This document shows, in pieces, positions 1 through 64,000 of a stretch of DNA of 64,000 nucleotides (position 1 is the stretch's first letter; each line of letters begins with the position of its first letter). The DNA lies in the NCBI RefSeq assembly GCF_000718305.1, contig NZ_JOFQ01000009.1, positions 62,001-126,000 of the forward strand, read 5' to 3'. This DNA comes from Streptomyces niger (GTDB lineage Bacteria; Actinomycetota; Actinomycetes; Streptomycetales; Streptomycetaceae). The notes below the pieces were generated by a model. That model was not told the DNA's origin. It did no database searches and worked only from the letters and a program-made list of their open reading frames with translations. Both the position numbers and the translations under genes were made by a program.

Positions 1-317
1 CCGTGCCCGACCGGCCGCGGGACGGCAGCCGCCCGCCCGCGGACCTCGGCGAGCTCCTGCGCCAGGGCTGGGTCCACGCACGACCCGTCGTCTACGAGGA
101 CTTCCTGCCCCGCTCCGCCGCCGGCATCTTCCAGTCCAACCTCACCGGCGAGGGCACCCGCCACGCCGCGCACGAAGGCACCGCCTACGACGCCGCCTGG
201 CTCTCCGGCGCCATCGAACGCGAGGTGCTCGACCCCTTCACGCTCTACGCCCGGCAGCAGGACGCCTCCCTCGTACAGGTCGCCCGCGCCCTCGAACTCG
301 ACGCCGTCCGCCGCTGA
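1..317 (+). CDS. C-terminal part of a DUF1338 (2-oxoadipate dioxygenase/decarboxylase-like) protein
   Basis: The gene enters from the left edge, so only the last 105 or so residues are visible and its start lies outside the window. The segment VVYEDFLPRSAAGIFQSNL is characteristic of the C-terminal region of DUF1338 proteins, a VOC-fold family that includes E. coli YdcJ and the iron-dependent 2-oxoadipate dioxygenase/decarboxylase HglS of lysine catabolism. The family assignment rests on this motif and the family's usual ending of Tyr-rich and Ala-rich helices. The metal ligands and substrate pocket mostly lie upstream and cannot be checked. The frame closes at TGA 315-317. Confidence 0.7.
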   Translation, partial: VPDRPRDGSRPPADLGELLRQGWVHARPVVYEDFLPRSAAGIFQSNLTGEGTRHAAHEGTAYDAAWLSGAIEREVLDPFTLYARQQDASLVQVARALELDAVRR

Positions 318-338
318 TTCCCCCCTGTAAGGAGCACC

Positions 339-398
339 ATGCCCCGCACCGCCCACCACCTCGCCCAGAACGTCAGCTTCCTGAGCGAGACGTCTTGA
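339..398 (+). other. 19-codon open frame with a strong ribosome binding site; likely scar of a deleted gene
   Basis: A well-placed AAGGAG (329-334) precedes ATG 339, and the frame encodes only MPRTAHHLAQNVSFLSETS before TGA 396-398. It sits 21 bp after the DUF1338 gene, where a cotranscribed gene would be expected. I infer that a downstream operon gene lost its body and kept its translation start; the alternative is a genuine tiny peptide. From 399 to 477 I see no gene. Confidence 0.3.
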
Positions 399-477
399 GG
401 GAGGAGTCGTGAGCGAGGCGCCTCAGCGGAGGCCGGGGGACCCCTTCACCACGTGACGGGGAGTTCGTGGCAGGCAC

Positions 478-1629
478 CTACTGGGCCGGCTCGCCGGAGA
501 AGAGGTCGACGAGGTCGGTGGCCGCGAAGTCCGCAGCGAAGAGCAGTTCCAGATTGGCTGCGGACTCGGCGGCCTTCTCGGCGCTGCGCGGGAAGAGCGC
601 CTTCTCGTACGAGGCGAGGGCCTGCTCGATGTCGCCGGGGTGGGCGACTAGGGCCTGCGCGAGCTCGGCGCCGTCGAGCATGGCGAGATTCGCGCCCTCA
701 CCCGCGAACGGCGACATGAGATGTGCGGCGTCGCCCAGCAGCGTGACGCCCGGGACGCGCTCCCAGCGCTGACCGGTCGGCAGGGCATGGATCTTCCGCG
801 GTACCAGCGGCCCCTCCGCGTCGGCCACCAGCGACCGCAGGCTCGCGTCCCACCCTTCGAACCGCTCCAGCACCGCGGCCTTCGCGCCCTCGGCGTCGGA
901 GAAGTCGATCGAGTCGAGCCACTCCTCGCCGGTCCGTACGGCGACGTAGATGTGCAGGCTGCCGTCGGACTCGCGGTGGCCGAGGAAGCCCCTGCCGCCG
1001 CCGAGTGCGAAGAGGGAGCCGCCGCCCACGACGGCGGCGCTCTCGGGGTGCCGGACGTCTGCGGCCGGCAGGTCCACCTCGACGAAGGAGACGCCGGTGT
1101 ACGACGGCCACGCGTCGCAGAGCAGCGGCCGGATGCGCGACCAGGCGCCGTCCGCACCGATCAGCAGGTCGGTGGTGACGGTCGAACCGTCGGCGAACGT
1201 GATCTCGTGCGCACCGCCGCCCAGCGGCCGGGCGCCGGTGACCTTGTGCCCCCACCGGACGGTGCCCTCGGGCAGCGAGTCGAGCAGCAGGTCGCGCAGC
1301 TGCCCCCGGTCGACCTCCGGGCGTTCGCCGGTCCCGTCGTCGGCCTCGTCCCAGTGCACGGTGGCGTGCTTGTCGAGGACCCGGGTGGCCTCGCCGCCGG
1401 GGTGCACGAGGGTACGGAAGGCGTCGAGCAGGCCGGCCGCGCGCAGGGCCGCCTGGCCGCTCTCCTCGTGGATGTCGAGCATGCCGCCCTGGGCCCGGGC
1501 GTGCCGGGATTCCTGCAGCTCGTAGACGGTGGCGTCGATGCCGTTGAGGTGCAGGACGCGGGCCAGGACGAGCCCGCCGAGGCCGGCTCCGGCGATGGCG
1601 ACGGGGGAGTGGGAGGGCGTGGTGGTCAT
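478..1629 (-). CDS. FAD-dependent monooxygenase, TetX/aromatic hydroxylase family
   Basis: This 383-residue protein is a class A flavoprotein monooxygenase, which would hydroxylate an aromatic or polyketide-like substrate using NAD(P)H and O2 in the cytoplasm. The N-terminal dinucleotide motif GAGLGG lies at residues 14-19, a middle LIGADGAWSRIR carries the DG motif, and GDAAHLMSPFAGEGAN is the GD motif of the TetX-like subgroup. I chose ATG 1629 because GAAGGAG lies just upstream and the flavin fold begins about ten residues in; the frame stays open to 1698, inside the operator array. The gene is divergent from the TetR gene at 1773, so it is probably repressed by that protein and induced by its substrate. 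Antibiotic inactivation is possible but unproven. Confidence 0.85.
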   Translation of the reverse strand: MTTTPSHSPVAIAGAGLGGLVLARVLHLNGIDATVYELQESRHARAQGGMLDIHEESGQAALRAAGLLDAFRTLVHPGGEATRVLDKHATVHWDEADDGTGERPEVDRGQLRDLLLDSLPEGTVRWGHKVTGARPLGGGAHEITFADGSTVTTDLLIGADGAWSRIRPLLCDAWPSYTGVSFVEVDLPAADVRHPESAAVVGGGSLFALGGGRGFLGHRESDGSLHIYVAVRTGEEWLDSIDFSDAEGAKAAVLERFEGWDASLRSLVADAEGPLVPRKIHALPTGQRWERVPGVTLLGDAAHLMSPFAGEGANLAMLDGAELAQALVAHPGDIEQALASYEKALFPRSAEKAAESAANLELLFAADFAATDLVDLFSGEPAQ

Positions 1630-1675
1630 GGCCGTGCTCCTTCGGTGCGTGCGGGCGGGTTCCCGTCCACGGTAG

Positions 1676-1759
1676 ACGAACGCGTTCGTTACGAACAAGT
1701 TCGTAACGAACGCGTTCGTCTTTTTTCTTTGGTTCTTTGGTTCCGGCGAACGTGTTCGC
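1676..1759. promoter_or_regulatory. Four-operator divergent promoter region of the FAD monooxygenase/TetR pair
   Basis: Perfect dyads ACGAACGCGTTCGT lie at 1676-1689 and 1706-1719, a near-perfect ACGAACAAGTTCGT lies at 1691-1704, and a fourth, GCGAACGTGTTCGC, lies at 1746-1759. The first three are centred exactly 15 bp apart. The fourth fills the 17-bp spacer between a possible -35 TTGGTT (1737-1742) and -10 TAGCTT (1760-1765) of the tetR promoter. This is the pattern expected of TetR autoregulation and repression of the divergent gene. Confidence 0.75.
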
Positions 1760-1772
1760 TAGCTTGGCTCCC

Positions 1773-2495
1773 ATGCCAGCCGCCGACGCCCGCGCCCACT
1801 CCCGCAGCCGCCGGGAGCGCCCCGCCAAGCCCGCCCTCACCCGCGAGGGCATCATCGACACGGCGGTCCGGCTGCTCCGGGCCGAGGGGCTGCAACGCGT
1901 GACCATGCGCCGCCTGGCGCAGGAGCTCGACACCGGCCCCGCCTCGCTGTACGTGTACGTGGCCAACACGGCCGAGCTGCACGCGGCGGTCCTCGACGAA
2001 CTGCTGGGCGACGTGGACCTGGCCCCCGTCCGCGACCCGGGCGACTGGCAGGAGCGGATCGAGGCGGTCCTCGTCTCCTACCTCCAGGTGCTCTTCGCGC
2101 ACCCCAGCCTGGCCCGTACCGCGCTGGTCACCCGCCCGTCGGGCCCGCACTACCTCGCGCTGCTGGACGCGCTGCTCGCCCTGCTCAAGGAGGGCGGCGT
2201 CCCCGACGACCGGGCCGCCTGGGGCGTGGACGTACTGCTCCAGGTCGCCACCGCCGACGCCGCGGAGCACGCCACCCTCGACGAGTCGCCGCACGCGGAG
2301 ACCGAGTGGAACGCACTGGCCGACGCGTTGCGGAACGCCGCGCCGGACGACCACCCGAACCTCGCGGGGCGCGCCCCCCAACTCCTGTCCGGCGCCCCCG
2401 AACAGCGTCGGAACTGGGCCGTTCGCATGCTCCTCGCCGGCATCCTGCACACCCCGCTGCCCGACGACGTGCGGCCCGCGCCGTCCGCCGAGTAG
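1773..2495 (+). CDS. TetR-family transcriptional repressor
   Basis: This 240-residue protein has the TetR DNA-binding domain at about residues 20-65: LTREGIIDTAVRLLRAEG, then the recognition region MRRLAQELDTGPASLYVYV. The rest is a helical ligand-binding domain resembling TetR_C. ATG 1773 is chosen because the helix-turn-helix starts soon after it and because a plausible -10 (1760-1765) ends 7 bp before it, which would make the mRNA leaderless; no ribosome binding site is visible. It probably binds the four GAAC-n-GTTC dyads and controls the divergent monooxygenase. A palindromic terminator follows. Confidence 0.85.
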   Translation: MPAADARAHSRSRRERPAKPALTREGIIDTAVRLLRAEGLQRVTMRRLAQELDTGPASLYVYVANTAELHAAVLDELLGDVDLAPVRDPGDWQERIEAVLVSYLQVLFAHPSLARTALVTRPSGPHYLALLDALLALLKEGGVPDDRAAWGVDVLLQVATADAAEHATLDESPHAETEWNALADALRNAAPDDHPNLAGRAPQLLSGAPEQRRNWAVRMLLAGILHTPLPDDVRPAPSAE

Positions 2496-2538
2496 CCGAA
2501 CCGGCAAGGGAGGCCGGCTGAGCGGTGCCGACGCACGA

Positions 2539-2573
2539 CCGCCCGGTCACCGCGGAGGGCGGTGACCGGGCGG
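2539..2573. terminator. Bidirectional hairpin terminator between convergent genes
   Basis: A perfect 15-bp stem (2539-2553 with 2559-2573) closes a 5-nt loop. It lies between the end of the tetR gene and the end of the convergent LADTG protein gene, so it can stop transcription from both sides. There is no T-tract, as is usual in this G+C-rich genus. Confidence 0.75.
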
Positions 2574-2606
2574 CGCGTCGCCGTGAGGTGCTGCGGGTCG
2601 GTACGA

Positions 2607-4985
2607 CTAGCCGGCGGTCTCCCGCTTCCGGCGCCGCATCCACCAGGTGAGCACTCCGCCGGCCACCACGAGCGCGGCGGCGATGCCGGCGATCAGGGCC
2701 ACCGGGGCGTGCGTTCCGGTGTCGGCGAGGTCACCGCTCGGGTCCTTCGCGGGCGGCGTCGGCTTGTCGTGGCCCCCGCCCGGCGCGGTCTGCGTGGGTG
2801 CCGGGGTGGTGGGCGTACCGGTCGGCTCGTCCGTGGGCGTGCCGGTCGGCTCGTCCGTGGGGGTCGGCGTGGGCGTGGGGTCGTCCCCGCCGCCCGCACC
2901 CGTCATCGGCTCGCCGCCGCCGAGGAAGACCTGCTCCGTGTCCCGGTAGGTCGTCTCGGCCTTCGTCGACGTTTTGGTGGTCCTGTCCAGGCCCTTGTGC
3001 TCGGTGTTGAAGCGGGCTCGGGAGACGTTGCGGCGGGGGGCCTTGGAGAAGTCCACGCCGCCCATGGACAGGATCCACACCTTGCCGTCGTAGGTGCGCT
3101 CGAACTTGTAGTCGCCGTGCTTGAAGGAGTCGACGTACTTGTCGTAGACGGTCTTCTTGTCCCAGTCCTTGTTCTCCCCGCGCAGCGGCCACCGCTTGAC
3201 GTCGTTGCTGTTGATGATCTTGTGGTAATCGGTGGCCCGTGCGGCGTCGGTACGGCGGATGTACTCGGCCGCGACCCGGGAGGTGTAGACGCGGCGCAGG
3301 TCGGCGTAGGAGGCGTCCTCGTTGACGCGGCGCTCCAGCTCCGGCTGGATCATCGTCTTGATGAGCTGTTCGGCCTGCTTGGTCTGCGCCTCGCTGATCT
3401 TGCAGCTGCTCGCCGGGACGTCGGGTCCGGTGGGCACCTCCATGTTGACCTTCAGCGGGGCGTCGAGGATGTAGATCCCGCCGTCCTGCTCGCGCACCTG
3501 GGCGGTCTTGGGCGTGATCCACTGCCGGATGATCGGCAGGCAGGGCTGCCCCTCCGCCGTACGCGGCGCCGCCCGCCAGAAGCGTTCACCCCGCTCGTAC
3601 TTGTCGGGGTTCATCGCGTCCGCGTAGTCGTGCTTGAGGGTCAGGTCCGACTCCAGCAGGACCCGGCCCGCGTCGGTCTTCGCGAACTCCTTGTCCATGA
3701 TCAGGTCGGGCCGTACGGGGTTGAGGTTGACCCAGAACTTGTCGGGCGTCAGCGCGAGCCAGGTGAAGAAGGAGTCCGAGGCCAGCGTCAGCTTGGCCTC
3801 GCCGCCGAAGCCCGGTGCGGCGTCCGGGTCCGTCACGTAGTCGGCCTTCATCGAGTACTTGAGGGCCTTGCCCTTGACGGGCGTGCCGACGAAGTTCATC
3901 TCCAGGGTGGAGAAGTCGATGCCGCCGGGGCCCCGGTTGAAGTAGCCGCCGCTGTTGTTGCGGTTGTAGATCGCCTGGAGCTTGCGGGCCTCCTCGACGG
4001 TCTTCCCCGAGCGCAGCGCCTGGTCGACGATCGGGCTGCGGCCCGCCTTGCGCGGGTCGGCGTTGAACCGGGAGTCGTAACGGGTGTAGTTGTTCGGGCT
4101 CTGCGGCCGCTCGATGGCGTTGGACCGGCGCTCGACGATGCCTGCCTGGGTGCGGTTGGTGTTCCGCATCTTCTTCAGGTCGTCGTCGAACGCCTTGATC
4201 TTGTCCTTGGTGGAGTTCTCGGTCTTGGACCCGGTCAGGTACTGGTAGGTGGACCTGGGCCGCTCCTTGGCGAGCTGCCGGTCCGCCTTCATCTGGTCGC
4301 TCTCGACGCGCCCGTTGGACTTGATCTCCACGTTGCGGTCGGTGCGCCGGTCACGGGCGTCGACGACCCGGGTGCGCTTCTCGCCGGTCTCCGGGTCGGT
4401 GTACTCCAGCGGGTCCTCGCACCACCAGTCCGGCCCCACCATCTTGTACTTCTCGACCATGCGGGCCATGAAGGCCTCGCCCCGCCGGGGGTTGCCGTGG
4501 GCGCCGACGTAGCGCACGTCGAGCCAGCGGGCGAAGTCCTGGTACCCCTTGGGGCTGTCGTACTGCTTGTTGTAGCGGGCGTAGATCTCCATGACCCGGT
4601 CGGCCGGGTTCTTGGTCTTGTTGTACTTCCGCTGCCACTTCTTGTAGTTCTTCCCGGCCTTCTCGCGCTGCGCGTCGGTGGGCGGCAGTACCCCGTCGTA
4701 GTCCTTGGCCGGGTTGACGTAGGTGTAGTTCTCGTCGTTGGGCCACGCCTCGAAGTTGGCGTCGGCGGGCGGGCCGGAGTCGGCCGGGGTGTTCGGGAAC
4801 TTGCGGCCGAGGTACTTCTCGTCGCACCGCATCGGCTTGACGTTCGGCTTCTTGGCCGCTTCCGCTTCGTCGTGCGGGAGGCCGGGGAGCCCGGTGAGAC
4901 TCACGGCGGTCGCCGCCGTGACGGCGAGCGCGATACGCACCCACAGGCGCCGGTGGCGCGGGGATCCGGTCAGGCGATTGGACAA
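2607..4985 (-). CDS. Large secreted LADTG cell-wall-anchored protein of unknown function
   Basis: The 792-residue product has an N-terminal signal peptide (basic RHRR segment, then a hydrophobic stretch ending near residue 42). It then has a long Lys/Asp-rich extracellular region, a Thr/Pro/Glu repeat linker of PTDEPTG units, and a C-terminal sorting signal: LADTG at about 753-757, a hydrophobic helix, then RRRKRE. LAXTG is the recognition motif of class E sortases in Streptomyces, so the protein is inferred to be linked to peptidoglycan. I chose TTG 4985 because GGGGGA precedes it and the signal peptide follows directly; the frame is open to GTG 5108. The extracellular part contains conserved-looking aromatic and Asn-rich segments but matches no family I recognise. 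No sortase gene is nearby. Confidence 0.75.
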   Translation of the reverse strand: MSNRLTGSPRHRRLWVRIALAVTAATAVSLTGLPGLPHDEAEAAKKPNVKPMRCDEKYLGRKFPNTPADSGPPADANFEAWPNDENYTYVNPAKDYDGVLPPTDAQREKAGKNYKKWQRKYNKTKNPADRVMEIYARYNKQYDSPKGYQDFARWLDVRYVGAHGNPRRGEAFMARMVEKYKMVGPDWWCEDPLEYTDPETGEKRTRVVDARDRRTDRNVEIKSNGRVESDQMKADRQLAKERPRSTYQYLTGSKTENSTKDKIKAFDDDLKKMRNTNRTQAGIVERRSNAIERPQSPNNYTRYDSRFNADPRKAGRSPIVDQALRSGKTVEEARKLQAIYNRNNSGGYFNRGPGGIDFSTLEMNFVGTPVKGKALKYSMKADYVTDPDAAPGFGGEAKLTLASDSFFTWLALTPDKFWVNLNPVRPDLIMDKEFAKTDAGRVLLESDLTLKHDYADAMNPDKYERGERFWRAAPRTAEGQPCLPIIRQWITPKTAQVREQDGGIYILDAPLKVNMEVPTGPDVPASSCKISEAQTKQAEQLIKTMIQPELERRVNEDASYADLRRVYTSRVAAEYIRRTDAARATDYHKIINSNDVKRWPLRGENKDWDKKTVYDKYVDSFKHGDYKFERTYDGKVWILSMGGVDFSKAPRRNVSRARFNTEHKGLDRTTKTSTKAETTYRDTEQVFLGGGEPMTGAGGGDDPTPTPTPTDEPTGTPTDEPTGTPTTPAPTQTAPGGGHDKPTPPAKDPSGDLADTGTHAPVALIAGIAAALVVAGGVLTWWMRRRKRETAG

Positions 4986-5148
4986 CGTGTTTCCCCCGTG
5001 GAGCCCCGTGATGGTGTCCGGCGTCCGGGACTCCTGATCGGTCGTGATGGCTGCGCCGACAGCGTCCGCCCTCATGGACGGGTGGGGTTTATCTTTTCTT
5101 GACGCCACTGGTGCATGCTCACGTCAACTCGCCCCTGTAGCGGTATTG

Positions 5149-5865
5149 TTACGTTTCGAGCCAGTTTTCCTCCATGTCGCCGACGACCTCCTCGCTGCGG
5201 TGTACGCGGAAGACCGACATGGTGCGGGAGCGCCGGTCGATCGAGGTGACGCCCTTGAGGCAGGCGCGCGCGAGGCCGTTCCAGTCGAAGTCCGCCGGGT
5301 CGGCGTCGAGGTCCAGGTCCGCGTCCGAGGCGAACCCCAGCGCGCCGAAGGCCGCGAGTACGGCGCGCGCGTCCCCGTCCACGTCCCAGCCGTCCTCCCC
5401 GTGCCAGCCGGCGGCGAACAGGCGGGCACCGTTCGGGTGGTGGATGCTCCATGCGCCGTACGTCATGGCGTGGTCCAGGGTGGCGGACGCGACGATCGCG
5501 GCGTCGGGGAAGCGCCGTTCGAGGAGCTCCGCCTGCTCCAGGGTGGGGAACGTACCGTCGGAGTGCGGCGCCAGGGCCGGGTCCTTGATCTCGGTCACGC
5601 CGCCCCAGCAGCCCACTCGTACCAGGTCGAGGTCTGCGCGCGTCCCCAGCGGAACCGCGTCGGTGGCCGGCACGGGGGCCAGCTCCTCGACCACGCCCTC
5701 GATGGTTCCGAAGTCCCCGACGAACCGCCGGGCCTCCTCCGGATCGTGCGCGGGAGGCTGCACGCCGGGCCCCGGGAAGGGCGGCCGGACGAGGGTGAGG
5801 CTGAATTCGCCGTGTCGGGCGATCGGTTCGTCGGGCGGGAAATCCCAGCAGCTGTCGTAGGTCAC
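5149..5865 (-). CDS. Conserved actinobacterial protein of unknown function (DUF6333-like)
   Basis: The 238-residue protein is acidic and soluble, with no signal peptide or membrane segment. Features include HGEFSLTLVRPPFPG near the start, GTRADLDLVRVGCWGGVTEI in the middle and a Trp/Asp-rich C-terminal third. This general pattern resembles the Streptomyces family catalogued as DUF6333, but I rate that match as tentative. GTG 5865 is chosen because coding bias begins there; GGTGGCGGA upstream is an acceptable ribosome binding site. It is transcribed towards the LADTG gene, about 160 bp away, and is divergent from the XRE operon at 6070. Nothing in the sequence points to a reaction. Confidence 0.6.
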   Translation of the reverse strand: MTYDSCWDFPPDEPIARHGEFSLTLVRPPFPGPGVQPPAHDPEEARRFVGDFGTIEGVVEELAPVPATDAVPLGTRADLDLVRVGCWGGVTEIKDPALAPHSDGTFPTLEQAELLERRFPDAAIVASATLDHAMTYGAWSIHHPNGARLFAAGWHGEDGWDVDGDARAVLAAFGALGFASDADLDLDADPADFDWNGLARACLKGVTSIDRRSRTMSVFRVHRSEEVVGDMEENWLET

Positions 5866-6034
5866 TCCGCCACCCTGACATCCCGCCCCGCCGGAAGTAC
5901 GGGAACCCGGCGGGACGGCGCCGGCCGGGGGCGGGAGCGGGCTCCTGCGCGGGGTGATCGGTGGCCTCCGCGGGGCCGCCGGGCCGCTCGATTCGCATCG
6001 AGCGGGAATTGGGGCTTCCGGAGTGGCGATCGTC

Positions 6035-6044
6035 AACTATAGTT
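6035..6044. promoter_or_regulatory. Palindrome over the promoter of the XRE-ImmA operon
   Basis: The perfect 10-bp dyad AACTATAGTT is one of very few A+T-rich patches here and contains TATAGT (6038-6043), a good -10 box, about 30 bp before the start of the XRE gene. It is a plausible operator for autoregulation by that repressor. No convincing -35 hexamer is visible. Confidence 0.5.
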
Positions 6045-6069
6045 TAGGGCGACCGAGGAGGAGCAGCAC

Positions 6070-6558
6070 GTGGCCGCAGTGGATGACAGAGCCGATGCCG
6101 GGACGCCGGGGGAGGAACCCGTGGTTCCCGTGCCCGGTCCGGGGGCTCCGTTCGCCGTCCGGCTGAACTTCCTCTTCGACCGTGTGCGCCCGCCGGGCGC
6201 CAAGGAGTTCAGCAACGCGCACGTGGCGCGGACGATCTCCTCCTACGGCGACGACAGTTTCACCGGCGCCTACCTCGGCATGCTGCGCAAGGGGGAGCGC
6301 ACCCCGACCATCACCCTCGTGCCGCTGCTGGCGCGGTTCTTCGGTGTGGAGGCCGGCTACTTCGTCGAGGACGAGATCACGCGGAAGGTCGCCGACCAGT
6401 TCGAGCTCCTGCGGAAGCTCAGCGAAGCAGGCGTGCGGGAGATCGCCCTCCGCGCGATGGGCCTGTCCGACAGCAGTCAGCGCAAGGTCCTGGAGGCGAT
6501 CGACGCCGTGCGGGAGCTGGAAGGCCTGCCCGACGACCCCGAGAGGGGCTCGCCGTGA
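6070..6558 (+). CDS. XRE-type helix-turn-helix regulator
   Basis: This 162-residue protein has a helix-turn-helix at about residues 29-100; the segment FSNAHVARTI...GAYLGMLRKGERTPT contains the recognition helix and the typical KGERTP turn. It also has a C-terminal helical tail. GTG 6070 has a strong GAGGAGGAG (6056-6064) upstream. The next gene starts inside its stop (GTGA), so translation of the two is coupled. Together they form the XRE plus ImmA/IrrE pair in which, by analogy with phage and stress regulators such as DdrO/IrrE, the peptidase may cleave or inactivate the repressor. That relationship is inferred here. Confidence 0.8.
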   Translation: MAAVDDRADAGTPGEEPVVPVPGPGAPFAVRLNFLFDRVRPPGAKEFSNAHVARTISSYGDDSFTGAYLGMLRKGERTPTITLVPLLARFFGVEAGYFVEDEITRKVADQFELLRKLSEAGVREIALRAMGLSDSSQRKVLEAIDAVRELEGLPDDPERGSP

Positions 6559-7136
6559 CGGGCTCCAGGGTGTCGATGTGGAGGGGAGGCCGCGCGCGGC
6601 GCAGCCGTCGCGACCGCGCGGCCGACGAGGTGGAGCGCCGCAACCGGGAGTTCGTCGCGGAGCTGGACCTGCCGCCCGTGGACAGCGTCCTGGACCTGGT
6701 GCCGTTCATGGAGGACCGGTTCGGCCGGTCGATCCGGCTGATGCCCTTCACGCCGGACCCGTCCGACCCGGACGCCCTGGACTCCTCGGCCCCGTGCGGC
6801 ATGTGGCTCGCCACCGGGACCACGGACTACGTCTTCTACGACACCGGCATCAGCCGCGCGCACGCCGAGGTCATCGTGGGGCACGAGTTCGCGCACATGC
6901 TCCGGCGGCACCGCGGCAAGTCGCCGGTCGACACCGGCAACCTGGGCGGCCTGATCACCGGCATCGACCCCGGCATCGTCCAGCTCGTCCTGGGCCGGAC
7001 CCGCTACAACGAACCCGAGGAGTTCGAAGCAGAAATGCTCGGATCACTGCTGCAGGAGCACGTGAGCGTCTCCCGCGCCGCGGCCTCCCACACTCCCCGG
7101 GACGCCGACCCCATCGCCCGTACGCTGCTGCGCTGA
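6555..7136 (+). CDS. ImmA/IrrE-like zinc metallopeptidase
   Basis: The 193-residue protein carries the gluzincin motif HEFAH at residues 110-114 and a downstream Glu-rich segment EEFEAEMLGSLL (about 156-165) that would supply the third zinc ligand. This layout is typical of ImmA/IrrE endopeptidases, which act on partner XRE regulators. The N-terminus is basic (GGRARRSRRD). GTG 6555 overlaps the XRE stop codon by 4 bp. It is the second gene of a four-gene operon; homologues in streptomycetes are sometimes annotated as a toxin component, but protease activity on the neighbour is the simpler prediction. Confidence 0.8.
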   Translation: MTGSRVSMWRGGRARRSRRDRAADEVERRNREFVAELDLPPVDSVLDLVPFMEDRFGRSIRLMPFTPDPSDPDALDSSAPCGMWLATGTTDYVFYDTGISRAHAEVIVGHEFAHMLRRHRGKSPVDTGNLGGLITGIDPGIVQLVLGRTRYNEPEEFEAEMLGSLLQEHVSVSRAAASHTPRDADPIARTLLR

Positions 7137-7148
7137 CCGGATCAGGCC

Positions 7149-8366
7149 GTGAAAGACATACTCCACCCCCTGTGCCTGGCGATCGCCGGTACCGGGTTCC
7201 TCTTCCTCCTGCGCGACCTCGGCAGGAGCCGTCGCGACCGCGCCCTGGTCGCCCTGGCGTTCACCTACGGGTTCTCCGCGATCAGCTACGCGGTCTCCCT
7301 CACCTGGGTGTGGGTGCGCATCGACGCGGTCCTCGGCATCACCAACTTCTCCGTGCCGCTCGCCCAGAGCTGCGTGACCCTCGTCTTCGCATTGCAGGCC
7401 ACGGTCCTCGCGTACTGGTCGAAGCCGGCGGCGGAGGCTCGCCGCCGCGGCCGGGCCCTGCTCCTCGCGGCCGCCGCCGTCATCGCCGGCATGGCCGTAC
7501 TGTTCGCGCTGCTCACCCCGGCGACGACGCGCCCCGCCGACTTCGCGACGTACTACGCGCACGACCCCTTCTACCAGGCGTACGTGCTGCTGTACTTCGG
7601 CACGTACACCGTCGCCGAGGTCTACCTGGCCCGCTCCTGCTGGAAGTACGCGCGCACCGCGAGCAGCCCGTCGATCGCGTGGGGCCTGCGGCTCATCACG
7701 GTCGGCGCGATCATCACCCTCGGGTACAGCACCATCCGCATCGGCGCCGTCGTCGGGGCCGAGGTGGGCTTCGGCGTCCGGGGCCTCGACCCGTTCGCCT
7801 GGGCGTGCGGTGACATCGGCGCCACGCTCACCCAGATCGGATACTTCCTGCCCACGCTGGCCCGCCGGTCCGCCGCGGCGCGCGACTGGACGACCGCGCA
7901 TCTGCGCTACCGGCGCCTGCGCCACCTGTGGGCAGCGCTGGACCAGGCCGACCCCGGCATCACTTTGCGCCGCCCGGCCCCGCAGCGCGACGCCCTGCTG
8001 CGCGGCCGCAGCGCCCACTTCCCCCTGCTGCGCCGCCGCGTGGAGATCCGCCAGGGGCAGAAGCTGCTCCGCCGCTACCTCGACCCCGCCGTACGGGAGG
8101 AGGCCACGGCCCGGCACCGCGCCGCCGGCCTCACCGGCGCCGGCCTCGCCGCGGCCGTCACCGCCGACCAGATCCACGACGCCCTCCTGAGGCACCGTGC
8201 GGACGCACCGGTCGACACCCCGGCCGAGTACGCCGACGCGGATCTGCCCCTCGACACCACCGAGGACGAACTGACGCACCTTCAGCGCGTCGCCGCCTAC
8301 TTCACCCCGCCCGCCGGGGGCTCCGCCACCGCCCAGCACAGCACCGCCCCGGGAGCCCGCCCGTGA
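7149..8366 (+). CDS. MAB_1171c-family multi-spanning membrane protein
   Basis: The 405-residue protein has about seven predicted membrane helices in its first 245 residues, separated by short loops. It then has a soluble, Arg-rich and Asp-rich cytoplasmic domain of about 155 residues (HLWAALDQADP, LRRRVEIRQG). This architecture and the XRE-ImmA neighbours match the family called MAB_1171c putative transporter. Transport has not been shown for the family to my knowledge, so a sensor or signalling role is equally possible. GTG 7149 is 12 bp after the peptidase gene, and the amidase gene starts within its stop codon. Confidence 0.75.
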   Translation: MKDILHPLCLAIAGTGFLFLLRDLGRSRRDRALVALAFTYGFSAISYAVSLTWVWVRIDAVLGITNFSVPLAQSCVTLVFALQATVLAYWSKPAAEARRRGRALLLAAAAVIAGMAVLFALLTPATTRPADFATYYAHDPFYQAYVLLYFGTYTVAEVYLARSCWKYARTASSPSIAWGLRLITVGAIITLGYSTIRIGAVVGAEVGFGVRGLDPFAWACGDIGATLTQIGYFLPTLARRSAAARDWTTAHLRYRRLRHLWAALDQADPGITLRRPAPQRDALLRGRSAHFPLLRRRVEIRQGQKLLRRYLDPAVREEATARHRAAGLTGAGLAAAVTADQIHDALLRHRADAPVDTPAEYADADLPLDTTEDELTHLQRVAAYFTPPAGGSATAQHSTAPGARP

Positions 8367-9928
8367 TCCGCCGCCGCACCCTCCTCGCCGCCTCCACGGC
8401 CGCCGCCGCGACGGCCTCCGTGGCGTCCCCCGCCGCCGCCCGCCCGCGCGCCGGCAGGGCGAAGGCCGCCCGGCGCGCCCTGCATCTGGCCCCCGCCCGC
8501 GAGCAGCTCGCCGCGCTGCGCCGGCGCAAGATCACCAGCCGGGATCTGCTGGAGCAGTACCTCCGGCACATCGCCGCGGCCGACCCGGGACTGAACGCCG
8601 TCGTCACGCTCGACGCCGACGCCGCCCGTGCGGCCGCCGACCGGGCCGACCGCCACCTGGCGCGTACCGGCAGGCCGCTCGGCCCGCTGCACGGCCTGCC
8701 GCTGACCGTGAAGGACGCGCTGGAGACCAAGGGGCTGCGCACCACCTGCGGTTCACCCGACCTCGCCGACCACGTGCCCGACCGGGACGCCGACGCCGTG
8801 GCCCGGCTCCGCGCGGCCGGTGCCGTCCTCGTCGGCAAGACGAACGTGCCGACGATGTGCCAGGACATCCAGACCTCGAACCCCGTCTTCGGCAAGACGA
8901 GAAACCCGCACGACGACAGCAGGACGGCGGGCGGTTCCTCCGGCGGCCCGGCCGCCGCCGTCGCCGCCGGCCTCACCGCCCTCGAAGTCGGCTCGGACCT
9001 CGCCGGCTCCCTCCGTCTCCCGGCCGCCTACTGCGGTGTGTACGCGCTGCGCACCAGCTTCGGCATCGTGCCCACCCGCGGCCACATCCCGCGCCCGCCG
9101 GGCTGGCTGACCAGCTCCGACATGAACACCCTCGGCCCCCTCGCCCGTACGCCCGAGGACCTCGACCTGCTGCTGGACGTGCTCGCCGCGCCGTCCCCGG
9201 CCGACGCCGTGGCGTGGCGGATCGACCTCCCGGCGGCGCGCCACCGCCGTCTCGCCGACTACCGGATCGGCATCTGGCGGGACGACCCGTACTGCCCCGT
9301 CGACAAGGACACCCGGGCGCTGCTGGACACGGTGGGGGAGCGCGTACGGACCGCCGGCGCCACGGTCGACGACGCCGCCCGCCCGGTGGACCTCGCCGAC
9401 AGCGACGAGCTGTTCCAGCGCCTGATGTACGCCACGGCGAGCGCGACCGCCACCGACGAGGGGTTCGCCGACGACGTCGCGGCCGCGCGGAGGACCCCGG
9501 CCGACGACCCGAACGCCCTCTACCTGCGCTCGCGGACCATGCGGCACCGGGACTGGCTGCTCGCCGACGAGGCGCGCGAGAAGCTGCGCGCCCGCTGGGC
9601 CGACTACTTCACCCGCCACGACGTACTGATCACGCCCGCGGCGCCGACCGCGGCCGTCGCGGACCAGACCGCGGTGCCGGTCCCGCGGCGGTACATCACC
9701 GTGGACGGCGAGCGGCGGCCGTACTACGCGCAGACGACCTGGCTGAACCTGGCCGGCCACGTCAGGCTCCCGGCCGCCGTCGTGCCCGCCGGGAAGACCG
9801 CCGACGGGCTGCCGCTGGCGATCCAGATCATCGGCCCCTACCTGGCCGACCGCACGGTCCTCGACGTGGCCGGCCGCCTCGCGCGGCTGCTCCCCGACCC
9901 CGTACGGCCGCCCGCGTTCACCATGTGA
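8363..9928 (+). CDS. Exported amidase (amidase signature family)
   Basis: The 521-residue protein belongs to the amidase signature family, which hydrolyses amides through a Ser-cisSer-Lys triad. The predicted triad is K117 (LTVKDAL), S192 (GGSSGG) and S216 (GSDLAGSLRLP); the last segment fits the family signature. The N-terminus MIRRRTLLAAST followed by an Ala-rich stretch looks like a Tat signal peptide, so the enzyme probably acts outside the cell. GTG 8363 overlaps the preceding stop by 4 bp, placing the enzyme firmly in the XRE-ImmA-membrane-protein operon. Its natural substrate is unknown. Two strong hairpins follow. Confidence 0.85.
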   Translation: MIRRRTLLAASTAAAATASVASPAAARPRAGRAKAARRALHLAPAREQLAALRRRKITSRDLLEQYLRHIAAADPGLNAVVTLDADAARAAADRADRHLARTGRPLGPLHGLPLTVKDALETKGLRTTCGSPDLADHVPDRDADAVARLRAAGAVLVGKTNVPTMCQDIQTSNPVFGKTRNPHDDSRTAGGSSGGPAAAVAAGLTALEVGSDLAGSLRLPAAYCGVYALRTSFGIVPTRGHIPRPPGWLTSSDMNTLGPLARTPEDLDLLLDVLAAPSPADAVAWRIDLPAARHRRLADYRIGIWRDDPYCPVDKDTRALLDTVGERVRTAGATVDDAARPVDLADSDELFQRLMYATASATATDEGFADDVAAARRTPADDPNALYLRSRTMRHRDWLLADEAREKLRARWADYFTRHDVLITPAAPTAAVADQTAVPVPRRYITVDGERRPYYAQTTWLNLAGHVRLPAAVVPAGKTADGLPLAIQIIGPYLADRTVLDVAGRLARLLPDPVRPPAFTM

Positions 9929-9945
9929 CCGGGCTCCACCGACCC

Positions 9946-9986
9946 GGGCTCGTCCCGCCTCCACGGGGGTGGGGCAGGACGAGCCC
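9946..9986 (+). terminator. First hairpin after the amidase operon
   Basis: GGGCTCGTCC (9946-9955) pairs with GGACGAGCCC (9977-9986) around a 21-nt G+C-rich interior, starting 18 bp after the amidase stop codon. Confidence 0.6.
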
Positions 9987-9992
9987 GTACAG

Positions 9993-10028
9993 CGGAGGGC
10001 CCCGGGCGAATGCGCCCGGGGCCCTCCG
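9993..10028 (+). terminator. Second, perfect 16-bp hairpin after the amidase operon
   Basis: CGGAGGGCCCCGGGCG (9993-10008) pairs perfectly with 10013-10028 around the tetraloop AATG. It is the strongest hairpin in this part of the window. Between 10029 and 10217 I see no gene. Confidence 0.75.
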
Positions 10029-10217
10029 CGCCGTCCGCTCCGTACCGTCCGCCGGTACGGGGAGAAGCGCGTGGTGGCATGCGAAGGGCCCGGATACCGA
10101 CGGGGGATGCGGCATCCGGGCCGGTGATCACCTTAGCCTGACGACCCCGGCCGTCGCCACCCGGTCGGTGTATCAGCCAAGAATCGGGCGTGCCGCGCGT
10201 CCGGCGCTACCGCGGCA

Positions 10218-10380
10218 TCACATCTTCCCGTCGAAGTAGAACCGCCAGCTGTTGCAGCCCTGGTCCCGACCGGTGGCGCCGTCCCGGGTGCAGGCCTTCA
10301 CCGTGAAGTAGCCGGCCCCGTCCATCCAGCCGAGGCTCGTACGCGGCGGCGAGCAGGACCCGGAGCCGCCGGTCGCCTGT
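10218..10380 (-). pseudogene. Tail fragment of a small secreted-type protein
   Basis: Read on the minus strand, this ends at TGA 10218-10220 with the sequence GAGYFTVKACTRDGATGRDQ followed by GCNSWRFYFDGKM. It has paired Cys residues and good coding bias, typical of small exported Streptomyces proteins, but there is no start or signal peptide. Upstream it runs straight into a fragment of an unrelated gene on the other strand. I infer a 5'-deleted remnant. The family is not recognised. Confidence 0.45.
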
Positions 10381-10384
10381 TCCC

Positions 10385-10444
10385 GCGTCCGGCTACCTCA
10401 CCGGCGTCACCTACGACATCAACGGCGGGTCGCACATCCACTGA
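10385..10444 (+). pseudogene. C-terminal fragment of a short-chain dehydrogenase
   Basis: The frame ending at TGA 10442-10444 reads ASGYLTGVTYDINGGSHIH, the typical C-terminus of classical short-chain dehydrogenase/reductases (the TG-x-x-x-D-x-N/D-GG pattern). The rest of the roughly 250-residue gene is missing. It abuts the opposite-strand fragment at about 10380, so this is a deletion or recombination junction. From 10445 to 10550 nothing is coding; TACCAT at 10539-10544 may be the -10 of the next gene. Confidence 0.55.
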
Positions 10445-10550
10445 ACCGGGCCGGTGCCGGCCTACGCCGGAGGAAACGGCGCCGGGCCGACCGCCCCGTC
10501 GCCTCCCGCGCCCCGGCCGGGGAACGCCGGCCGACACCTACCATCACCCC

Positions 10551-11768
10551 ATGACGACCACCTCTGCCGCCTCGTTGGCCACCGACCAGCGCTCGCTGGG
10601 TGATCCCGACGTCCGCTACCCCCTGTGGCCGCCGCTGACCAGCGGCTGCCCCAAGACCAGCACGGACGAGGTCGCCTACCCGGTCGAGGTGGACTACGCG
10701 TACGACCGCGTGCCCGCCGGGCTCTTCGACGGGCAGCCCCCGCGCACCGGCCTCGACCGCTGGGCCCCGCTCCTCCCACCGCTCGCCGCCCCCGGCCTCG
10801 GCGAGGGCGGCACCCCCTTGGTCGAGCTCTCGCCCGGCGTCTTCGTCAAGGACGAGTCACGCAACCCCACCTGGAGCCACAAGGACCGCCTCAACCGCTG
10901 CACGGTCGGCGCCGCCCTGGGCTCCGGCGCACCCGGCGTGGTCGTCGCGTCGTCCGGCAACCACGGCGCCTCCGCCGCGGCGTACGCGGCGCGCGCCGGA
11001 CTGCGCTGCGTCGTCCTCACCGGCACCGACCTGCCGCCGGCGATGGACGCCTTCCTGCACGCGTACGGCGCCGTCGTGCTGCCCGTGCCGACGGCGGCGC
11101 GCTGGCCGCTCACCCGGCGGATCGCCGAACACTTCGGACTGCAGCCCGTCAGCAACCTGACCCGCACCCACACCGGCCATGCCTTCGGGCCCGAGGGCTA
11201 CAAGACGGTCGCGTACGAGATCCACGCCGACCTCGGCGTGCCGGCCGCCGTCTTTCTCCCCACCGGCTACGGCGAGCTGCTCTTCGGCGTGTGGAAGGGC
11301 TTCAGCGAGCTGCGCCGCCTCGGGGTGACGGACCGCGTGCCCCGGCTGTTCGCCTGCGAACCCGCCACCGGCGCACCGCTGGCCGCCGCCCTGCGCCAGG
11401 GCCTGCCGGCCGCGCACGTGGCGGTCGGCCGCACCGACGCGTACGGCATCGACTGCCCGGTGAACAGCTACCGCGGGGTGCTCGCGGTGCGCGGCAGCGG
11501 GGGCCGTGCGGTGCCGCTCTCCGACGAGCAACTCCGCTCGGCGCAGGCCGAGTTGGCTCGGTCCGGCCTGTGGGTGGAGCTCTCGGCGGCGGCCGGCCTG
11601 GCGGGGCTGCGGGCCTGCGCGGACGAGGACTTCGATGGCCCGGTGGTCTGCGTGTCCACCTCCACCGGCTTCAAGGACCGGGGCGTCGGAGCGCACCGCA
11701 GCGAGCCGGCGGACCCCGAGTGGCCCGCGGTGCGGGCCAGGCTGCGGGCGGCGGGGCTGGCGGAGTGA
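10551..11768 (+). CDS. PLP-dependent fold-type II enzyme, threonine synthase-like
   Basis: The 405-residue protein has the threonine synthase/tryptophan synthase beta fold. GGTPLVEL precedes the PLP lysine K111 in NPTWSHKDRLN, SSGNHGASAAAY is the substrate/phosphate-contacting loop, and a C-terminal VVCVSTSTGFKD closes the cofactor site. It would catalyse a beta-replacement or beta/gamma-elimination on an amino acid. The N-terminal region PLTSGCPKTSTDE is unlike the housekeeping ThrC, and there are no threonine pathway genes beside it, so a secondary-metabolic or catabolic role is likely. ATG 10551 lies 6 bp after a possible -10 (TACCAT) and has no ribosome binding site, which suggests a leaderless message. 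Confidence 0.75.
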   Translation: MTTTSAASLATDQRSLGDPDVRYPLWPPLTSGCPKTSTDEVAYPVEVDYAYDRVPAGLFDGQPPRTGLDRWAPLLPPLAAPGLGEGGTPLVELSPGVFVKDESRNPTWSHKDRLNRCTVGAALGSGAPGVVVASSGNHGASAAAYAARAGLRCVVLTGTDLPPAMDAFLHAYGAVVLPVPTAARWPLTRRIAEHFGLQPVSNLTRTHTGHAFGPEGYKTVAYEIHADLGVPAAVFLPTGYGELLFGVWKGFSELRRLGVTDRVPRLFACEPATGAPLAAALRQGLPAAHVAVGRTDAYGIDCPVNSYRGVLAVRGSGGRAVPLSDEQLRSAQAELARSGLWVELSAAAGLAGLRACADEDFDGPVVCVSTSTGFKDRGVGAHRSEPADPEWPAVRARLRAAGLAE

Positions 11769-11833
11769 ACCCCACCGGCGGGCGCCGGGGCCGCAGCCGA
11801 CCGGCGCGACCACCACCGCCGCCCGGCCCCCGT

Positions 11834-11862
11834 CCCCACACTCGTCACCCCACACTCGTCAC
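11834..11862. repeat. Short direct repeat in the gap before the molybdoenzyme gene
   Basis: CCCCACACTCGTCAC occurs at 11834-11848 and again at 11848-11862, sharing one base, and related GTCACCCCACG copies follow to about 11880. The 249-bp gap (11769-12017) holds no gene. The repeats may be regulatory or simply slippage products. Confidence 0.45.
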
Positions 11863-12017
11863 CGCGCGTCACCCCACGTCATCACGTGCGTCGGCACCCG
11901 TTCGGGGGCTGTCCGCCCATCCGGCTGATACCGGTCGCCATTGGCGGGCACTCGGTCCACACCACCCCGACCTGCCGACCCACTACCCGCACCACCGCAC
12001 AGACGTGAGGCGACACA

Positions 12018-14387
12018 ATGACCTCGACCTCCCACACCGACGACGGAGCCCCCCGGCGCCTGCCCACCGCCACCCACTGGGGCAACTACGAGGTCGTCAC
12101 GGACGGTGACGGTGGCATCGACAAGCTGGAGCCCGCTCCGGACGACCCCCACCCCTCGCCCATCGGACGCGGCGTCGCGGACGCCCACCACGCGCGCAAC
12201 CGCATACTGCAGCCCATGGTGCGCCGGGGCTGGCTGGAGCACGGGCCGCGGTACGACGGCGGTGGCCGGGGCGCCGAGCCCTTCGTCCCCGTCTCCTGGG
12301 ACGAGGCGGGCAGCCTGATCGCCGCCGAGCTGGACCGGGTACGCGAGACGTACGGCAACGAGGCGATCTACGGCGGGTCGTACGGCTGGGGGAGCGCCGG
12401 GCGGTTCCACCACGCGCAGAGCCAGGTGCACCGCTTCCTGAACGTGCTCGGCGGCTACACCTCCTCCGTCGGGTCGTACAGCGCCGCGGCCATGGAGGCG
12501 GTCATGCCGCACGTGATCGGCGGCGGGCCCTGGAACGCCGTCGCGCAGAACCCCCTGTGGCGGGAGATCGCCGACCACGGTGAGCTGGTCGTCTCCTTCG
12601 GCGGGCTGGCCGCCAAGAACGCCCAGGCGAACTCCGGCGGGGTCGGCCGCCACCAGTCGGTCGACCGGCAGCGGCAGTGCCGGGACAACGGCGTGGCGTT
12701 CGTGAATATCTCACCGTGGCGGTCGGACGCGCACGAGGCGCTCGACGCGGACTGGGTGCCGCTGCGGCCCAACACCGACGTCCCGCTGATGCTCGCGCTG
12801 GCCCACGTGCTGATCACGGAGGGGCTGCACGACGCGGACTTCATGGCGCGCTGCTGCACGGGCTTCGAGGTCTTCGAGCGGTACGTCCTGGGCCGCGGCG
12901 ACGGCGTCGCGAAGGACCCGGCCTGGGCCGCGGCGCTCACCGGCGTCGACCCCGCGACCATCGTCGGCCTGGCCCGGCGGATCGCCCGCCACCGCACCGT
13001 CATCAACGTCAGCTTCTCGGTGCAGCGACAGGACCACGGCGAGCAGCCGTACTGGGCGGCCACCGTGCTGGCGGCCCTCTCCGGCTCGATGGGGCGGCCG
13101 GGCGGCGGCTTCGCGGCCGCGCTCGGCGTCTCGCAGACCGGCGTGGAGCGGGAGCGGCACGCCGTCGCGTCGCTGCCGCAGGGCCACAACGCCGTCGAGA
13201 CGTTCATCCCGGTCGCGCGCCTCGCCGACATGCTGCTGCACCCGGGCGAGCCCTTCGACTACGACGGCCGCCGGCTGCGCTACCCGGACGTCCGGCTCGT
13301 CTACTGGGCCGGCGGGAACCCCTTCCACCACCACCAGGACCTGAACCGGCTGGTCCGCGCGTGGCAGCGGCCGGAGACCGTCATCTGCCACGAGCCCTGG
13401 TGGAATCCGCTCGCCCGGCACTGCGACATCGTGCTGCCCGCGGCGACCATGCTGGAGCGCAACGACTTCGCCGCCGGCAAGACCGACCTGACGCTCGCCC
13501 CGATGTACCGGGCCGCCGAGCCCCCGGGGCAGAGCCGCACCGACTACGACGCGTTCAGCGAGATCGCCCGGAAGCTGGGGGTGGAGAAGGAGTTCACCGA
13601 AGGGCGCACCGCCGACGAGTGGGTCGAGGAGCTCTACGAGCGCACTCGCGTCCGGCTGGCCGGGACGGGCGTGGACCTGCCGCCGTTCGCGGACTTCTGG
13701 GCGGCGGGCCGGGACCCGGAGCGCAGCCGGAGCCGGGGCCGCGAGGACGGCCATGTCCTCACCCCGCCGCTGCCCGACCGGCCGAACCGGTTCCAGCTGC
13801 TGCGCGAGGACCCGCACGCCCATCCGCTCGCCACGCCCTCGGGGCGCATCGAGGTGTTCTCCCGGACGGTCGCCGGCTTCGGCTACGCCGACTGCCCCGG
13901 CCACCCGGTGTGGCTGGAGCCCCGTGAGTGGCGGGGCGACGCCCGGCGGCGCCACCCGTTCGACCTCATCTCGCCGCAGCCCGCGAACCGGCTGCACAGC
14001 CAGTACGACCACGGCGCGCACAGCAGGTCCGGCAAGATCCACGAGCGCGAGCCCGTGACGATCAACCGGCAGGACGCCGCGGCGCGCGGGATCAGCGACG
14101 GTGACGTGGTGCGCGTCTTCAACGACCGGGGCGCGTGCCTGGCCGGCGCCGTGCTCTCCGACGACATCCACCGCGGCGTCCTCGCCCTGCCGACCGGCGC
14201 CTGGTACGACCCGGCCGACACCCGGGCCGCCGGCAGCCTGGACAAGCACGGCAACCCCAACGTGCTCACCCGCGACCTCGGCACCTCGCGCCTGGCCCAG
14301 GGCCCGACGTCCGGCACCACCCTCGTCGACATCGAGCGCTACGACGGCGACCCGCTCCCGGTGACGGCCTTCGACCCGCCCGCGTGA
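12018..14387 (+). CDS. Molybdopterin oxidoreductase of the DMSO reductase family (BisC/TorZ-like)
   Basis: The 789-residue protein is a bis-MGD molybdenum enzyme of the Ser-ligated subgroup (biotin sulfoxide, TMAO and DMSO reductases), reducing an S-oxide or N-oxide. The region SYGWGSAGRFHHAQSQ (about 121-136) binds the pterin, and S155 in VGSYSAAAME is the predicted Mo ligand. VYWAGGNPFHHHQDLNRL is a second conserved pterin contact, and the C-terminal molydop-binding domain includes PQPANRLHSQYDHG. There is no N-terminal Cys cluster and no signal peptide, so it lacks an Fe-S centre and is cytoplasmic, as in BisC. ATG 12018 has GAGG about 9 bp upstream. No redox partner gene is adjacent. A methionine or biotin sulfoxide repair role is the likeliest. 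Confidence 0.85.
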   Translation: MTSTSHTDDGAPRRLPTATHWGNYEVVTDGDGGIDKLEPAPDDPHPSPIGRGVADAHHARNRILQPMVRRGWLEHGPRYDGGGRGAEPFVPVSWDEAGSLIAAELDRVRETYGNEAIYGGSYGWGSAGRFHHAQSQVHRFLNVLGGYTSSVGSYSAAAMEAVMPHVIGGGPWNAVAQNPLWREIADHGELVVSFGGLAAKNAQANSGGVGRHQSVDRQRQCRDNGVAFVNISPWRSDAHEALDADWVPLRPNTDVPLMLALAHVLITEGLHDADFMARCCTGFEVFERYVLGRGDGVAKDPAWAAALTGVDPATIVGLARRIARHRTVINVSFSVQRQDHGEQPYWAATVLAALSGSMGRPGGGFAAALGVSQTGVERERHAVASLPQGHNAVETFIPVARLADMLLHPGEPFDYDGRRLRYPDVRLVYWAGGNPFHHHQDLNRLVRAWQRPETVICHEPWWNPLARHCDIVLPAATMLERNDFAAGKTDLTLAPMYRAAEPPGQSRTDYDAFSEIARKLGVEKEFTEGRTADEWVEELYERTRVRLAGTGVDLPPFADFWAAGRDPERSRSRGREDGHVLTPPLPDRPNRFQLLREDPHAHPLATPSGRIEVFSRTVAGFGYADCPGHPVWLEPREWRGDARRRHPFDLISPQPANRLHSQYDHGAHSRSGKIHEREPVTINRQDAAARGISDGDVVRVFNDRGACLAGAVLSDDIHRGVLALPTGAWYDPADTRAAGSLDKHGNPNVLTRDLGTSRLAQGPTSGTTLVDIERYDGDPLPVTAFDPPA

Positions 14388-14405
14388 CGAACTTCCCCCG
14401 GCGGG

Positions 14406-14981
14406 TCAGACGTTGACGCCGAAGTCGGTGGCGATGCCGGCGAGGCCGGAGGCGTAGCCCTGGCCGACGGCGCGGAACTTCCACTCCGCACCGTGCCGGT
14501 ACAGCTCGCCGAAGACCATCGCCGTCTCCGTGGCGGCGTCCTCGCTCAGGTCGTACCGGGCGATCTCCTGCCCGTCGGCCTGGTTGACCACCCGGATGTA
14601 GGCGTTGCGCACCTGGCCGAAGTTCTGCGCGCGGGCCTCGGCGTCGTGGATGGAGACCGGGAAGACGACGCTCGCCACGTCCGCGGGCACGGCGGCGAGG
14701 TTCACCTTGATCTGCTCGTCGTCGCCCTCGCCCTCGCCGGTGAGGTTGTCGCCGGTGTGCTCGACCGAGCCGTCCGGGCTCTTGAGGTTGTTGTAGAAGA
14801 CGAAGTGCTGGTCGGAGGCGACCTTGCCGGACGCACCGCACAACAGGGCGCTGGCGTCGAGATCGTGGTCGGTGCCGGTGGTGGTGCGCACGTCCCAGCC
14901 CAACCCGATGACGACCGCGGTCAGCCCCGGCGCTTCCTTGCTGAGTGAGACATTGCCGCCCTTGGCCAGGGAAATCGCCAC
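14406..14981 (-). CDS. TerD-family tellurite/stress resistance protein
   Basis: At 191 residues this is a typical TerD protein: [20 protein letters not shown] at the start, [21 protein letters not shown], and acidic Ca2+-binding segments [14 protein letters not shown] and [10 protein letters not shown]. TerD proteins bind calcium and are linked to tellurite, oxidative and developmental stress in streptomycetes; the biochemical role is unresolved. GTG 14981 is preceded by GGAGGAGAAC. It is divergent from an ArsR-TerB gene and has a perfect dyad (15022-15037) over its likely -10. A second copy at 31449-32030 carries the same promoter dyad. Confidence 0.9.
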
Positions 14982-15021
14982 GTCGTTCTCCTCCGCTGGT
15001 GGTGTGTGATGCTCAGCAAAA

Positions 15022-15037
15022 TCTACATGACTGTAGA
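15022..15037. promoter_or_regulatory. TCTACA-N4-TGTAGA operator at the terD promoter
   Basis: The perfect dyad TCTACATGACTGTAGA lies 41 bp upstream of terD. On the minus strand it runs into TAGATT (15025-15020), a good -10 box, so a bound protein would block transcription. The same dyad, also followed by ATT to make TAGATT, lies upstream of the second terD gene at 32082-32097. It is the best candidate site for the divergent ArsR-TerB protein. Confidence 0.6.
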
Positions 15038-15126
15038 AGTTGCCGGCGTGGTCGCCCATGCGGGCCGGAGGCGGCGCCGGCCGCATGAGAAGGTGAACGT
15101 TGCCACGCGACCATGAGGAGGCGGCG

Positions 15127-15954
15127 ATGGACGAGGCGACGGCGGTCTTCCTCAAGGCACTCGCGAGCGACACCCGGCAGCAGATGCTGGCGCAGTTCTC
15201 AGGCGTCGGCGAACTCACCGCGGGCGAGATCGCCGAACGCAGCGGACTGCGTCCCTCCACCGCCTCCGAGCACCTGCGGCTGCTGCACCGCGGCGGGCTG
15301 GTCGACGCCCGCAAAGAGGGCAAGCAGATCTACTACCGGATCGACAGCCCCGCGGTGGACCGGCGGCTGACGGTGCTGCGCGACTACCTCGACCACTGCC
15401 GGATACCGCCGGGGGAGGCGGGTGAGGCGAGTGGCACGGAGGACGGGCACGGGAGCACGCACGCGGACGCATCCGACCGCGGCCGTACGGCGGGCGGGCG
15501 CCACACCGTGTGGAACCGCCTCAAGGAATCCGTCGCGGCGATGCAGGCGCAGCTCGTCGCGCGCAAGAACGAGTTGCGCAGCGGCGCGTTCCGGGACGCC
15601 AGCATGGCGATGTGCGCACTGGTCGCCGCCGCCGACGGCATCATCGACCCGGCGGAACGGCGCCGGGTCGCGCAACTCATCGCCACCAACGAGGTGCTGC
15701 AGCACTTCGAGGCGGAGGACCTGCAACGCCTTTTCGAGGCGAACCTCGACCTGCTGACCCCCGACTTCGGCGCGGGCACGGCCGCCGTACTGCACGAGGT
15801 GGCGAAGGTGAGGAAGCCGGCCGAGGCCCGGGCCGTCGTACAGATCGGCATCGTCATCGGCGTGGCCGACGGCGAGTTCGTCGAGAGCGAGCAGGCCGTC
15901 GTGCGCGAGGCGTGCCGCGCATTGGGGCTGACGCCCCGGGAGTTCGGCCTGTGA
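15127..15954 (+). CDS. ArsR-type repressor fused to a TerB domain
   Basis: The 275-residue protein has two modules. Residues 1-92 are a winged helix of the ArsR family: [17 protein letters not shown], then recognition helix [18 protein letters not shown] and wing [10 protein letters not shown]. After a hydrophilic linker (about 93-125), residues 150-272 are a TerB (TerB/DjlA) helical domain with the acidic pairs [13 protein letters not shown] and [12 protein letters not shown], which in TerB bind a metal. The only Cys residues visible are C91, C163 and C263, so it lacks the usual ArsR thiol cluster and the TerB domain may be the sensor. ATG 15127 has GAGGAGGCGG just upstream. It is divergent from terD, which it probably represses. 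Confidence 0.85.
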
Positions 15955-15983
15955 GCCCCGGCCGGGGCTCACATCGGTAACGG

Positions 15984-16247
15984 TCAGCGGCGCGCCAGTG
16001 CGCGGTCCAGGGCGGTCACCCCGATGGCCGCCAGGGCGATCTGGATGATCCATTCGATCCAGTCCACGCCCCTGGTGGCGGCGACGCCCAGGCGCATCGC
16101 GACCCACGCGCCGACGAACGCGGCGACGATGCCGATCAGCATCGTCCACAGAATTCCGATGTGCTGGCGTCCCGGGACGACGAGCCTGCCCAGGGCACCG
16201 ATGACAATGCCGATCACGATGGCGCCGATGATGCTCGAAGGTTCCAT
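15984..16247 (-). CDS. GlsB/YeaQ/YmgE family small membrane protein
   Basis: This 87-residue protein has three predicted membrane helices with glycine-rich packing (IIGAIVIGIVIGALGRLVVP, then GILWTMLIGIVAAFVGAWVA, then a C-terminal helix). This is the transglycosylase-associated, stress-induced family seen throughout bacteria. PGRQ after the first helix is the conserved loop. It converges on the ArsR-TerB gene, 29 bp away. The molecular role of the family is unknown; general membrane-stress induction is the usual observation. Confidence 0.85.
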   Translation of the reverse strand: MEPSSIIGAIVIGIVIGALGRLVVPGRQHIGILWTMLIGIVAAFVGAWVAMRLGVAATRGVDWIEWIIQIALAAIGVTALDRALARR

Positions 16248-16431
16248 GCCCGTTCTCCCGTCACCCGGCGTGTGCCCTTACGTGTGCCCCCGGTCCCCGC
16301 CCCCACTCGCCCGAACCCACCCCGGGATCGGGCGCTTGCCCGCCCCTGGCCCCTCTTTCCGCCACTCCTGTGCCGTTCCGTTCGGCCTCAGTTTTCTGTG
16401 GTTGGCACCACTCCAGTGGGCGCCTGAACGG

Positions 16432-16632
16432 TCATGAACCCCCGCCCTCGCCCATCAGCGTCATGACGGTGTTCGTCGCGGTGCCGATCAGCGCCACTAT
16501 GGCGCCGAGGCTGGCCAGACCGGTGAGGGTGTTGGGGAAAAGCTCACCGATTCGGCGGCGCACGCCCGGGTGGAGCAGGAGGTCGCGGCCTCGCTGCCAC
16601 TTGTGTTGCTCCAGATGGCAGCCGACCGACAC
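16432..16632 (-). CDS. Doubtful 66-residue membrane-tail protein
   Basis: The frame encodes a basic N-terminal part (RRRIGELFPNTL) followed by one hydrophobic helix (LASLGAIVALIGTATNTVMTL) and a short Gly-rich end. It reads like the C-terminus of a larger membrane protein rather than a complete gene, and no ribosome binding site precedes the GTG. The surrounding stretch is poor in coding bias. It may be a remnant. Confidence 0.3.
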   Translation of the reverse strand: MSVGCHLEQHKWQRGRDLLLHPGVRRRIGELFPNTLTGLASLGAIVALIGTATNTVMTLMGEGGGS

Positions 16633-16973
16633 CTGGGATGCCCTACCGGCCAGCGAGCCGCTGAACCGACTGGCTCGCCTGACCGACCTGAAGTGCCTGG
16701 GGCTGGAGAGCTACGCCTCTGACCTGCAAAGATGACACGACATGTTCCCTCGGGGTGTACGGCAGTGAACTGTGGCGTAAGCGACCTGTGGCGTATCACG
16801 TCGGACGCTCCGGGAGGCTGCCGGTTGCCTCGCGCAGTTTCCCGACAGCACCTGGGCGTTTCCTGGGTGGAGAATTCAGCAGAACCGATCTCAGCAATTC
16901 ACCCGTGGGGATATTGGGCCTCGCGGCCGCTCGCTTCGGGCGGGCTGTCCCGGTCCGGCGCCAACCGCGCCGA
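16633..16973. other. Non-coding, apparently decayed stretch
   Basis: I see no convincing gene on either strand between the small frame at 16632 and the toxin-antitoxin promoter. The G+C content is visibly lower than in flanking genes. A plus-strand frame ending at 16735 with NRLARLTDLKCLGLESYAS looks faintly like a Leu-rich-repeat remnant. Confidence 0.4.
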
Positions 16974-17022
16974 TTGAGGGCGCGGGTCAGGGCCGATAGG
17001 GTGCGGGTACGTACCCGTACCC
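16974..17022 (+). promoter_or_regulatory. Promoter and operator of the toxin-antitoxin operon
   Basis: TTGAGG (16974-16979) and TAGGGT (16997-17002) are separated by exactly 17 bp and form a good sigma70-type promoter. The perfect dyad GGGTACGTACCC (17005-17016), followed by a further GTACCC half site (17017-17022), lies right at the predicted transcription start. This is where an autoregulating antitoxin would bind. Confidence 0.6.
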
Positions 17023-17036
17023 ATCAGAGAGGCCGC

Positions 17037-17300
17037 GTGATCGTGTCCGACGCCAACGTCCGCATCCCCGAGAAAGCCAAGGAACGGCTTGCCGCCATCG
17101 CAGCGAGTGAGGGCCTTTCCTTGAGGGCCTACCTCGCTCGCCTCGCCGAGACCATGCTCACCCCGCAGGAGCGGGCGGAGCGCGCCGAGCAGGCCCGCAT
17201 CGCGCTGCAGAAGTGGAACGGCTACAGCCCGACCACGGCGCAAGAGCAGCACCTGGACGATGAGCTGGACCGTCGCCTGGCGCAGGCGGCCGGCCGGTGA
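17037..17300 (+). CDS. Antitoxin-like small protein (ribbon-helix-helix type)
   Basis: The 87-residue protein starts with DANVRIPEKAKERLAAIAAS, a short strand followed by two helices as in ribbon-helix-helix antitoxins, then a charged C-terminal tail (TPQERAERAEQARIALQKWNGYSPT) that would wrap the toxin. The closing Glu/Asp/Arg helix resembles antitoxins of VapB or ParD type. GTG 17037 is 16 bp after the operator dyad. The PIN-like toxin gene starts in its stop codon (GTGA overlap), the usual order for type II systems. Confidence 0.7.
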   Translation: MIVSDANVRIPEKAKERLAAIAASEGLSLRAYLARLAETMLTPQERAERAEQARIALQKWNGYSPTTAQEQHLDDELDRRLAQAAGR

Positions 17301-17677
17301 GTGAAGCGACGCACATCGTCTTCGACGACACGGCCATGGCAGCCGCCGGCCAGGGCAACCTGCTCGCCTCCCGGCTGATCCACCGGGCACACACGGAGCC
17401 GGGCTGGTTCCTGTACGCCCCGGCCTGCGCACTCGTCGAAGCCGACCGTGCCCGGCCGGGCACGGCTGAACATCTCGCCGCGCTGCCGGGCGTCACCGTG
17501 CTCGATCTCGATCTTCCCGCTGCCCTGGCAGTGGCCCGCCAGGACACCTGGGCGGCCGTTCACACCCATTACGCGGCGCAGCCCACCGCCGACCGGCCCG
17601 ACGGAGCGATCGTTGCCACCACCGCCCCCGAGCGGTGGCACGGCCAGCCGGTACGCGTACTGGATCTCACCCCCTGA
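17297..17677 (+). CDS. PIN-like toxin of a type II toxin-antitoxin pair
   Basis: The 126-residue protein looks like a compact PIN-domain RNase. The N-terminal strand HIVFDDTAM supplies an acidic residue, LVEADRAR a second, and DRPDGAIVATTAPE near the C-terminus a third, in the order expected for PIN Mg2+ ligands; the final strand is VRVLDLTP. The middle region is shorter and less typical than VapC, so the fold is inferred. It is translationally coupled to the antitoxin gene and probably held inactive by it. RNA cleavage is the predicted activity. Confidence 0.6.
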   Translation: MSEATHIVFDDTAMAAAGQGNLLASRLIHRAHTEPGWFLYAPACALVEADRARPGTAEHLAALPGVTVLDLDLPAALAVARQDTWAAVHTHYAAQPTADRPDGAIVATTAPERWHGQPVRVLDLTP

Positions 17678-17799
17678 AGGAGGCGGAGACCCGGGGTCGG
17701 CGCGCAGGAAGTCACACCAGCCACTGATCCGCGAAGCTTTGAAAAAAGATGAGGGACGTGGAGCCGCGGCCGTAGCAACACCTTCGAGAAGGCGACGTT

Positions 17800-17953
17800 G
17801 TCGATGAACCGCGCGCCGGCAGTGAGCGGCGGCACGACCTCGAAGCGCGCAGGTTCGATGCGATTCGCGATGCTGCAGGACACCCGTGTGGCGCCGCCCG
17901 CCCCGGCGAGCGAGTAGCCGGCCGCCACGTGCAAACGGACCTCCGTGGTCCCC
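17800..17953 (-). pseudogene. Internal fragment of an unrecognised gene, fused to a truncated methyltransferase
   Basis: On the minus strand, the frame TTEVRLHVAAGYSLAGAGG... through FEVVPPLTAGARFIDNVAFSKV keeps strong third-position G/C bias for about 50 codons. It then dissolves into low-G+C sequence near 17790. It is in a different frame from the methyltransferase that it abuts at about 17955. It has neither a start nor a natural end, so it is a gene fragment of unknown family. Confidence 0.4.
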
Positions 17954-18484
17954 CTGGACATAGACCTTCATCGGGTGCCCGCCGTAGCCCTCAGTTTTCA
18001 ACCGCGATTCATTGCCGACATGGAAGCTGAGCAGCAAGAGCCCACCGGGCCGAAGCACGCGACGGAAATGCGCGAGAACAGAGCTGATCTCGTCGTCAGG
18101 AATGTGGATCAGTGAGTACCAGGCGACCAGGCCACTCACCGAGGCATCGGCCAAGGTGAGGTCCGTCATGGAACCGAGAACGAACCGCACATCGGGGTGA
18201 TCACGACGGGCCACATCGATCATTCCAGGTGACAGATCGATGCCGAACGCGTCCAGGTCCAGCTTCCGCAAGTGGCCTGTGATCCTGCCTGTCCCGCACC
18301 CCACGTCCACGACTGGCCCGTTGTCTTGGGCACGCACCAGGTCGGCAAACAGAGCCAGGACAGCGCGTTCTTCGGGCGTCTCGTCCAAGAGGTGCCGTGT
18401 CAGCTCCGCGTAACTTTCAGCGACGGTGTCATAAGACGTCCGCGTATCTGCCAGCCAGTCAGCCGAGTTCGGTCCGGTCTCCAC
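17954..18484 (-). pseudogene. Class I SAM-dependent methyltransferase, 3' end missing
   Basis: The first 177 or so codons encode a normal class I methyltransferase: VVDVGCGTGRITGHL is motif I, FGIDLSPGMIDVARRDHPDV motif II, LAWYSLIHIPDDE-like motif IV and VLRPGGLLLLSFHVG motif VI. After GGHPMKVYV the family normally adds some 50-60 residues ending in the last two strands. Here the sequence changes abruptly and continues as an unrelated frame, so the enzyme is probably inactive. GTG 18484 is the most plausible start; TTG 18502 is also in frame. Confidence 0.65.
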
Positions 18485-18584
18485 CGACCGCAGGCTACCC
18501 AAGTCATCAAGCGGCGTGACGGATCAGTTCAGAGAACGCGCTCGGACGCATTCCTCGCCGGGTACTCGGTACGGCGCCGACGGG

Positions 18585-18719
18585 TCACTGGACCGCCACA
18601 CATCGCCCGAGCACGAGCCCCGGGGTTGCAGCGGTCGGGAAGAGATCCGCCGTTGCCTGCGCCAGCAGTGACATCGCCACGCCCCACAGCCAGTAGGCGG
18701 CGAGCAGCGTGTGTGAGAC
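18585..18719 (-). pseudogene. Possible membrane-protein tail remnant
   Basis: Directly after the stop codon of the gene at 18722, the minus strand reads SHTLLAAYWLWGVAMSLLAQ and on to VLGRCVAVQ before TGA 18585-18587. It is a credible membrane helix with good codon bias but has no start codon. It may be what is left of a gene once in the same operon. The rest of 18485-18721 shows no gene. Confidence 0.25.
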
Positions 18720-18721
18720 GC

Positions 18722-19417
18722 CTAAGCGGTGTCCCCGTCGTACGCGTTGTCCCACCGATTCATCCGTACGCAGCCGCAGGTGCCCGTCGCGACGATCAGT
18801 GCGGCCAGGCCGGCGACGACCCCTCCGTACGAGCTGGACGGCATCTCGTCCGCCGGGCCGGCCGCTCCCTCGGGGTCGTACAGCACGGTCAGTTCGTCTC
18901 CGGGCCCGACCCGTTCCGCATCACAGCCGTCACCCTCTCCCAGCAGGGGAGAGATCTCCTGGCCGTCGCGGGTGCGCAGGGTGCACTTGTCGCTCTTGCG
19001 GTCCTCGACCTTGGCCACGACGGCCTTGGTCCAACGACCGCGCTCCTGCAGGGCGTGATCGTCGCCGGCCCCGTAGGCGAGGAACGCGATTCCGACTGCG
19101 GCGATGAGGGTGACGGTGAGCTCCCAGGCCACCTTCCGCTTCTTCCGAGGGACGCGGCGGAACCAGAAGACCGGTACCAGGATGAGCGCCAGGGGAATCA
19201 ACAGTGCGGAGACGAGCATGCCCGTGCCGCGCAGGAGGGCCGGCAGGGGTACCACCGGCCCGAGCCACATCCAGGCAACCGATATGCCCACCAACGCACT
19301 GTTGAACACAAGCCAGTGAACGGGGCCGGTACGACGTCGTGGAGGATCCTGCTCGGTCGGCCGTGCCGCTCGGTCGGCTCCTGCCGCAAGCCCGCGCATG
19401 TTCGTGTCCCCCGCCAT
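18722..19417 (-). CDS. DUF3592-like membrane protein of unknown function
   Basis: The 231-residue protein has four predicted membrane helices. There are two near residues 33-85 (HWLVFNSALVGISVAWMWL, then LVSALLIPLALILVPVFWF), one at about 95-115 and one near the C-terminus. Between the third and fourth is a soluble domain of about 75 residues (AVVAKVEDRKSDKCTLRTRDG... ELTVLYDPEG). That domain resembles the extracytoplasmic beta domain of DUF3592 proteins (a conserved VxYdP ending). ATG 19417 is supported by AGAGGAAG. It is transcribed in the same direction as the peptide transporter gene upstream but is separated by 66 bp. Function unknown. Confidence 0.6.
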   Translation of the reverse strand: MAGDTNMRGLAAGADRAARPTEQDPPRRRTGPVHWLVFNSALVGISVAWMWLGPVVPLPALLRGTGMLVSALLIPLALILVPVFWFRRVPRKKRKVAWELTVTLIAAVGIAFLAYGAGDDHALQERGRWTKAVVAKVEDRKSDKCTLRTRDGQEISPLLGEGDGCDAERVGPGDELTVLYDPEGAAGPADEMPSSSYGGVVAGLAALIVATGTCGCVRMNRWDNAYDGDTA

Positions 19418-19483
19418 GTTCTTCCTCTGCGTCGCTGTTCGCCCGTGGACGGCTGAGCGTACGCGGTGGAAGGCCCACCCTGT

Positions 19484-21010
19484 TCAGGCCGGTCCTCGGG
19501 TTGCCGAGACGCGGCGGGTGAGTGCGGGGGACGTGGCCAGGAGGAGGAGGCCGAGGGCCGCGCTCACGCCGCCGATCGCGGCGAAGTACTGCGCGGCGTG
19601 CTGGCGGTCGTAGAGCCGTACGAGCTGGGCGGAGATGCCTTGGGCCGCGGCGTTGGAGGCGAGCCAGAGACCCATCGTGCGGCCGCCGAACGCGGCGGGT
19701 GCGAGGCTGGTCGTCACCGATAGGCCGATGGGGGAGAGCAGGATCTCGCCGACGGTGACGACGGTGAAGCTGGCGAAGAGCCAGAGCGGGTTGCTGGGGC
19801 CGGATTGCAGTGCCGGGTGAATGAGCAGCGCGTACGAGAGTCCGGCCAGTACGAGACCGAGGCCGAACTTCGTGGGGGCGCCGGGCTGCCGCGGGCCGAG
19901 GCGCATCCACAGCGCGGCGGCGAACGGGGTGAGGCAAATCAGCACGAAGGACCCGGTGGACTGGAACCAGGAGGAGGGGATCCGGAAGCCCAGCGCGTCC
20001 AGGTCCGTGCTCTGATCGGCGTACTGGGCCAGCACGCTCGCTCCCTGCTCCTGGATGAGCCAGAAGAACACCGCGGCGACGAAGAGCGGCAGGTAGGCCC
20101 GGACCCCGGCCCGCTCGCGGGCGGTCGTGCGCGGGCTGCGCAGCATGTGCGTGAACAGCACGACCGGCAGGGCGACGGCCAGCACGCTGATGAGGTCGAC
20201 GATCAGGTCGGGGGTGAGCAGGTCGCGCGCGGTGAGGACCGCGATGGCGGCTGTCAGGGCGACGAGGGCCGCCGCCGCTCCCACGACCGGACCCCGGCGC
20301 AGGTCCGCGCGGCGGAGGGGGTTGGCCGGGCGGAGGTCCGCCACGCCGAGATGGCGCCGGCCGCGTACGTAGACCAGCAGGCCCACCGCCATCCCGACGG
20401 CGGCGACGCCGAACCCGAGGTGGTAGTCGTAGCGTTGGCCCAATGTGCCGACCACGAGCGGCGCGAGTACGGCACCGACGCTGATGCCCATGTAGTACAG
20501 GCTGAAGCCGGCGTCCCGGCGGGAGTCGTCCGGGCCGTAGAGGTTCCCCACGGACGTGGAGACGTTGGGCTTGAGCAGGCCCGTGCCGGCGACGATGCAC
20601 ACCATCGACGCGTACAGCGCGGGCGCCCCGGCCGGCACCGCCAGGCACAGGTGGCCGCACATGATCAGCACCCCGCCGTACAGCGTCCCGCGCCACGGGC
20701 CCAGCAGCCGGTCGCTCATCCAGCCGCCCGCGATCGCCGCCAGGTACACGGCCGCGCCGTACACGGCGATCAGCGAGGACGCGGTGGCGCGCGGGATGCC
20801 GAGACCGCCGTCGGCGACCCGCTCGTACATGTAATAGAGCAGGATGGCGCGCATCCCGTAGTACGAGAAGCGCTCCCAGGCCTCGGTGAAGAACAGCACC
20901 GCGAGCCCTTTGGGGTGTCCGAAGAATCCGGTGTCCGGCACGGACCGGCCCCCGGTCCCGTCCGCGGAACCGGGGGACGTCTTCCGTTGTGCCGCACGTG
21001 GATCCGTCAT
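19484..21010 (-). CDS. POT/PTR2-family proton-dependent oligopeptide transporter
   Basis: This 508-residue integral membrane protein has the POT signatures FFTEAWERFSYYGMRAILLYYM (motif ExxERFxYY, residues about 40-60), GGWMSDRLLGPWRGTLYGG, and TGLLKPNVSTSVGNLYGPDD. Some 14 hydrophobic helices can be traced. Such carriers import di- and tripeptides with protons. ATG 21010 has GGAGG upstream. It is divergent from a small DUF2087 gene with a 99-bp shared promoter, which contains a near-dyad of GTCACCCGG and CCGGGGTGAC (21056-21085). The DUF2087 protein may regulate it, but that is speculation. Confidence 0.88.
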   Translation of the reverse strand: MTDPRAAQRKTSPGSADGTGGRSVPDTGFFGHPKGLAVLFFTEAWERFSYYGMRAILLYYMYERVADGGLGIPRATASSLIAVYGAAVYLAAIAGGWMSDRLLGPWRGTLYGGVLIMCGHLCLAVPAGAPALYASMVCIVAGTGLLKPNVSTSVGNLYGPDDSRRDAGFSLYYMGISVGAVLAPLVVGTLGQRYDYHLGFGVAAVGMAVGLLVYVRGRRHLGVADLRPANPLRRADLRRGPVVGAAAALVALTAAIAVLTARDLLTPDLIVDLISVLAVALPVVLFTHMLRSPRTTARERAGVRAYLPLFVAAVFFWLIQEQGASVLAQYADQSTDLDALGFRIPSSWFQSTGSFVLICLTPFAAALWMRLGPRQPGAPTKFGLGLVLAGLSYALLIHPALQSGPSNPLWLFASFTVVTVGEILLSPIGLSVTTSLAPAAFGGRTMGLWLASNAAAQGISAQLVRLYDRQHAAQYFAAIGGVSAALGLLLLATSPALTRRVSATRGPA

Positions 21011-21109
21011 CTCGTCGCGCCTCCGTTCGCCCGGTGGCGTCTCTGGTGCCCGTTCGTCACCCGGATATTGCGTTGCCGGGGTGACATCCCGCGCGAGAGA
21101 GTCCCGGGC

Positions 21110-21400
21110 ATGACCGAGACCACCGAGACCGACGACACGACCGGCAGCGCGCGGGACGTGGCCGCCCTCTTCTCGCACGGGCGCCTCACGGCGATCCCGC
21201 GGAAGACCGCCCGGCGGCGGCAACTGCTGGCGCACCTCGCGGAGACGCTGTTCGAGCCGGGCCGCGACTACACCGAGCGCGAGGTCAACGACGCGCTGCT
21301 GACGGTCCACGAGGACTGCTCGGCGCTGCGCCGGTACTTGGTCACGGACGGCCTGCTGACCCGTACCAGGGACGGCAGCAGTTACCGACGGGCCGGCTGA
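21110..21400 (+). CDS. DUF2087 domain protein
   Basis: The 96-residue protein matches the DUF2087 pattern: LTAIPRKTARRRQLLAHLAETLFEPG, then YTEREVNDALLTVHEDCSALRRYLVTDGLLTRT. DUF2087 is a winged-helix-like domain often attached to ArsR or MerR regulators, so DNA binding is plausible. The start at ATG 21110 is set by the divergent promoter; GAGAGAG is a weak ribosome binding site. Its last 19 bp overlap the convergent EamA gene. Confidence 0.75.
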   Translation: MTETTETDDTTGSARDVAALFSHGRLTAIPRKTARRRQLLAHLAETLFEPGRDYTEREVNDALLTVHEDCSALRRYLVTDGLLTRTRDGSSYRRAG

Positions 21401-22356
21401 CCGGCGGGGGCGGCCGCGGGCGCTGCGGGGGCGGCCGTGCGGCGCCACGGCAACCGGCCCTGCGTCGCGGCGAGGACGGCGCCGCACAGCAGGACCACCG
21501 CGCCCGCCGCCTGCACCGCGCCGAGGGACTCGCCGAGGAACAGCGTGCCGCAAAGGGTGTTGACGACCGGGACGGTGAACATCATCAGCGAGGCCGAGGC
21601 GGGGCCCACCGCGCCCACTCCGCGGTAGTACAGGAGGTTGGCGACGGCGGCGGCGCCCAGCGCGAGGAACGCGACGTTCAGCCAGACGCCCGAGGGCAGT
21701 TCATGCCAGCGCACGTCCGGTACGGCGGGCGCGGCGACGAACCCCAGCAGGACGGCGCCCGCGCAGGTGGCGTACGTCGTGGCGCGCAGCGGGTCGACGC
21801 CGGCGAGCACCCGCGGCCCGGCGAGCGTGTACGCGGCCCAGCACCCCGCGCTGAGCAGGAACAGCGCGTCCCCGGCGAGCCGCGAGGGGCTTCCCTGGGC
21901 GCTGCCGCCGGCCCCCAAGAAGAAGATCACCGCTCCGGTCAGCCCCAGCACCAGCCCCGCGAGCCGCGCCCACGAAGCCCGTTCGCGCTTCGTGACCAGC
22001 AGGAACAGGCTGGTGAGGACCGGGCTCAGCACCGGTATGAGGATGCCCGCGTCGAGCGAGGGCGCGAGCGAAAGCCCCCAGAAGAACGCGCTGTTGTACG
22101 CGAAGACGCCGAGGACGCCCGCCAGCGCCGCGCGCCGGCCCGCACCCCGCGGCGCCCGCGCCGCCTCCCGCCGGTCGCCCAAGAAGTACAGCGCCGCCAA
22201 CAGGGCGAGCGCGGCGCCGCCGAAACGGAGCAACGCGGCGACCTCGTGCGGAAGGTATTCCACCACCGACTTGGAACTGGCGAAGGCGCTGCCCCACAGC
22301 ACCATCGTCACCGACAACATCAGATACGGGCTGTGCACGCCCTTCTTCGCTGGCAT
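21382..22356 (-). CDS. EamA/DMT-superfamily exporter
   Basis: The 324-residue protein has ten membrane helices in two EamA repeats. The first repeat begins LMLSVTMVLWGSAFASSKSVVEYLP and the second GDALFLLSAGCWAAYTLAGPRVL, both with the typical W-G and pro-rich signatures. Members export amino acids, nucleosides or small metabolites. ATG 22356 is the first start near the family N-terminus. It is divergent from an AraC regulator at 22460, which is its likely controller. Its 3' end overlaps the DUF2087 gene by 19 bp, tail to tail. Confidence 0.85.
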   Translation of the reverse strand: MPAKKGVHSPYLMLSVTMVLWGSAFASSKSVVEYLPHEVAALLRFGGAALALLAALYFLGDRREAARAPRGAGRRAALAGVLGVFAYNSAFFWGLSLAPSLDAGILIPVLSPVLTSLFLLVTKRERASWARLAGLVLGLTGAVIFFLGAGGSAQGSPSRLAGDALFLLSAGCWAAYTLAGPRVLAGVDPLRATTYATCAGAVLLGFVAAPAVPDVRWHELPSGVWLNVAFLALGAAAVANLLYYRGVGAVGPASASLMMFTVPVVNTLCGTLFLGESLGAVQAAGAVVLLCGAVLAATQGRLPWRRTAAPAAPAAAPAGQPARR

Positions 22357-22459
22357 GCCCCGACTCTGCCCGCCGGCCCCCGGCCCCGTCTTGAACGCTG
22401 GTGCGCACCCGGCGGTGACCTGTGACCTGGCCGGTCGGCGCCCGCGCGATAATGCGTCC

Positions 22460-23296
22460 ATGGCGACGCAGGGCAGCTGGGTGCGGTACTGGCGGGACGG
22501 CACCCGCCCCGTGGAGGCCATGCACGCGCACTTCCGCGACCACGTCTACCCGCCGCACAGCCACGACACGTACTCCTTCGGCATCACCGACGCCGGCGCG
22601 CAGCGCTTCCGCTGCCGCGGCGGGGCCCACACCAGCGGCGCGGGCATGGTGATGGCGTTCAATCCGGAGGAGGTGCACGACGGGCGGGCCGCGGCGGAGC
22701 TGGGGTACCGGTACCGCATCGTGCACATCGGGCCGTCCGTGGTGAGCGACGTCCTCGCCGACGCCACCGACGGCCGGTCCGGCGCCCTGCCGTTGTTCCC
22801 GCTCCCCGTGCTGACGGACCCGCTGCTCGCGGACGCGCTCGCCCGGCTGCACGCCGCGCTGGCGGGCACCACCGATCCGCTGGTCCGCGACGAGCGCCTG
22901 ACCGCCGCCGTCACCGCGATGACCCGCCGCGGCGCCATCGGGGCCCGGCCCGCCGCGTTCCCCGTCCGGACGCCGACCGACCGGGCGCGGCGCGAGGCGG
23001 CGCGGCGGGCGCGTGCGTTCCTGGACGAGCGGTACCTGGACCCCGTGCCCGCCGAGGAGCTGGCGGCGGCGGCCGGCTGCAGCCGGTTCGCGCTCTACCG
23101 CGCCTTCCGCGCCGAGTACGACCTCGCCCCCAGCGACTACCGGCGCCAACTGCGCCTGCGCCGGGCCCGCTCACTGCTGCGCGCCGGGGTGTCCCCGGCC
23201 GACGCCGCGGCCGCGGCCGGCTTCGCCGACCAGCCGCACTTCACCCGCTGGTTCCAGCGCGTGTACGGGGTGACCCCGGCGGTCTTCCGCGGCTGA
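22460..23296 (+). CDS. AraC-family transcriptional regulator
   Basis: The 278-residue protein has an N-terminal cupin sensor (HFRDHVYPPHSHDTYSFGI, residues about 23-41, with the His cluster of the AraC_binding fold). It also has a C-terminal double helix-turn-helix: VPAEELAAAAGCSRFALYRAF, then PADAAAAAGFADQPHFTRWF, and YGVTPAVFRG at the end. GATAAT at 22448-22453 ends six bases before ATG 22460, so the message is probably leaderless. It is divergent from the EamA exporter and probably activates it when the exported compound accumulates. Confidence 0.85.
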   Translation: MATQGSWVRYWRDGTRPVEAMHAHFRDHVYPPHSHDTYSFGITDAGAQRFRCRGGAHTSGAGMVMAFNPEEVHDGRAAAELGYRYRIVHIGPSVVSDVLADATDGRSGALPLFPLPVLTDPLLADALARLHAALAGTTDPLVRDERLTAAVTAMTRRGAIGARPAAFPVRTPTDRARREAARRARAFLDERYLDPVPAEELAAAAGCSRFALYRAFRAEYDLAPSDYRRQLRLRRARSLLRAGVSPADAAAAAGFADQPHFTRWFQRVYGVTPAVFRG

Positions 23297-23456
23297 TCCC
23301 GGAGTGCGGCGGGGCGCGCCCGGCTTCCCGCGGCCGATCGGGTGACGGTACGCCGAATCGCTGCGGACCGAACCAAGGTCGTTTGCCTGCGGACACATGG
23401 GTAGACGGGGACCGGTGGGAGCTTACGGTATGCACGGCGCGCGAGCTGGCAAACTG

Positions 23457-23485
23457 TGCCCAGTGGGGCAAAACGGCAATAGGAT
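23457..23485 (+). promoter_or_regulatory. Promoter and dyad upstream of the ProP-like transporter
   Basis: TGCCC-AGTG-GGGCA (23457-23470) is a perfect dyad, and TAGGAT (23480-23485) is a possible -10 just downstream. Together they suggest a regulated promoter about 90 bp before the transporter. The remainder of 23297-23571 has no gene. Confidence 0.4.
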
Positions 23486-23571
23486 GACGAAAGCGTGCCA
23501 GTCGTGGCGATCATCCGCGCTCCGGACGGCACCCGCCCATGCCACCCGACCGACGACGAGTACGCGGAGCC

Positions 23572-25188
23572 ATGAAACACGGGCAGAACGAACGATCCAG
23601 GCAAGCGCGCAAGGGAACGCAGTCCGCCGGGTACGGATCGGGCAGCGTACGGACCGAGCGCATGGTGCGCACACTGCTCCGCCGACGCAAGCGCTCGGTG
23701 GACCCCGAGGACGTCACCGTCGTCGACAAACCCCAGGTCAGACGGGCGGTTTCGGCGGCGGCGCTGGGCAACACCATGGAGTGGTTCGACTTTGGTGTCT
23801 ACGCCTATGTCGCCGCCACCCTCGGCAAGGTGTTCTTCCCCTCCAGTTCGCCCGGCGCGCAGGTCATCTCCACCTTCGCCACGTTCGCCGCGGCCTTCCT
23901 GGTGCGACCGCTCGGCGGCCTGGTCTTCGGGCCGCTGGGTGACCGCATCGGCCGGCAGCGGGTGCTCGCCGCCACCATGATCATGATGGCGATCAGTACC
24001 TTCGCGGTGGGCTTCCTGCCGAGCTACGACGCCATCGGCCTGGCAGCGCCGCTACTGCTTCTCCTCTGCCGGCTGGTCCAGGGCTTCTCGACCGGCGGCG
24101 AGTACGCGGGCGCCACGACGTACATCGCGGAGTACTCACCGGACCGCAAGCGCGGCTTCCTCGGCAGCTGGCTCGACTTCGGCACCTTCGTCGGCTACTC
24201 GCTCGGCTCCGGACTCGTCACCGTCCTGACCGCCGTACTGAGCGACGATCAGATGCTCACGTGGGGCTGGCGCATCCCGTTCTACGTCGCCGGGCCGCTG
24301 GGTCTGATCGGCCTCTACATGCGCATGAAGCTGGAGGAGACCCCGGCCTTCCAGGAGGTCGAGGCCAAGCACAAGGAGGCGCAGGACGGCGGCGGGGAGG
24401 TGGACCCGGTCGAGCAGGCCCGGATGTCGGGCAAGGGCCGGCTGAAGGAGCTGTTCACGCACCACTGGGAGGCCATCCTCATCTGCATGGGCCTGGTGCT
24501 GCTCTACAACGTGACCAACTACATGGTCACCTCCTACCTGCCCACCTACATGACCAGCACCCTGGGCGAACCGAGCCTGACCGCCCAGTTGCTCGTCCTC
24601 GGCACGATGGTCCTGGTCGTCCTGACGATCACCACCGTCGGACGGTACTCGGACCGCTTCGGCCGCCGCCCCATGTTCCTGTGGGCGGGCACGGCCATGA
24701 TCGTCCTGGCCATCCCGGCGTTCCTGCTCATCAAGCAGGGCGGCATCCTGTTCCCCGCCATCGGCTGCATCATCCTCGGCCTGCTGCTCGTCTGCTTCGC
24801 GGGCACGAGCGCGTCCACCTTGCCCGCGCTCTTCCCCACGCACCTGCGGTACGGCGGCCTCTCCGTCGCCTTCAACGTCTCGGTCTCGCTCTTCGGCGGT
24901 ACGACTCCGCTGGTGGCCTCGGCGCTGGTGGAGTCCACCGACGACAAGCTGGTGCCCGCGTACTACCTGATGGCGGCGGGCATCATCGGTGTCATCTCGG
25001 CATTCTTCCTGCACGAGACGGCCGGCAAGCCGCTCCGCGGCTCCTCGCACATGGTCGAGGACGAAGCACAGGCCCGCCAGCTGGTCGCGCACAGCCGCGT
25101 CCGCGCGTCCCGCCGCGCCCGTGAGGTGTGGATCGGCCTCCGCCACGGCCGCCTGCCCTGGCACCATGAGCGGAAGGGCGACGAATAG
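23572..25188 (+). CDS. MFS metabolite:H+ symporter, ProP/KgtP-like
   Basis: This protein has 12 membrane helices and the MHS-family signatures: AALGNTMEWFDFGVYAYVAATL after a charged N-terminus, RPLGGLVFGPLGDRIGRQRVL (the MFS loop 2-3 motif), RLVQGFSTGGEYAGATTYIAEY, and a C-terminal GRYSDRFGRRP. Relatives import proline, glycine betaine, alpha-ketoglutarate or shikimate with protons. ATG 23572 (538 residues) has GCGGAG close upstream; ATG 23662 (508 residues) fits the usual homologue length equally well. A stable hairpin follows the gene, so it is probably monocistronic. The osmolyte substrate is inferred from family similarity. Confidence 0.82.
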   Translation: MKHGQNERSRQARKGTQSAGYGSGSVRTERMVRTLLRRRKRSVDPEDVTVVDKPQVRRAVSAAALGNTMEWFDFGVYAYVAATLGKVFFPSSSPGAQVISTFATFAAAFLVRPLGGLVFGPLGDRIGRQRVLAATMIMMAISTFAVGFLPSYDAIGLAAPLLLLLCRLVQGFSTGGEYAGATTYIAEYSPDRKRGFLGSWLDFGTFVGYSLGSGLVTVLTAVLSDDQMLTWGWRIPFYVAGPLGLIGLYMRMKLEETPAFQEVEAKHKEAQDGGGEVDPVEQARMSGKGRLKELFTHHWEAILICMGLVLLYNVTNYMVTSYLPTYMTSTLGEPSLTAQLLVLGTMVLVVLTITTVGRYSDRFGRRPMFLWAGTAMIVLAIPAFLLIKQGGILFPAIGCIILGLLLVCFAGTSASTLPALFPTHLRYGGLSVAFNVSVSLFGGTTPLVASALVESTDDKLVPAYYLMAAGIIGVISAFFLHETAGKPLRGSSHMVEDEAQARQLVAHSRVRASRRAREVWIGLRHGRLPWHHERKGDE

Positions 25189-25210
25189 CCCCATAAGTTC
25201 TCCCACGCCT

Positions 25211-25242
25211 GTGCCCGCCGGTCCTGCCCGACCGGCGGGCAC
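25211..25242 (+). terminator. Hairpin terminator after the ProP-like gene
   Basis: GTGCCCGCCGGTC (25211-25223) pairs perfectly with 25230-25242 around a 6-nt loop, 22 bp after the stop codon. Confidence 0.75.
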
Positions 25243-25362
25243 GGATGTACTTCAGGGCAGAGTGCGTACGGGTGACGCGGCAGGGCGGGGTCGGGGCCCG
25301 GTCCAGGGACTACGGTGACCGGTGGGACCGCGGCGGCCGAACGGCATGTCGCGGTCGAACGC

Positions 25363-26646
25363 ATGCGCCAGCAGGAAAGTGAGTGGGACTTGGTTACGCG
25401 TCGGCGTCTACTGGCACTGTCGGGCGGGGCTCTGGGAGCTCTGGTGGCCGCGGGGTGCTCGACCGGTGAGAAACGCTCAGCGGGGCACGACGCCGGGCAG
25501 GAGACCGGTGGCGACACCGGTCATGACGTCACCGGGAGAAGCGCGGCCGCGGCGCCGAGCGGCGCGCTGGGGGCGAACTTCAACGAGGACCCCGACAGCG
25601 TGACGTTCGACGAGCTGGGCGACCTCACCACCGGCTGGCTCCGCGGGTTCGTGCCGATGCCCGAGGTCGAGGCCGACGCCACCCAGCAGCGGGCGGTCAA
25701 GAAGCTGCTGGACGCCCAGAAGCAGGGCTATCGCACGGTGCTGTCGCTGAAGTTCCCGTACAACGACCGGCCGCTGCCCCGGCCCGACAGCCCGGAGATG
25801 ACCGACGAGCTGGAGCGGGTCGACCGCGTCCTGCACGCCGTCCTCGACACCGTCGACGTCCTGGCGATCGGCAACGAGCCGTTCATCGAGAGCGTGCAGC
25901 AGGACCGCGACTCGGGCGCGCTGAACGCGTTCTACGAGAAGGTCGCCGCACACGTCATCGCGTACCGCAAGAAGCACTTCCCCAAGGGCTGCCGCACCCA
26001 CCTCTACATGGGCGCGCTCAACTTCCTCGACCAGCCGGACAAGCGCACGAAGGCCACCGACCGCTGGCTGGCCTACGCGCGCGCCACGCCGGAGATCGAG
26101 GGCGCGGACATCCACCCCCATGTGGACGGCCCCGAGAAGGTACAGGCCTACCTCGACTACACCTTGCCCCGGCTGCGCAAGGACCAGAAGTTCCTGGTCA
26201 CGGAGTTCTCCCTGGTGCGGCTGTGGAAGCAGCACCTGACGGACACCGTCCCGGCCGAGTACGCGAGCCGCTACCACCTCGCGCCGGGCACCCCGGTGTG
26301 GCAGGTGATCAAGGATGCCCTCGCGGACCCCGTACCGGCGAAGCAGTGGCAGGACTTCCTCGCCATGAGCCCCTGGTTCGAGAACCACAAGCATTTCCTG
26401 CGGACCCAGGTGCAGAAGTTCCGGGACACCGGGCAGCTGGCCGTGGCGACGTACGGCGTGACCCAGGCCGCCGCGATGGCCCGGGACTTCGGGCCGAAGA
26501 AGGACCCCTGGCTGCTGAACAGCCTCTACGCCAACCGCACGGTGGAGCCGACCGGAAACGGCCTGCCGGCCCACAACTACGGCTTCTTCGACGACTTCCG
26601 CGCCCTTCAGCGGCCCCAGGACCGCCGCCCGGTCAAGAAGTCCTGA
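25363..26646 (+). CDS. Tat-exported lipoprotein, glycoside hydrolase-like (clan GH-A fold)
   Basis: The 427-residue precursor has the twin-arginine signal TRRRLLALSGGALGALVAAGC, with the lipobox Cys at residue 32, then an Asp/Gly-rich linker. The catalytic region looks like a beta/alpha barrel. VDVLAIGNEPFIES (N171-E172) is the classical Asn-Glu acid/base of clan GH-A, and KFLVTEFSLVRLW (E281) is a plausible nucleophile strand end. DIHPHVDG between them would line the active site. It should hydrolyse a polysaccharide at the cell surface. ATG 25363 gives a normal Tat N-region; GTG 25315 and TTG 25393 are possible. No neighbour points to a particular glycan. Confidence 0.65.
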   Translation: MRQQESEWDLVTRRRLLALSGGALGALVAAGCSTGEKRSAGHDAGQETGGDTGHDVTGRSAAAAPSGALGANFNEDPDSVTFDELGDLTTGWLRGFVPMPEVEADATQQRAVKKLLDAQKQGYRTVLSLKFPYNDRPLPRPDSPEMTDELERVDRVLHAVLDTVDVLAIGNEPFIESVQQDRDSGALNAFYEKVAAHVIAYRKKHFPKGCRTHLYMGALNFLDQPDKRTKATDRWLAYARATPEIEGADIHPHVDGPEKVQAYLDYTLPRLRKDQKFLVTEFSLVRLWKQHLTDTVPAEYASRYHLAPGTPVWQVIKDALADPVPAKQWQDFLAMSPWFENHKHFLRTQVQKFRDTGQLAVATYGVTQAAAMARDFGPKKDPWLLNSLYANRTVEPTGNGLPAHNYGFFDDFRALQRPQDRRPVKKS

Positions 26647-26671
26647 CGCGCACGAAGGCGGCGCCGCGCGG

Positions 26672-27028
26672 TCACCCCCGCGCGGCGAACGCGACGAATG
26701 CCGCCCATCCGGCGGGGCCTATGGACAACACCGGCCCCGCCTTGTCCTTCGAATCACGGACGTGGACTTTGTCGGCGCTCTGTGCCATCTCTACGCATTC
26801 GCCGCCTTCACCACTGCTGTAGCTGCTCTTGAACCAGGCCTGTTCGGCGAATTCCACGAAGGCCGTCCATCCGGCAGGGGCTATGGACAACATCGGCCCC
26901 GCCTTGTCCTTCGAGTCACGGACGTGGACTTTGTCGGCGCTCTGTGCCACCTCTACGCATTCGCCGCCCGAGCCGGTGCTGTAGCTGCTCTTGAACCAGG
27001 CCTGCTCGACGCATTCGTTGACGCTCAT
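26672..27028 (-). CDS. Double DUF397 protein
   Basis: The 118-residue protein is two DUF397 domains head to tail, each of 54 residues: EQAWFKSSYSTGSGGECVEV and EQAWFKSSYSSGEGGECVEM, each followed by SADKVHVRDSKDKAGP. Single DUF397 proteins of 60-70 residues are the rule, so this is an internal duplication. DUF397 proteins are partners of Scr1-type regulators, and a BldB-like regulatory role is known for some. ATG 27028 overlaps the stop of a remnant regulator tail (ATGA), and GGGAGCGAG lies upstream. It is probably cotranscribed from the Scr1 gene at 28122. Confidence 0.85.
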   Translation of the reverse strand: MSVNECVEQAWFKSSYSTGSGGECVEVAQSADKVHVRDSKDKAGPMLSIAPAGWTAFVEFAEQAWFKSSYSSGEGGECVEMAQSADKVHVRDSKDKAGPVLSIGPAGWAAFVAFAARG

Positions 27029-27072
27029 CTCGCTCCCAGCAGCTTCTCGACGTGGGTCAGCGACTCTCGGGG
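27025..27072 (-). pseudogene. C-terminal remnant of an Scr1-type regulator
   Basis: Immediately before the double DUF397 gene, in the proper frame and with the same 4-bp ATGA overlap, the sequence reads PRESLTHVEKLLGAR and stop. The intact regulator upstream ends RESLAFVEKLLGEV in the same position. So this is the last 15 codons of a second regulator, left by a duplication followed by deletion. The bases between 27073 and 27103 are non-coding. Confidence 0.65.
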
Positions 27073-27103
27073 GCGGGACGCCGCCCCCTGTTGCCGTGCG
27101 CGG

Positions 27104-27313
27104 TCACCCCCGCGCGGCGAACGCGACGAATGCCGCCCATCCGGCGGGGCCTATGGACAACACCGGCCCCGCCTTGTCCTTCGAGTCACGGATGTGAATC
27201 GCTTCCGCGCTCGCCACCATCTCGACACAGTCGCCGCCCTCAGCACCGCTGTAGCTGCTCTTGAACCAGGCCGACTCGGCAACGGTCGTCTGTCCGAGTT
27301 CTTCGACGTTCAT
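27104..27313 (-). CDS. DUF397 protein
   Basis: The 69-residue protein has the canonical DUF397 layout: AWFKSSYSGAEGGDCVEM, HIRDSKDKAGPVLSIGP and a final AW-x-AFV. It starts at ATG 27313, which overlaps the stop of the Scr1 regulator gene (ATGA), so translation is coupled and the pair is a unit. Its last 29 residues are identical to those of the neighbouring double DUF397 protein, a sign of gene conversion. The function is probably as an antitoxin-like or modulatory partner of the regulator; this is family knowledge, not visible here. Confidence 0.88.
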   Translation of the reverse strand: MNVEELGQTTVAESAWFKSSYSGAEGGDCVEMVASAEAIHIRDSKDKAGPVLSIGPAGWAAFVAFAARG

Positions 27314-28122
27314 ACCTCTCCCAGCAACTTCTCGACGAAGGCCAGCGACTCACGCGGAGTGAGAGCCTGCGCACGGATGATCCCATAGCGCGCCGCAAGG
27401 GCATGGACCGCTTGTCGGTCGGTCACCAGTGTGCTCCGCCCTTGCGCCTCCATGTAAGCGACCTGCTCGCCTCCTCGCCGAGTCAGTACGGTGAAGGGTC
27501 CGTCCACCCCGGCGTTGTCCTCTTGGTCGAGTGGCATGACCTGGATCTCGAAGTTGCGCTTCTGGCCGGTGAGCAAGATCTGTTCCAGTTGCCCCCGCTG
27601 GACCAGCTTGCCGCCGAGAGGACGTCTCAGCACGGGCTCCTCCACCACGAAGCTCAGTAGAGGGGCAGGTTGCCTATGGAAGATGTCCTTGCGAGCCAAA
27701 CGTGCGGCGACCCGTTGCTCGATCGTCTCCTCGTCCAGGAGCGGCCGCCGCATTGCCAGGAGGGCCCGTGTGTACTCCTCCGTCTGCAAGAGCCCTTTGA
27801 CGACATGGGTGTCGTACGAATTCAGCTCAACCGCCTCCGCCTCCAACCGCGCCGCATCGCGGAAGAACGCCGGGTACTGCGCCCGGGCGACCTCCTCCTT
27901 GCCGGCCTTCAGGACGCCGCCCGCGTCCAGTACGTCGTCCACCGTGTCGATGAACTTCGGCGGCGGGATGCGGCGGCCCTGCTCGAACGAGGCGATCGTG
28001 GACGCGGAGTACCCCGTCAGCGCCCCGAGCCGGCACCGCTCCATCCCCGCGCGCAGGCGGCACAGTTTGAGCTGCTGCCCGAAGACGTGCAGCGTGCCTG
28101 AGCCGGGTTCGTACTCGTCCAT
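27310..28122 (-). CDS. Scr1-family helix-turn-helix regulator
   Basis: The 270-residue protein begins with an XRE helix-turn-helix (FGQQLKLCRLRAGMERCRLG, TGYSASTIASFEQGRRIPP). The Scr1 domain typical of streptomycete regulators follows: LEAEAVELNSYDTHVVKGLLQ, TEEYTRALLAMRRPLLDEE, VQRGQLEQIL and RESLAFVEKLLGEV. It is related to the BldD-independent SCO-type regulators that accompany DUF397 and RsbW-like ATPase genes. ATG 28122 has GGAGAGG upstream. It is divergent from the ATPase gene at 28251 and coupled to the DUF397 gene downstream. A second such module sits at 58467-60083. Confidence 0.9.
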   Translation of the reverse strand: MDEYEPGSGTLHVFGQQLKLCRLRAGMERCRLGALTGYSASTIASFEQGRRIPPPKFIDTVDDVLDAGGVLKAGKEEVARAQYPAFFRDAARLEAEAVELNSYDTHVVKGLLQTEEYTRALLAMRRPLLDEETIEQRVAARLARKDIFHRQPAPLLSFVVEEPVLRRPLGGKLVQRGQLEQILLTGQKRNFEIQVMPLDQEDNAGVDGPFTVLTRRGGEQVAYMEAQGRSTLVTDRQAVHALAARYGIIRAQALTPRESLAFVEKLLGEV

Positions 28123-28250
28123 GTGCCGGTACCTCTCCGCGTCGAGGCACGCGTCGTGCCGCGTACAAGACCTGCGCCGGCGCGTACAGCCCGTACCCGT
28201 CAGCGCGTCCCTGCTGGTCACCGTACGCACACGCCGGGAGGGTCTTCCGC

Positions 28251-28730
28251 ATGAACGGAGCAATTCCTCCTTACGTGACAGCGGGACAGCAACCCGCAGC
28301 CGGTGAGCGTGACTTCGGTATGCGGTTCACCTCCACCCCTAGAGGCGCACGCCTCGCACGGCGGCTCGTCTCGCACCGGCTCGACGACTGGGGGCACCCG
28401 TACGACTCGACGGCCAACGAGGTGGTGACCCTCATCGCCGCCGAGCTGGCCGCGAACGCCGTGCGGCACGGACACGTACCGGGGAGGGACTTCCATCTCC
28501 GGCTCACCGAAGAGGGCGGCGACAGGCTGCGTGTCGAGGTGACCGATACCCGTGGTGAGCGGATGCCCGACCCGGTAGTCCCGGTCGCTGGCGGTGTGGC
28601 CGATACCCCCGCGGACGCCGAGTCCGGTCGGGGGCTGCTCCTGGTCGCGGCGCTGTCCGACGCCTGGGGGACGCGGCCGCGCGCCGGGGCCCCGGGGAAG
28701 ACGGTGTGGGCGCAGTACCACGCCCGCTGA
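28251..28730 (+). CDS. RsbW-like ATP-binding protein (HATPase_c_2)
   Basis: The 159-residue protein is a GHKL-type ATPase/anti-sigma-like kinase. TPRGARLARRLVSHRLDDWG leads into VVTLIAAELAANAVRHGH (N box), the D-x-R-x-E region and ESGRGLLLVAALSDAWGTR (G boxes). ATG 28251 has GGGAGGG upstream. Divergent arrangement with an Scr1/DUF397 pair is a recurring feature in streptomycetes and suggests the three work together in developmental or stress switching. Catalysis by this protein is unproven. Confidence 0.88.
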   Translation: MNGAIPPYVTAGQQPAAGERDFGMRFTSTPRGARLARRLVSHRLDDWGHPYDSTANEVVTLIAAELAANAVRHGHVPGRDFHLRLTEEGGDRLRVEVTDTRGERMPDPVVPVAGGVADTPADAESGRGLLLVAALSDAWGTRPRAGAPGKTVWAQYHAR

Positions 28731-28802
28731 CCGGTCGTGCGCCGGACTGGACAGCGCCCCGGGACCGCAGGCCGGTCATGAAGCCCTGACGCGCACTGCC
28801 GG

Positions 28803-29579
28803 TCAGGAAGCCGTGACGCGGATCTTGGACTGGCCGTGCCGGCGGGTCTCCCAGTCGTCCATGAAGCGGGCCCGGAGCCCGTGCCGGGCGGCCAGGTCGA
28901 CGAGGGTCTCGGTGCGGTAGTAGAAGTCCTCGCGCAGGACGTGGTGTTCGCTCCCGGTGGTGCGGTCGAAGGTGAAGTCGAAGAAGCCGCCGGGCGCGAG
29001 CACCCGTCCGACGTGGGCCAGGCACTCGTCGATGACCTCGATCGGCGAGTGCGAGAAGACGCTGTGGGCGTGCACGACGTCGAAGTGGGCGTCGGGCAGG
29101 AAGTCCAGCGTCAGGTTCTGCGTGATCGTCAGGTGCGGGAGCTTGGCCTGGAGACCCTGGGTGGTCAGCGTCTGCTTGGCCGCGACGAGGATGTCGGGGG
29201 AGATGTCGATGCCGTAGTAGTTCCCGGCGTCGAGGTACTCGATGAAGCGCCAGCCCGCGCGGAGGTTGCCGCAGCCGATGTCGAGCATGCGGTACTCCGG
29301 CTTCAGGCCGTGCTCGCGGAGGTAGTCGAACTGCATCCGGCCGAGCGCGAGCCACCGGTCGTGCGTCTGGCTCCCGACGGCCGCCTCGGGGTTGCGCCGG
29401 GTGTCGGAGGCCATGACCGCCCGGTAGTAGCCGACGTGATCGGGGTGCTTGAAGGCCAGCCAGCGGTCCCGGGCCGCGCGCTTGACGTACGGGCCGATGC
29501 GGTGCGGGTGGCCGAGGGCGTACCGCACCTTGTGGGCGAGGGCGGCGCGGTTGGTGACCAGGTTCTTCTTCGAAGCCAT
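28803..29579 (-). CDS. Class I SAM-dependent methyltransferase
   Basis: The 258-residue protein has motif I LDIGCGNLRAGWRFIEYL, motif II YYGIDISPDILVAAK, motif IV HFDVVHAHSVFSHSPIEVI and motif VI VLAPGGFFDFTF. A basic N-terminal extension of about 85 residues (RYALGHPHRIGPYVKRAARDRW) precedes the methyltransferase domain and resembles those of glycan or sugar methyltransferases. Substrate unknown. ATG 29579 is the first start. The promoter region holds a striking three-part dyad (29625-29656). The upstream TetR gene runs in the same direction but is 176 bp away. Confidence 0.8.
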   Translation of the reverse strand: MASKKNLVTNRAALAHKVRYALGHPHRIGPYVKRAARDRWLAFKHPDHVGYYRAVMASDTRRNPEAAVGSQTHDRWLALGRMQFDYLREHGLKPEYRMLDIGCGNLRAGWRFIEYLDAGNYYGIDISPDILVAAKQTLTTQGLQAKLPHLTITQNLTLDFLPDAHFDVVHAHSVFSHSPIEVIDECLAHVGRVLAPGGFFDFTFDRTTGSEHHVLREDFYYRTETLVDLAARHGLRARFMDDWETRRHGQSKIRVTAS

Positions 29580-29624
29580 GCGGATTTCTCCAACGTCGGG
29601 GCGGGGTTCGCCGGATGCCGGGGA

Positions 29625-29656
29625 CTATACATGGCACGTATACATGCGGTGTATAG
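29625..29656. promoter_or_regulatory. Three-part dyad upstream of the methyltransferase gene
   Basis: CTATACA (29625-29631) and TGTATAG (29650-29656) flank the palindrome GTATAC (29638-29643), and all three share one centre at 29640.5. On the minus strand TATAGT (29629-29624) is a good -10 box. The dyad probably binds a regulator of the methyltransferase gene. The rest of 29580-29755 has no gene. Confidence 0.55.
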
Positions 29657-29755
29657 ATGGGTGGGGCTCGCCGCTGGGGGCGGCGGAGCCCGGCCCGGGG
29701 CGCGGGGACAGCGGTTGGGAGGTTCTCCTGCCGCGCCGGTCGCCGGGGCGGTGTG

Positions 29756-30334
29756 TCAGGCCACGGCGAGCCGGTCCACCAGCAGCTCCACCCTCGTCTC
29801 GGCCTCCTCCGGCAGCAGCCGTCCCGCCCGGGTCAGGGTCGCAAGGCCGTGCAGGGACGCCCAGAACACCTCGGTGAACAGCCCCGGGTGGACGCCGTCC
29901 CCGGCGACCTCGCCCAGGCTCTCCAGTAGCGCGGCGAAGGCGTCCTTCAGCGGCTCCGGGGTGTCCTCCTGCGCGTACGCCAGGCCGCCGTCGAGCTGGA
30001 ACAAGGCGTCGTAGACCGCCGGGTTGCGTGCGGCGAAGTCGAGGTAGGTGCGGGCGAGCGCGGCGACCCGCTCGCGCGGGCCGTCCGCGGCGGAGGTCGC
30101 GGCACGCACCGCCGCGGCCAGCTCGGCGGCGCCCTCCAGGGCGACGGCGCCGATGATCTCCCGCTTGCCGCGGAAGTGGCTGTAGAGGACGGGCTGGCTG
30201 TACTCGATGCGCTCGGCGAGCCGGCGGGTGGTGACCGCGTCCCAGCCCTGCTGCTCGGCGAGTTCGCGGGCTGTCGCCACGATGAGGCGCTCGCGCTCCG
30301 CCCGCTCGCGCTGCTTGCGTTCCTGTACCGACAT
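29756..30334 (-). CDS. TetR-family regulator
   Basis: The 192-residue protein has an N-terminal TetR domain (ERLIVATARELAEQQGWDAV, TTRRLAERIEYSQPVLYSHF) and a helical ligand-binding domain of the TetR_C type. ATG 30334 is 7 bp after a -10-like TAGGAT (30347-30342, minus strand), suggesting a leaderless message; no ribosome binding site is visible. Two perfect CTAGC-n3-GCTAG dyads lie in the shared promoter with the DUF1772 gene, so it probably represses itself and the DUF1772-DUF4267 pair. Confidence 0.85.
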   Translation of the reverse strand: MSVQERKQRERAERERLIVATARELAEQQGWDAVTTRRLAERIEYSQPVLYSHFRGKREIIGAVALEGAAELAAAVRAATSAADGPRERVAALARTYLDFAARNPAVYDALFQLDGGLAYAQEDTPEPLKDAFAALLESLGEVAGDGVHPGLFTEVFWASLHGLATLTRAGRLLPEEAETRVELLVDRLAVA

Positions 30335-30344
30335 GACATGAATC

Positions 30345-30408
30345 CTAGCATCGCTAGACAAGCAAGCGGCGGCAGCGCTAGCGTTGCATCGTCAGCTAGC
30401 AACGCTAG
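30345..30408. promoter_or_regulatory. Paired TetR operators between TetR and DUF1772 genes
   Basis: CTAGCATCGCTAG (30345-30357) and CTAGCAACGCTAG (30396-30408) are near-identical 13-bp dyads 51 bp apart centre to centre. A partial copy around CGCTAGCG (30376-30383) lies midway. The first overlaps the probable -10 of the TetR gene; the second lies just upstream of the DUF1772 ribosome binding site. This is typical of autoregulated TetR divergons. Confidence 0.7.
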
Positions 30409-30425
30409 TTCTCGGGAGGGGCAAC

Positions 30426-30872
30426 ATGCTCAGCGCACTTGAGGTCGTCACCATCGTGGTCGTCGGCGTGATGGTGGGGGTGGAGTTCTCCGTCGCCTTT
30501 GTCATGATCCCGATCCTCAACGCACTGCCCGAGGACAGTGGCCAACTCGGCCACGCTCACGGGGGCCGGATGCTCGGCGCCGTGATGCCGTTCTGGTACA
30601 TCGGCTCGCTCGTCCTCGTCGCGGCCTGGGCCGTCGCCGGATGGCACCACCGCGGTACCGGCCTCGTCGTCACCGCCGGCGCGCTGCTGATCCTCACCGT
30701 GATCATGTCGCTCCTGCTGCTCGTCCCGATCAACAACCGGAACAAGACGTGGACCCCCGACAACCGGCCCGCCGACTGGAAAGAGCAGACGAACCGCTGG
30801 AGCCGCTACCACTACGTCCGCGTCGCCGCCATCATCGCCGCCTTCGCCCTGCTCGTCGCCGCCCTCACCTGA
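30426..30872 (+). CDS. DUF1772 membrane protein
   Basis: The 148-residue protein has four membrane helices and the DUF1772 traits: VGVEFSVAFVMIPILNALPE in the first helix region, PFWYIGSLVLVAAWAVAG, PINNRNKTW between helices three and four, and WSRYHYVRVAAIIAAFALL. This superfamily includes anthrone oxygenase-like proteins; most members are uncharacterised. ATG 30426 has GGGAGGGG upstream. It is controlled by the divergent TetR and probably cotranscribed with the DUF4267 gene 95 bp downstream. Confidence 0.85.
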   Translation: MLSALEVVTIVVVGVMVGVEFSVAFVMIPILNALPEDSGQLGHAHGGRMLGAVMPFWYIGSLVLVAAWAVAGWHHRGTGLVVTAGALLILTVIMSLLLLVPINNRNKTWTPDNRPADWKEQTNRWSRYHYVRVAAIIAAFALLVAALT

Positions 30873-30967
30873 GCCGGTGGGCCGACACCGCACCGGTGGC
30901 GCACCACTTCCCCTCCCCGGGCGACGGCCGGCCACCGACATTCCGACACCCCGCAAGGAGAAGAACC

Positions 30968-31393
30968 ATGTCGCTGAAGAAGATCAACACCGTCCTGGCC
31001 GCCGTCATCGTCCTCTTCATCCTCTGGTTCGGGACGGAGTACATCCTGAGCCCGGAGACGACGGCGCCGGGCTACGGCCTGCCGAGATGGCCGTCCGGCG
31101 ACGGCGACGGTTTCCTGGTCGTCAAGGGAATCCGCGACGTCGTCCTGGCCCTGGTCCTGGTCGTCCTGCTGGTGACGGGCCACCGCCGGGCGCTGGGCTG
31201 GGCGCTGCTGGTGGAGGCCCTCGCCGCTTACGGCGACATGGCCAACGTGCTGGCCCACCACGGCTCCGTGGCCACTGCGCTCGGCGTCCACTGCCTGACC
31301 GCGACGCTGATGGTGGTCAACGGTCTGCTGATGCTGCGCGAGACCCGCAAGGTCGCGGTCGCTCCGGTGAGACCCGCCCCGCAGCCCGCCTGA
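30968..31393 (+). CDS. DUF4267 membrane protein
   Basis: The 141-residue protein has four membrane helices. ILSPETTAPGYGLPRWP and FLVVKGIRDVVLALVLVVLL match the DUF4267 pattern, in which a conserved KGxRD follows the first loop. Function unknown. It is preceded by a perfect AAGGAG and follows the DUF1772 gene; such pairs are often controlled by the same TetR regulator. A strong hairpin ends the unit. Confidence 0.8.
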   Translation: MSLKKINTVLAAVIVLFILWFGTEYILSPETTAPGYGLPRWPSGDGDGFLVVKGIRDVVLALVLVVLLVTGHRRALGWALLVEALAAYGDMANVLAHHGSVATALGVHCLTATLMVVNGLLMLRETRKVAVAPVRPAPQPA

Positions 31394-31414
31394 CAGCTCG
31401 CTCGGCGAGCGGGT

Positions 31415-31441
31415 GGTGGGGGCCTCGCGGGGGCCCCCACC
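31415..31441. terminator. Terminator between the DUF4267 gene and the convergent terD gene
   Basis: GGTGGGGGCC (31415-31424) pairs with GGCCCCCACC (31432-31441) around a 7-nt loop, 22 bp after one stop codon and 8 bp from the other. It can serve both convergent genes. Confidence 0.7.
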
Positions 31442-31448
31442 GGGACGG

Positions 31449-32030
31449 TCAGAGCAGGCGGCTGATGGCCGGCATCAGGTCCTGGAAGGTGCGGCCGGTG
31501 GCGGGCTCGCCGAGCGCGGTCATCTGCCAGGTGGTGCCGGAGCGGTACACCTTCGCCATGATCTGGGCGGTGTGCCGGCCGCCGCCGGTGAGCGTGTAGC
31601 GGGCCAGTTCCTCGCCGGTGGACTCGTCGATCAGACGGCAGTAGGCGTTCTGCACCTCTTCGAAGGTCTGGCCGGTGAAGGAGTTCACGGTGAAGAAGAT
31701 CTGGTCGACATTGGCCGGAACCCGCCGCAGATCGACCGCGATGGACTCGTCGTCGCCCTCGCCGGTGCCCCCGACGAGGTTGTCCCCGCTGTGCTGGACC
31801 GAACCGTCGTTGCTGGTCAGGTGCTGGAAGAAGACGACGTCGACGCCCTGGCCCGCGGCGAAGAGCACCGCCGAGGCGTCCAGGTCGATCTCCCGGGTGC
31901 CGGCCAGTTTCGCGAAGAAGCCCTTGCGCTGGGCGGCCTGCCAGCCCAGCCCCATGCGTACCGTGCTGAGCGTGCCGCCGTCGGACTTGCTCAGGCTGAT
32001 CTGCTGGCCCTTGTTCAGGTTCACGGACAT
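31449..32030 (-). CDS. Second TerD-family protein
   Basis: The 193-residue protein is a TerD domain: MSVNLNKGQQISLSKSDGG, GLGWQAAQRKG, IDLDASAVLF, SGDNLVGGTGEGDDESI and a Ca2+-site FFTVNSFTGQTFEEV. It differs from the copy at 14406 in the first 40 residues and has an extra Lys-rich loop, so it is a paralogue rather than a recent duplicate. It stands alone, but the dyad TCTACA-N4-TGTAGA over its -10 (32082-32097) is identical in layout to that of the first terD gene, implying joint control. Confidence 0.88.
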   Translation of the reverse strand: MSVNLNKGQQISLSKSDGGTLSTVRMGLGWQAAQRKGFFAKLAGTREIDLDASAVLFAAGQGVDVVFFQHLTSNDGSVQHSGDNLVGGTGEGDDESIAVDLRRVPANVDQIFFTVNSFTGQTFEEVQNAYCRLIDESTGEELARYTLTGGGRHTAQIMAKVYRSGTTWQMTALGEPATGRTFQDLMPAISRLL

Positions 32031-32081
32031 TCGGAGAAGCCTCGCTCGTGTCGGGGTCCCGGCGATGGAGCCAGGTGCGAA

Positions 32082-32097
32082 TCTACAGCAGTGTAGA
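32082..32097. promoter_or_regulatory. TCTACA-N4-TGTAGA operator at the second terD promoter
   Basis: TCTACAGCAGTGTAGA is a perfect 6-4-6 dyad that on the minus strand runs directly into TAGATT, the likely -10 of the second terD gene, about 50 bp before its start. The same 16-bp architecture, including the adjoining ATT, occurs at 15022-15037 before the other terD gene. The 170-bp gap 32031-32200 holds nothing else. Confidence 0.6.
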
Positions 32098-32200
32098 GAT
32101 CCGGGGGCGGCGCCCCGGTCGTTGTCGTACCCATGGTCCCCGATGCCGGCCGGGAGAGGCCCCGGCACACGGCACCTCGCCGGACTGGGATGATCGGTCC

Positions 32201-32911
32201 ATGGCTGAACGTGTGATCGCCGCGTGTGACGGGGCGTCGAAAGGAAATCCCGGCCCGGCCGGCTGGGGCTGGGTCATCGCCGACGAGGCGGGCGACCCCG
32301 CCCGCTGGGAGGCGGGCCCGCTGGGCACGGCGACCAACAACGTCGCGGAACTGACCGCGCTGGAGCGGCTGTTGACGACGGTCGACGCCGACGTACCGCT
32401 GGAGATCCGGATGGACTCCCAGTACGCGATGAAGGCCGTCACCACCTGGCTGCCCGGCTGGAAGCGCAAGGGCTGGAAGACGGCCGCCGGCAAGCCGGTC
32501 GCCAACCAGGAGCTGGTGGTCCGCATCGACGCGCTGCTCGCCGGCCGCGACGTGCGGTTCGAGTACGTCCCCGCGCACCAGGTCGGCGGCGACGCGCTGA
32601 ACGACTTCGCCGACCGGGCCGCCAGCCAGGCCGCCACCGAACAGCAGCCCGCCGGCAGCGAGCACGGCTCCCCGCACCCGCCGCCCTCCGCCGCCCCGAA
32701 GTCCGGTGGCGTGACGTCCGGTGGCGCGAAGTCGGGCGGTGCGAAGTCCGCCGTCGGCGCGTCGAAGCGGCGCGGCCCCAGCGCCCGTACGCTCAAGGCC
32801 AAGTTCCCCGGCCGCTGCCGCTGCGGCCGCGCCTACACCGCCGGCGAGCCCATCGCCAAGAACCCCGAGGGCTGGGGCCACCCGGCCTGCCGCACCGCGG
32901 CGGAGGGCTAG
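32201..32911 (+). CDS. Ribonuclease HI with C-terminal Cys-rich extension
   Basis: The 236-residue protein has the RNase HI catalytic carboxylates in order: D10 ([17 protein letters not shown]), E50 ([10 protein letters not shown]), D72 (RMDSQYA) and D138 (LNDFADRAA). [15 protein letters not shown] is the basic handle region. It removes RNA from RNA-DNA hybrids in the cytoplasm. After a Ser/Gly/Lys linker with [10 protein letters not shown] repeats (about 145-185), the last 40 residues carry [16 protein letters not shown] and HPAC, a small Cys/His motif that may bind zinc and is common in streptomycete RNase HI. Confidence 0.88.
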
Positions 32912-32999
32912 CGGCACCGGTCAGCCGGCGGCGGGACCGCGGGCGGCGCCCTCCCCAGGGGCGACCGCCCGGACAACTGCAGACACTCAGGGGGCGCCC

Positions 33000-34259
33000 A
33001 TGTCGAACCAGCACGCCGGTGGACCGACCGCCGGGCCGCGACCCGGCCGGGCCGGTGCCGCGCCGCTCACCGCGACCGGGATCGCCGCGGCCGTACGGAC
33101 CCGGGAGCTCAGCGCCGTCGAGGTCGTCTCGGCCGCGCTCGCCCGGACCGCGGAGATCGAGCCGGAGCTGCACGCCTTCCGCGAGGTGTGGGGCGAGGCG
33201 GCCCTGGAGCGGGCGGCGGAGGTCGACCGGCTGGTCGCCGCCGGAACGGAGCCGCCCCTCGCGGGGGTGCCGATCGGGGTCAAGGGCGCGCGCGGTGCCC
33301 GGTCGGCGGCGGCACGGGCGCTGGTCGCCGCCGGCTGCGTACCCCTCGGCGCGACGTCCGTACCGGGGCCCGGCACCCCGTGGCAGACCTGGGGGCTGGG
33401 CCGGGGCGGGCGGACGGTGAATCCGTGGCGCGCGGACCGCACGCCCGGCGGCTCGTCGGCCGGTTCCGCCGCGGCGGTCGCGGCCGGCCTCGTGCCGCTG
33501 GCGACGGGCAGCGACGGCGCGGGTTCGGTGCGCATCCCGGCCGCCTGGTGCGGGGTGTTCGGACTGAAGGTCACCAACGGCCTGCTGCCCTCGCCGGACC
33601 GTACGGGGCTCGCGGCGCCCGGTGTGCTCGCCCGGTGCGCGACCGACCTGGCGGCTTTCTGGCGGGTGGTGTGCGACGGCCCGGACGGCGCGGCACCGCG
33701 AACCGGTCCGGACGCGGCGCCCGGCGCGGGCGATGCGGCCTTGCCGCTCGCCGCCGTTTGGTCGGACGATCTCGGGTTCGCCGAGCCGGACCGGGAGCCC
33801 GCCGCCCTCGCCCGCCGCGCGGCCGAGCGGCTCGCCGAGGCGGGCGTCGTCCGCTTCGTGCCGGCCGGGCCGGTCCGGCTGGCCGACCCCGCGGCGGCCT
33901 GGCAGGCGTTGCGTACCCCGGGCGCCGACCGGGCCGCGGCGGAGCGGGTGCGCGCGGACAACGACCGGCGGCTCGCCGCGCTGTTCGCCCGCGCACCGCT
34001 GCTGCTCACGCCGGCCACCCCGAATCCGCCGCACGGGCACGAGGGGCCGGGCGAGCGCTACAGCACCGCGCTGACGTGGGCGTTCAACCTCAGTGGGCAT
34101 CCGGCCGCGAGCATTCCCGCGGGGTTCGGCGCGGACGGCTGCCCGGTGGGGTTGCAGGTCGTGGCCCTGCACGGTGCCGAGCCGCTGCTGCTGGCCGTCG
34201 CCGAGGCCGCCGAACGGGCCGCGGGGCTGGCTGCCCGGAGCGTCACTCCGGCGCGGTGA
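33000..34259 (+). CDS. Amidase signature family protein
   Basis: The 419-residue protein has the amidase triad K95 (PIGVKGARG), S152 in [16 protein letters not shown] and S176 in [12 protein letters not shown]. No signal peptide is present, so it is cytoplasmic, unlike the exported amidase at 8363. It is about 50 residues shorter than typical members, with the segment between the triad and the C-terminus reduced. ATG 33000 has AGGGGG upstream. Its end overlaps the convergent hydrolase gene by 17 bp. Substrate unknown; aryl or fatty amides are usual. Confidence 0.82.
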
Positions 34260-35085
34260 GGAAGTCGAGCAGCGCGGAGTAGAGCCGTACGGGGGCGTCG
34301 AGGGGCACCAGGTGGCCGGCGTCCGGGATCAGTTCGAGCCGGGCTCCGGGGATCGCCGCCGTCAGTTCGTGTGCCCTGTCCACCGGGATCCAGGTGTCCT
34401 CGGCGCCCCAGCAGACGGTGACGGGCAGGTCGATGCCGGGGTACCGGTCCTGGATCTCGTCGGTGTAGCGCTGGTCCGCCTGGGCGATCTGCCGGTAGAA
34501 GGCCGCCTGGCCCGCCTCGTCGGACCACGGCCGCACCAACTCCTCGGCCACGTCGTCGGGCAGTCCCCGGTGGCTCGCCGAGCGGATGTACTCCCGTACG
34601 AGTCCGAGGTGGAGAGCGGGCGGCAACTGCTCCAAGACCGGGGCGTGTTCGCCGACCAGCCGGAAGAACGGCGTGCCCCAGGGCGCGAGCGCCACCGGGT
34701 CGACCAGCGCCAGCCGGCGGTAGGGCACGCCGTGCAGCAGGTGGGCCCGGAGGGACACGGCCCCGCCGAAGTCGTGCGCGACGACGGCGGGCCGGGCCAG
34801 CTCCCAGTGCGTCAGCAGTTCGGTGAAGACCCTGCCCTGGGCCGCCAGCGAGACGTCCTGCCCGTGCCGCTTCTCGGACGCGCCGTAGCCGGGCATGTCC
34901 CACACGAACACCTGGTACCGCCGGGCCAGCGCGGGCGCGATCTCCCGCCAGACGTACGAGGAGAAGGGCGTGCCGTGCAGGAGGACCACCGGCTCGGCGT
35001 CCGCCGGGCCGAGCCGTTCCCAGCGCACCGTGCCGGCGCTGCTCCGGAAGGTCCTGCTCAACTGCCAGGTGCGGGTGTCGGTCAA
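34243..35085 (-). CDS. Alpha/beta hydrolase with Asp nucleophile (haloalkane dehalogenase/epoxide hydrolase-like)
   Basis: The 280-residue protein has the oxyanion loop [10 protein letters not shown], the nucleophile elbow [10 protein letters not shown] with Asp105 where esterases have Ser, an acidic WGAEDTWIP strand end and the general-base DAGHLV near the C-terminus. An Asp nucleophile points to dehalogenase or epoxide hydrolase chemistry. TTG 35085 is chosen because AAAGGAAC lies ideally upstream; GTG 35136 is an alternative. It faces the chloroperoxidase-like gene across a promoter region with an imperfect dyad (35148-35168). Confidence 0.78.
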
Positions 35086-35147
35086 CGGGCCGTTCCTTTC
35101 GCGAGGTGGGGACGGACCCTCGGGTCGCCGGGACACTGCTAAGGAGT

Positions 35148-35168
35148 GTAAAGCATTTCAAGCCTTAC
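35148..35168. promoter_or_regulatory. Imperfect dyad in the divergent hydrolase promoter
   Basis: GTAAAGC (35148-35154) and GCCTTAC (35162-35168) pair with one mismatch across 7 bp in the only A+T-rich patch of the 232-bp gap 35086-35317. It is the likely promoter/operator region for one or both divergent hydrolase genes. No gene lies in the gap. Confidence 0.35.
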
Positions 35169-35317
35169 GGGTGGTGGTGTGCCGGTAGCGGCGCGGGCCG
35201 GCGGCGTAGGCAAAGTACGCCGCGCGTTCGGCTGCCGGGCGGTGTGCGGCGGGCGCCCGGCCGTCTAGGTTCGGTCCTGCCGCGGAACGGCAGCGGACCG
35301 GACAACAGGAGGTCGCC

Positions 35318-36139
35318 ATGGGGACGTTCACGACGACGGACGGCACGGAGATCTTCTACAAGGACTGGGGCGGCGGGCGCCCGGTCGTCTTCAGTCACGG
35401 CTGGCCGCTCAACGCGGATGTCTGGGACCCGCAGTTGCGTCTGGTGGCCGAGTACGGCTTCCGCGCCATCGCGCACGACCGCCGCGGGCACGGGCGCTCC
35501 GGGCAGCCGTGGCAGGGCAACGACATGGACACCTACGCGGACGATCTCGCCCGGCTGATGGAGCTGCTCAACCTGCGCGACGCGGTCCTGGTCGGGCACT
35601 CGACGGGCGGCGGCGAAGTGGTGCGCTACATCGGGCGGCACGGTACGGCGCGGGTCGGCAAGGTCGTCCTGCTCGGGGCCGTACCGCCGCTGATGCTGCG
35701 GACGGAGACCAACCCCGAAGGCGCGCCCATCGAGGTGTTCAACGCCATCCGCGACGGGGTGCGGAACAACCGGTCGCAGTACTACCAGGACCTGAGCGCG
35801 GCCTTCTACGGTGCGAACCGGCCGGGCGCGGACGTCCCGCAGGGCACGCGGGACGCGTTCTGGCTGATGAGCATGCAGGTCGGAATGAAGGCCGCGTACG
35901 ACTGCATCGAGCAGTTCTCCGAGACGGACTTCACGGAGGATCTGCGCCGTATCGACGTGCCCACCCTCATCGCGCACGGGGAAGACGACCAGATCGTGCC
36001 CATCGGGGCCGCGGCACACAAGTCGGCCCCGATGGTCAAGGACGCGGTGCTGAAGGTCTACCCCGGAGCGCCGCACGGCCTGACCGGGGACTACGAGCAG
36101 ACCTTCGACCAGGACCTGATCGCCTTCCTCAAGGACTGA
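35318..36139 (+). CDS. Alpha/beta hydrolase, cofactor-free chloroperoxidase/arylesterase type
   Basis: The 273-residue protein matches the non-haem chloroperoxidase family (CpoF-like). It has the triad S95 in [11 protein letters not shown], Asp in HGEDDQIVP and His in [10 protein letters not shown], and the oxyanion segment [13 protein letters not shown]. Such enzymes are esterases in vivo that can form peracids. ATG 35318 has a perfect AGGAGGT. It is divergent from the Asp-nucleophile hydrolase and looks monocistronic. Confidence 0.88.
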
Positions 36140-36218
36140 GGCCCGGACGCCGAGGCCCGGCGGCCTCAGCCGGGGAGCGCGCCGAGGCGGCCGACTCCCG
36201 CGGTCCTCGTGAGCCGCC

Positions 36219-36692
36219 TCAGCCCGCCTCCACGCCGGCCCCGCGGCACGTCGCCGGAGCCCCGCTCACGGGAGCTTCCATGCGGCCGACCAGGTGGTGC
36301 CGGGCCGCCGGTGGTGGCCAGGCGGGGCGCTGCTCCGGAGGCAGCGCCGCCAGGGCCCGCCGGACGGTGGGGTAGGCGCGCAGCAGGGTGCCGGTGCCGG
36401 TCAGGTGCAGGACGCGGGCGACGTTGGGGCGCACTCCCGCCAGCAGCAGCCTGCCCCGCCGGCGTTCCAGCAGCCACTCCACGCTCAGCAGGCAGTTCAG
36501 GCCGCGCGAGTCGCAGAAGGTGAGGCCGGAGCAGTCCAGGACGGCGTGGCGGTGGCCGCGGTCCAGGAAGGTGCCCACGGACGCGCGGAAGGGCTGCTCG
36601 GTAAAGTGATCGAGCTCGCCGCTGATCTGCAGGACGACGCAGGCGTCGCAGGAGGCGAGCGCGGTCATCTCCAAGCCGTCGGGGAGCGGCAT
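36219..36692 (-). CDS. STAS-domain anti-sigma factor antagonist
   Basis: The 157-residue protein is a STAS domain: VVLQISGELDHFTEQPFRAS, then HAVLDCSGLTFCDSRGLNCLL, in which the Ser of CDSRG is the usual phosphorylation site, and LLLAGVRPNVARVLHLTGT. It would bind an anti-sigma kinase of RsbW type. ATG 36692 has GAGGTAGCC upstream. A basic, Pro-rich tail of about 40 residues follows the domain. The upstream gap contains an AGCAAC-N6-GTTGCT dyad (36724-36741). Confidence 0.8.
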   Translation of the reverse strand: MPLPDGLEMTALASCDACVVLQISGELDHFTEQPFRASVGTFLDRGHRHAVLDCSGLTFCDSRGLNCLLSVEWLLERRRGRLLLAGVRPNVARVLHLTGTGTLLRAYPTVRRALAALPPEQRPAWPPPAARHHLVGRMEAPVSGAPATCRGAGVEAG

Positions 36693-36902
36693 CGTGGCTA
36701 CCTCATCGTGCGGGGGAGATGTGAGCAACTCTCACGTTGCTGACAGTAGCGGGTCTTGTTCTTGGAAAGCGTGTGATTTTCTGCCAAGCGTGGTAATGGC
36801 CTGAATGATGCGAACGGTGATCACCCCGTGACTCCGTGGTCACCGCCCGGCAGTGCCGTTTCCCACCCGCATGAGGTATTTCATCCCGGGCACCCGACGC
36901 CC

Positions 36903-37322
36903 ATGGGATTGCTCACGCAGTGGGAAGACGCCGTGGAACTGTGGGAACACACGCTGGTCAACCGGGTGTTCCGCAGCGATCCGGTCCAGCTGATCGACGC
37001 GCTGCGGCGGGAGTGCGACGATCACGCCGTCGTCTGCAGCGAGAACCGGATACTGGTGCCCAACGCCTACGACGTCGAACTCGCCCCCTACGTCCACGAA
37101 AGACTGGGCCAACCGGACGAGGTCGTCGCGCAGGCGCTGACCGACACGCTGGCCCGGCACGCCGCGGAGAAGGGCTACGAGTGGGGCGGTCCGCTCACCG
37201 TCCACGTCGCCGAATCCCGGCACTCGCTGCCCAACGGACGCTACCGGATAACCAGCCAAGCCTTGCCGAACATCCCCCCGGATGCGTTCCACGGCCCGGT
37301 ACAGGTGCATGATGCACCTTGA
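36903..37322 (+). CDS. Stand-alone DUF3662 domain (FhaA N-terminal-like) protein
   Basis: The 139-residue protein resembles the N-terminal domain of FhaA. It starts MGLLTQWEDAVELWEHTL and continues SDPVQLIDALRRECDDHAVV, RILVPNAYDVELAPYVHERL and a final strand region with NGRYRITS. In FhaA this domain is followed by a forkhead-associated domain that recognises phospho-Thr; here the protein simply ends. I chose ATG 36903 to match the conserved MG-x-L start; GTG 36828 would add 25 residues. The FhaA-PknB cell-wall context is missing, so its role is open. Confidence 0.65.
   Translation: MGLLTQWEDAVELWEHTLVNRVFRSDPVQLIDALRRECDDHAVVCSENRILVPNAYDVELAPYVHERLGQPDEVVAQALTDTLARHAAEKGYEWGGPLTVHVAESRHSLPNGRYRITSQALPNIPPDAFHGPVQVHDAP
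37303..37319. promoter_or_regulatory. Perfect 17-bp palindrome before the dienelactone hydrolase gene
   Basis: AGGTGCATGATGCACCT is a perfect dyad about a single central base, inside the last codons of the DUF3662 gene and 31 bp before the hydrolase start. It is a good operator candidate for a regulator not encoded next to it. Confidence 0.5.
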
Positions 37323-37349
37323 AGATGCAGGTACCGGTGAGGAGAGAAC

Positions 37350-38117
37350 GTGGCAGCGAAGACGGAATCCCGGACGGTGACGATCGGCACGCCGGACGGT
37401 TCGTGCGACGCCTTTGTCGCGCACCCGGCGGGGGACGGGCCGTACCCCGCCGTGTTGTTCTACATGGACGCCATCGGCCTGCGTCCGGTGCTGGAGGACA
37501 TGGCCCGCGAGCTGGCCTCGCACGGGTACTACGTCCTCGTGCCCAACCTCTTCTACCGCACCGGGCCGGCGCCCGTGGTGGAGGTGACCGACCTGTCGAC
37601 CCCGGAGGCCCGGGAGGCCTTCTTCGGGAAGATCATGCCGCTGGTCCACGCGCTGACGCCCGACATGGCGCTGCGTGACGCCGGCAGCTACCTCGACTTC
37701 CTGGCCGCCCAGGACCAGGTCGCCCCCGGCCCCGTGGGGCTGACGGGCTACTGCATGGGCGGCGCGCTCGCCGTGCGCACCGCCGCCCGCTTCCCGGACC
37801 GGGTGGCCGCCGCGGCCGGCTTCCACGCGGGCCACCTCGCCACGGACGCGCCGGACAGCCCGCACCGGCTGGCCGGTGACGTCCGCGCCGAGCTGTACTT
37901 CGGGCACGCCTCCCAGGACGACTCCATGAACGCCGAGCACATCTCCCGGCTGGAGAGCGCGCTCGACGAGGCGGGCGTGACGTACCGCTCCGAGGTGTAC
38001 CCGGACACCGTTCACGGCTACACCATGGTCGACACCGCCGCGTACAGCGAGTCGGGCCTGGCCCGGCACTGGGAAGCGCTGCTGGACCTCTTCGCCCGTA
38101 CGCTGAAGCAGGCCTGA
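37350..38117 (+). CDS. Dienelactone hydrolase family protein
   Basis: The 255-residue protein is an alpha/beta hydrolase of the dienelactone hydrolase type: the Cys nucleophile C135 in LTGYCMGGAL, an acidic residue in FGHASQDDSM and His in DTVHGYTM. DLH enzymes cleave the enol-lactone of chlorocatechol breakdown, but streptomycete members act on unknown esters. GTG 37350 has GAGGAGAG upstream. It may be driven by its own promoter with the dyad at 37303-37319. Confidence 0.85.
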   Translation: MAAKTESRTVTIGTPDGSCDAFVAHPAGDGPYPAVLFYMDAIGLRPVLEDMARELASHGYYVLVPNLFYRTGPAPVVEVTDLSTPEAREAFFGKIMPLVHALTPDMALRDAGSYLDFLAAQDQVAPGPVGLTGYCMGGALAVRTAARFPDRVAAAAGFHAGHLATDAPDSPHRLAGDVRAELYFGHASQDDSMNAEHISRLESALDEAGVTYRSEVYPDTVHGYTMVDTAAYSESGLARHWEALLDLFARTLKQA

Positions 38118-38138
38118 CGGCGCGTCGGCGACGCGGCG

Positions 38139-39779
38139 CTACCCGGCGCGCAGCACCTGCGCGACGACCGGGCCCGCCGCGTCGCCGCCGTGGCCGCCGG
38201 ACTGGACGAGCGCGGCGGCCGCGAGGTCGTCGCTGTAGCCGGTGAACCAGCTGTTGGACTGCGCCTGCCCGTCCTTCTCTGCCGAGCCGGTCTTCGCGCC
38301 CTTGTTCCCGCCGACGCCCGCCATGGCGGTCACGGCCGTGCCGTGTCCGACGGTCGCCGCGCGCATCATCTGCCGCAGCTGCCGGGCGACGGACGGGGAC
38401 AGCGGGCGGGCGGTCGCCAGCGTGCGGCCGTCGAGGGACTGCGGTACCAAAACGGGCTGCCGGAAGCCGCCGTTGACGACGGTCGCGGTCACCGACGCCA
38501 TCGCCAGCGGCGACATCTGCACCTTGCCCTGGCCGATGTAGGAGGCGGCGGACTCCACCCCGGACGACTCCGGGACGCTGCCGTCGAAGGACGGCAGGCC
38601 GGTCTGCCAGTCGTCCCCGCCGAGCCCGAAGGAATCGTGTGCCGTCCGGCCCAGCGCGGTACCCGCGAGGCCCCGGTCGTTGAGCGGCTTGAACGCCTTG
38701 ATGAACGCGGTGTTGCAGGACCGCGCGAACGCGTCGCTGAGGGTGCCGTCCGGGATCGAGAAGTCCGCCAGGTTGTGGAAGGTGTAGCCCTCCCAGCTCA
38801 CGGTGGACGGGCAGGCGACCTTGGCGTTCGCGTCGGCCACCCCGTTCTCGATCATCATCGCGGCGGTCACGATCTTCATGGTGGAGCCGGGCGCCACCTT
38901 GCCCAGCATCGCCGCGTTGTAGCCGTCCGTACGGTGGTTGGCCACCGCCCGGATCTCGCCCGTGCTCGGCCGGACCGCGACCACCGACGACTCCGGGTAG
39001 GCCCGCACCGCCCGCTCCGCCGCCGCCTGCACGTCCGCGTCCAGCGTCGTGCGCAGCGTCCCGGCCCGGCCCTTGCGGAGGGTGAGCAGGGTATGGGCGG
39101 GCTCGCCCGACTCGTTCTCGATGTGCAGGTCGATGCCGCGCGTGCCGCCGGCCTTCGTGCCGTACTTCTCCCGCAGGCCGTCCAGCAGCGGTCCGAGCGA
39201 GGGGTACCGCTCCTTGGTCAGCGTCCGGCCCCGGTGGTCGACGGCCCGGATCTCCGGGGCCTCGGCCGCCCCCGTCACCAGGTACTCGCCGTCCTTCAAC
39301 TGCGGGTGCAGCACCGAGGGCCGCCAGTCCACCAGCGGCTCGTGCGTGGTCCGGCCCCGCACGATCCGCAGTTCCGAGGCGTACGACAGGGGCGCGGTCC
39401 GGCCGTCGTACGACACCTCGGCCTCGACCGTGTACGGCACTCTCGTGCCGCGCCGCTCGCCCGGCTTGATCACCACGTGCGTGAGGTGCGCCTGGTCATG
39501 GAAGCCGGCCAGCTGGGTCCGGGCGACCGCCTGGTTGTCCGTGAGCGCGGCGGCCCTGGTGCTGTCGCCCTTGGCCCACGCGGCGAGGAAGGCGGTGGCG
39601 GTGTCCGTCGTCTCGTCGGCGCTCGGTGGGCCGGTGCGTACGGGCGCCCCCTGGGTGGTGGGGTCCGAACCGCCGTACCCCATGATGCCGTTGACCAGGT
39701 TGTAGCCGCAGTACAGCACGCCCCCGCCGACGACCGTCAGCACCCCGCCGACAATGATGATCTTCACCCCGCTGCGCAT
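38139..39779 (-). CDS. MecA-N type penicillin-binding transpeptidase
   Basis: The 546-residue protein has an N-terminal membrane helix (VKIIIVGGVLTVVGGGVLYC), an NTF2-like MecA_N domain (about 50-165), a linking domain, and a transpeptidase domain with S299-x-x-K302 (APGSTMKIV), S354-C-N356 and K496-T-G (GAKTGSAEKDG). It cross-links peptidoglycan outside the membrane and belongs to the group of low-affinity PBPs that includes MecA-like enzymes. ATG 39779 has GGGAGGGAG upstream. The dyad CTTGAACAAGTTCAAG lies 25 bp before the start and may be an operator. Confidence 0.85.
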   Translation of the reverse strand: MRSGVKIIIVGGVLTVVGGGVLYCGYNLVNGIMGYGGSDPTTQGAPVRTGPPSADETTDTATAFLAAWAKGDSTRAAALTDNQAVARTQLAGFHDQAHLTHVVIKPGERRGTRVPYTVEAEVSYDGRTAPLSYASELRIVRGRTTHEPLVDWRPSVLHPQLKDGEYLVTGAAEAPEIRAVDHRGRTLTKERYPSLGPLLDGLREKYGTKAGGTRGIDLHIENESGEPAHTLLTLRKGRAGTLRTTLDADVQAAAERAVRAYPESSVVAVRPSTGEIRAVANHRTDGYNAAMLGKVAPGSTMKIVTAAMMIENGVADANAKVACPSTVSWEGYTFHNLADFSIPDGTLSDAFARSCNTAFIKAFKPLNDRGLAGTALGRTAHDSFGLGGDDWQTGLPSFDGSVPESSGVESAASYIGQGKVQMSPLAMASVTATVVNGGFRQPVLVPQSLDGRTLATARPLSPSVARQLRQMMRAATVGHGTAVTAMAGVGGNKGAKTGSAEKDGQAQSNSWFTGYSDDLAAAALVQSGGHGGDAAGPVVAQVLRAG

Positions 39780-39803
39780 TCGCGCTCCCTCCCCTGAGAG
39801 CCC

Positions 39804-39819
39804 CTTGAACAAGTTCAAG
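39804..39819. promoter_or_regulatory. Palindrome at the PBP gene promoter
   Basis: CTTGAACAAGTTCAAG is a perfect 7-2-7 dyad located 25 bp upstream of the PBP start. Its core GAACAAGTTC is identical to the middle operator at 1693-1702 of the TetR/monooxygenase region. Confidence 0.5.
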
Positions 39820-39881
39820 AAGGCAACCAGAGGCACAGTACGGGGCAGACGGGGCGACCGGGGCATTCGAACGGAAGTCCG

Positions 39882-40395
39882 TTATGGGATAGCGATCTTC
39901 GGGAAGCGTTCCGGAGCGCGGCGGTCCGTTCGGCAGCCCGGTGCGTCTGCTCGACGCCGAACCGGCGACGGCCTCCGGCGCCCGGTGCGCCGCCGGTGCC
40001 GGTGCCGGCGCGGGCTCGTACTCGACGGAGCACTCCACCTCGTGGTGGGCGCAGAGGACTTCGGCCAGCCGTACGAGCGCGGCGGTGTCGCCGCTCCGGC
40101 CCACCCGGTGCAGATCGACGACGACCGTGCCGCTGCCGGGACGGATGACGGCGTTGAGCAGCCGCCCCAGGTGGGGTTCGGCCGCCGGGCGGATCGGGCG
40201 GTGCACCTCGATGACGGTGCGGTCGGCGTACCGGCGTACCGCGACCGGGGACGGCCCGGTCGCCGCGGCCGCGGGGGCGGGCAGCGCGGCACCGTCCTCC
40301 CCGGCGGCCCGGGCGGAAACCGGCACGGGCGATGTGCGGAGCCGGTGGCGAACAGCGGCCCACCACGGTTGCAGGGAAGGAGCGGTCCACGTCAT
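39882..40395 (-). CDS. STAS-like regulator, possibly frameshifted
   Basis: From ATG 40395 (with TTGAGGGAG upstream) the frame encodes a basic N-terminal part, then a STAS-like domain at about residues 50-125: VAVRRYADRTVIEVHRPIRP, TVVVDLHRVGRSGDTAALVRL. It is probably an anti-sigma antagonist, although the usual phospho-Ser is replaced by the segment SGDTAAL. The frame does not close before the PBP gene but runs about 280 bp into it, to 39496, whereas the next frame ends in IAIP and stop at 39882. A one-base shift in the G+C-rich linker would give that natural end, which I use here; the span is therefore not a multiple of three. Confidence 0.5.
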
Positions 40396-40744
40396 CGCGG
40401 TCTCCCTCAACATCAGGACCTGCTGGGACAAGCCGTCGCCACCCGCCGTGGCGCGACGCGGGTGCGACGCGGGAGCGAGGGGGATTCTGCCACCGCGGGG
40501 TGGCCGGCGGGCAGGGCCTGTCGGCCTCTGGACAGGGACCGGTGGGCCTGTCGGGCGCGTCGCCGGGGTACTCCGACAGCCCCTGCCGGAAGCCGGGTAC
40601 GGGCGGTGGCTTTCGGCCGATGCCGGGCCACGGGGACCGCACGTGGCTTTCATGGTCCAGCGGCGCACCGACCGGCCCGACGCGGGACTCCGCCGGGCGC
40701 TCCTGGTCGGCGCCGGTCTTCTCCAGGAAGGGAGAACGTTGCAC

Positions 40745-41488
40745 ATGCTCTCGGGATCCACCACTGTCGCGGCCACCGGTTCGTACGTCATCTCGGTCGC
40801 CGACACGGCCGGGGAGATACGGGCCGCCCAGCGGCTGCGCCGCAGGGTCCGCGCCGGGGAGGAGGGAGCCGCACCGCGCACGCCGCGCGCGGGCCGCGAC
40901 GCCGACGGGTTCGACGCGCACGCCGACCACCTGATCGTGACGGACACGACGAGCCGCGAGGTGGTCGGCACCTACCGGCTGCTGCCGTCCGGCCGCACCG
41001 AAACCCTCCGCGCGGAAGCGGAGTTCGATCTCCGCGCCCTCCAGCCACTGCGCGGCCGCATGGTGGAGGCAGGCCCCTCGTGCGTGCACCCCGACCACCG
41101 GACCGGCGCGGTCATCGACCTGATGTGGGCCGGACTCACGCGGTACGTCCTGCTGTCCGGCGCCCGTCACCTGGCGGGGTGCGCGTCCGTCCCACTGGAC
41201 GACGGCGGCCAGGCCGCCTCCAGCGCCTGGCTGCTCGGCAACGCGAAACACTGCGCCCCGGTCGAGCTGCGGGTCCACCCGTACCGCCCCTGGACGCCGC
41301 GGGGGGTGAGCGAGAACGAGCCGAGTTACACACTGCTGCCGCCGCTGCTCCGCGGCTGCCTGCGGGCCGGCGCGTGGCTGTGCGGAGCGCCGGCCCACGA
41401 CCCGGACTCCGGCGTCGCGGACTTCTTTCTCCTGCTGGACACGGAGCGGACGGACGACCGCCACCGAAGCCACTTCCCAGCGGAGTAA
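40745..41488 (+). CDS. GNAT-fold N-acyltransferase (hemolysin/OlsB-like)
   Basis: The 247-residue protein resembles the GNAT acyltransferases once called hemolysin-like, such as OlsB, which makes acyl-ornithine. Evidence: IRAAQRLRRRVRAGEEG near the start, DHLIVTDTTSREVVGTYRLL, PSCVHPDHRTGAVIDLMWAGL and ARHLAGCASVPLDD. It would transfer an acyl group from acyl-ACP or acyl-CoA to an amine. ATG 40745 has GGAAGGGAG ten bases before it. It is divergent from the STAS gene; the 349-bp gap 40396-40744 between them holds no gene that I can support. Confidence 0.62.
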   Translation: MLSGSTTVAATGSYVISVADTAGEIRAAQRLRRRVRAGEEGAAPRTPRAGRDADGFDAHADHLIVTDTTSREVVGTYRLLPSGRTETLRAEAEFDLRALQPLRGRMVEAGPSCVHPDHRTGAVIDLMWAGLTRYVLLSGARHLAGCASVPLDDGGQAASSAWLLGNAKHCAPVELRVHPYRPWTPRGVSENEPSYTLLPPLLRGCLRAGAWLCGAPAHDPDSGVADFFLLLDTERTDDRHRSHFPAE

Positions 41489-41558
41489 GGGTTTCCCCGG
41501 AGGCGTGAGGGATCGCCCTGACACCCGCGGGAACTCAGCGAATCGGAGACGCGACACC

Positions 41559-41651
41559 ATGCCGACGACGCCACCCGTCACCACGGAGACCAGTACTTAC
41601 GTCACCTGGCTATCGGCGATCCGCGGCAGCCGGCCGCCGGTCCATGTCTGA
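41559..41651 (+). CDS. 30-residue upstream open frame coupled to the DedA gene
   Basis: ATG 41559 has a GGAG ten bases upstream and opens a 30-codon frame (MPTTPPVTTETSTYVTWLSA...) that stops at TGA 41649-41651, eight bases after the DedA start codon begins. The DedA gene has no ribosome binding site of its own, so ribosomes finishing this frame could restart there. It is either a leader peptide or a chance frame. Confidence 0.4.
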   Translation: MPTTPPVTTETSTYVTWLSAIRGSRPPVHV

Positions 41652-42348
41652 GCTGCTCGACCGGTTCGCCGAGCTGGTCACGACGCAGCTGGACTCGCCC
41701 TGGCTCTGGCTGATCGTGCTGCTGGTGGCCGGCCTGGACGCACTGTTGCCGTTCATGCCGAGCGAGACGACGGTGGTGACGGTGGCCGTGCTGACCGGTC
41801 CCGACCTCCCGCAGCTCGCGCTGCTGGCGGTGGTCGCCGCGCTCGGCGCGCTGGGTGGCGACTGCCTCGGGCACGGCATCGGCCGCTGGGCCGGGCCGAA
41901 GGCGATCGGCCGGCTGCTACGCGGCGAGAAGGGCCGGCAACGGTACGCGTGGGGGCGCGCCATGGTCGCGCGGCACGCCACGACGCTGGTGGTCGCGGGC
42001 CGCTTCCTGCCCGGTGGGCGGGTGGCGTCCGCCCTGTCCACCGGCAGCCTGCGGTTCCCGTTCCGCCGTTTCGTGCTGCTGGACGCGGCCGGCGCCGCGC
42101 TGTGGGCGGTCACCAGCACGGCCATCGGGTACCTCGGCGGCGCGGCCTTCGCCGAGGATCCCGTCAAGGGGCTGCTGCTCGCCTTCGCGCTGGCCCTGGT
42201 GATCGTCGGACTGCTGGAGGCCGCCCGCCGGCTGGTCGCCCGGCGCCGGGGCGCGGCGTCCGGCCGCACGACCGTCGTCGCCGCCGGCACCGTCACCGGC
42301 AACGCCACCACCGCCGAGGGCCCGCTCCCGGCGGACGGCCACGGCTGA
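41644..42348 (+). CDS. DedA-family (SNARE-associated/VTT) membrane protein
   Basis: The 234-residue protein has the DedA traits: AGLDALLPFMPSETTVV (the E of the reentrant loop), GDCLGHGIGRWAG, and VVAGRFLPGGRVASALSTG (the R-x-x-P-G/R-x-x motif), with five or so membrane helices. DedA proteins maintain membrane lipid homeostasis and some flip lipid carriers such as undecaprenyl phosphate. The start ATG 41644 lacks a ribosome binding site and overlaps a 30-codon upstream frame. A basic Arg-rich stretch and a hydrophilic tail end the protein. Confidence 0.85.
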   Translation: MSELLDRFAELVTTQLDSPWLWLIVLLVAGLDALLPFMPSETTVVTVAVLTGPDLPQLALLAVVAALGALGGDCLGHGIGRWAGPKAIGRLLRGEKGRQRYAWGRAMVARHATTLVVAGRFLPGGRVASALSTGSLRFPFRRFVLLDAAGAALWAVTSTAIGYLGGAAFAEDPVKGLLLAFALALVIVGLLEAARRLVARRRGAASGRTTVVAAGTVTGNATTAEGPLPADGHG

Positions 42349-42367
42349 CGCGTGGCACACGGGTACG

Positions 42368-42385
42368 CGCGGGGGAGCCCCCGCG
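42368..42385. terminator. Short hairpin between DedA and thiE
   Basis: CGCGGGGG (42368-42375) is followed almost directly by CCCCCGCG (42378-42385). It lies between the convergent ends of the DedA and thiE genes and is a plausible terminator for both. Confidence 0.5.
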
Positions 42386-42403
42386 TCCGTCCTCGGGTGT
42401 GTC

Positions 42404-43078
42404 TCAGGCCTTTCCGGCCCATGCCTCCGCGTACGCGCGCGCCGCGGCGCGTGGGTCGGATGCGGCGCAGATGCCCGAGACGATCGCGCCGCCCGCCGCG
42501 CCCGCGGCCCGTAGGAGCGGCATGTCCGGCACGGTCACCCCGCCGATCGCCACCGCCGGCAGCGGCGTGGGCAGCGCCAGCCGGCCGAAGCCCTCGACGC
42601 CCAGCTCCGGCGGCGCGTCCGCCTTGGTGCGGGTGGCGTGCAGTGCGCCGATGCCGACGTAGTCGACCCGGGCCGGCTCCTTGGCGGCGGCCCGCAGCTC
42701 CTCCTCCGTGGCGGCGCTCAGCCCGATCACCGCGTCCGGCCCGACGAGCCCGCGGACGGCGGCCACCGGCAGGTCGGACTGGCCGACGTGCACCCCGGTC
42801 ACCCGTGCCCCGGCCGCACGGGCCGCTAGGAACACGTCCACCCGGTCGTTGACGAACAGCGCGACCCGCTCCGGCAGGACCGCGGCGAGCCGCACCACCG
42901 TCGCCAGGAAGTCCCGCGCATCGCCGTCCTTCTCCCGCACCTGGACGGCGGTGACGCCACCCGCCACGGCCGCCGCGACCGTGCCCGGCACGTCCCGGCC
43001 GCACGCCGCGGCCTGCGCCGCATCCGTGACCAGGTACACCGAGAGGTCCGGTCGTCCGTTCACGGTCGTGCCGGTCAC
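42404..43078 (-). CDS. thiE: Thiamine phosphate synthase ThiE
   Basis: The 224-residue protein is a TIM-barrel thiamine phosphate synthase that joins hydroxymethylpyrimidine diphosphate to thiazole phosphate. It shows [11 protein letters not shown], the diphosphate-binding [64 protein letters not shown] and [11 protein letters not shown] 43078 overlaps the stop of thiM (GTGA), so the two are coupled and share the TPP riboswitch upstream of thiM. The pair salvages thiazole and completes thiamine phosphate. Confidence 0.93.
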
Positions 43079-43911
43079 GCCCACGAGATCGCCGCCCGCT
43101 TGCCGAGCGTCTCCTCGTCCAGGGCGTACAGCGCGTCCAGGAAGGCGGCCGCGAAACCGCCGGGCCCGGCGCTGCGCTCCGCCGCGATCTCGGCGGCCAC
43201 GGTGTAGACCGCCACGGCGGCGGCCGCCGCGGCGAGCCGGTCGGCCCGCGCCGCGGCGTCCGGCGTGGTCGGTGGTGCGAACGCCGCGAGCACCGCGCCC
43301 AGCGCGCAGCCCCCGCCGGTCACCCGCGTCAGCAGCGGGTCACCGTTGGCGACGCGTACGGTCCGCTCGCCGTCGGTGAGCAGGTCCACGGGGCCGGAGA
43401 CCGCGACCACGGCACCGGTCGACCGGGCCAGCTCACCCGCGGCTGCGGCCGCCGACTCGACCTCGTCGGTGGCGTCCACGCCGCGCCCGCCGCCCCCGGT
43501 CCCGGCGAGCGCGATGATCTCCGAGGCGTTGCCGCGGACGACGGCCGGGCCCTGGGGGAGGAGCCGGCGCGCCAGTGCGGTCCGTACGGGCAGCGAGCCG
43601 ACCGCCACCGGGTCCAGCACCCAGGGCGTGCCCGCGGCGGCGGCCGAAGCGACCGCCTCGGTCATGGCGGCGCGCTGCTCGGCGTGCGGGGTGCCCAGGT
43701 TGACCAGCACTCCGGAGGCGGCCCCGGCGAACGGCCCGGCCTCCTCGGGGATGTCCACCATCGCCGGGGCCGCGCCCACCGCGAGCAGGACGTTCGCGGT
43801 GAAGTTGGCGACCACCTGGTTGGTGAGGCACTGCACCAGTGGTGTTTCATGGCGTACGCGGTTGAGAGCCTGCCGGGTGAAGGCGAGCAGGTCGTCGGCC
43901 GGACGCGTCAT
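43075..43911 (-). CDS. thiM: Hydroxyethylthiazole kinase ThiM
   Basis: The 278-residue protein phosphorylates 4-methyl-5-(2-hydroxyethyl)thiazole in the salvage branch. Motifs: [34 protein letters not shown] in part, [21 protein letters not shown] and the ATP/catalytic loop [16 protein letters not shown] with its Cys. ATG 43911 has GGAGG upstream. Directly before it lies a complete THI-box riboswitch, so thiM-thiE is shut off when TPP is plentiful. Confidence 0.93.
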
Positions 43912-43929
43912 AGGGGCATTCCTCCGTGA

Positions 43930-44004
43930 CATTCCCTTCGCTGGTGCGATCCAGATCAGGTTCGACGGGTGTGATCTCAGCCCTTGAGATGGGGCACCCC
44001 GTGT
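43930..44004 (-). promoter_or_regulatory. TPP (THI-box) riboswitch upstream of thiM
   Basis: Read on the minus strand, this contains CGGGGTGCC, GGGCTGAGATCACACCC, then GAACCTGATCTGGAT and the closing ACCAGCGAAGGGA, all hallmarks of the TPP aptamer in the correct order. It ends about 18 bp before the thiM start, so ligand binding probably masks the ribosome binding site, as is usual in actinobacteria. Confidence 0.93.
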
Positions 44005-44070
44005 CTCGTGTGCCTCACCATGTTACCCGCACCCCGTTCCCGAACCGGAACCCCGACCTCTGGAATCCCC

Positions 44071-45441
44071 ATGACCATCGAGAGGCCCGTCTTCGACGGG
44101 CGCATGCCCGCCGGCGCCGGCGACCTGTCCGTCGAACGGCACGGCATCGGCCCGGTGCCCGAGAACAACCGCTACGGCCGGCCCGGTCGCCTCTTCACCG
44201 TGTGGTTCGCGCCCAACCTGACCATGACCGGCGTGTTCACCGGCACCGTCGGCATCGGGCTCGGGCTCGACTTCTGGACGGCGTTCGCCGCGATGGCGCT
44301 CGGCACGCTGCTCGGCGCGGCGCCGTCCGCCTATCTCGGCACGTGGGGGAGCCTCACCGGGGCCGGTCAACTCCCGCTCTCCCGGCTGGCGTTCGGCCGC
44401 GGCGTCGTGCTGCCCGGCATCCTGCAGTGGCTCTCCTCCATCGCCTGGGACGCGCTGATCGGACTGTTCGGCGGGGACGCGCTGGCCCGGCTCGTGGGCT
44501 GGCCGTTCTGGCTGGGCGCGCTGACGGTGCTGGTCCTCCAGGGCGCCGTCGGCGTCCTCGGGTACGAGGCCATCCACCGCCTCCAGACCGTGATGACCTT
44601 CGTGCTCGGCGCGGCCTTCCTCGCGCTGAGCGTGAAGCTCCTGGACGGGGTCCCGCTGCCGTCGGCCGCCAGCGCGCACGGCGCGGACCGGGCCGGCGCG
44701 TTCCTGCTGACCACCACGGTCGCGCTGAGCCTGGCGATCTCCTGGGCCCCGTACGCCTCGGACTTCAGCCGCTACCTGCCGCGCTCGGCGTCCCGGCCGC
44801 GGATGTTCTGGTACACGCTGCTCGGCATGGCCGCCGCGTACCTCTGGGTGCAGACGCTCGGCCTGTGGGCCGCCGGCCTGTTCACCGACCAGACCGCGGC
44901 GGGCGTGCACGCACTGCTCGGCGGCGGGGCGCTGGGCGCCTTCGGGCTGCTGGCCATCGCCGCGTCCGCGGTGTGCAGCAACGCCATGAACGACTACAGC
45001 GGTTCGCTGGCCCTCCAGACGGCCGGGGTCCGCATCCCCCGTCCGCTCGCCGCCGCCGTGGCCGCCGTGCTCGGGTTCCTGCTCGTGCTGTGGATGCACG
45101 CCGCCGACACCACGGCCCGCTTCCAGAACGTGCTGCTCTTCGTCGGCTACTGGATCCCCGGCTTCATCGGCGTCGTCGCCGTCGACTGGCTCGCCCGTGC
45201 CCGGGCGCGCGGCGGCCGGCCGGTCGAGGTGCACGAGGAGTTCGCCCGGCCGCAGCCGTGGTGGCCCGCGGTCCTCGCCTTCGTCGTCGCCTTCGCCGCT
45301 GCCGTGCCCTTCATGGACACGACGCTGTACGTCGGCCCGGTCGCCGAGGCGCTGCACGGCGCGGACCTCGCGTACTTCGTGGCCTTCGTGGTCTCGGTGG
45401 CCGTCTACGCACCGCTGCGGCTGCGGACCCGCAACGGCTGA
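44071..45441 (+). CDS. NCS1-family permease, possibly for hydroxymethylpyrimidine (CytX-like)
   Basis: The 456-residue protein has 12 membrane helices and NCS1 features: VERHGIGPVPENNRYGRPG before helix 1, WFAPNLTMTGVFTG, ISWAPYASDFSRYLP and CSNAMNDYSGSLALQTAG. NCS1 carriers take up cytosine, allantoin, hydantoins or thiamine precursors. It is divergent from the riboswitch-controlled thiM-thiE pair, and CytX-type members beside thiamine genes import hydroxymethylpyrimidine, so that substrate is the best guess. No riboswitch precedes this gene on its own strand, which weakens that idea. Confidence 0.8.
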   Translation: MTIERPVFDGRMPAGAGDLSVERHGIGPVPENNRYGRPGRLFTVWFAPNLTMTGVFTGTVGIGLGLDFWTAFAAMALGTLLGAAPSAYLGTWGSLTGAGQLPLSRLAFGRGVVLPGILQWLSSIAWDALIGLFGGDALARLVGWPFWLGALTVLVLQGAVGVLGYEAIHRLQTVMTFVLGAAFLALSVKLLDGVPLPSAASAHGADRAGAFLLTTTVALSLAISWAPYASDFSRYLPRSASRPRMFWYTLLGMAAAYLWVQTLGLWAAGLFTDQTAAGVHALLGGGALGAFGLLAIAASAVCSNAMNDYSGSLALQTAGVRIPRPLAAAVAAVLGFLLVLWMHAADTTARFQNVLLFVGYWIPGFIGVVAVDWLARARARGGRPVEVHEEFARPQPWWPAVLAFVVAFAAAVPFMDTTLYVGPVAEALHGADLAYFVAFVVSVAVYAPLRLRTRNG

Positions 45442-45472
45442 GCGGGAACGGGCGGTACTCGACCCGGAGCGC

Positions 45473-47563
45473 TCAGCCCGGCGGGGGAGCGGCCGGCGGG
45501 CCGTGCGGCGGTACCGGCGTCAGCTTGATCGTCTTGTCCTCGCCGGCGCTGGCCAGCCACCTGCTGTCCGGGCTGAAGGCGACGCCGAAGACGAAGTGGC
45601 CGTGGCGGACGCGCAGCACGCGTTCGCCGCCGGCCGCGTCCCAGACCTCCGCCGTCCGGTCCGTGCTCGCGGTGGCGATCCACCGGCCGTCCGGACTGAA
45701 CGCGACGTCCTTCACCTGCCCGCCGTGGCGCACCAGCAGCAGCTGATGACCGTGGCGCGCGTCCCACACGCGCGCGGTGCCGTCGTCCCCGCAGGCGGCC
45801 AGGCGGTGGCCGTCGGCGGCGAAGCAGACCGCCTTGACGGGGTGCTGGTGGCGCAGCCGCAGCAGGGGATCGCCGCTCGCCGTCCACACCCGTACCGACC
45901 GGTCGGCGCAGGCGGTGGCCAGCAGCTGCCCGTCCGGGCTGTACGCCACGTCGGACACCACCTGGTCGTGCGGGAGGCGCAGCAGCGGCTCCCCGGTGGC
46001 CGCGTCCCAGACCCGGACGGTGCGGTCGGCGGACGCGGTGGCGAGCCGGTGGCCGTCGGGGCTGAACGCGACCCCGAAGACGATGTGGTCGTGGCGTACG
46101 CACAGCAGCTCCTCGCCGTCCGCCGTGGCCCACACCCGCGCGGTGTTGTCGGCGCTGCCGGTGGCCAGCCGCCGGCCGTCCGGGCCGAACTCCGCGGCGA
46201 AGACGGTGGAGAGCCAGCTGACGGCCTGCTCCCAGACCCGGTTGCCGGTCTGCGCGTCCCAGACCCGCACCCACTTCCGCGACCCCGCGGCGAGCCGTCT
46301 GCCGTCGGGGTGGAAGGCGACGCACTGCACCCACTGCCCGGTGTTGAGCACCCGCGCCCGCATGGGGGCTGCGGTCGGCGGCGCGGGGCCCGGCGGTGGT
46401 CCGTCGGGCGCGCGGGGCGGCGCTCCACCGCCGTCGTCCTCCACGTCGTCCTCCTCCGTCGCCGGCACCTCGAAGAGGCCGGCGTCACCACTGCGGAGGT
46501 AGAGCACGGGCGTGGCCCATTCGAGGCTGTCGTCCTTGCCCGCGATGAGCGCGACGCGCCCGACCCGTACCGCCTCGTCGACCGCACGCCCGAAGGCCAG
46601 CGCCTGGTAGAAGGCGGCGGCGAAGCGGGTGGCGGCCTTGTCGGTGACGGCGAACTGCATGGCGACGACGGCGGGGACGGTGCGGACCAGCGTCGCCGCC
46701 GTGCTGGAGAACAGGTCGTGGGAATTGCCCATGCCGCTCTGGCAGCTGTTCAACACCACCAGCTGGGGCCTGGGATGCGCCACACTGATCAGTGGGGCGA
46801 GTGCGCTCGCGTGCAGCAGGTGTTCCCTGCCGTCCTCGTCGGCCAGCGCGATCATGCCTTCCTGCCGGTGCGGGTCGTACGCGCCGTGCCCGATGAAGTG
46901 CAGGATGTCGCAGCCCCGCAGCAGTCGCCGGCGCAGGTCGTCGGTGGTCTGCCCGGCCACCCAGTCCAGCCGTACCCGGCCCTGCTCGATCAGCGACCGC
47001 AGCGCCACCTCCAGCCCGGCCCGCTCGCTGTCGGCGTCCAGCGGCGCCTGCGTGCCGGGCAGCGACGTCATCCCGAGGATGCGCAACGGCAACCCGGCAC
47101 GCAGCGGGGCCGTGGGCTCGGGCATGTCGACGTACCGGACCACGGGCTCGCGCATGCTCAGATAGCCGCCGAGCTCCTTGTCGTACAGCAACTCCCAAGG
47201 CAGTGCGGCCAGTTCGGGGGCGCGGATGCGCAGGACCAGGCGCAGCGTCTCGTTGAGCGCGCCGGCCCGCTGGCGGCTGGAGAGGAACAGGCCGCGGAGC
47301 TGACCGCCGAAGACGGTACGGAAGAGGTGTTCGCCCAGGTCCCGTACGGGACGTTCCAGGCCGAGGGCCGCTGCGCGCGGCGTCGCGGAGGAGGCGAGCA
47401 CGACCGCCTGCAGTTCCGCCAGCCCGGCGCTGATCTGCTCGGCGTCGAGCGTGACGTGCACGCTGTCCTCGCCGGCGGGGGAGGCGACGTCCACGGCGTA
47501 CCGGCCGGCCGAGTTGCTGATCTCCACGACGAAGTCGCAGCTTCCCGGCATGGCGTGGCTCAC
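45473..47563 (-). CDS. CHAT-domain caspase-like protease with seven WD40 repeats
   Basis: The 696-residue protein has an N-terminal region of about 100 residues, then a CHAT domain. The core is LRLVLRIRAPELAALPWELLYD, CDILHFIGHGAYDPHRQ with catalytic His226 and LVVLNSCQSGMGNSHDLF with catalytic Cys274, ending near residue 365. An acidic and Pro-rich linker (about 366-400) follows, then seven WD40 units (AFSPDGxxLATASADRTVRVWD type) that make one propeller. CHAT domains are caspase-family proteases used as effectors in bacterial cell-death systems. GTG 47563 overlaps the stop of the Trypco1 gene. It is the last gene of a four-gene operon. Confidence 0.88.
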   Translation of the reverse strand: MSHAMPGSCDFVVEISNSAGRYAVDVASPAGEDSVHVTLDAEQISAGLAELQAVVLASSATPRAAALGLERPVRDLGEHLFRTVFGGQLRGLFLSSRQRAGALNETLRLVLRIRAPELAALPWELLYDKELGGYLSMREPVVRYVDMPEPTAPLRAGLPLRILGMTSLPGTQAPLDADSERAGLEVALRSLIEQGRVRLDWVAGQTTDDLRRRLLRGCDILHFIGHGAYDPHRQEGMIALADEDGREHLLHASALAPLISVAHPRPQLVVLNSCQSGMGNSHDLFSSTAATLVRTVPAVVAMQFAVTDKAATRFAAAFYQALAFGRAVDEAVRVGRVALIAGKDDSLEWATPVLYLRSGDAGLFEVPATEEDDVEDDGGGAPPRAPDGPPPGPAPPTAAPMRARVLNTGQWVQCVAFHPDGRRLAAGSRKWVRVWDAQTGNRVWEQAVSWLSTVFAAEFGPDGRRLATGSADNTARVWATADGEELLCVRHDHIVFGVAFSPDGHRLATASADRTVRVWDAATGEPLLRLPHDQVVSDVAYSPDGQLLATACADRSVRVWTASGDPLLRLRHQHPVKAVCFAADGHRLAACGDDGTARVWDARHGHQLLLVRHGGQVKDVAFSPDGRWIATASTDRTAEVWDAAGGERVLRVRHGHFVFGVAFSPDSRWLASAGEDKTIKLTPVPPHGPPAAPPPG

Positions 47564-47910
47564 CGGGTGCCCGCGTCGGTCGCCGCGGGCTGCGATCCGG
47601 CCTGCCAGGTCAGGCAGACCTGGAGGTGCGCGTCGGCGCCGGCGGTGACCACGGCGCCGACCCGGGCGGCCAGCGCCACACCGAACTCGACGGTGACGGT
47701 CTCCGGGCGGGCGCGGAGCCCGTCGAGCTGGGCGAGCACGGTCTCCGCCACGGTGCGCACCGTGCCGAGCGAGGCCTCGAAGGTCTGCTCCGCACGCTCG
47801 GCGGCCGCCTGCACCGACATCCCGCGCGTCACCATGTCCGCCGGCGGCCCGCCGGTCCACTCGACCGCGACGGTCCCGCCGTTCTCCAGCGGCAGCTCGA
47901 CGATGTTCAC
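47560..47910 (-). CDS. Trypsin-co-occurring domain 1 (CU044_2847-type) protein
   Basis: The 116-residue protein reads like Trypco1. VELPLENGGTVAVEWTG opens the domain, followed by the helix SVQAAAERAEQTFEASLGTV, VTVEFGVALAARVGAVV and LQVCLTWQAGS at the end. This domain is known from operons with trypsin-like or CHAT proteases in predicted conflict systems, where it may recruit the protease to its target or sense a signal. GTG 47910 has AAGGAG upstream. Its stop overlaps the start of the CHAT gene by 4 bp, so the two are made together. Confidence 0.78.
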   Translation of the reverse strand: MNIVELPLENGGTVAVEWTGGPPADMVTRGMSVQAAAERAEQTFEASLGTVRTVAETVLAQLDGLRARPETVTVEFGVALAARVGAVVTAGADAHLQVCLTWQAGSQPAATDAGTR

Positions 47911-47939
47911 GGACGTACGCTCCTTGCGTCGGGCCGGAT

Positions 47940-48677
47940 TCAGGTGGCCGAGCTCGCGACGGGGCCGGCGGACGTGTGCCACCAGTCGAAGAGGTCGCCG
48001 TAGTACTCGGGGCTGGTGGAGGCCATGCTGAGGATGTCCAGCTCCTCGTCGGTCCAGGCGAGATAGACCTTGCCGGTCGCCAGGTAGCACTCCAGGCGCC
48101 CCGACTCGTAGGCCATCTCGCCGTTGAGGCTGTCCGCCGATTCGCAGGTGTCACTGGCGAAGGAGTGCGTGGCGACGTTGTCCTCGTAGGCCTGCTTCAT
48201 CGTCCCCGTGTCCGAGAACTGCATGTAGACGACGCCTATCGGGGCGCCGCCCGACGGCGTGCAGGACACGTACGCGCTGACCCCGGGCGGGGTGCTCTCA
48301 CCGCCGGACTCGCAGGTGCTTCGCAGGTCGGCCGGCACATGGCTCTTCAGCTCGGCGACGTCGGTGTCCTCCGTCTCCGGCGGCCCGGCCGGGCGTGTGG
48401 TGTGCGGTGTCGCCGGGGTGGAACCCGGCGGGGACGTCACGGGCGGCGAGCTGCCGGCCGCGGGGGGCGGGGGCTTGGGCGGGGTGGGTTTCTCCGCGGT
48501 CAGCAGCACGATGCTCGTGACCATCAGGCCCGCGCCCAGCAGGACGGTCGTCGTCCGGATGACGGGACTGATCCGCGGGAACGAGATCTCACGGATGGCG
48601 AATCCGCTGCCCAGGAGGGCGGCCAGGACCATGAGTCCGCCGAAGCCCAGGAGGATGATTTTCACAGAGGTCGGCAT
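47940..48677 (-). CDS. Membrane protein with extracytoplasmic domain, CHAT operon
   Basis: The 245-residue protein has two membrane helices at its N-terminus (IILLGFGGLMVLAALLGSGF, then TTVLLGAGLMVTSIVLLTA), a Pro/Ser/Thr linker and a soluble domain of about 135 residues. That domain contains four Cys (STCESGG, YVSCTPSG, SDTCESAD, RLECYLATG) that could form two disulfides, so the domain is probably outside the cell. No family is recognised. It is 28 bp after the CYTH-like gene and 29 bp before the Trypco1 gene, and might be the sensor or anchor of the system. Confidence 0.7.
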   Translation of the reverse strand: MPTSVKIILLGFGGLMVLAALLGSGFAIREISFPRISPVIRTTTVLLGAGLMVTSIVLLTAEKPTPPKPPPPAAGSSPPVTSPPGSTPATPHTTRPAGPPETEDTDVAELKSHVPADLRSTCESGGESTPPGVSAYVSCTPSGGAPIGVVYMQFSDTGTMKQAYEDNVATHSFASDTCESADSLNGEMAYESGRLECYLATGKVYLAWTDEELDILSMASTSPEYYGDLFDWWHTSAGPVASSAT

Positions 48678-48705
48678 GTTTCCCTCCGGAGCGGTCTCGC
48701 GCGCC

Positions 48706-49533
48706 TCAGGTGGCAGGCCGCGCGCGCAGCAGCGTTTCCAGGACCCGGCGGGTCTTCGTCTCCTGCTTGAGGTCGGGCTCCAGGCCGAGGCCCCGCACGA
48801 GGGCCTGCAGCGAGGCCTGGACCACCTCGGCCCCGTCCGGGGCGACCCGCTCGGAGATCTCCAGCCAGTCCAGCGGTTCCTCCCCCGGGCCCGGACCGGC
48901 CGATTCGGCAGCGGAGGCGGCGAACGACCAGCGCTCCAGGGTCAGTTCGTGGTGGTTCAGGCGTACGCCGTGCCAGCGCACCGCACGGACGGGACCGAGG
49001 ACACGCAGCGTCCGGAAGTCGACCCGCACGTCCGCGCACTCGGCGAGGAACGCCCGCTGCCGCCGGGAGAACACCGTACGCAGCGGGTTGGCGCCCGAGG
49101 TGACGGCATCGACGGCCGGCCGGCCGCAGTCGGACGTCAACGAGGCGGCGAGCACCCTGTTCTCGGCGTGCCCGGCGTTCCCGGCGGACCAGTCCTCCTC
49201 CAGGCGCAGGGTGTCCCCGTCCTCCTCCCGGAAGCGCAGCCACCGCCGGCTGAGCCGGGCCCGCCGGCAGGGGCGGAGCTTCACGGTGGCGTCCCCGTCG
49301 CCGCGGCCGTGCCCGGCGTCCGCGCGCAACCGCAGGATCACGCCGCCGTCCAGCAGCGCCGGCGTCCCCGGCCCGCGCCCCCGCGGCGGCGCCTCGCAGA
49401 AGTGGACGTGGCGCCGGATTCCCCCATCACCCGGCGCCAACGCCTCGGCGGCCGCTGCCGCCTGCGCGGCGGAGAACGTCATCTTGATCTCGACCGAGTC
49501 GAGCCGTGGTCCGGCCCCGTGCGACTCCGGCAT
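48706..49533 (-). CDS. CYTH-like (triphosphate tunnel) protein, degenerate
   Basis: The 275-residue protein looks like a CYTH beta-barrel. DSVEIKMTFS near the start corresponds to the ExExK strand, but with Ser in the first position. GVILRLRADAG is the strand with paired Arg, ATVKLRPCRRARLSRRW the basic strand, and RFREEDGDTLRLEEDW and VRVDFRTLRVLGPVRA later strands. Intact CYTH proteins bind triphosphates with divalent metal. It is the first gene of the CHAT operon and may bind a nucleotide signal. ATG 49533 has AAGGGGG upstream. The fold is inferred from strand motifs only. Confidence 0.55.
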   Translation of the reverse strand: MPESHGAGPRLDSVEIKMTFSAAQAAAAAEALAPGDGGIRRHVHFCEAPPRGRGPGTPALLDGGVILRLRADAGHGRGDGDATVKLRPCRRARLSRRWLRFREEDGDTLRLEEDWSAGNAGHAENRVLAASLTSDCGRPAVDAVTSGANPLRTVFSRRQRAFLAECADVRVDFRTLRVLGPVRAVRWHGVRLNHHELTLERWSFAASAAESAGPGPGEEPLDWLEISERVAPDGAEVVQASLQALVRGLGLEPDLKQETKTRRVLETLLRARPAT

Positions 49534-49730
49534 CGGATGATCCCCCTTCGCCCTGCCGCCTGCGCGAGACCCCAGTGAAGCGGTGTGTCGCGGCGGGGCG
49601 CTTCCGGGAACTCCCCCGTATCTCGCGGCTTTCGACGGCAACGCCGGGAGGAGCATCATGAGGGCAGCGGCACGGAGCCGGGCGCCGCGGCGCCCCGGCC
49701 ACGGTGCGTGGGGACGTCCAGGGGGCGGAC

Positions 49731-52565
49731 ATGAGTGGGGGACCTCCGCAACAGACCGATCGACGCGTGGCGTACGGGAGTTCCCGTGGGCTGGTGGGGC
49801 GGGGCCGCGAGCGCCGGCTGATCGACGACCTGCTCCTCGCGGGCGCGGACGGCGGCGCCGCCCTGCTGCTCTGGGGCGAACCGGGCATTGGCAAGACGGC
49901 GCTGCTCGACTACGCGGCGGAGCGCGCCCGGGCGATGGGCGGCGACGGCGCGGCAGGCCACGGCCGCCCTGCCCCGTACGTCCTGCACGCCCGCGGCATC
50001 GAAACGGAGACCGTCCTGCCGTTCGCCACACTGGCCGACCTGCTGGTGCCGTTTTCGGCGCGTTTCAGGGACCTCCCGGGGGTGCAGCGGGCGGCGCTGG
50101 AGGCCTGTCTGGCACTGTCCGGCGAGCCCCTGGACAACCCCTACGCGGCCTGCATGGGAGCGCTGAACGTGCTGGTCGCGATGGGGGAGGAGCGTCCGGT
50201 CGTGGTCCTCGTCGACGACCTGCACTGGGCGGACCCCTCCTCGCAGCGCACCCTGCTCTTCATCGCCCGACGGCTGACCTGTACCCGCGTCGCGCTCGCC
50301 GCCACCTCGCGGGAGGACCACGGCGAGTCGACCGTCCGCAGCGTGCCCGCAGTGGAGCTCACCGGGCTGGCCGCCACCGACTGCGCCGCGCTGGTGCGCG
50401 ACGCCGGGCTGCACATGGTGCCGGCCGTGCTGGACGAGCTGGTGGCCATCAGTGACGGCAATCCGCTGGCACTGCTGGAACTCGCCGGCGGCCTGACGCC
50501 ACGTCAGGCCCGGGGTGAGTCGCCGCTCGCCGATCCGCCCTCGTTCGGGCGCCACCTGGAGCGGGCCTGGGCGGCGCGGATGGACGGCCTCCCGGTCGCG
50601 TCACGCAAGGCCCTGGTCGTGCTCGCCGCCAGCCGGTCCACCGCGTCGGACACCCTGAGCGACGCGCTGACCGCCGACGGCCTGGCCTTGGCGGACCTGT
50701 CCCCGGCCGAGGAGCACGGCCTGGTCGTGGCGACCGCCGGTGGCCTGGACTTCCGGCACCCCATCCTGCGCCCGCTGGTGCTCGCACGGGCACCGCTGGC
50801 CCACCGGCTGGCCGCCTTCCAGGCGCTCGCCGAGGTGACCACCGGGCCGTTGCGTGCCTGGTACCGGGCGGCCGCGAGCCCCGGCCCCGACGAGACGGCC
50901 GCGGCCGCCCTGGCCGAGGCCGCGCAGGAGGCCCGGCGGCGCAGCGCGTTCGAGGAATCGGCGCTGGCCTGGCGGCGTGCCGCGGCGCTGACCCCGGAGC
51001 GCGCCACCCGCGCCGAGCGGCTGCGGCGAGCCGCGGGGGACGCCTTCATCGGGGGCTCCCCGTCCGGACCCCAGTGGTGCGAGGAGGCGCTGCGGATCAC
51101 CACCGACCCGGCCGTACGGGCCGACATCGAGCTGCTGCTCGGCCGGATGTACACCTGGAACGGCGATCCGGCCCGTGCGTACGGCCTGCTGGTCGAGGCC
51201 GCCGACGCGATCCGCCCCACCGACCCGGCGCGGGCCTGCATCCTGTACGCCGACGCGGTGGTGCCCGCCCGCATGGACGGCCACGTCATGGACGCGGTAC
51301 GGATCGCCGAGGTCTCCCTCGGGCTGGCCTCGGAGACCGGGCCCGAACGGTGGCTCAGCCTGACGATGCTGGGCGCCGCGCTGGTCCTGGCCGGACAGGT
51401 GGAGCGGGGCGCGGCGATGCTGGACGCGGCCGACGGCCACGGCACCGGCGACCGGGTGCGCAACCAGCAGCTGTACGCGCTGGCGGGGCAGGCCTGGAGC
51501 CGCGCCGAGGAACCGGCCCGCAGCCGGCGCCTGTTGAACACCGCGATCGACTCGGCCCGGCGGCACAGCGCGCCCGGCGTGCTGCCCTTCACCCTCACCA
51601 TCCGCAGCGAGCTGGAGACCAGGGTCGGCCGATGGACGCCCGCGTACGGGGACGCGATGGAGGCGCTGCGCTGGGCGGCGGAACTGGGACAGCTCACCAG
51701 CGTCGGATACGCGCTGTACTGCCTCGCGCGGCTGGACGCGCTGCGCGGGGACCGGGCGCACTGCGAGGAGCAGGTGGTGCGCGCCCGGCGGGAGGTCGGC
51801 GCGTGCGGCATCGGCTGCATGGAGCTGTACCTGACCGCGGCGGTGGGCCTGTCGGCGCTGGCGCACGGCGACCACGAGATGGCCGCCGACCAGCTCGAAG
51901 AGAGCTTTGCGCACGCGGTGGCGCAGGGCGTGGGGAACCCCGAGGTGGTCCCGTTCGCCGCCGATCTCGTCGAGGCCCACATGCGGGCCGGGCGCGCCGC
52001 GCGGGCCGCCGAGGTCACCGACTGGCTGGCGGACCGGGCCCGGGACACCGGGCTCGCATCGGTGGAGGCGGCCGCGGCGCGCTGCCGGGGGTTGCTCGCG
52101 GAGTCGTGGGAGGGGGCCGAGTCGCACTTCGGCACGGCGCTCAAGGCGCACCAGCGGACCAACGCGCCGTTCGAGCGCGCCCGTACGCTGCTGTGCTGGG
52201 CCGAGATGTGCCGGCGGCTGCGCCGGCCGGCCGTCGCCCGCTCCCCGCTGACCTCGGCGCTGGCCACCTTCGAGTCGCTGGGCGCGGTGCCCTGGGCGCG
52301 CCGGGCGGCGGGCGAACTGGCGGCGGCCGGTGGCGCGCCGCGGGGCAGGCCGGCCGGGCGCGGGGCGCTGGAGTTGCTCACTCCGCAGGAGTTCCAGGTG
52401 TCCCGGGCCGTGGCGCGGGGCCTGAACAACACCGAGGCGGCCGCTTCGCTCTTCGTCTCCCGCAAGACGGTCGAGGCGCATCTCACCCGCGTCTACCGCA
52501 AGCTCAAGGTGCGTTCGCGGACCGATCTCACCCGCATCCTGGCGGCCGCCGACCTGGTCGACTGA
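49731..52565 (+). CDS. Large ATP-binding LuxR regulator (LAL/STAND type)
   Basis: The 944-residue protein has an N-terminal STAND ATPase module with Walker A GEPGIGKTALLD (about 49-60) and Walker B VVVLVDDLHWADPSS. A long helical, TPR-like middle (about 330-860) follows, then a C-terminal LuxR helix-turn-helix: LTPQEFQVSRAVARGLNNTE and FVSRKTVEAHLTRVYRKLKV. Such LAL regulators activate metabolic clusters after ligand and ATP binding. ATG 49731 follows GGGGGCGG. It is divergent from the CHAT operon, with a 197-bp shared promoter, so it may control that operon. A hairpin follows. Confidence 0.88.
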   Translation: MSGGPPQQTDRRVAYGSSRGLVGRGRERRLIDDLLLAGADGGAALLLWGEPGIGKTALLDYAAERARAMGGDGAAGHGRPAPYVLHARGIETETVLPFATLADLLVPFSARFRDLPGVQRAALEACLALSGEPLDNPYAACMGALNVLVAMGEERPVVVLVDDLHWADPSSQRTLLFIARRLTCTRVALAATSREDHGESTVRSVPAVELTGLAATDCAALVRDAGLHMVPAVLDELVAISDGNPLALLELAGGLTPRQARGESPLADPPSFGRHLERAWAARMDGLPVASRKALVVLAASRSTASDTLSDALTADGLALADLSPAEEHGLVVATAGGLDFRHPILRPLVLARAPLAHRLAAFQALAEVTTGPLRAWYRAAASPGPDETAAAALAEAAQEARRRSAFEESALAWRRAAALTPERATRAERLRRAAGDAFIGGSPSGPQWCEEALRITTDPAVRADIELLLGRMYTWNGDPARAYGLLVEAADAIRPTDPARACILYADAVVPARMDGHVMDAVRIAEVSLGLASETGPERWLSLTMLGAALVLAGQVERGAAMLDAADGHGTGDRVRNQQLYALAGQAWSRAEEPARSRRLLNTAIDSARRHSAPGVLPFTLTIRSELETRVGRWTPAYGDAMEALRWAAELGQLTSVGYALYCLARLDALRGDRAHCEEQVVRARREVGACGIGCMELYLTAAVGLSALAHGDHEMAADQLEESFAHAVAQGVGNPEVVPFAADLVEAHMRAGRAARAAEVTDWLADRARDTGLASVEAAAARCRGLLAESWEGAESHFGTALKAHQRTNAPFERARTLLCWAEMCRRLRRPAVARSPLTSALATFESLGAVPWARRAAGELAAAGGAPRGRPAGRGALELLTPQEFQVSRAVARGLNNTEAAASLFVSRKTVEAHLTRVYRKLKVRSRTDLTRILAAADLVD

Positions 52566-52613
52566 GCCCGCCGGAGGCGCCGCGAGCCCCCTGACGCCCC
52601 GGAAAAACAACGA

Positions 52614-52639
52614 ACCCCGGTCGCATTGGCGGCCGGGGT
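52614..52639 (+). terminator. Hairpin between the LuxR gene and helD
   Basis: ACCCCGGTCGC (52614-52624) pairs with GCGGCCGGGGT (52629-52639) with one wobble pair and a 4-nt loop, about 50 bp after the LuxR stop. TATATT (52651-52656) just beyond could be the -10 of the next gene. Confidence 0.65.
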
Positions 52640-52732
52640 GGACTTCCGCGTATATTGGGAGATTCGCATGCCGAGAAGAAATTCAGGCAGGGCGAAGCTA
52701 ACTGGAGTCATCTTAACCAGGCGGGAGTCGAA

Positions 52733-55036
52733 TTGTCAATCCAGGTGCCGGGCGAGGAATCGGGCGTGGGGCCGGACCGGGCCGCCGACGAGGAGATGCG
52801 CCGCGAGCAGGAATTCATCGACATGCTCTACGAGCGCCTCGGCGAGCTGCGGGCCGGCGCGGGCGCCGCGGTCCAGGGCGCCCTGGCGGTCGCCGACGCC
52901 GGCACGATGCAGGCCCGGCTGGAGCGGGACGTGACCGTCGCCGAGCAGGCCGGGGTGCTCGCCGCCCTGGACGCGGGCGAGCACGGCCTCTGCTTCGGCC
53001 GGCTCTCCTTCCGCGACGGCGCCGACCACCACATCGGCCGGATCGGCATCCGGCGCGACGACGCCGCACACACGCCGCTGGTCATCGACTGGCGCGCCGA
53101 CGTCGCGCGCCCCTTCTACCTCGCCACCGGGCACACCCCGATGGGGCTGCGCCGCCGGCGCCACATCTCCACCGAAGGCCGCCGCGTCACCGCCCTGCAC
53201 GACGAGCTCATGGACCTCGCCGACACGGTGCGCACCGGCCACGAGGGCACCGACGCCGACACCGTACTGCTCGCTGCCCTGGACGCGGCCCGCACCGGCC
53301 GGATGCACGACATCGTGCAGACCATCCAGGCCGAGCAGGACCGCATCATCCGCGCCCCGCACCGCGGCGTCATGGTCGTCGAGGGCGGCCCCGGCACCGG
53401 CAAGACCGTCGTCGCCCTGCACCGCGCCGCGTACCTGCTCTACGCGCACCGCGAGGTGCTCGCCCGGCGCGCCGTCCTCATCGTCGGCCCCAACCCGGCG
53501 TTCCTCGGCTACATCGGCGAGGTGCTGCCCGCGCTCGGCGAGACCGGCGTGCTGCTCGCCTCGCCCGGCGAACTCTTCCCCGGCATCACCGCGACCGGCA
53601 CCGACACGCCCGAGGCCGCCGCGGTCAAGGGCGGCGCCGCGATGGCCGACGCGCTGGCCGCGTACGTCCGCGACCGCCAGCGGCTCCCCGAGCCCGGCAC
53701 CGTCGTCCCGCACGAGGACGGCGACCTCCTCCTCGACCCGGACATCGTCCTGGAGGCCCGCCATCAGGCGCGCGAGACCAAGCTGCCGCACAACCTCGCC
53801 CGCCCGCACTTCGCCTTCCGGATCATCGACGCGCTGACCGCCCAGCTCGCCGACCGGCTCGGCGCCGACCCCTACGGCGGCCCGAACTTCCTCGGCCCCG
53901 ACGACATCGCCCAGCTCGGCAAGGCCATCGCGGCCAGCCCCGAGGTGCACGCCGCCATCGCCGACCTCTGGCCCGTCCTCACCCCGCAGGAACTGGTCGC
54001 CGACTTCCTCGCCGACCCCGTGCACCTCCCTGAGGCCGACGCGGCGGCGATCCGGCGCGAGGGTGGCGAGTGGACCCCCGCCGACATCCCCCTCCTGGAC
54101 GAGGCCGCCGAGCTGCTCGGCGACGACGACTCGGCCGCGCAGGCCGCCGCCGAGGCCGAGCGCCAGGAGCGCATCGCCTACGCGCAGGGCGTGATCGACC
54201 TCGCGTACGCCTCGCGCACGCACGAGTTCGAGGGCAAGGACGACGAGGATTCGGAGGTACTGGGCGTCCAGGACCTCATCGACGCCGAGCTGCTCGCCGA
54301 CCGGCAGGAGGAGGCCGACCACCGGACCGCGGCCGAGCGTGCCGCCGCCGACCGCACCTGGGCCTTCGGCCACATCATCGTCGACGAGGCGCAGGAGCTG
54401 TCCGCGATGATGTGGCGGCTGCTGATGCGCCGCTGCCCGACCCGCTCGATGACGCTGGTCGGCGACCCGGCGCAGACCGCCGAGCCCGGCAGCTGCGGTA
54501 CGTGGGAGTCCATCCTCACGCCGTACGTCGGCGACCGCTGGGAGCACGTGCGCCTCGGCGTCAACTACCGCACCCCCGCCGAGATCATGGAGGTCGCGGC
54601 GGCGGCGCTCCGGGCCGCGTACGCCGGCACCCCGCAGGCCGAGGCCTTCGAACCGCCGCGCTCGGTCCGCTCCACCGGCGTACCGCCCTGGTCCGAGCGC
54701 ACCGACGACCTGCCGCGCGCGGTCGCCGAGGCGGTCGCCCGGGAGGCTGGCACCGAGGGCCGGCTCGCGGTCATCGCCCAGCAGCAGCACCACGAAGCCC
54801 TGCTGGCCGCGCTCCCCGCCGCGTCCGCCGGCCCGGCCCCCGACCTGACCAGCCCGGTCGTCCTCCTGGACCCGCGGCAGGCCAAGGGCCTGGAGTTCGA
54901 CACGGTGCTGGTGGCGGAGCCGGCCGAGTTCGGCGTGAGCGACCTCTACGTCGCCCTCACCCGCGCCACCCAGCGGCTGGGCGTGGTCCACACGCAGCCG
55001 CTCCCGGCGGGGCTGGCGGGGCTGACGCCCCGCTGA
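52733..55036 (+). CDS. HelD-type superfamily I ATPase (RNA polymerase recycling)
   Basis: The 767-residue protein is a HelD-like helicase homologue. An N-terminal coiled-coil arm (about 15-70) precedes WRADVARPFYLATGHTPMGL, Walker A VVEGGPGTGKTVVALHRAAYLL (about 215-235), Walker B HIIVDEAQELSAMMW, VGDPAQTAEPGS, LGVNYRTPAEI and the C-terminal KGLEFDTVLVAEP. HelD removes RNA polymerase from stalled or inactive complexes, and the Streptomyces version HelR gives rifamycin tolerance. TTG 52733 is chosen because GCGGGAG sits just upstream and coding bias starts there. I saw no rifamycin-associated element upstream. Confidence 0.85.
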   Translation: MSIQVPGEESGVGPDRAADEEMRREQEFIDMLYERLGELRAGAGAAVQGALAVADAGTMQARLERDVTVAEQAGVLAALDAGEHGLCFGRLSFRDGADHHIGRIGIRRDDAAHTPLVIDWRADVARPFYLATGHTPMGLRRRRHISTEGRRVTALHDELMDLADTVRTGHEGTDADTVLLAALDAARTGRMHDIVQTIQAEQDRIIRAPHRGVMVVEGGPGTGKTVVALHRAAYLLYAHREVLARRAVLIVGPNPAFLGYIGEVLPALGETGVLLASPGELFPGITATGTDTPEAAAVKGGAAMADALAAYVRDRQRLPEPGTVVPHEDGDLLLDPDIVLEARHQARETKLPHNLARPHFAFRIIDALTAQLADRLGADPYGGPNFLGPDDIAQLGKAIAASPEVHAAIADLWPVLTPQELVADFLADPVHLPEADAAAIRREGGEWTPADIPLLDEAAELLGDDDSAAQAAAEAERQERIAYAQGVIDLAYASRTHEFEGKDDEDSEVLGVQDLIDAELLADRQEEADHRTAAERAAADRTWAFGHIIVDEAQELSAMMWRLLMRRCPTRSMTLVGDPAQTAEPGSCGTWESILTPYVGDRWEHVRLGVNYRTPAEIMEVAAAALRAAYAGTPQAEAFEPPRSVRSTGVPPWSERTDDLPRAVAEAVAREAGTEGRLAVIAQQQHHEALLAALPAASAGPAPDLTSPVVLLDPRQAKGLEFDTVLVAEPAEFGVSDLYVALTRATQRLGVVHTQPLPAGLAGLTPR

Positions 55037-55105
55037 GGCCGACGGTCGACGGCCGGCGGCAGTGCTGTCCCGGCCGTCGACAGCCGAACCCTCATCGCCC
55101 TACCC

Positions 55106-55146
55106 TGTGTTCGTCATTCCGGCCGTTGACCGGAATGACGAACACA
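55106..55146. promoter_or_regulatory. 41-bp perfect inverted repeat upstream of the IclR gene
   Basis: The 17-bp arm TGTGTTCGTCATTCCGG (55106-55122) is repeated exactly in inverted form at 55130-55146 around a 7-nt spacer. It lies 30 bp before the IclR start and about 70 bp after helD. It is long enough to be either a terminator for helD or an operator for the IclR protein. Confidence 0.6.
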
Positions 55147-55175
55147 ATCGGCGCGGCGGAGGGTGGGTGAACGGC

Positions 55176-55949
55176 ATGGGGCGACTGGTTCCTGCGGTGA
55201 CCCGGGCACTGGACATACTCGAACTGTTCCTGGAGGCGGACGGCCCGCAGTCGGCCCCCGACGTGGTCCGCAAGCTCCAGCTGCCGCGCACCACCGTGCA
55301 CGAGCTGCTCACCACCCTGGCGGCCCGCTCCTACCTGGTCCCCGTACCCGACCAGCCGGGTCGCTACCGCCTCGGGGTCCGCGCGTACCAGCTCGGCAGC
55401 CGGTACGCCGAACAGCTCGACCTCGCGGCCGAGGGGCAGCGGGTCGCCCGCGAGGTGGCCGCCACCTGCGACGAGACGGTGCACGTCGCCATCCTGGAGG
55501 GTGCCGACGTCATCTACATCGCGAAGGTCGACTCCACGCACGCCGTCCGCATGGTCTCGGCGGCGGGCCGCCGGCTGCCCGCACACTGCACCGCGGTCGG
55601 CAAGATGCTCCTCGCCTCGCTCCCCGAAGCGGAGCTGGACGCCCGCATCGAGGACCGCGAGCTGGTCGCCCTGACGCCCGGCAGCATCACCGACCAGACG
55701 GCCCTGCGCGCCGAACTCGCCGCGATCCGGGACCGCGGCACCGCCACCGAGCACCGCGAGTCCAACCCGGACGTGTCCTGCGTCGCGGCCCCGGTCCGCG
55801 ACAGCACCGGCCGGGTCGTCGCCGCGCTCTCCATCTCCGTCCCGATGATCCGCTGGACCGACTCCAGCGAGACCGAACTCGCCGAGCTGGCCACCAAGGG
55901 CGCCCGCGACCTGTCCACGAGCCTGGGGCATCGGGGGGCGTGGCGGTGA
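55176..55949 (+). CDS. IclR-family transcriptional regulator
   Basis: The 257-residue protein has an IclR winged helix (VPAVTRALDILELFLEADGP, RKLQLPRTTVHELLTTLAARSYL) and an effector domain with the family motifs AILEGADVIYIAKVDSTHAVRM, LPAHCTAVGKMLLASLPEAEL and HRESNPDVSCVAAPVRDSTG. Its target is not obvious: downstream is the convergent decarboxylase gene and upstream helD. ATG 55176 is used; GTG 55167 is an alternative with the better-placed GGAGG. The inverted repeat 55106-55146 may be its own operator. Confidence 0.87.
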   Translation: MGRLVPAVTRALDILELFLEADGPQSAPDVVRKLQLPRTTVHELLTTLAARSYLVPVPDQPGRYRLGVRAYQLGSRYAEQLDLAAEGQRVAREVAATCDETVHVAILEGADVIYIAKVDSTHAVRMVSAAGRRLPAHCTAVGKMLLASLPEAELDARIEDRELVALTPGSITDQTALRAELAAIRDRGTATEHRESNPDVSCVAAPVRDSTGRVVAALSISVPMIRWTDSSETELAELATKGARDLSTSLGHRGAWR

Positions 55950-56005
55950 CGCGACCGCCGGCATGGCGGTGACGCGACCGCTGGCGTGGCGGTGACTGGC
56001 GGTGC
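55941..56005. repeat. 23-bp tandem repeat across the end of the IclR gene
   Basis: A unit beginning TGGCGGTGACGCGACCGC occurs at 55941-55963 and 55964-55986, with a partial third copy from 55987. The first copy contains the IclR stop codon. The gap to 56028 has no gene. Confidence 0.6.
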
Positions 56006-56028
56006 ACCAGCGGCGTGCTGACGGAGCG

Positions 56029-57405
56029 TCACTTTTTGGCTAGCAGTGAGCCGAGGACGCGGTCGACGACCTCCTCGGTGATGCCGGGGTGCAGGAAGGC
56101 GATGCGCGCGACGGTCTCGCCCTCCCACACGGTCGGAGTGACGAACGCCGTGCCGGCGGCGAGCAGCCGCTTGCACCAGGCGTGGTAGTCGCGCGGCTGC
56201 CAGCCGGCGCGGCGTATCAGGATGACGGACAGCTCGGGCTCCCGGAGGAGCTCCAGGCCGTCGGTGCGCTCGACGGCGCGAGCGGCGTACCGGGCGATGC
56301 GCAGGCCGTGGGCGACGGCGTCCCGGTACGCGTCCGTGCCGTGCACGGCGAGCGAGAACCACAGCGGCAGGCCGCGCGGGCGCCGGGTGAGGTGGTACGC
56401 GTAGTCGCTCGGGTTCCATTCCAGGTCGTCGGCGCCCGCACCGTCACCGTGGATGGCGTCGAGGTACGAGGCGTCCTGGGTGTGGACGGCCTTGGCCGGC
56501 CGCGGGTCCCGGTACAGCAGCGCCCCGCAGTCGAACGGCGCGAACATCCACTTGTGCGGATCGACGACGAGCGAGTCGGCGTGTTCGATGCCGGCCATCC
56601 GGGCGCGCACTTCGGGTACGAAGAGGCCGCCGCCTCCGTACGCGGCGTCGACGTGGAACCACAGGCCGCGGGCGCGGGCCTGTGCGGCGACGCCGGCCAG
56701 GTCGTCGATGATGCCCGCGTTGGTGGTGCCGGCGGTGGCGACCACGGCGACGACTGGCCCGCCGCCGTCGTGCTCGGCGGCGTCCAGGGCCGTGCGCACG
56801 GCCGCGCCGGTGAGCCGGTGGTCCTCGGTCGGTACGACGAGGCTGTCGATGCCGAGGATGCGCAGGGTGTTGCCGACGGAGGAGTGCACCTGGTCGCTGA
56901 CGGCGATGCGGACGGGGGCGTGCCCGGTGAGCCCGAGCCGGTGCCGTCCCGTGTCGCGGGCGACGACGAGTCCGGAGAGGTTGCCGGCCGAGCCGCCGCT
57001 GACGAAGCAGCCGCCGGCGCTCTCCGGGAGGCCCGCGAGGTCCGCGATGAGGCGCAGTACCTGGTTCTCGGCGGCGATGGCGCCGGACGCCTCCAGCCAG
57101 GAGATGCCGTGCAGCGAAGAGCCGGAGACGATCATGTCGAAGAGGGCGGCGGCCTTGGTGGGGGCGCCGGGGATGAAGGCCAGGTAGGCCGGGTGGTCGC
57201 AGGAGACCACGGTCGGTTCCATCTTCTCGGCGTACGTACGCAGCACGTCGGCGGCCGGGCGCGGCTCCGTGCCTATCGCGTCCTTGAGGGCGACGTCCAG
57301 CTCGGCGGCGTCGCCGGGGCGGCCGAGCGGCGGCTCGGGTAGGGACAGGCGGTGGCGGAGGTGCTCCATCACCTGACGGGTGAGGTCCTCGTCGTAGGTG
57401 TGCAG
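56029..57405 (-). CDS. Group II PLP-dependent decarboxylase
   Basis: The 458-residue protein is an aspartate/glutamate/aromatic amino-acid decarboxylase-type enzyme. SGGSAGNLSGLVVARD binds the phosphate, LWFHVDAAYGGGGLF holds the Asp that contacts the pyridine ring, and VVDPHKWMFAPFDCGALLY carries the PLP Lys. Substrate is unknown. The natural N-terminus appears to be LHTYDEDLTRQVMEHL, whose first codon is CTG at 57405 seven bases after GGGAGG. The first ordinary start, GTG 57372, has no ribosome binding site. It is followed tail to tail by IclR and is divergent in regulation from a GntR gene upstream on the same strand. Confidence 0.83.
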   Translation of the reverse strand: MHTYDEDLTRQVMEHLRHRLSLPEPPLGRPGDAAELDVALKDAIGTEPRPAADVLRTYAEKMEPTVVSCDHPAYLAFIPGAPTKAAALFDMIVSGSSLHGISWLEASGAIAAENQVLRLIADLAGLPESAGGCFVSGGSAGNLSGLVVARDTGRHRLGLTGHAPVRIAVSDQVHSSVGNTLRILGIDSLVVPTEDHRLTGAAVRTALDAAEHDGGGPVVAVVATAGTTNAGIIDDLAGVAAQARARGLWFHVDAAYGGGGLFVPEVRARMAGIEHADSLVVDPHKWMFAPFDCGALLYRDPRPAKAVHTQDASYLDAIHGDGAGADDLEWNPSDYAYHLTRRPRGLPLWFSLAVHGTDAYRDAVAHGLRIARYAARAVERTDGLELLREPELSVILIRRAGWQPRDYHAWCKRLLAAGTAFVTPTVWEGETVARIAFLHPGITEEVVDRVLGSLLAKK

Positions 57406-57428
57406 GGGGTACCTCCCGGGGCTCGGTA

Positions 57429-57450
57429 ATTGGGTCCTTCCGGACCCAAT
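57429..57450. promoter_or_regulatory. Operator-like dyad upstream of the decarboxylase gene
   Basis: ATTGGGTCC (57429-57437) and GGACCCAAT (57442-57450) form a perfect 9-4-9 dyad 24 bp before the proposed CTG start. It resembles GntR/FadR sites and is probably bound by the GntR protein encoded at 57522. A related ATTGGG/GACCCATT arrangement lies upstream of that gene. Confidence 0.6.
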
Positions 57451-57521
57451 CCGGAGGGTAAGTGAGCCCCTGAGCGGTGGTCAAGGCGGTACTGGTGCGC
57501 TCCGCATCCCGGCAGCAGCCG

Positions 57522-58313
57522 TCAGCCACGGCCCTCGAAGTGGTCGAGCAGGCGCAGGAACTGCTGGTAGGAGTCGGCCAGGTGCTCCCGCATCCGCTGC
57601 TCCGCCGTCGCTCCGTCGCCGGCGAGCACGGCGAGCGCGATGCCTTCGTGGTCGTCGCGGAAGACGCAGCTCAGGTCGGCGTCCGCGCCGTACACCACAT
57701 GCCAGTCGGCGTGCAGCCACAGCGCGTTGCCGCCCACGAACATCTCGGCGCGGGCCTTCGCCACCGCCTCGTGCAGCACCTCGTTGCCGCCGGCCGCCGC
57801 CACGGCGAGGTGGAACCGGCTGTCCACCCGGTGGTACGCGCTGATGTCGACGGCCGCGCCGGCCTTCCCGATCCCGACGTCCAGCAGTTTGACCAGCTCG
57901 CGGCGGGCCCGGGTGGAACCGCGCTCCGCCGCGAGCCGGGCCGCGAGCGGCTCGACGGCCCCCCGGTACTCCATGTAGTCCCGCAGGGTCGCCCGGATGT
58001 CCGCGGCCACGGCCGCCTGCGCGCCCGTACCGGCGGCGCCGACGGGGGCCGCCGGCGCCACCCGGGTGCCGCCGTTGCGGCCCAGCGTCGTCACGACCAG
58101 GCCTTCCTCGGCCAGCTGCCGCAGGGCCTGCCGTACGGTGTTGCGCCCCGCGCCGAACGCCGCGGCCAGCTCGCGCTCGGTCGGCAGCCGGTCGCCGGGC
58201 TCGAAGCCGCCCAGGGCGATCCGCTTCCGCAGCGCCTCGGCGACGACGTCGCGCGACGCGGACCGGCGCGTGCCGTCCTGCTCCGCGTCCCTGTCCGCGC
58301 CCGTACCGCTCAT
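57522..58313 (-). CDS. GntR-family regulator, FadR (FCD) subfamily
   Basis: The 263-residue protein has an N-terminal winged helix (DVVAEALRKRIALGGFEPGD, LPTERELAAAFGAGRNTVRQALRQLAEEGLV) and a C-terminal FCD domain. That domain contains EYRGAVEPLAARLAAERG, FHLAVAAAGGNEVLHEA and DHEGIALAVLAGDGATAEQRMREHL, with the Asp/His metal-site residues. It precedes the decarboxylase gene on the same strand, and the two promoters share a TTGGG-type dyad, so it probably regulates both. ATG 58313 is the first start. Confidence 0.87.
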   Translation of the reverse strand: MSGTGADRDAEQDGTRRSASRDVVAEALRKRIALGGFEPGDRLPTERELAAAFGAGRNTVRQALRQLAEEGLVVTTLGRNGGTRVAPAAPVGAAGTGAQAAVAADIRATLRDYMEYRGAVEPLAARLAAERGSTRARRELVKLLDVGIGKAGAAVDISAYHRVDSRFHLAVAAAGGNEVLHEAVAKARAEMFVGGNALWLHADWHVVYGADADLSCVFRDDHEGIALAVLAGDGATAEQRMREHLADSYQQFLRLLDHFEGRG

Positions 58314-58415
58314 CCGTGACTCTCCGTGGGTGAAGGGTTCTGCTCAGCCCGCTGCGGAGCTCTCCTCAGACCCTATTGACGGCCCTCCGGGGCGACCTTA
58401 CCGTCCACTGAACGG

Positions 58416-58438
58416 ATTGGGCCTGCAGTAGACCCATT
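58416..58438. promoter_or_regulatory. GntR-like half sites upstream of the GntR gene
   Basis: ATTGGG (58416-58421) and ACCCATT (58432-58438) face each other across 10 bp, recalling the perfect dyad at 57429-57450. It fits autoregulation by the GntR protein. The 153-bp gap 58314-58466 has no gene. Confidence 0.4.
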
Positions 58439-58466
58439 CACATCGGTGAGGCGATGTTCGCTGCGC

Positions 58467-58664
58467 TCACGGAGTTCCTGGCCGCGCACCGTTGGGGCGA
58501 GTGATCGCCCCGATGAACGCGCCCCAAGCCTCCGGACCGACCGAAACCGGGACCCCGGACGGGTCCTTGGAGTCACGTATGAGGACGGTTTCCCCGGCGT
58601 TCGCGACCTCGACGCAGTCGGGCCCGTCGGCCGTGCTGTAGCTGCTCTTCAACCAGTTCAGCAT
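58467..58664 (-). CDS. DUF397 protein of the second Scr1 module
   Basis: The 65-residue protein shows the DUF397 pattern: LNWLKSSYSTADGPDCVEVA, VLIRDSKDPSGVPVSVGPEAW. ATG 58664 lies 7 bp inside the end of the Scr1 gene (ATGCTGA), so the two are coupled. It is diverged from the DUF397 proteins at 26.7-27.3 kb and has a Pro-rich tail. Confidence 0.87.
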   Translation of the reverse strand: MLNWLKSSYSTADGPDCVEVANAGETVLIRDSKDPSGVPVSVGPEAWGAFIGAITRPNGARPGTP

Positions 58665-59491
58665 GCTTCTCCCCGCAGTTTCTCGATGAAGGCCAGCGAC
58701 TCCTGCGGTGGCAGGGCCTGGGCGCGGATGATCCCATACCGCATCTCAAGGATTCGAACCTCTTTCGCGTCGGAGATCAGGCCGCTGACGAGCTGCACTT
58801 CGCTGTGGCCAACCGTGGTGCCGTCCTTGAGGGACAGCAGCCGGAACGAACCGTCGATCCCGGCGTGGTCCTCCCGTTCGGTGGGCATGACCTGGATCTC
58901 CACGTTCCGCAACCGGCCGACCTCCAACATGCGTTCGAGCTGCCTCCGCATGGCCATTCTGCCCCCGACCGGTCGGCGCAGTGTCACCTCGTCCTGCACG
59001 AAGCTGAAGACGGGGCAGGGCCTCGTGCTGTCGACGATCTCCTGTCGCGACATGCGTGCCGCGACCCGCTGTTCCAGCTCGTCTTCGCTGAGCGGTGGGC
59101 GCCGCATCGAGAACAACGCCCGGGCGTACTCCTCGGTCTGCAGCAACCCGTGCACGACCGAGTTGTTGTAGGCCCCCAACTCGACCGACTCCGCCTCCAA
59201 CTTCGCCAGGTCCCGCACCTTCTTCGGGTACCGCGCTTCCTCCACGTCCTTCTTGAGGCCGGAGATCAGGCCGTCCGCGGACAGTGCCTCGTCCGCGGCG
59301 TCCATGAACTCCGGTTTCGGGACGCGGCGGCCGCGTTCCACCGAGGAGACCTGCTCCTCGCTGTAGCCGATGGCCGCGCCCAGTTCCGCCTGGCGGAGGC
59401 CCGCCCGTTCCCGGCACGACTTGATGACCTTGCCGACGGTCCGCAGCACCGCCGCCGTGTCGTCCTTGTCCGCTTCCCAGCCGACGTCCAT
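58658..59491 (-). CDS. Second Scr1-family helix-turn-helix regulator
   Basis: The 277-residue protein has the XRE helix-turn-helix (VGKVIKSCRERAGLRQAELG, IGYSEEQVSSVERGRRVPKP) followed by the Scr1 domain (LEAESVELGAYNNSVVHGLLQ, TEEYARALFSMRRPPLSEDE, MRRQLERMLEV, ESLAFIEKLRGEAC). ATG 59491 has GGAGGGGG upstream. It is coupled to its DUF397 gene and divergent from an RsbW-like ATPase gene, exactly repeating the layout at 27310-28730; the two modules are paralogous but clearly diverged. Confidence 0.9.
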   Translation of the reverse strand: MDVGWEADKDDTAAVLRTVGKVIKSCRERAGLRQAELGAAIGYSEEQVSSVERGRRVPKPEFMDAADEALSADGLISGLKKDVEEARYPKKVRDLAKLEAESVELGAYNNSVVHGLLQTEEYARALFSMRRPPLSEDELEQRVAARMSRQEIVDSTRPCPVFSFVQDEVTLRRPVGGRMAMRRQLERMLEVGRLRNVEIQVMPTEREDHAGIDGSFRLLSLKDGTTVGHSEVQLVSGLISDAKEVRILEMRYGIIRAQALPPQESLAFIEKLRGEAC

Positions 59492-59648
59492 GTCAGCCCC
59501 CTCCGGCCGTTCCGCCCGTACCCAACGCCGTGGCGTACGCAGCGTCACGGGGCGCCGCCCGTACACGCCCGGACGGCAGCCGGACAGCGACCGTGCGTAC
59601 GGCCGACCTGGGTATTCAGCCTACGCACAACTGGCCACGCTGAGTGAC

Positions 59649-60083
59649 ATGAACGAGCAGACCGGGCACTCGACATTCCGTATCCAGCTCTCCGCCACGC
59701 CGCGTGGCGCGCGTCTCGCCCGCCGTCTCGCGGTGGCGCAACTGGACGTGTGGGGCTGGCCCTACGGGACCCCTGTGTCGGACACGGTCGCGCACCTCGT
59801 CGCGGAGCTGGCGGCCAACGCCATCCGGCACGGCCGGGTGCGGGGGCGGGACTTCCGGCTACGGCTCGCCGTCACCGGACACGGTTGCGCGTTGCGTATC
59901 GAGGTGACCGATCCGCGTCCCGAGCGGCTGCCCGTCGTCCGGCGCGCGGCACCCGCGGGGGAGTCGGGCCGCGGACTACTACTGGTCGCGGCGTTGGCCG
60001 AGCGGTGGGGGACGGACGCGCACAGCGACCCGTGCAGCAAGACCGTGTGGTGCGAAGTGCCGTGCCCGCCCCGCCTCACTTGA
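59649..60083 (+). CDS. Second RsbW-like ATP-binding protein
   Basis: The 144-residue protein is a HATPase_c_2 domain: SATPRGARLARRLAVAQLDVWG, VAHLVAELAANAIRHGR (N box), LRIEVTDPRPERLPVV and ESGRGLLLVAALAERWGTD (G boxes). It parallels the protein at 28251. ATG 59649 is the start that fits the family; no clear ribosome binding site is seen. Its last 8 bp overlap the convergent FtsX-like gene. Confidence 0.87.
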   Translation: MNEQTGHSTFRIQLSATPRGARLARRLAVAQLDVWGWPYGTPVSDTVAHLVAELAANAIRHGRVRGRDFRLRLAVTGHGCALRIEVTDPRPERLPVVRRAAPAGESGRGLLLVAALAERWGTDAHSDPCSKTVWCEVPCPPRLT

Positions 60084-62352
60084 GGCCGCGCGCCCGCGTC
60101 GCGCGCTCCGCGGCCCGGCCGGTCAGGACGCCGAGCGCCACCGCGGTCAGCGCGCAGCCACCCAACGCGGCTGCCAGTGCGCCCCAGGGCACGCTGCCGC
60201 CCTGCAACGTCGCGACGAAGAACGTGGCGTGCCACGCCGTGACGGCACCGGCGGCGGCCGTGGTGATCAGCAGCGGGACGGTCAGGTGCCACAGCGCCGC
60301 GGATCGGTACACGCTCCCGCTCGCCGTCAGCACGGTGAGGGGGGCCGGGGCGCGCTGGACCCGGGCGAACTCCGCTGCCGCGCTGAAGGCGCCGGCCAGC
60401 AGGAGAAGGGCCAGGCCGCAAGTGCCGAAGAGCTGCACCCAGTTGTTGAGGCGGGCCTTGGCGGCCGAGCCCACCAGCCAGATCTCGCCCGGGGTTTCCA
60501 CGTTCACGGCGGGGACGAGTGCGTAGGCGGCCTGCTCCACCGCGGCCTTCTGGCCCTGGGACTCGGCGACCACGAGGAGCTCTCCGAAGAGCCTGTCGAG
60601 CTGCGGCTCGGCCGGGGCCTTCAGGGCGCGGACGCGCAGTTCCTGGCCGTACCAGTCACGGATCTCGATCATGCGGGGGTCGTGGCTCGCGGCCGGCCGT
60701 GGGGTGGCGGAGCAGGCCAGCCCCAGCGTCCGCAGGGTGTCGCAGGAGCCCTGGAGGAGGGGGCCGGGTTGGTCGGGGCTCGTGTCGATGGTGAGGACGT
60801 GGGACCCGGTCGGGAGGGCGCGGGCGAAGGCGGTGATGTCCGCCGGCGTGATGTCACGGCTGTGGACACTGACGACCCGGTCACCGATGCGTGCTTCGGT
60901 GGCGCGTGCGGCGGTTGCTTTGTCGCCGAGGCGGCTGTTCCAGACCTGCGGCTGAGAGATCAGTCCGAGCCCGATGACCATGGCGACGGCCAGGCGGACC
61001 ACGCTTCCGGGGTGCTCGGCGGTCCAGCGCCCTCCGATCAGCCGGCCCGGATGCTCGGCACGCGAGCCTCCTGCGGCGATGCCGTGTCCCAGTCGGCGGA
61101 TCGCCACGGCGGCCACGGACGGCAGGAACGCCCACATGACGACGGTGCCCACGAGGAAGGCGACGAGGGCGGGGGTGCCGATGAGGTACTGGCTGAAGGC
61201 GATCAGCGCGACGCCCAGGGCGCCTCCGATCAGCGGGCGGCGGGGCGTGGCGGAGGGAGAGGTGCGCGGGCGAGTGGGCTTTCCGGCGCGTTCGAGGTCG
61301 CGATCGCGGTCGCGTTCGAGGTCGCGATCGAGGTGGGGATCGACGCGGGGGAGGAGGGCGACCGCCACCAGCGTGAGCACGAAGGACACCGCGAGGGCAC
61401 CGATCAGCACCGGCCACGCCGCACGCAGGTCACCGCTGTTCAGGAGATAACCGGTGGGGGGAAGCCTGAGGTCCGTGCAGAGTGCCGGCAGCAGTGGTAG
61501 TACGGCGAGCGCGGTGCCGGCCGCGACAGGCACGGCTGCCGCGCCGAGGGTGACGAGCGCGCGGTGCCGCCACGTCCCGCCGAGCGCTCGCAGCAGGCCG
61601 GTGCGGCGGTCGCGGGCCCGTGAGCGGATCCGGGCCGCCACGACCAGGAGTGTCAGGGCCGGTACGCCGGTCAACACGCCGAGGGCGAGCAGCAGTTGGC
61701 CGAGTGGACGGGAGTGCAGGCTCTCGCCCATCGGGAAGGGCCGGCCGAACCCCGAAATGTCGAGCCACTGCTCCATCTCGCGGGCGTGCGGAGGTTGCGC
61801 GGGGCGCACGTACGCAAGGCGCTCGGACGGTGAGACGAGTCCGGCCTTGCCGATCGTGCCCGCGTAGCGGCCGTACCGGCTCATGATCCGGTCGGACTCG
61901 CCCGCGCGGGCGAGCTCCGGTGACAGCACCGCCTCGCCGGGGGCAGGCCAGCGGGTCAGTCCCGGCGGGGGCGTGGCATCAGATTTGAGCGGTTCGACGT
62001 AGACGACGCTGTGCTGCGTCCCGCCCACCGCGTCGAACGCCTCGCGCCACAACGCGACGGCATGCCGGTGGTCGGAGAGGACCGGGCCCCGCGCCTGGCC
62101 GCGTGCCGCGCGTCCGTCATAGGTCGCGACGGACGCGGCGACCCCCAACGCGACGACGGCGACGGCCGTCGCGGCGGTGAGCAGGGCCCAGAAACGCAGC
62201 CGGTCCCCGGGTGCGCCGCGCCCGGCAGCGGAGCCGATACGGATCAGTCGCCACCACACCCGCCTGCCGCGCGGCTTGAGCGGAGTGTGAGGGGTCGGGC
62301 GTCGTCGGAGCCCCGTCGTCTTCAGGCCGGTGGTCGCTCCGGCTGTCGCCAT
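60076..62352 (-). CDS. FtsX-like permease component of an ABC transporter
   Basis: The 758-residue protein has an N-terminal membrane helix (FWALLTAATAVAVVALGVAASV), a large extracytoplasmic domain, a bundle of helices in the middle and three helices at the C-terminus: the MacB/FtsX-like arrangement, with duplicated core. RTGLLRALGGTWRHRALV after the first core helices is the usual cytoplasmic coupling loop. No ATP-binding gene is adjacent, so its partner is elsewhere or lost. A charged Asp/Arg/Glu repeat linker (encoded near 61288-61335) divides the two halves. ATG 62352 is the first start. Confidence 0.75.
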   Translation of the reverse strand: MATAGATTGLKTTGLRRRPTPHTPLKPRGRRVWWRLIRIGSAAGRGAPGDRLRFWALLTAATAVAVVALGVAASVATYDGRAARGQARGPVLSDHRHAVALWREAFDAVGGTQHSVVYVEPLKSDATPPPGLTRWPAPGEAVLSPELARAGESDRIMSRYGRYAGTIGKAGLVSPSERLAYVRPAQPPHAREMEQWLDISGFGRPFPMGESLHSRPLGQLLLALGVLTGVPALTLLVVAARIRSRARDRRTGLLRALGGTWRHRALVTLGAAAVPVAAGTALAVLPLLPALCTDLRLPPTGYLLNSGDLRAAWPVLIGALAVSFVLTLVAVALLPRVDPHLDRDLERDRDRDLERAGKPTRPRTSPSATPRRPLIGGALGVALIAFSQYLIGTPALVAFLVGTVVMWAFLPSVAAVAIRRLGHGIAAGGSRAEHPGRLIGGRWTAEHPGSVVRLAVAMVIGLGLISQPQVWNSRLGDKATAARATEARIGDRVVSVHSRDITPADITAFARALPTGSHVLTIDTSPDQPGPLLQGSCDTLRTLGLACSATPRPAASHDPRMIEIRDWYGQELRVRALKAPAEPQLDRLFGELLVVAESQGQKAAVEQAAYALVPAVNVETPGEIWLVGSAAKARLNNWVQLFGTCGLALLLLAGAFSAAAEFARVQRAPAPLTVLTASGSVYRSAALWHLTVPLLITTAAAGAVTAWHATFFVATLQGGSVPWGALAAALGGCALTAVALGVLTGRAAERATRARGLK
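61288..61335 (-). repeat. 24-bp tandem repeat encoding the Arg/Asp linker of the permease
   Basis: A unit starting GCGTTCGAGGTCGCGATCG is present at 61288-61311 and, with small changes, at 61312-61335. It encodes the DRDLERDRDRDLER stretch between two membrane bundles. Copy number may vary between strains. Confidence 0.6.
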
Positions 62353-62479
62353 GGTGTGTATCCCCCTTTGCCCGCACCCTGGTCCGTGCCGGGGCGTGCA
62401 GGTGTTCCGAAAGACCGCACCGCCGGGCCGGCCGACGAACGGCCGGCCCGGCGGACGGGACCTGCGTCAGTGCTCAGAA

Positions 62480-62824
62480 TCAGGGAGCGCCCCAGCCGGA
62501 GCAGTCGTCCCCCGAGGCGTTGTTCTCGTCGCACGCCTGGAACTTGATGATGGCGGAGCCGTCGCCCGAGGTGACCCTCGTCTTGTAGCCGCTCTTGTTC
62601 CACAGCGTCCGCTTGGTGCCGGCGCTGTCGTGGCGGTAGTACTCCGCCTTGCCCGGGTCGTCGTCGTCACTGCCGTCGTAGACCGAGATCCGACCCGAGT
62701 CGTTGTTCCACGGCGTGGTCGCGGTCACGCCGCCGCCCTTCAGGCTCTTGGCGACCGCGCCGGTCGTGGGGAGCACGAGGCTCGCGGCGAGGACCGTCGC
62801 AGCGACGATCTTGACTCTCTTCAC
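62480..62824 (-). CDS. Small secreted protein
   Basis: The 114-residue precursor has a clear signal peptide (MKRVKIVAATVLAASLVLPT, cleavage likely after GAVA), leaving about 90 residues rich in Asp, Gly, Ser and Lys with one Cys pair (FQACDENN... DDCSGW). It contains YRHDSAGTKRTLWNKSGYK. GTG 62824 has GGAGGGGAAC upstream. The family is not recognised; small secreted proteins of this kind in streptomycetes are often of unknown function. It lies 127 bp after the permease gene's start on the same strand. Confidence 0.72.
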   Translation of the reverse strand: MKRVKIVAATVLAASLVLPTTGAVAKSLKGGGVTATTPWNNDSGRISVYDGSDDDDPGKAEYYRHDSAGTKRTLWNKSGYKTRVTSGDGSAIIKFQACDENNASGDDCSGWGAP

Positions 62825-63271
62825 TTTTGTTCCCCTCCTGTGTCAGCTGACCGATGAGCGGCGTGTCGTCTCATGTCGTGCGCCTGTGTCATGCGCCTGA
62901 GTTACGGGCCCTGTGTCATGAGCCTGTCACGAGAAGCGCGCCGTCGATCAGTGCTGAAACCTACACAGGCAGGGGCCCGTGATCCGACAGGGTCGAGACA
63001 CGATGGCCCAATATCGACTTCGGCGTCATGGTGGCTTGTGTACGACTATGTTCGACACCTGGCCGCATTGGTCCAAAGAAACTGGAATGTGTGCCAGGTG
63101 GTCGTCCCTGTTGATGTATCCGCCGAGCCGAGGCAAAGCGGATCATGAAGTCTCGCTGGTGGTTCGTACCTGAGACGCGCCCGGTCAACGGCGGTCGTAA
63201 GTCGGCCATTTGGCGGGAAGTGATCGGTAGGGCAGGGCGGGGCAGTGCGGCGCCGTGGCGCGAAAGGTGCG
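62825..63271. other. 447-bp region without a recognisable gene
   Basis: No frame with normal coding bias is present. The part next to the secreted-protein gene has three GTGTCATG/GTCATG repeats (62868-62925) and, on the minus strand, TAGGTT (62963-62958), a possible -10. The remainder around 63000-63150 has lower G+C than the genes and may be decayed. Confidence 0.5.
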
Positions 63272-64000
63272 CTACTTGAGGCCGTGCTTGCGGGAGACCA
63301 GTCCCTCCGCCATGCGGCGGGAGAGCAGGCGGCGCAGGGCGAAGACGAGGGGGGCGTTGCTGCCGACCGCATAGAGCGGCTTGGGGCGGGGCGCTTCGAC
63401 GGCCTTCAGGACCGTGGCGGCCACCGTGGCCGCACTGATGCCGGCCGCCTCGTTGCGGTCCAGGTGGGCGGAGACCGTGCGGAAGGCGTCGGTGTACGGG
63501 GAGTCGTCGGCGAGGTAGCGGGTCCGGCGGTCGCTGATCCCCGTGTTGATGGAGCCCGGCTCCACGGTCGTCAACCACACGCCGTACGGGGAGAGTTCGC
63601 GCCGGGCGGCCGACGTGAACGCCTTGACGGCCGCCTTGGAGGCCACGTACGAGGAGCGGAAGGCGAGCGGGAAGCTGGCCAGCATGGAGCCGACCATGAC
63701 GACCCGGCCGCGGCGCCGGGCCCGCATGCCCGGCAGTAGCAGCTGGGTCAGGCGTACCGCACCGAAGACGTTGAGCTGGAAGAGGCGTTCCAGGGCGTCC
63801 ATGGGGAGCTCTTCGAGGGGCGCGAGCTGGCTCTCGCCCGCGTTGTTGACGAGGACGTCCACCGGGCCCGCCGCTGCCGCGCACGCCTCGATGCTCGCCG
63901 GGTCGGTGAGGTCGAGGGCGAGGTACTCGGCGCCGGGCAGGCGGTCGGCCTCGGGGATCTTCTCGGGGGTGCGGCTGGTGGCGAGCACGCGGTAGCCGCG
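63272..64000 (-). CDS. Short-chain dehydrogenase/reductase, N-terminus outside window
   Basis: The visible 242 residues form a classical SDR: after RGYRVLATSRTPEKIPEADR (cofactor strand 2), LDLTDPASIEACAA, VDVLVNNAGES (NNAG), VVMVGSMLASFPLAFRSSYVASKAAVKAFTSAARREL in part with Ser, Y-x-x-S-K active-site residues, and TTVEPGSINTGI. The glycine-rich NAD(P) motif lies beyond base 64000. The Cys-poor, basic C-terminus (RRLLSRRMAEGLVSRKHGLK) may contact the membrane, as in related proteins. Substrate unknown. Confidence 0.85.
   Translation of the reverse strand, partial: RGYRVLATSRTPEKIPEADRLPGAEYLALDLTDPASIEACAAAAGPVDVLVNNAGESQLAPLEELPMDALERLFQLNVFGAVRLTQLLLPGMRARRRGRVVMVGSMLASFPLAFRSSYVASKAAVKAFTSAARRELSPYGVWLTTVEPGSINTGISDRRTRYLADDSPYTDAFRTVSAHLDRNEAAGISAATVAATVLKAVEAPRPKPLYAVGSNAPLVFALRRLLSRRMAEGLVSRKHGLK

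What the first reader, a model, noticed from the sequence alone, without database searches (positions are those of the whole stretch)
45473..49533. Four-gene CHAT-WD40 / Trypco1 / membrane / CYTH-like operon: candidate uncharacterised conflict or cell-death system
Four genes lie on one strand with 28-bp, 29-bp and -4-bp junctions: a degenerate CYTH-like barrel, a two-helix membrane protein with four extracytoplasmic Cys, a Trypco1 protein and a CHAT protease (His226, Cys274) fused to a seven-blade WD40 propeller. CHAT proteases and Trypco1 are known (established) from predicted NTP-dependent conflict systems. The combination with a CYTH-like protein, whose family binds triphosphates, suggests a nucleotide signal that licenses the protease, with WD40 as a platform and the membrane protein as sensor or target. 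A 944-residue STAND LuxR regulator is divergent. The functional model is inference.
Basis: partly seen in the sequence, partly recalled or inferred. Interest (0 to 1): 0.78.

Follow-up and report, generated by a model that had tools for sequence, protein, structure and literature searches.

The report
Caspase-like protease operon with triphosphate-sensor-like gene
In a soil bacterium, a gene for a protein that looks like a switched-off triphosphate-handling enzyme, driven by its own regulator, sits in one operon with a caspase-like protease and its helpers; the pairing recurs in a few relatives and may be a switch that turns the protease on.

Summary

The four genes stand together in only 2 of 15 close loci (window, G139). 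The conserved unit is the LuxR-CYTH pair (14 of 14 assessable close loci) with a shared palindrome before CYTH; three distant loci not used to define it carry the same core. A CHAT-WD40 gene lies in the CYTH operon in 5 of 14 assessable loci, in two architectures from different CHAT clades, so the link formed or was exchanged at least twice. Trypco1 and an unannotated small protein (C36) never share a CHAT locus (11 and 13 of 31).

Most likely: a LuxR-controlled, ligand-tuned caspase-like protease module. Immunity or cell death is plausible but unproven; no defence context was found.

The parts
48706..49533 (-). CYTH/triphosphate-tunnel-fold protein P0001 (275 aa), family without a Pfam model; E15, K17, R68, R70, E225 kept, S13 and S227 in the assigned places of the metal-2 glutamates
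47940..48677 (-). membrane protein P0002 (245 aa): two N-terminal helices, Pro-rich linker, extracytoplasmic alpha/beta domain with four invariant Cys, weakly like TiME/PknH/LpqN
47560..47910 (-). Trypco1 protein P0003 (116 aa)
   Evidence: PF19493 E 8.2e-22
45473..47563 (-). CHAT-WD40 protein P0004 (696 aa)
46502..47338 (-). CHAT peptidase domain (residues 76-354), His226 and Cys274
45512..46351 (-). WD40 propeller region (about residues 405-684, limits approximate)
49731..52565 (+). LuxR-STAND (LAL-type) regulator P0005 (944 aa; start may be GTG 49794): AAA_16 with GEPGIGKT, C-terminal GerE helix-turn-helix
49600..49615 (-). conserved palindromic element GGGAGTTCCCGGAAGC upstream of the CYTH gene, putative LuxR operator near the -35 position
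49572..49579 (-). TTCACTGG, window version of a conserved TTGAATGG-like block about 20 bp downstream of the palindrome (possible -10 region)
49770..49785 (-). second, imperfect copy GGGAACTCCCGTACGC, in the window only, inside or just before the start of the LuxR gene depending on its start codon

Best explanation
An activator-controlled, ligand-tuned caspase-like protease module. (1, inferred from conserved DNA) The divergent LuxR-STAND ATPase binds a GGGAnnTCCC palindrome and switches on the operon. (2, fold by prediction, chemistry inferred) The CYTH protein is a triphosphate-tunnel pseudoenzyme that binds a triphosphate-bearing ligand through one metal without hydrolysing it, and so reports or buffers that ligand. 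(3, domains shown, activity inferred) The CHAT domain is the cysteine protease, WD40 docks partners or substrates, Trypco1 is an adaptor that holds or releases the protease. (4, inferred) The two-helix membrane protein anchors the complex, senses the envelope, or is its substrate. The LuxR-CYTH pair is the old core; the protease cassette is an optional part lost, gained or exchanged right behind CYTH. Whether it serves immunity, cell death or a stress or developmental programme is left open.
Against: 9 of 14 assessable LuxR-CYTH loci have no CHAT beside them, and 26 of 31 CHAT loci have no CYTH, so neither needs the other. No activity, ligand or protein contact was tested. Residue assignment rests on the ends of structural alignments and on motif shape, not on a residue-by-residue table; profile searches found no canonical CYTH. 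Loss of both motifs does not prove inactivity: AtTTM1/2 lack ExExK and ExE, and AtTTM2 shows pyrophosphatase activity in vitro (PMC8233210). Trypco1 is missing from some close CHAT loci (L092, L093). The motif is not enriched in the own genome: 3 exact matches, and at one mismatch 73 against 75 for the reversed control. The co-occurrence P value (0.001) ignores kinship.
Confidence: 0.4

Rival explanations
1. Anti-phage or cell-death (conflict) system in the narrow sense: infection changes a nucleotide pool, CYTH senses it, CHAT kills the cell or cuts a phage protein.
For: CHAT and Trypco proteins belong to predicted conflict systems (PMC7159879 and PMC10907252, passages); presence/absence at one locus: L041 and L120 have CYTH followed by azlD, L043 has the three-gene cassette between them; weak PADLOC CHAT matches.
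Against: No MoxR, vWA, phage or other defence gene among the 10 flanking window genes scanned; several relatives sit at recurring housekeeping sites (beside mqnA; beside leuB/ilvE-like genes). No phenotype known.
Confidence: 0.25
2. Regulated proteolysis for stress or development: the LuxR-STAND activator and CYTH sense a metabolic state, CHAT cleaves a cellular regulator or envelope protein.
For: LAL/LuxR regulators mostly control metabolism and differentiation in Streptomyces (PMC9774167, passages); LuxR-CYTH persists without CHAT in 9 of 14 loci; membrane partner with an envelope-type domain.
Against: Patchy cassette (5 of 14) is unlike a conserved developmental gene; no developmental gene nearby.
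Confidence: 0.25
3. CYTH is still an enzyme with altered chemistry (pyrophosphatase, phosphotransfer or cyclase-like) and makes or removes the signal.
For: Invariant Ser227 and Glu200, Trp202 near-invariant; AtTTM2-type activity without the motifs.
Against: Both assigned metal-2 glutamates are lost in the whole alignment. R68 and R70 are kept, unlike class IV cyclases, which replace the central Arg (PMC8233210). Position 66 is I, V, T or A, not the W/Y of ThTPases.
Confidence: 0.2
4. Chance or passenger neighbourhood: CYTH and the CHAT cassette merely share an insertion site and a promoter.
For: They separate freely (9 of 14, 26 of 31).
Against: Two architectures, two CHAT clades, tight junctions (28/29/-4 bp here; about 20-25 bp CYTH to CHAT in L037, L040 and L119); togetherness in 4 of 5 genomes with both.
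Confidence: 0.15

Closest known systems
CYTH / triphosphate tunnel metalloenzymes (AtTTM3, SaTTM, YgiF, ThTPase, class IV cyclase)
   Same: Eight-stranded-tunnel type fold, E and K of the N-terminal motif, RxR, first Glu of ExE
   Different: First Glu of ExExK and second Glu of ExE replaced throughout the alignment; no Pfam match; own family of about 250 aa
CHAT caspase-like proteases (TPR-CHAT of Craspase; SAVED-CHAT)
   Same: CHAT domain with His/Cys dyad; PADLOC SAVED_CHAT E 3.2e-17
   Different: Fused to WD40, not to TPR or SAVED; no Cas gene among the flanking genes scanned
Trypco1-trypsin vWA-MoxR ternary conflict systems (Kaur et al. 2020, PMC7159879)
   Same: Trypco1 beside a peptidase gene
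   Different: Peptidase is CHAT, not trypsin; no vWA, MoxR or VMAP among the genes scanned
DGR 2 locus of Thiohalocapsa PB-PSB1 (PMC10907252, passages)
   Same: A Trypco-type adapter (Trypco2) beside a CHAT protein
   Different: There a diversified CHAT-TIR target with DGR; here WD40, CYTH and LuxR, no DGR looked for
LAL / PAS-LuxR regulators and their operator CTVGGGAWWTCCCBAG (PMC9774167, passages)
   Same: GerE helix-turn-helix; GGGAnnTCCC core upstream of the controlled gene
   Different: Flanks differ (GAAGC tail); this regulator has a STAND ATPase, not a PAS domain

Membership tests
CYTH/TTM superfamily (fold) | triphosphate tunnel beta-barrel fold | tested here: met
canonical CYTH enzyme (PF01928) | N-terminal ExExK | tested here: not met
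   position 13 is S, A, G, P, V, T, H or N in 64 of 64; E15 59, K17 59 plus 5 R
canonical CYTH enzyme (PF01928) | ExE on the last barrel strand | tested here: not met
   E225-x-S227, Ser in 64 of 64; assignment by motif and strand order
canonical CYTH enzyme (PF01928) | Pfam CYTH match | tested here: not met
   no family at E<=1; the own genome has one canonical CYTH elsewhere
thiamine triphosphatase | W/YxRxR | tested here: not met
   RxR kept, position 66 I38 V19 T6 A1
canonical CYTH enzyme (PF01928) | triphosphate hydrolysis | not testable with these tools
   needs purified protein
CHAT protease | CHAT domain and His/Cys dyad | tested here: met
CHAT protease | peptidase activity | not testable with these tools
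Trypco1 | PF19493 match | tested here: met
   78.1 bits, cut-off 24.6
Trypco1-trypsin ternary (vWA-MoxR) system | neighbouring trypsin-like peptidase, vWA, MoxR | tested here: not met
   none among the operon, the LuxR gene and 10 flanking genes
EACC1-associated caspase | NCBIfam NF047832 above cut-off | tested here: not met
   19.2 bits, cut-off 140
LAL (large ATP-binding LuxR) regulator | ATPase domain, C-terminal LuxR HTH, 900-1000 aa | tested here: met
   AAA_16, GerE, 944 aa
Mog1/PsbP-type envelope domain (TiME, PknH, LpqN) | fold of the C-terminal domain of P0002 | tested here: inconclusive

The most novel reading that the evidence does not exclude
A new class of nucleotide-licensed bacterial caspase-like protease: a pseudoenzyme of the triphosphate-tunnel fold, kept with its own STAND-LuxR activator and operator, serves as the ligand sensor, and different CHAT-WD40 proteases with interchangeable adaptors (Trypco1 or the undescribed C36) and membrane partners plug in behind it.
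Probability: 0.25. Interest if true: 0.8.

Novelty: new variant of a known kind. Interest (0 to 1): 0.52.

Why it matters
CHAT proteases of bacteria mostly lack a known trigger. A small, soluble CYTH pseudoenzyme with a readable triphosphate pocket, in one operon with a CHAT protease and with a predicted operator, gives a trigger that can be tested by ligand binding and by proteolysis assays. It would also give a use for a catalytically emptied triphosphate-tunnel fold, and it names a small protein (C36) that seems to take the place of Trypco1.

Tried and rejected
Conserved four-gene operon across actinomycetes: rejected; 2 of 15 close loci have all four.

Thiamine link: the operon lies beside thiE, thiM, a TPP riboswitch and a cytosine/thiamine-type permease, and CYTH includes thiamine triphosphatases; rejected because the ThTPase signature is absent and the relatives' neighbours are other genes.

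C36 as a divergent Trypco1: hhalign gave no similarity (probability 0.1 %; shallow alignments). C36 as EACC1: the Pfam scan gave no match above its cut-off; not tested with a profile.

Regulon search in the own genome with the palindrome: no excess over the reversed control at one mismatch.

Sequence-profile route to CYTH: A1 against PDB sequences found no CYTH chain; A1 against the own genome's canonical CYTH-CHAD protein gave probability 0.6 %. Only the fold comparison shows the relation.

Distribution of the membrane protein over the genus by direct search: not completed (below). Its spread is known only from 10 database relatives and from CHAT and CYTH loci.

Counts are lower bounds: only 6-8 candidates per genome were scored. 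A1 holds 64 of the 95 proteins; I left out fusions, fragments and near-duplicates by eye.

Full report
WHAT IS THERE. Four genes lie on the minus strand: 49533-48706 (275 aa), 48677-47940 (245 aa), 47910-47560 (116 aa) and 47563-45473 (696 aa), with gaps of 28, 29 and -4 bp. The divergent gene 49731-52565 encodes 944 aa with AAA_16 (Walker A GEPGIGKT at residue 49) and a C-terminal GerE domain. Pfam names the third protein Trypco1 (E 8.2e-22) and the fourth CHAT (E 1.3e-27) plus seven WD40 stretches; the first two have no match at E<=1. The genome is a Streptomyces by inference: relatives of the same genus code carry contigs of the same lengths as named Streptomyces records (for example 11,540,835 and 22,077 bases).

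WHERE IT OCCURS. P0001 matches 36 of 295 genus genomes; 14 of 392 at E<=1e-40. I fetched the neighbourhoods of the matches and of the new ones, plus two named loci. Fifteen distinct close loci result: W, L003, L004, L035-L043, L118, L119, L120. Six-frame searches with profiles built here show the LuxR-STAND gene divergent from CYTH in 14 of 14 assessable loci (the contig of L043 starts inside CYTH). A CHAT-WD40 gene lies in the CYTH operon in 5 of 14 (L039 ends at a contig edge): W and L043 with membrane protein, Trypco1 and CHAT-WD40; L037, L040 and L119 with CHAT-WD40, then C36, a CD225 protein and a DUF2752 protein. In nine loci CYTH stands without CHAT. Of 24 distant CYTH loci three have the LuxR gene (L044, L045, L047) and none CHAT. 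L043 and L120/L041 share the flank azlD, azlC, xre, csp, mqnA (azlC is cut from my gene list in L043); the three-gene cassette is present in L043 and absent in the others.

TREES. In the CYTH tree the C36-type loci form one clade (100/100); the window and that clade branch off near the base, with low support for their order, and L043 lies within the clade of mostly CHAT-free mqnA-site loci (94/93). Either the link is old and was often lost, with exchange of the cassette type, or it formed more than once. In the CHAT tree (31 rows: 30 places plus L119) Trypco1-linked (11) and C36-linked (13) genes need one change; the CYTH link needs two. Seven have neither; one of these is at a contig edge. 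No fetched locus has both.

THE OPERATOR. Aligning the 14 intergenic regions showed one well-conserved block, GGGAnnTCCCSGAMGC, followed after about 20 bp by a TTGAATGG-like block. As the pattern was read off these 14 sequences, 14 of 14 is by construction. Independent support: the three distant LuxR-CYTH loci carry GGGGACTTCCCCGATGCG, GGGAGTTCCCTGATGCG and GGGAGTTCCCTGTTGCG just before CYTH, where the core alone occurs 130 times in 1,412,487 bases, both strands, or about 0.1 expected in their 1,298 bases. All 13 full matches in that sequence are LuxR-CYTH loci. In the window the exact copy is at 49600-49615(-). The core is that of the PAS-LuxR operator CTVGGGAWWTCCCBAG, which lies in the -35 region of its targets (PMC9774167, passages). 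For one LAL regulator, SCO6993, palindromes were bound but no consensus could be given (PMC9628970, passages). A genome-wide search shows no regulon (3 exact matches; 73 against 75 control matches at one mismatch).

CO-OCCURRENCE. Of 295 genomes 10 have close CYTH, 28 the CHAT clade, 5 both (0.95 expected, P 0.001); in 4 of the 5 they are together. Kinship is not corrected, and the adjacency odds assume 7,000 genes.

LITERATURE. Trypco1 was defined by its neighbourhood with trypsin in vWA-MoxR systems (PMC7159879, passages), and a CHAT protein beside Trypco2 is described in Thiohalocapsa (PMC10907252, passages). Searches for CYTH with CHAT, caspase or Trypco1 (15 of 16 papers listed, one of which, PMC10910872, holds CYTH and caspase and was not opened), for CHAT, WD40 and Streptomyces (none), for CYTH in Streptomyces and for triphosphate tunnel with defence terms (10 of 408 listed) showed no description of this pairing in what I saw. 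The library holds open-licence papers only.

VERDICT. Real operon, real CYTH fold, real but optional link to the protease. The best reading is a LuxR-controlled, ligand-tuned protease module; a conflict role is one of two open readings.

Noticed in passing
L040:11814-12278, L037:5869-6333, L119:11458-11922 and 10 further CHAT loci: C36, an unannotated protein of about 150 aa behind 13 of 31 CHAT-WD40 genes, never in a fetched locus together with Trypco1; only 4 close database relatives.
   Followed up: partly
L040:12350-13092 and L119:12023-12795: CD225 (interferon-induced-transmembrane-type) and DUF2752 genes follow C36 in the CYTH-linked C36 loci; a database protein (P0059) fuses part of CYTH to CD225.
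   Followed up: partly
P0084, P0085, P0095 (database proteins): CYTH-like family members fused to a HAD-type hydrolase domain (name from the source), which may hint at a phosphate-related ligand.
   Followed up: no
window 42404-45441: thiE, thiM, a TPP riboswitch (43915-44011, minus) and a cytosine/purine/thiamine-type permease next to the operon.
   Followed up: partly
L094-L098: In the 56-58 % CHAT relatives Trypco1 is divergent from a weakly similar membrane-protein gene and CHAT-WD40, a rearranged version of the same cassette (L097: no membrane hit).
   Followed up: partly
L068 (G244): Fragments of both the LuxR and the CYTH gene next to each other: the pair seems to decay together.
   Followed up: no
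window 49770-49785: Second imperfect palindrome GGGAACTCCCGTACGC near the LuxR start, in the window only; it would favour the GTG 49794 start if it is an operator.
   Followed up: no
114 tables: CYTH P0033 and membrane protein P0102 both report a longest contig of 2279 bases, and CYTH P0016 and C36 P0111 both 98,845 bases (same named strain), suggesting further linked loci.
   Followed up: no
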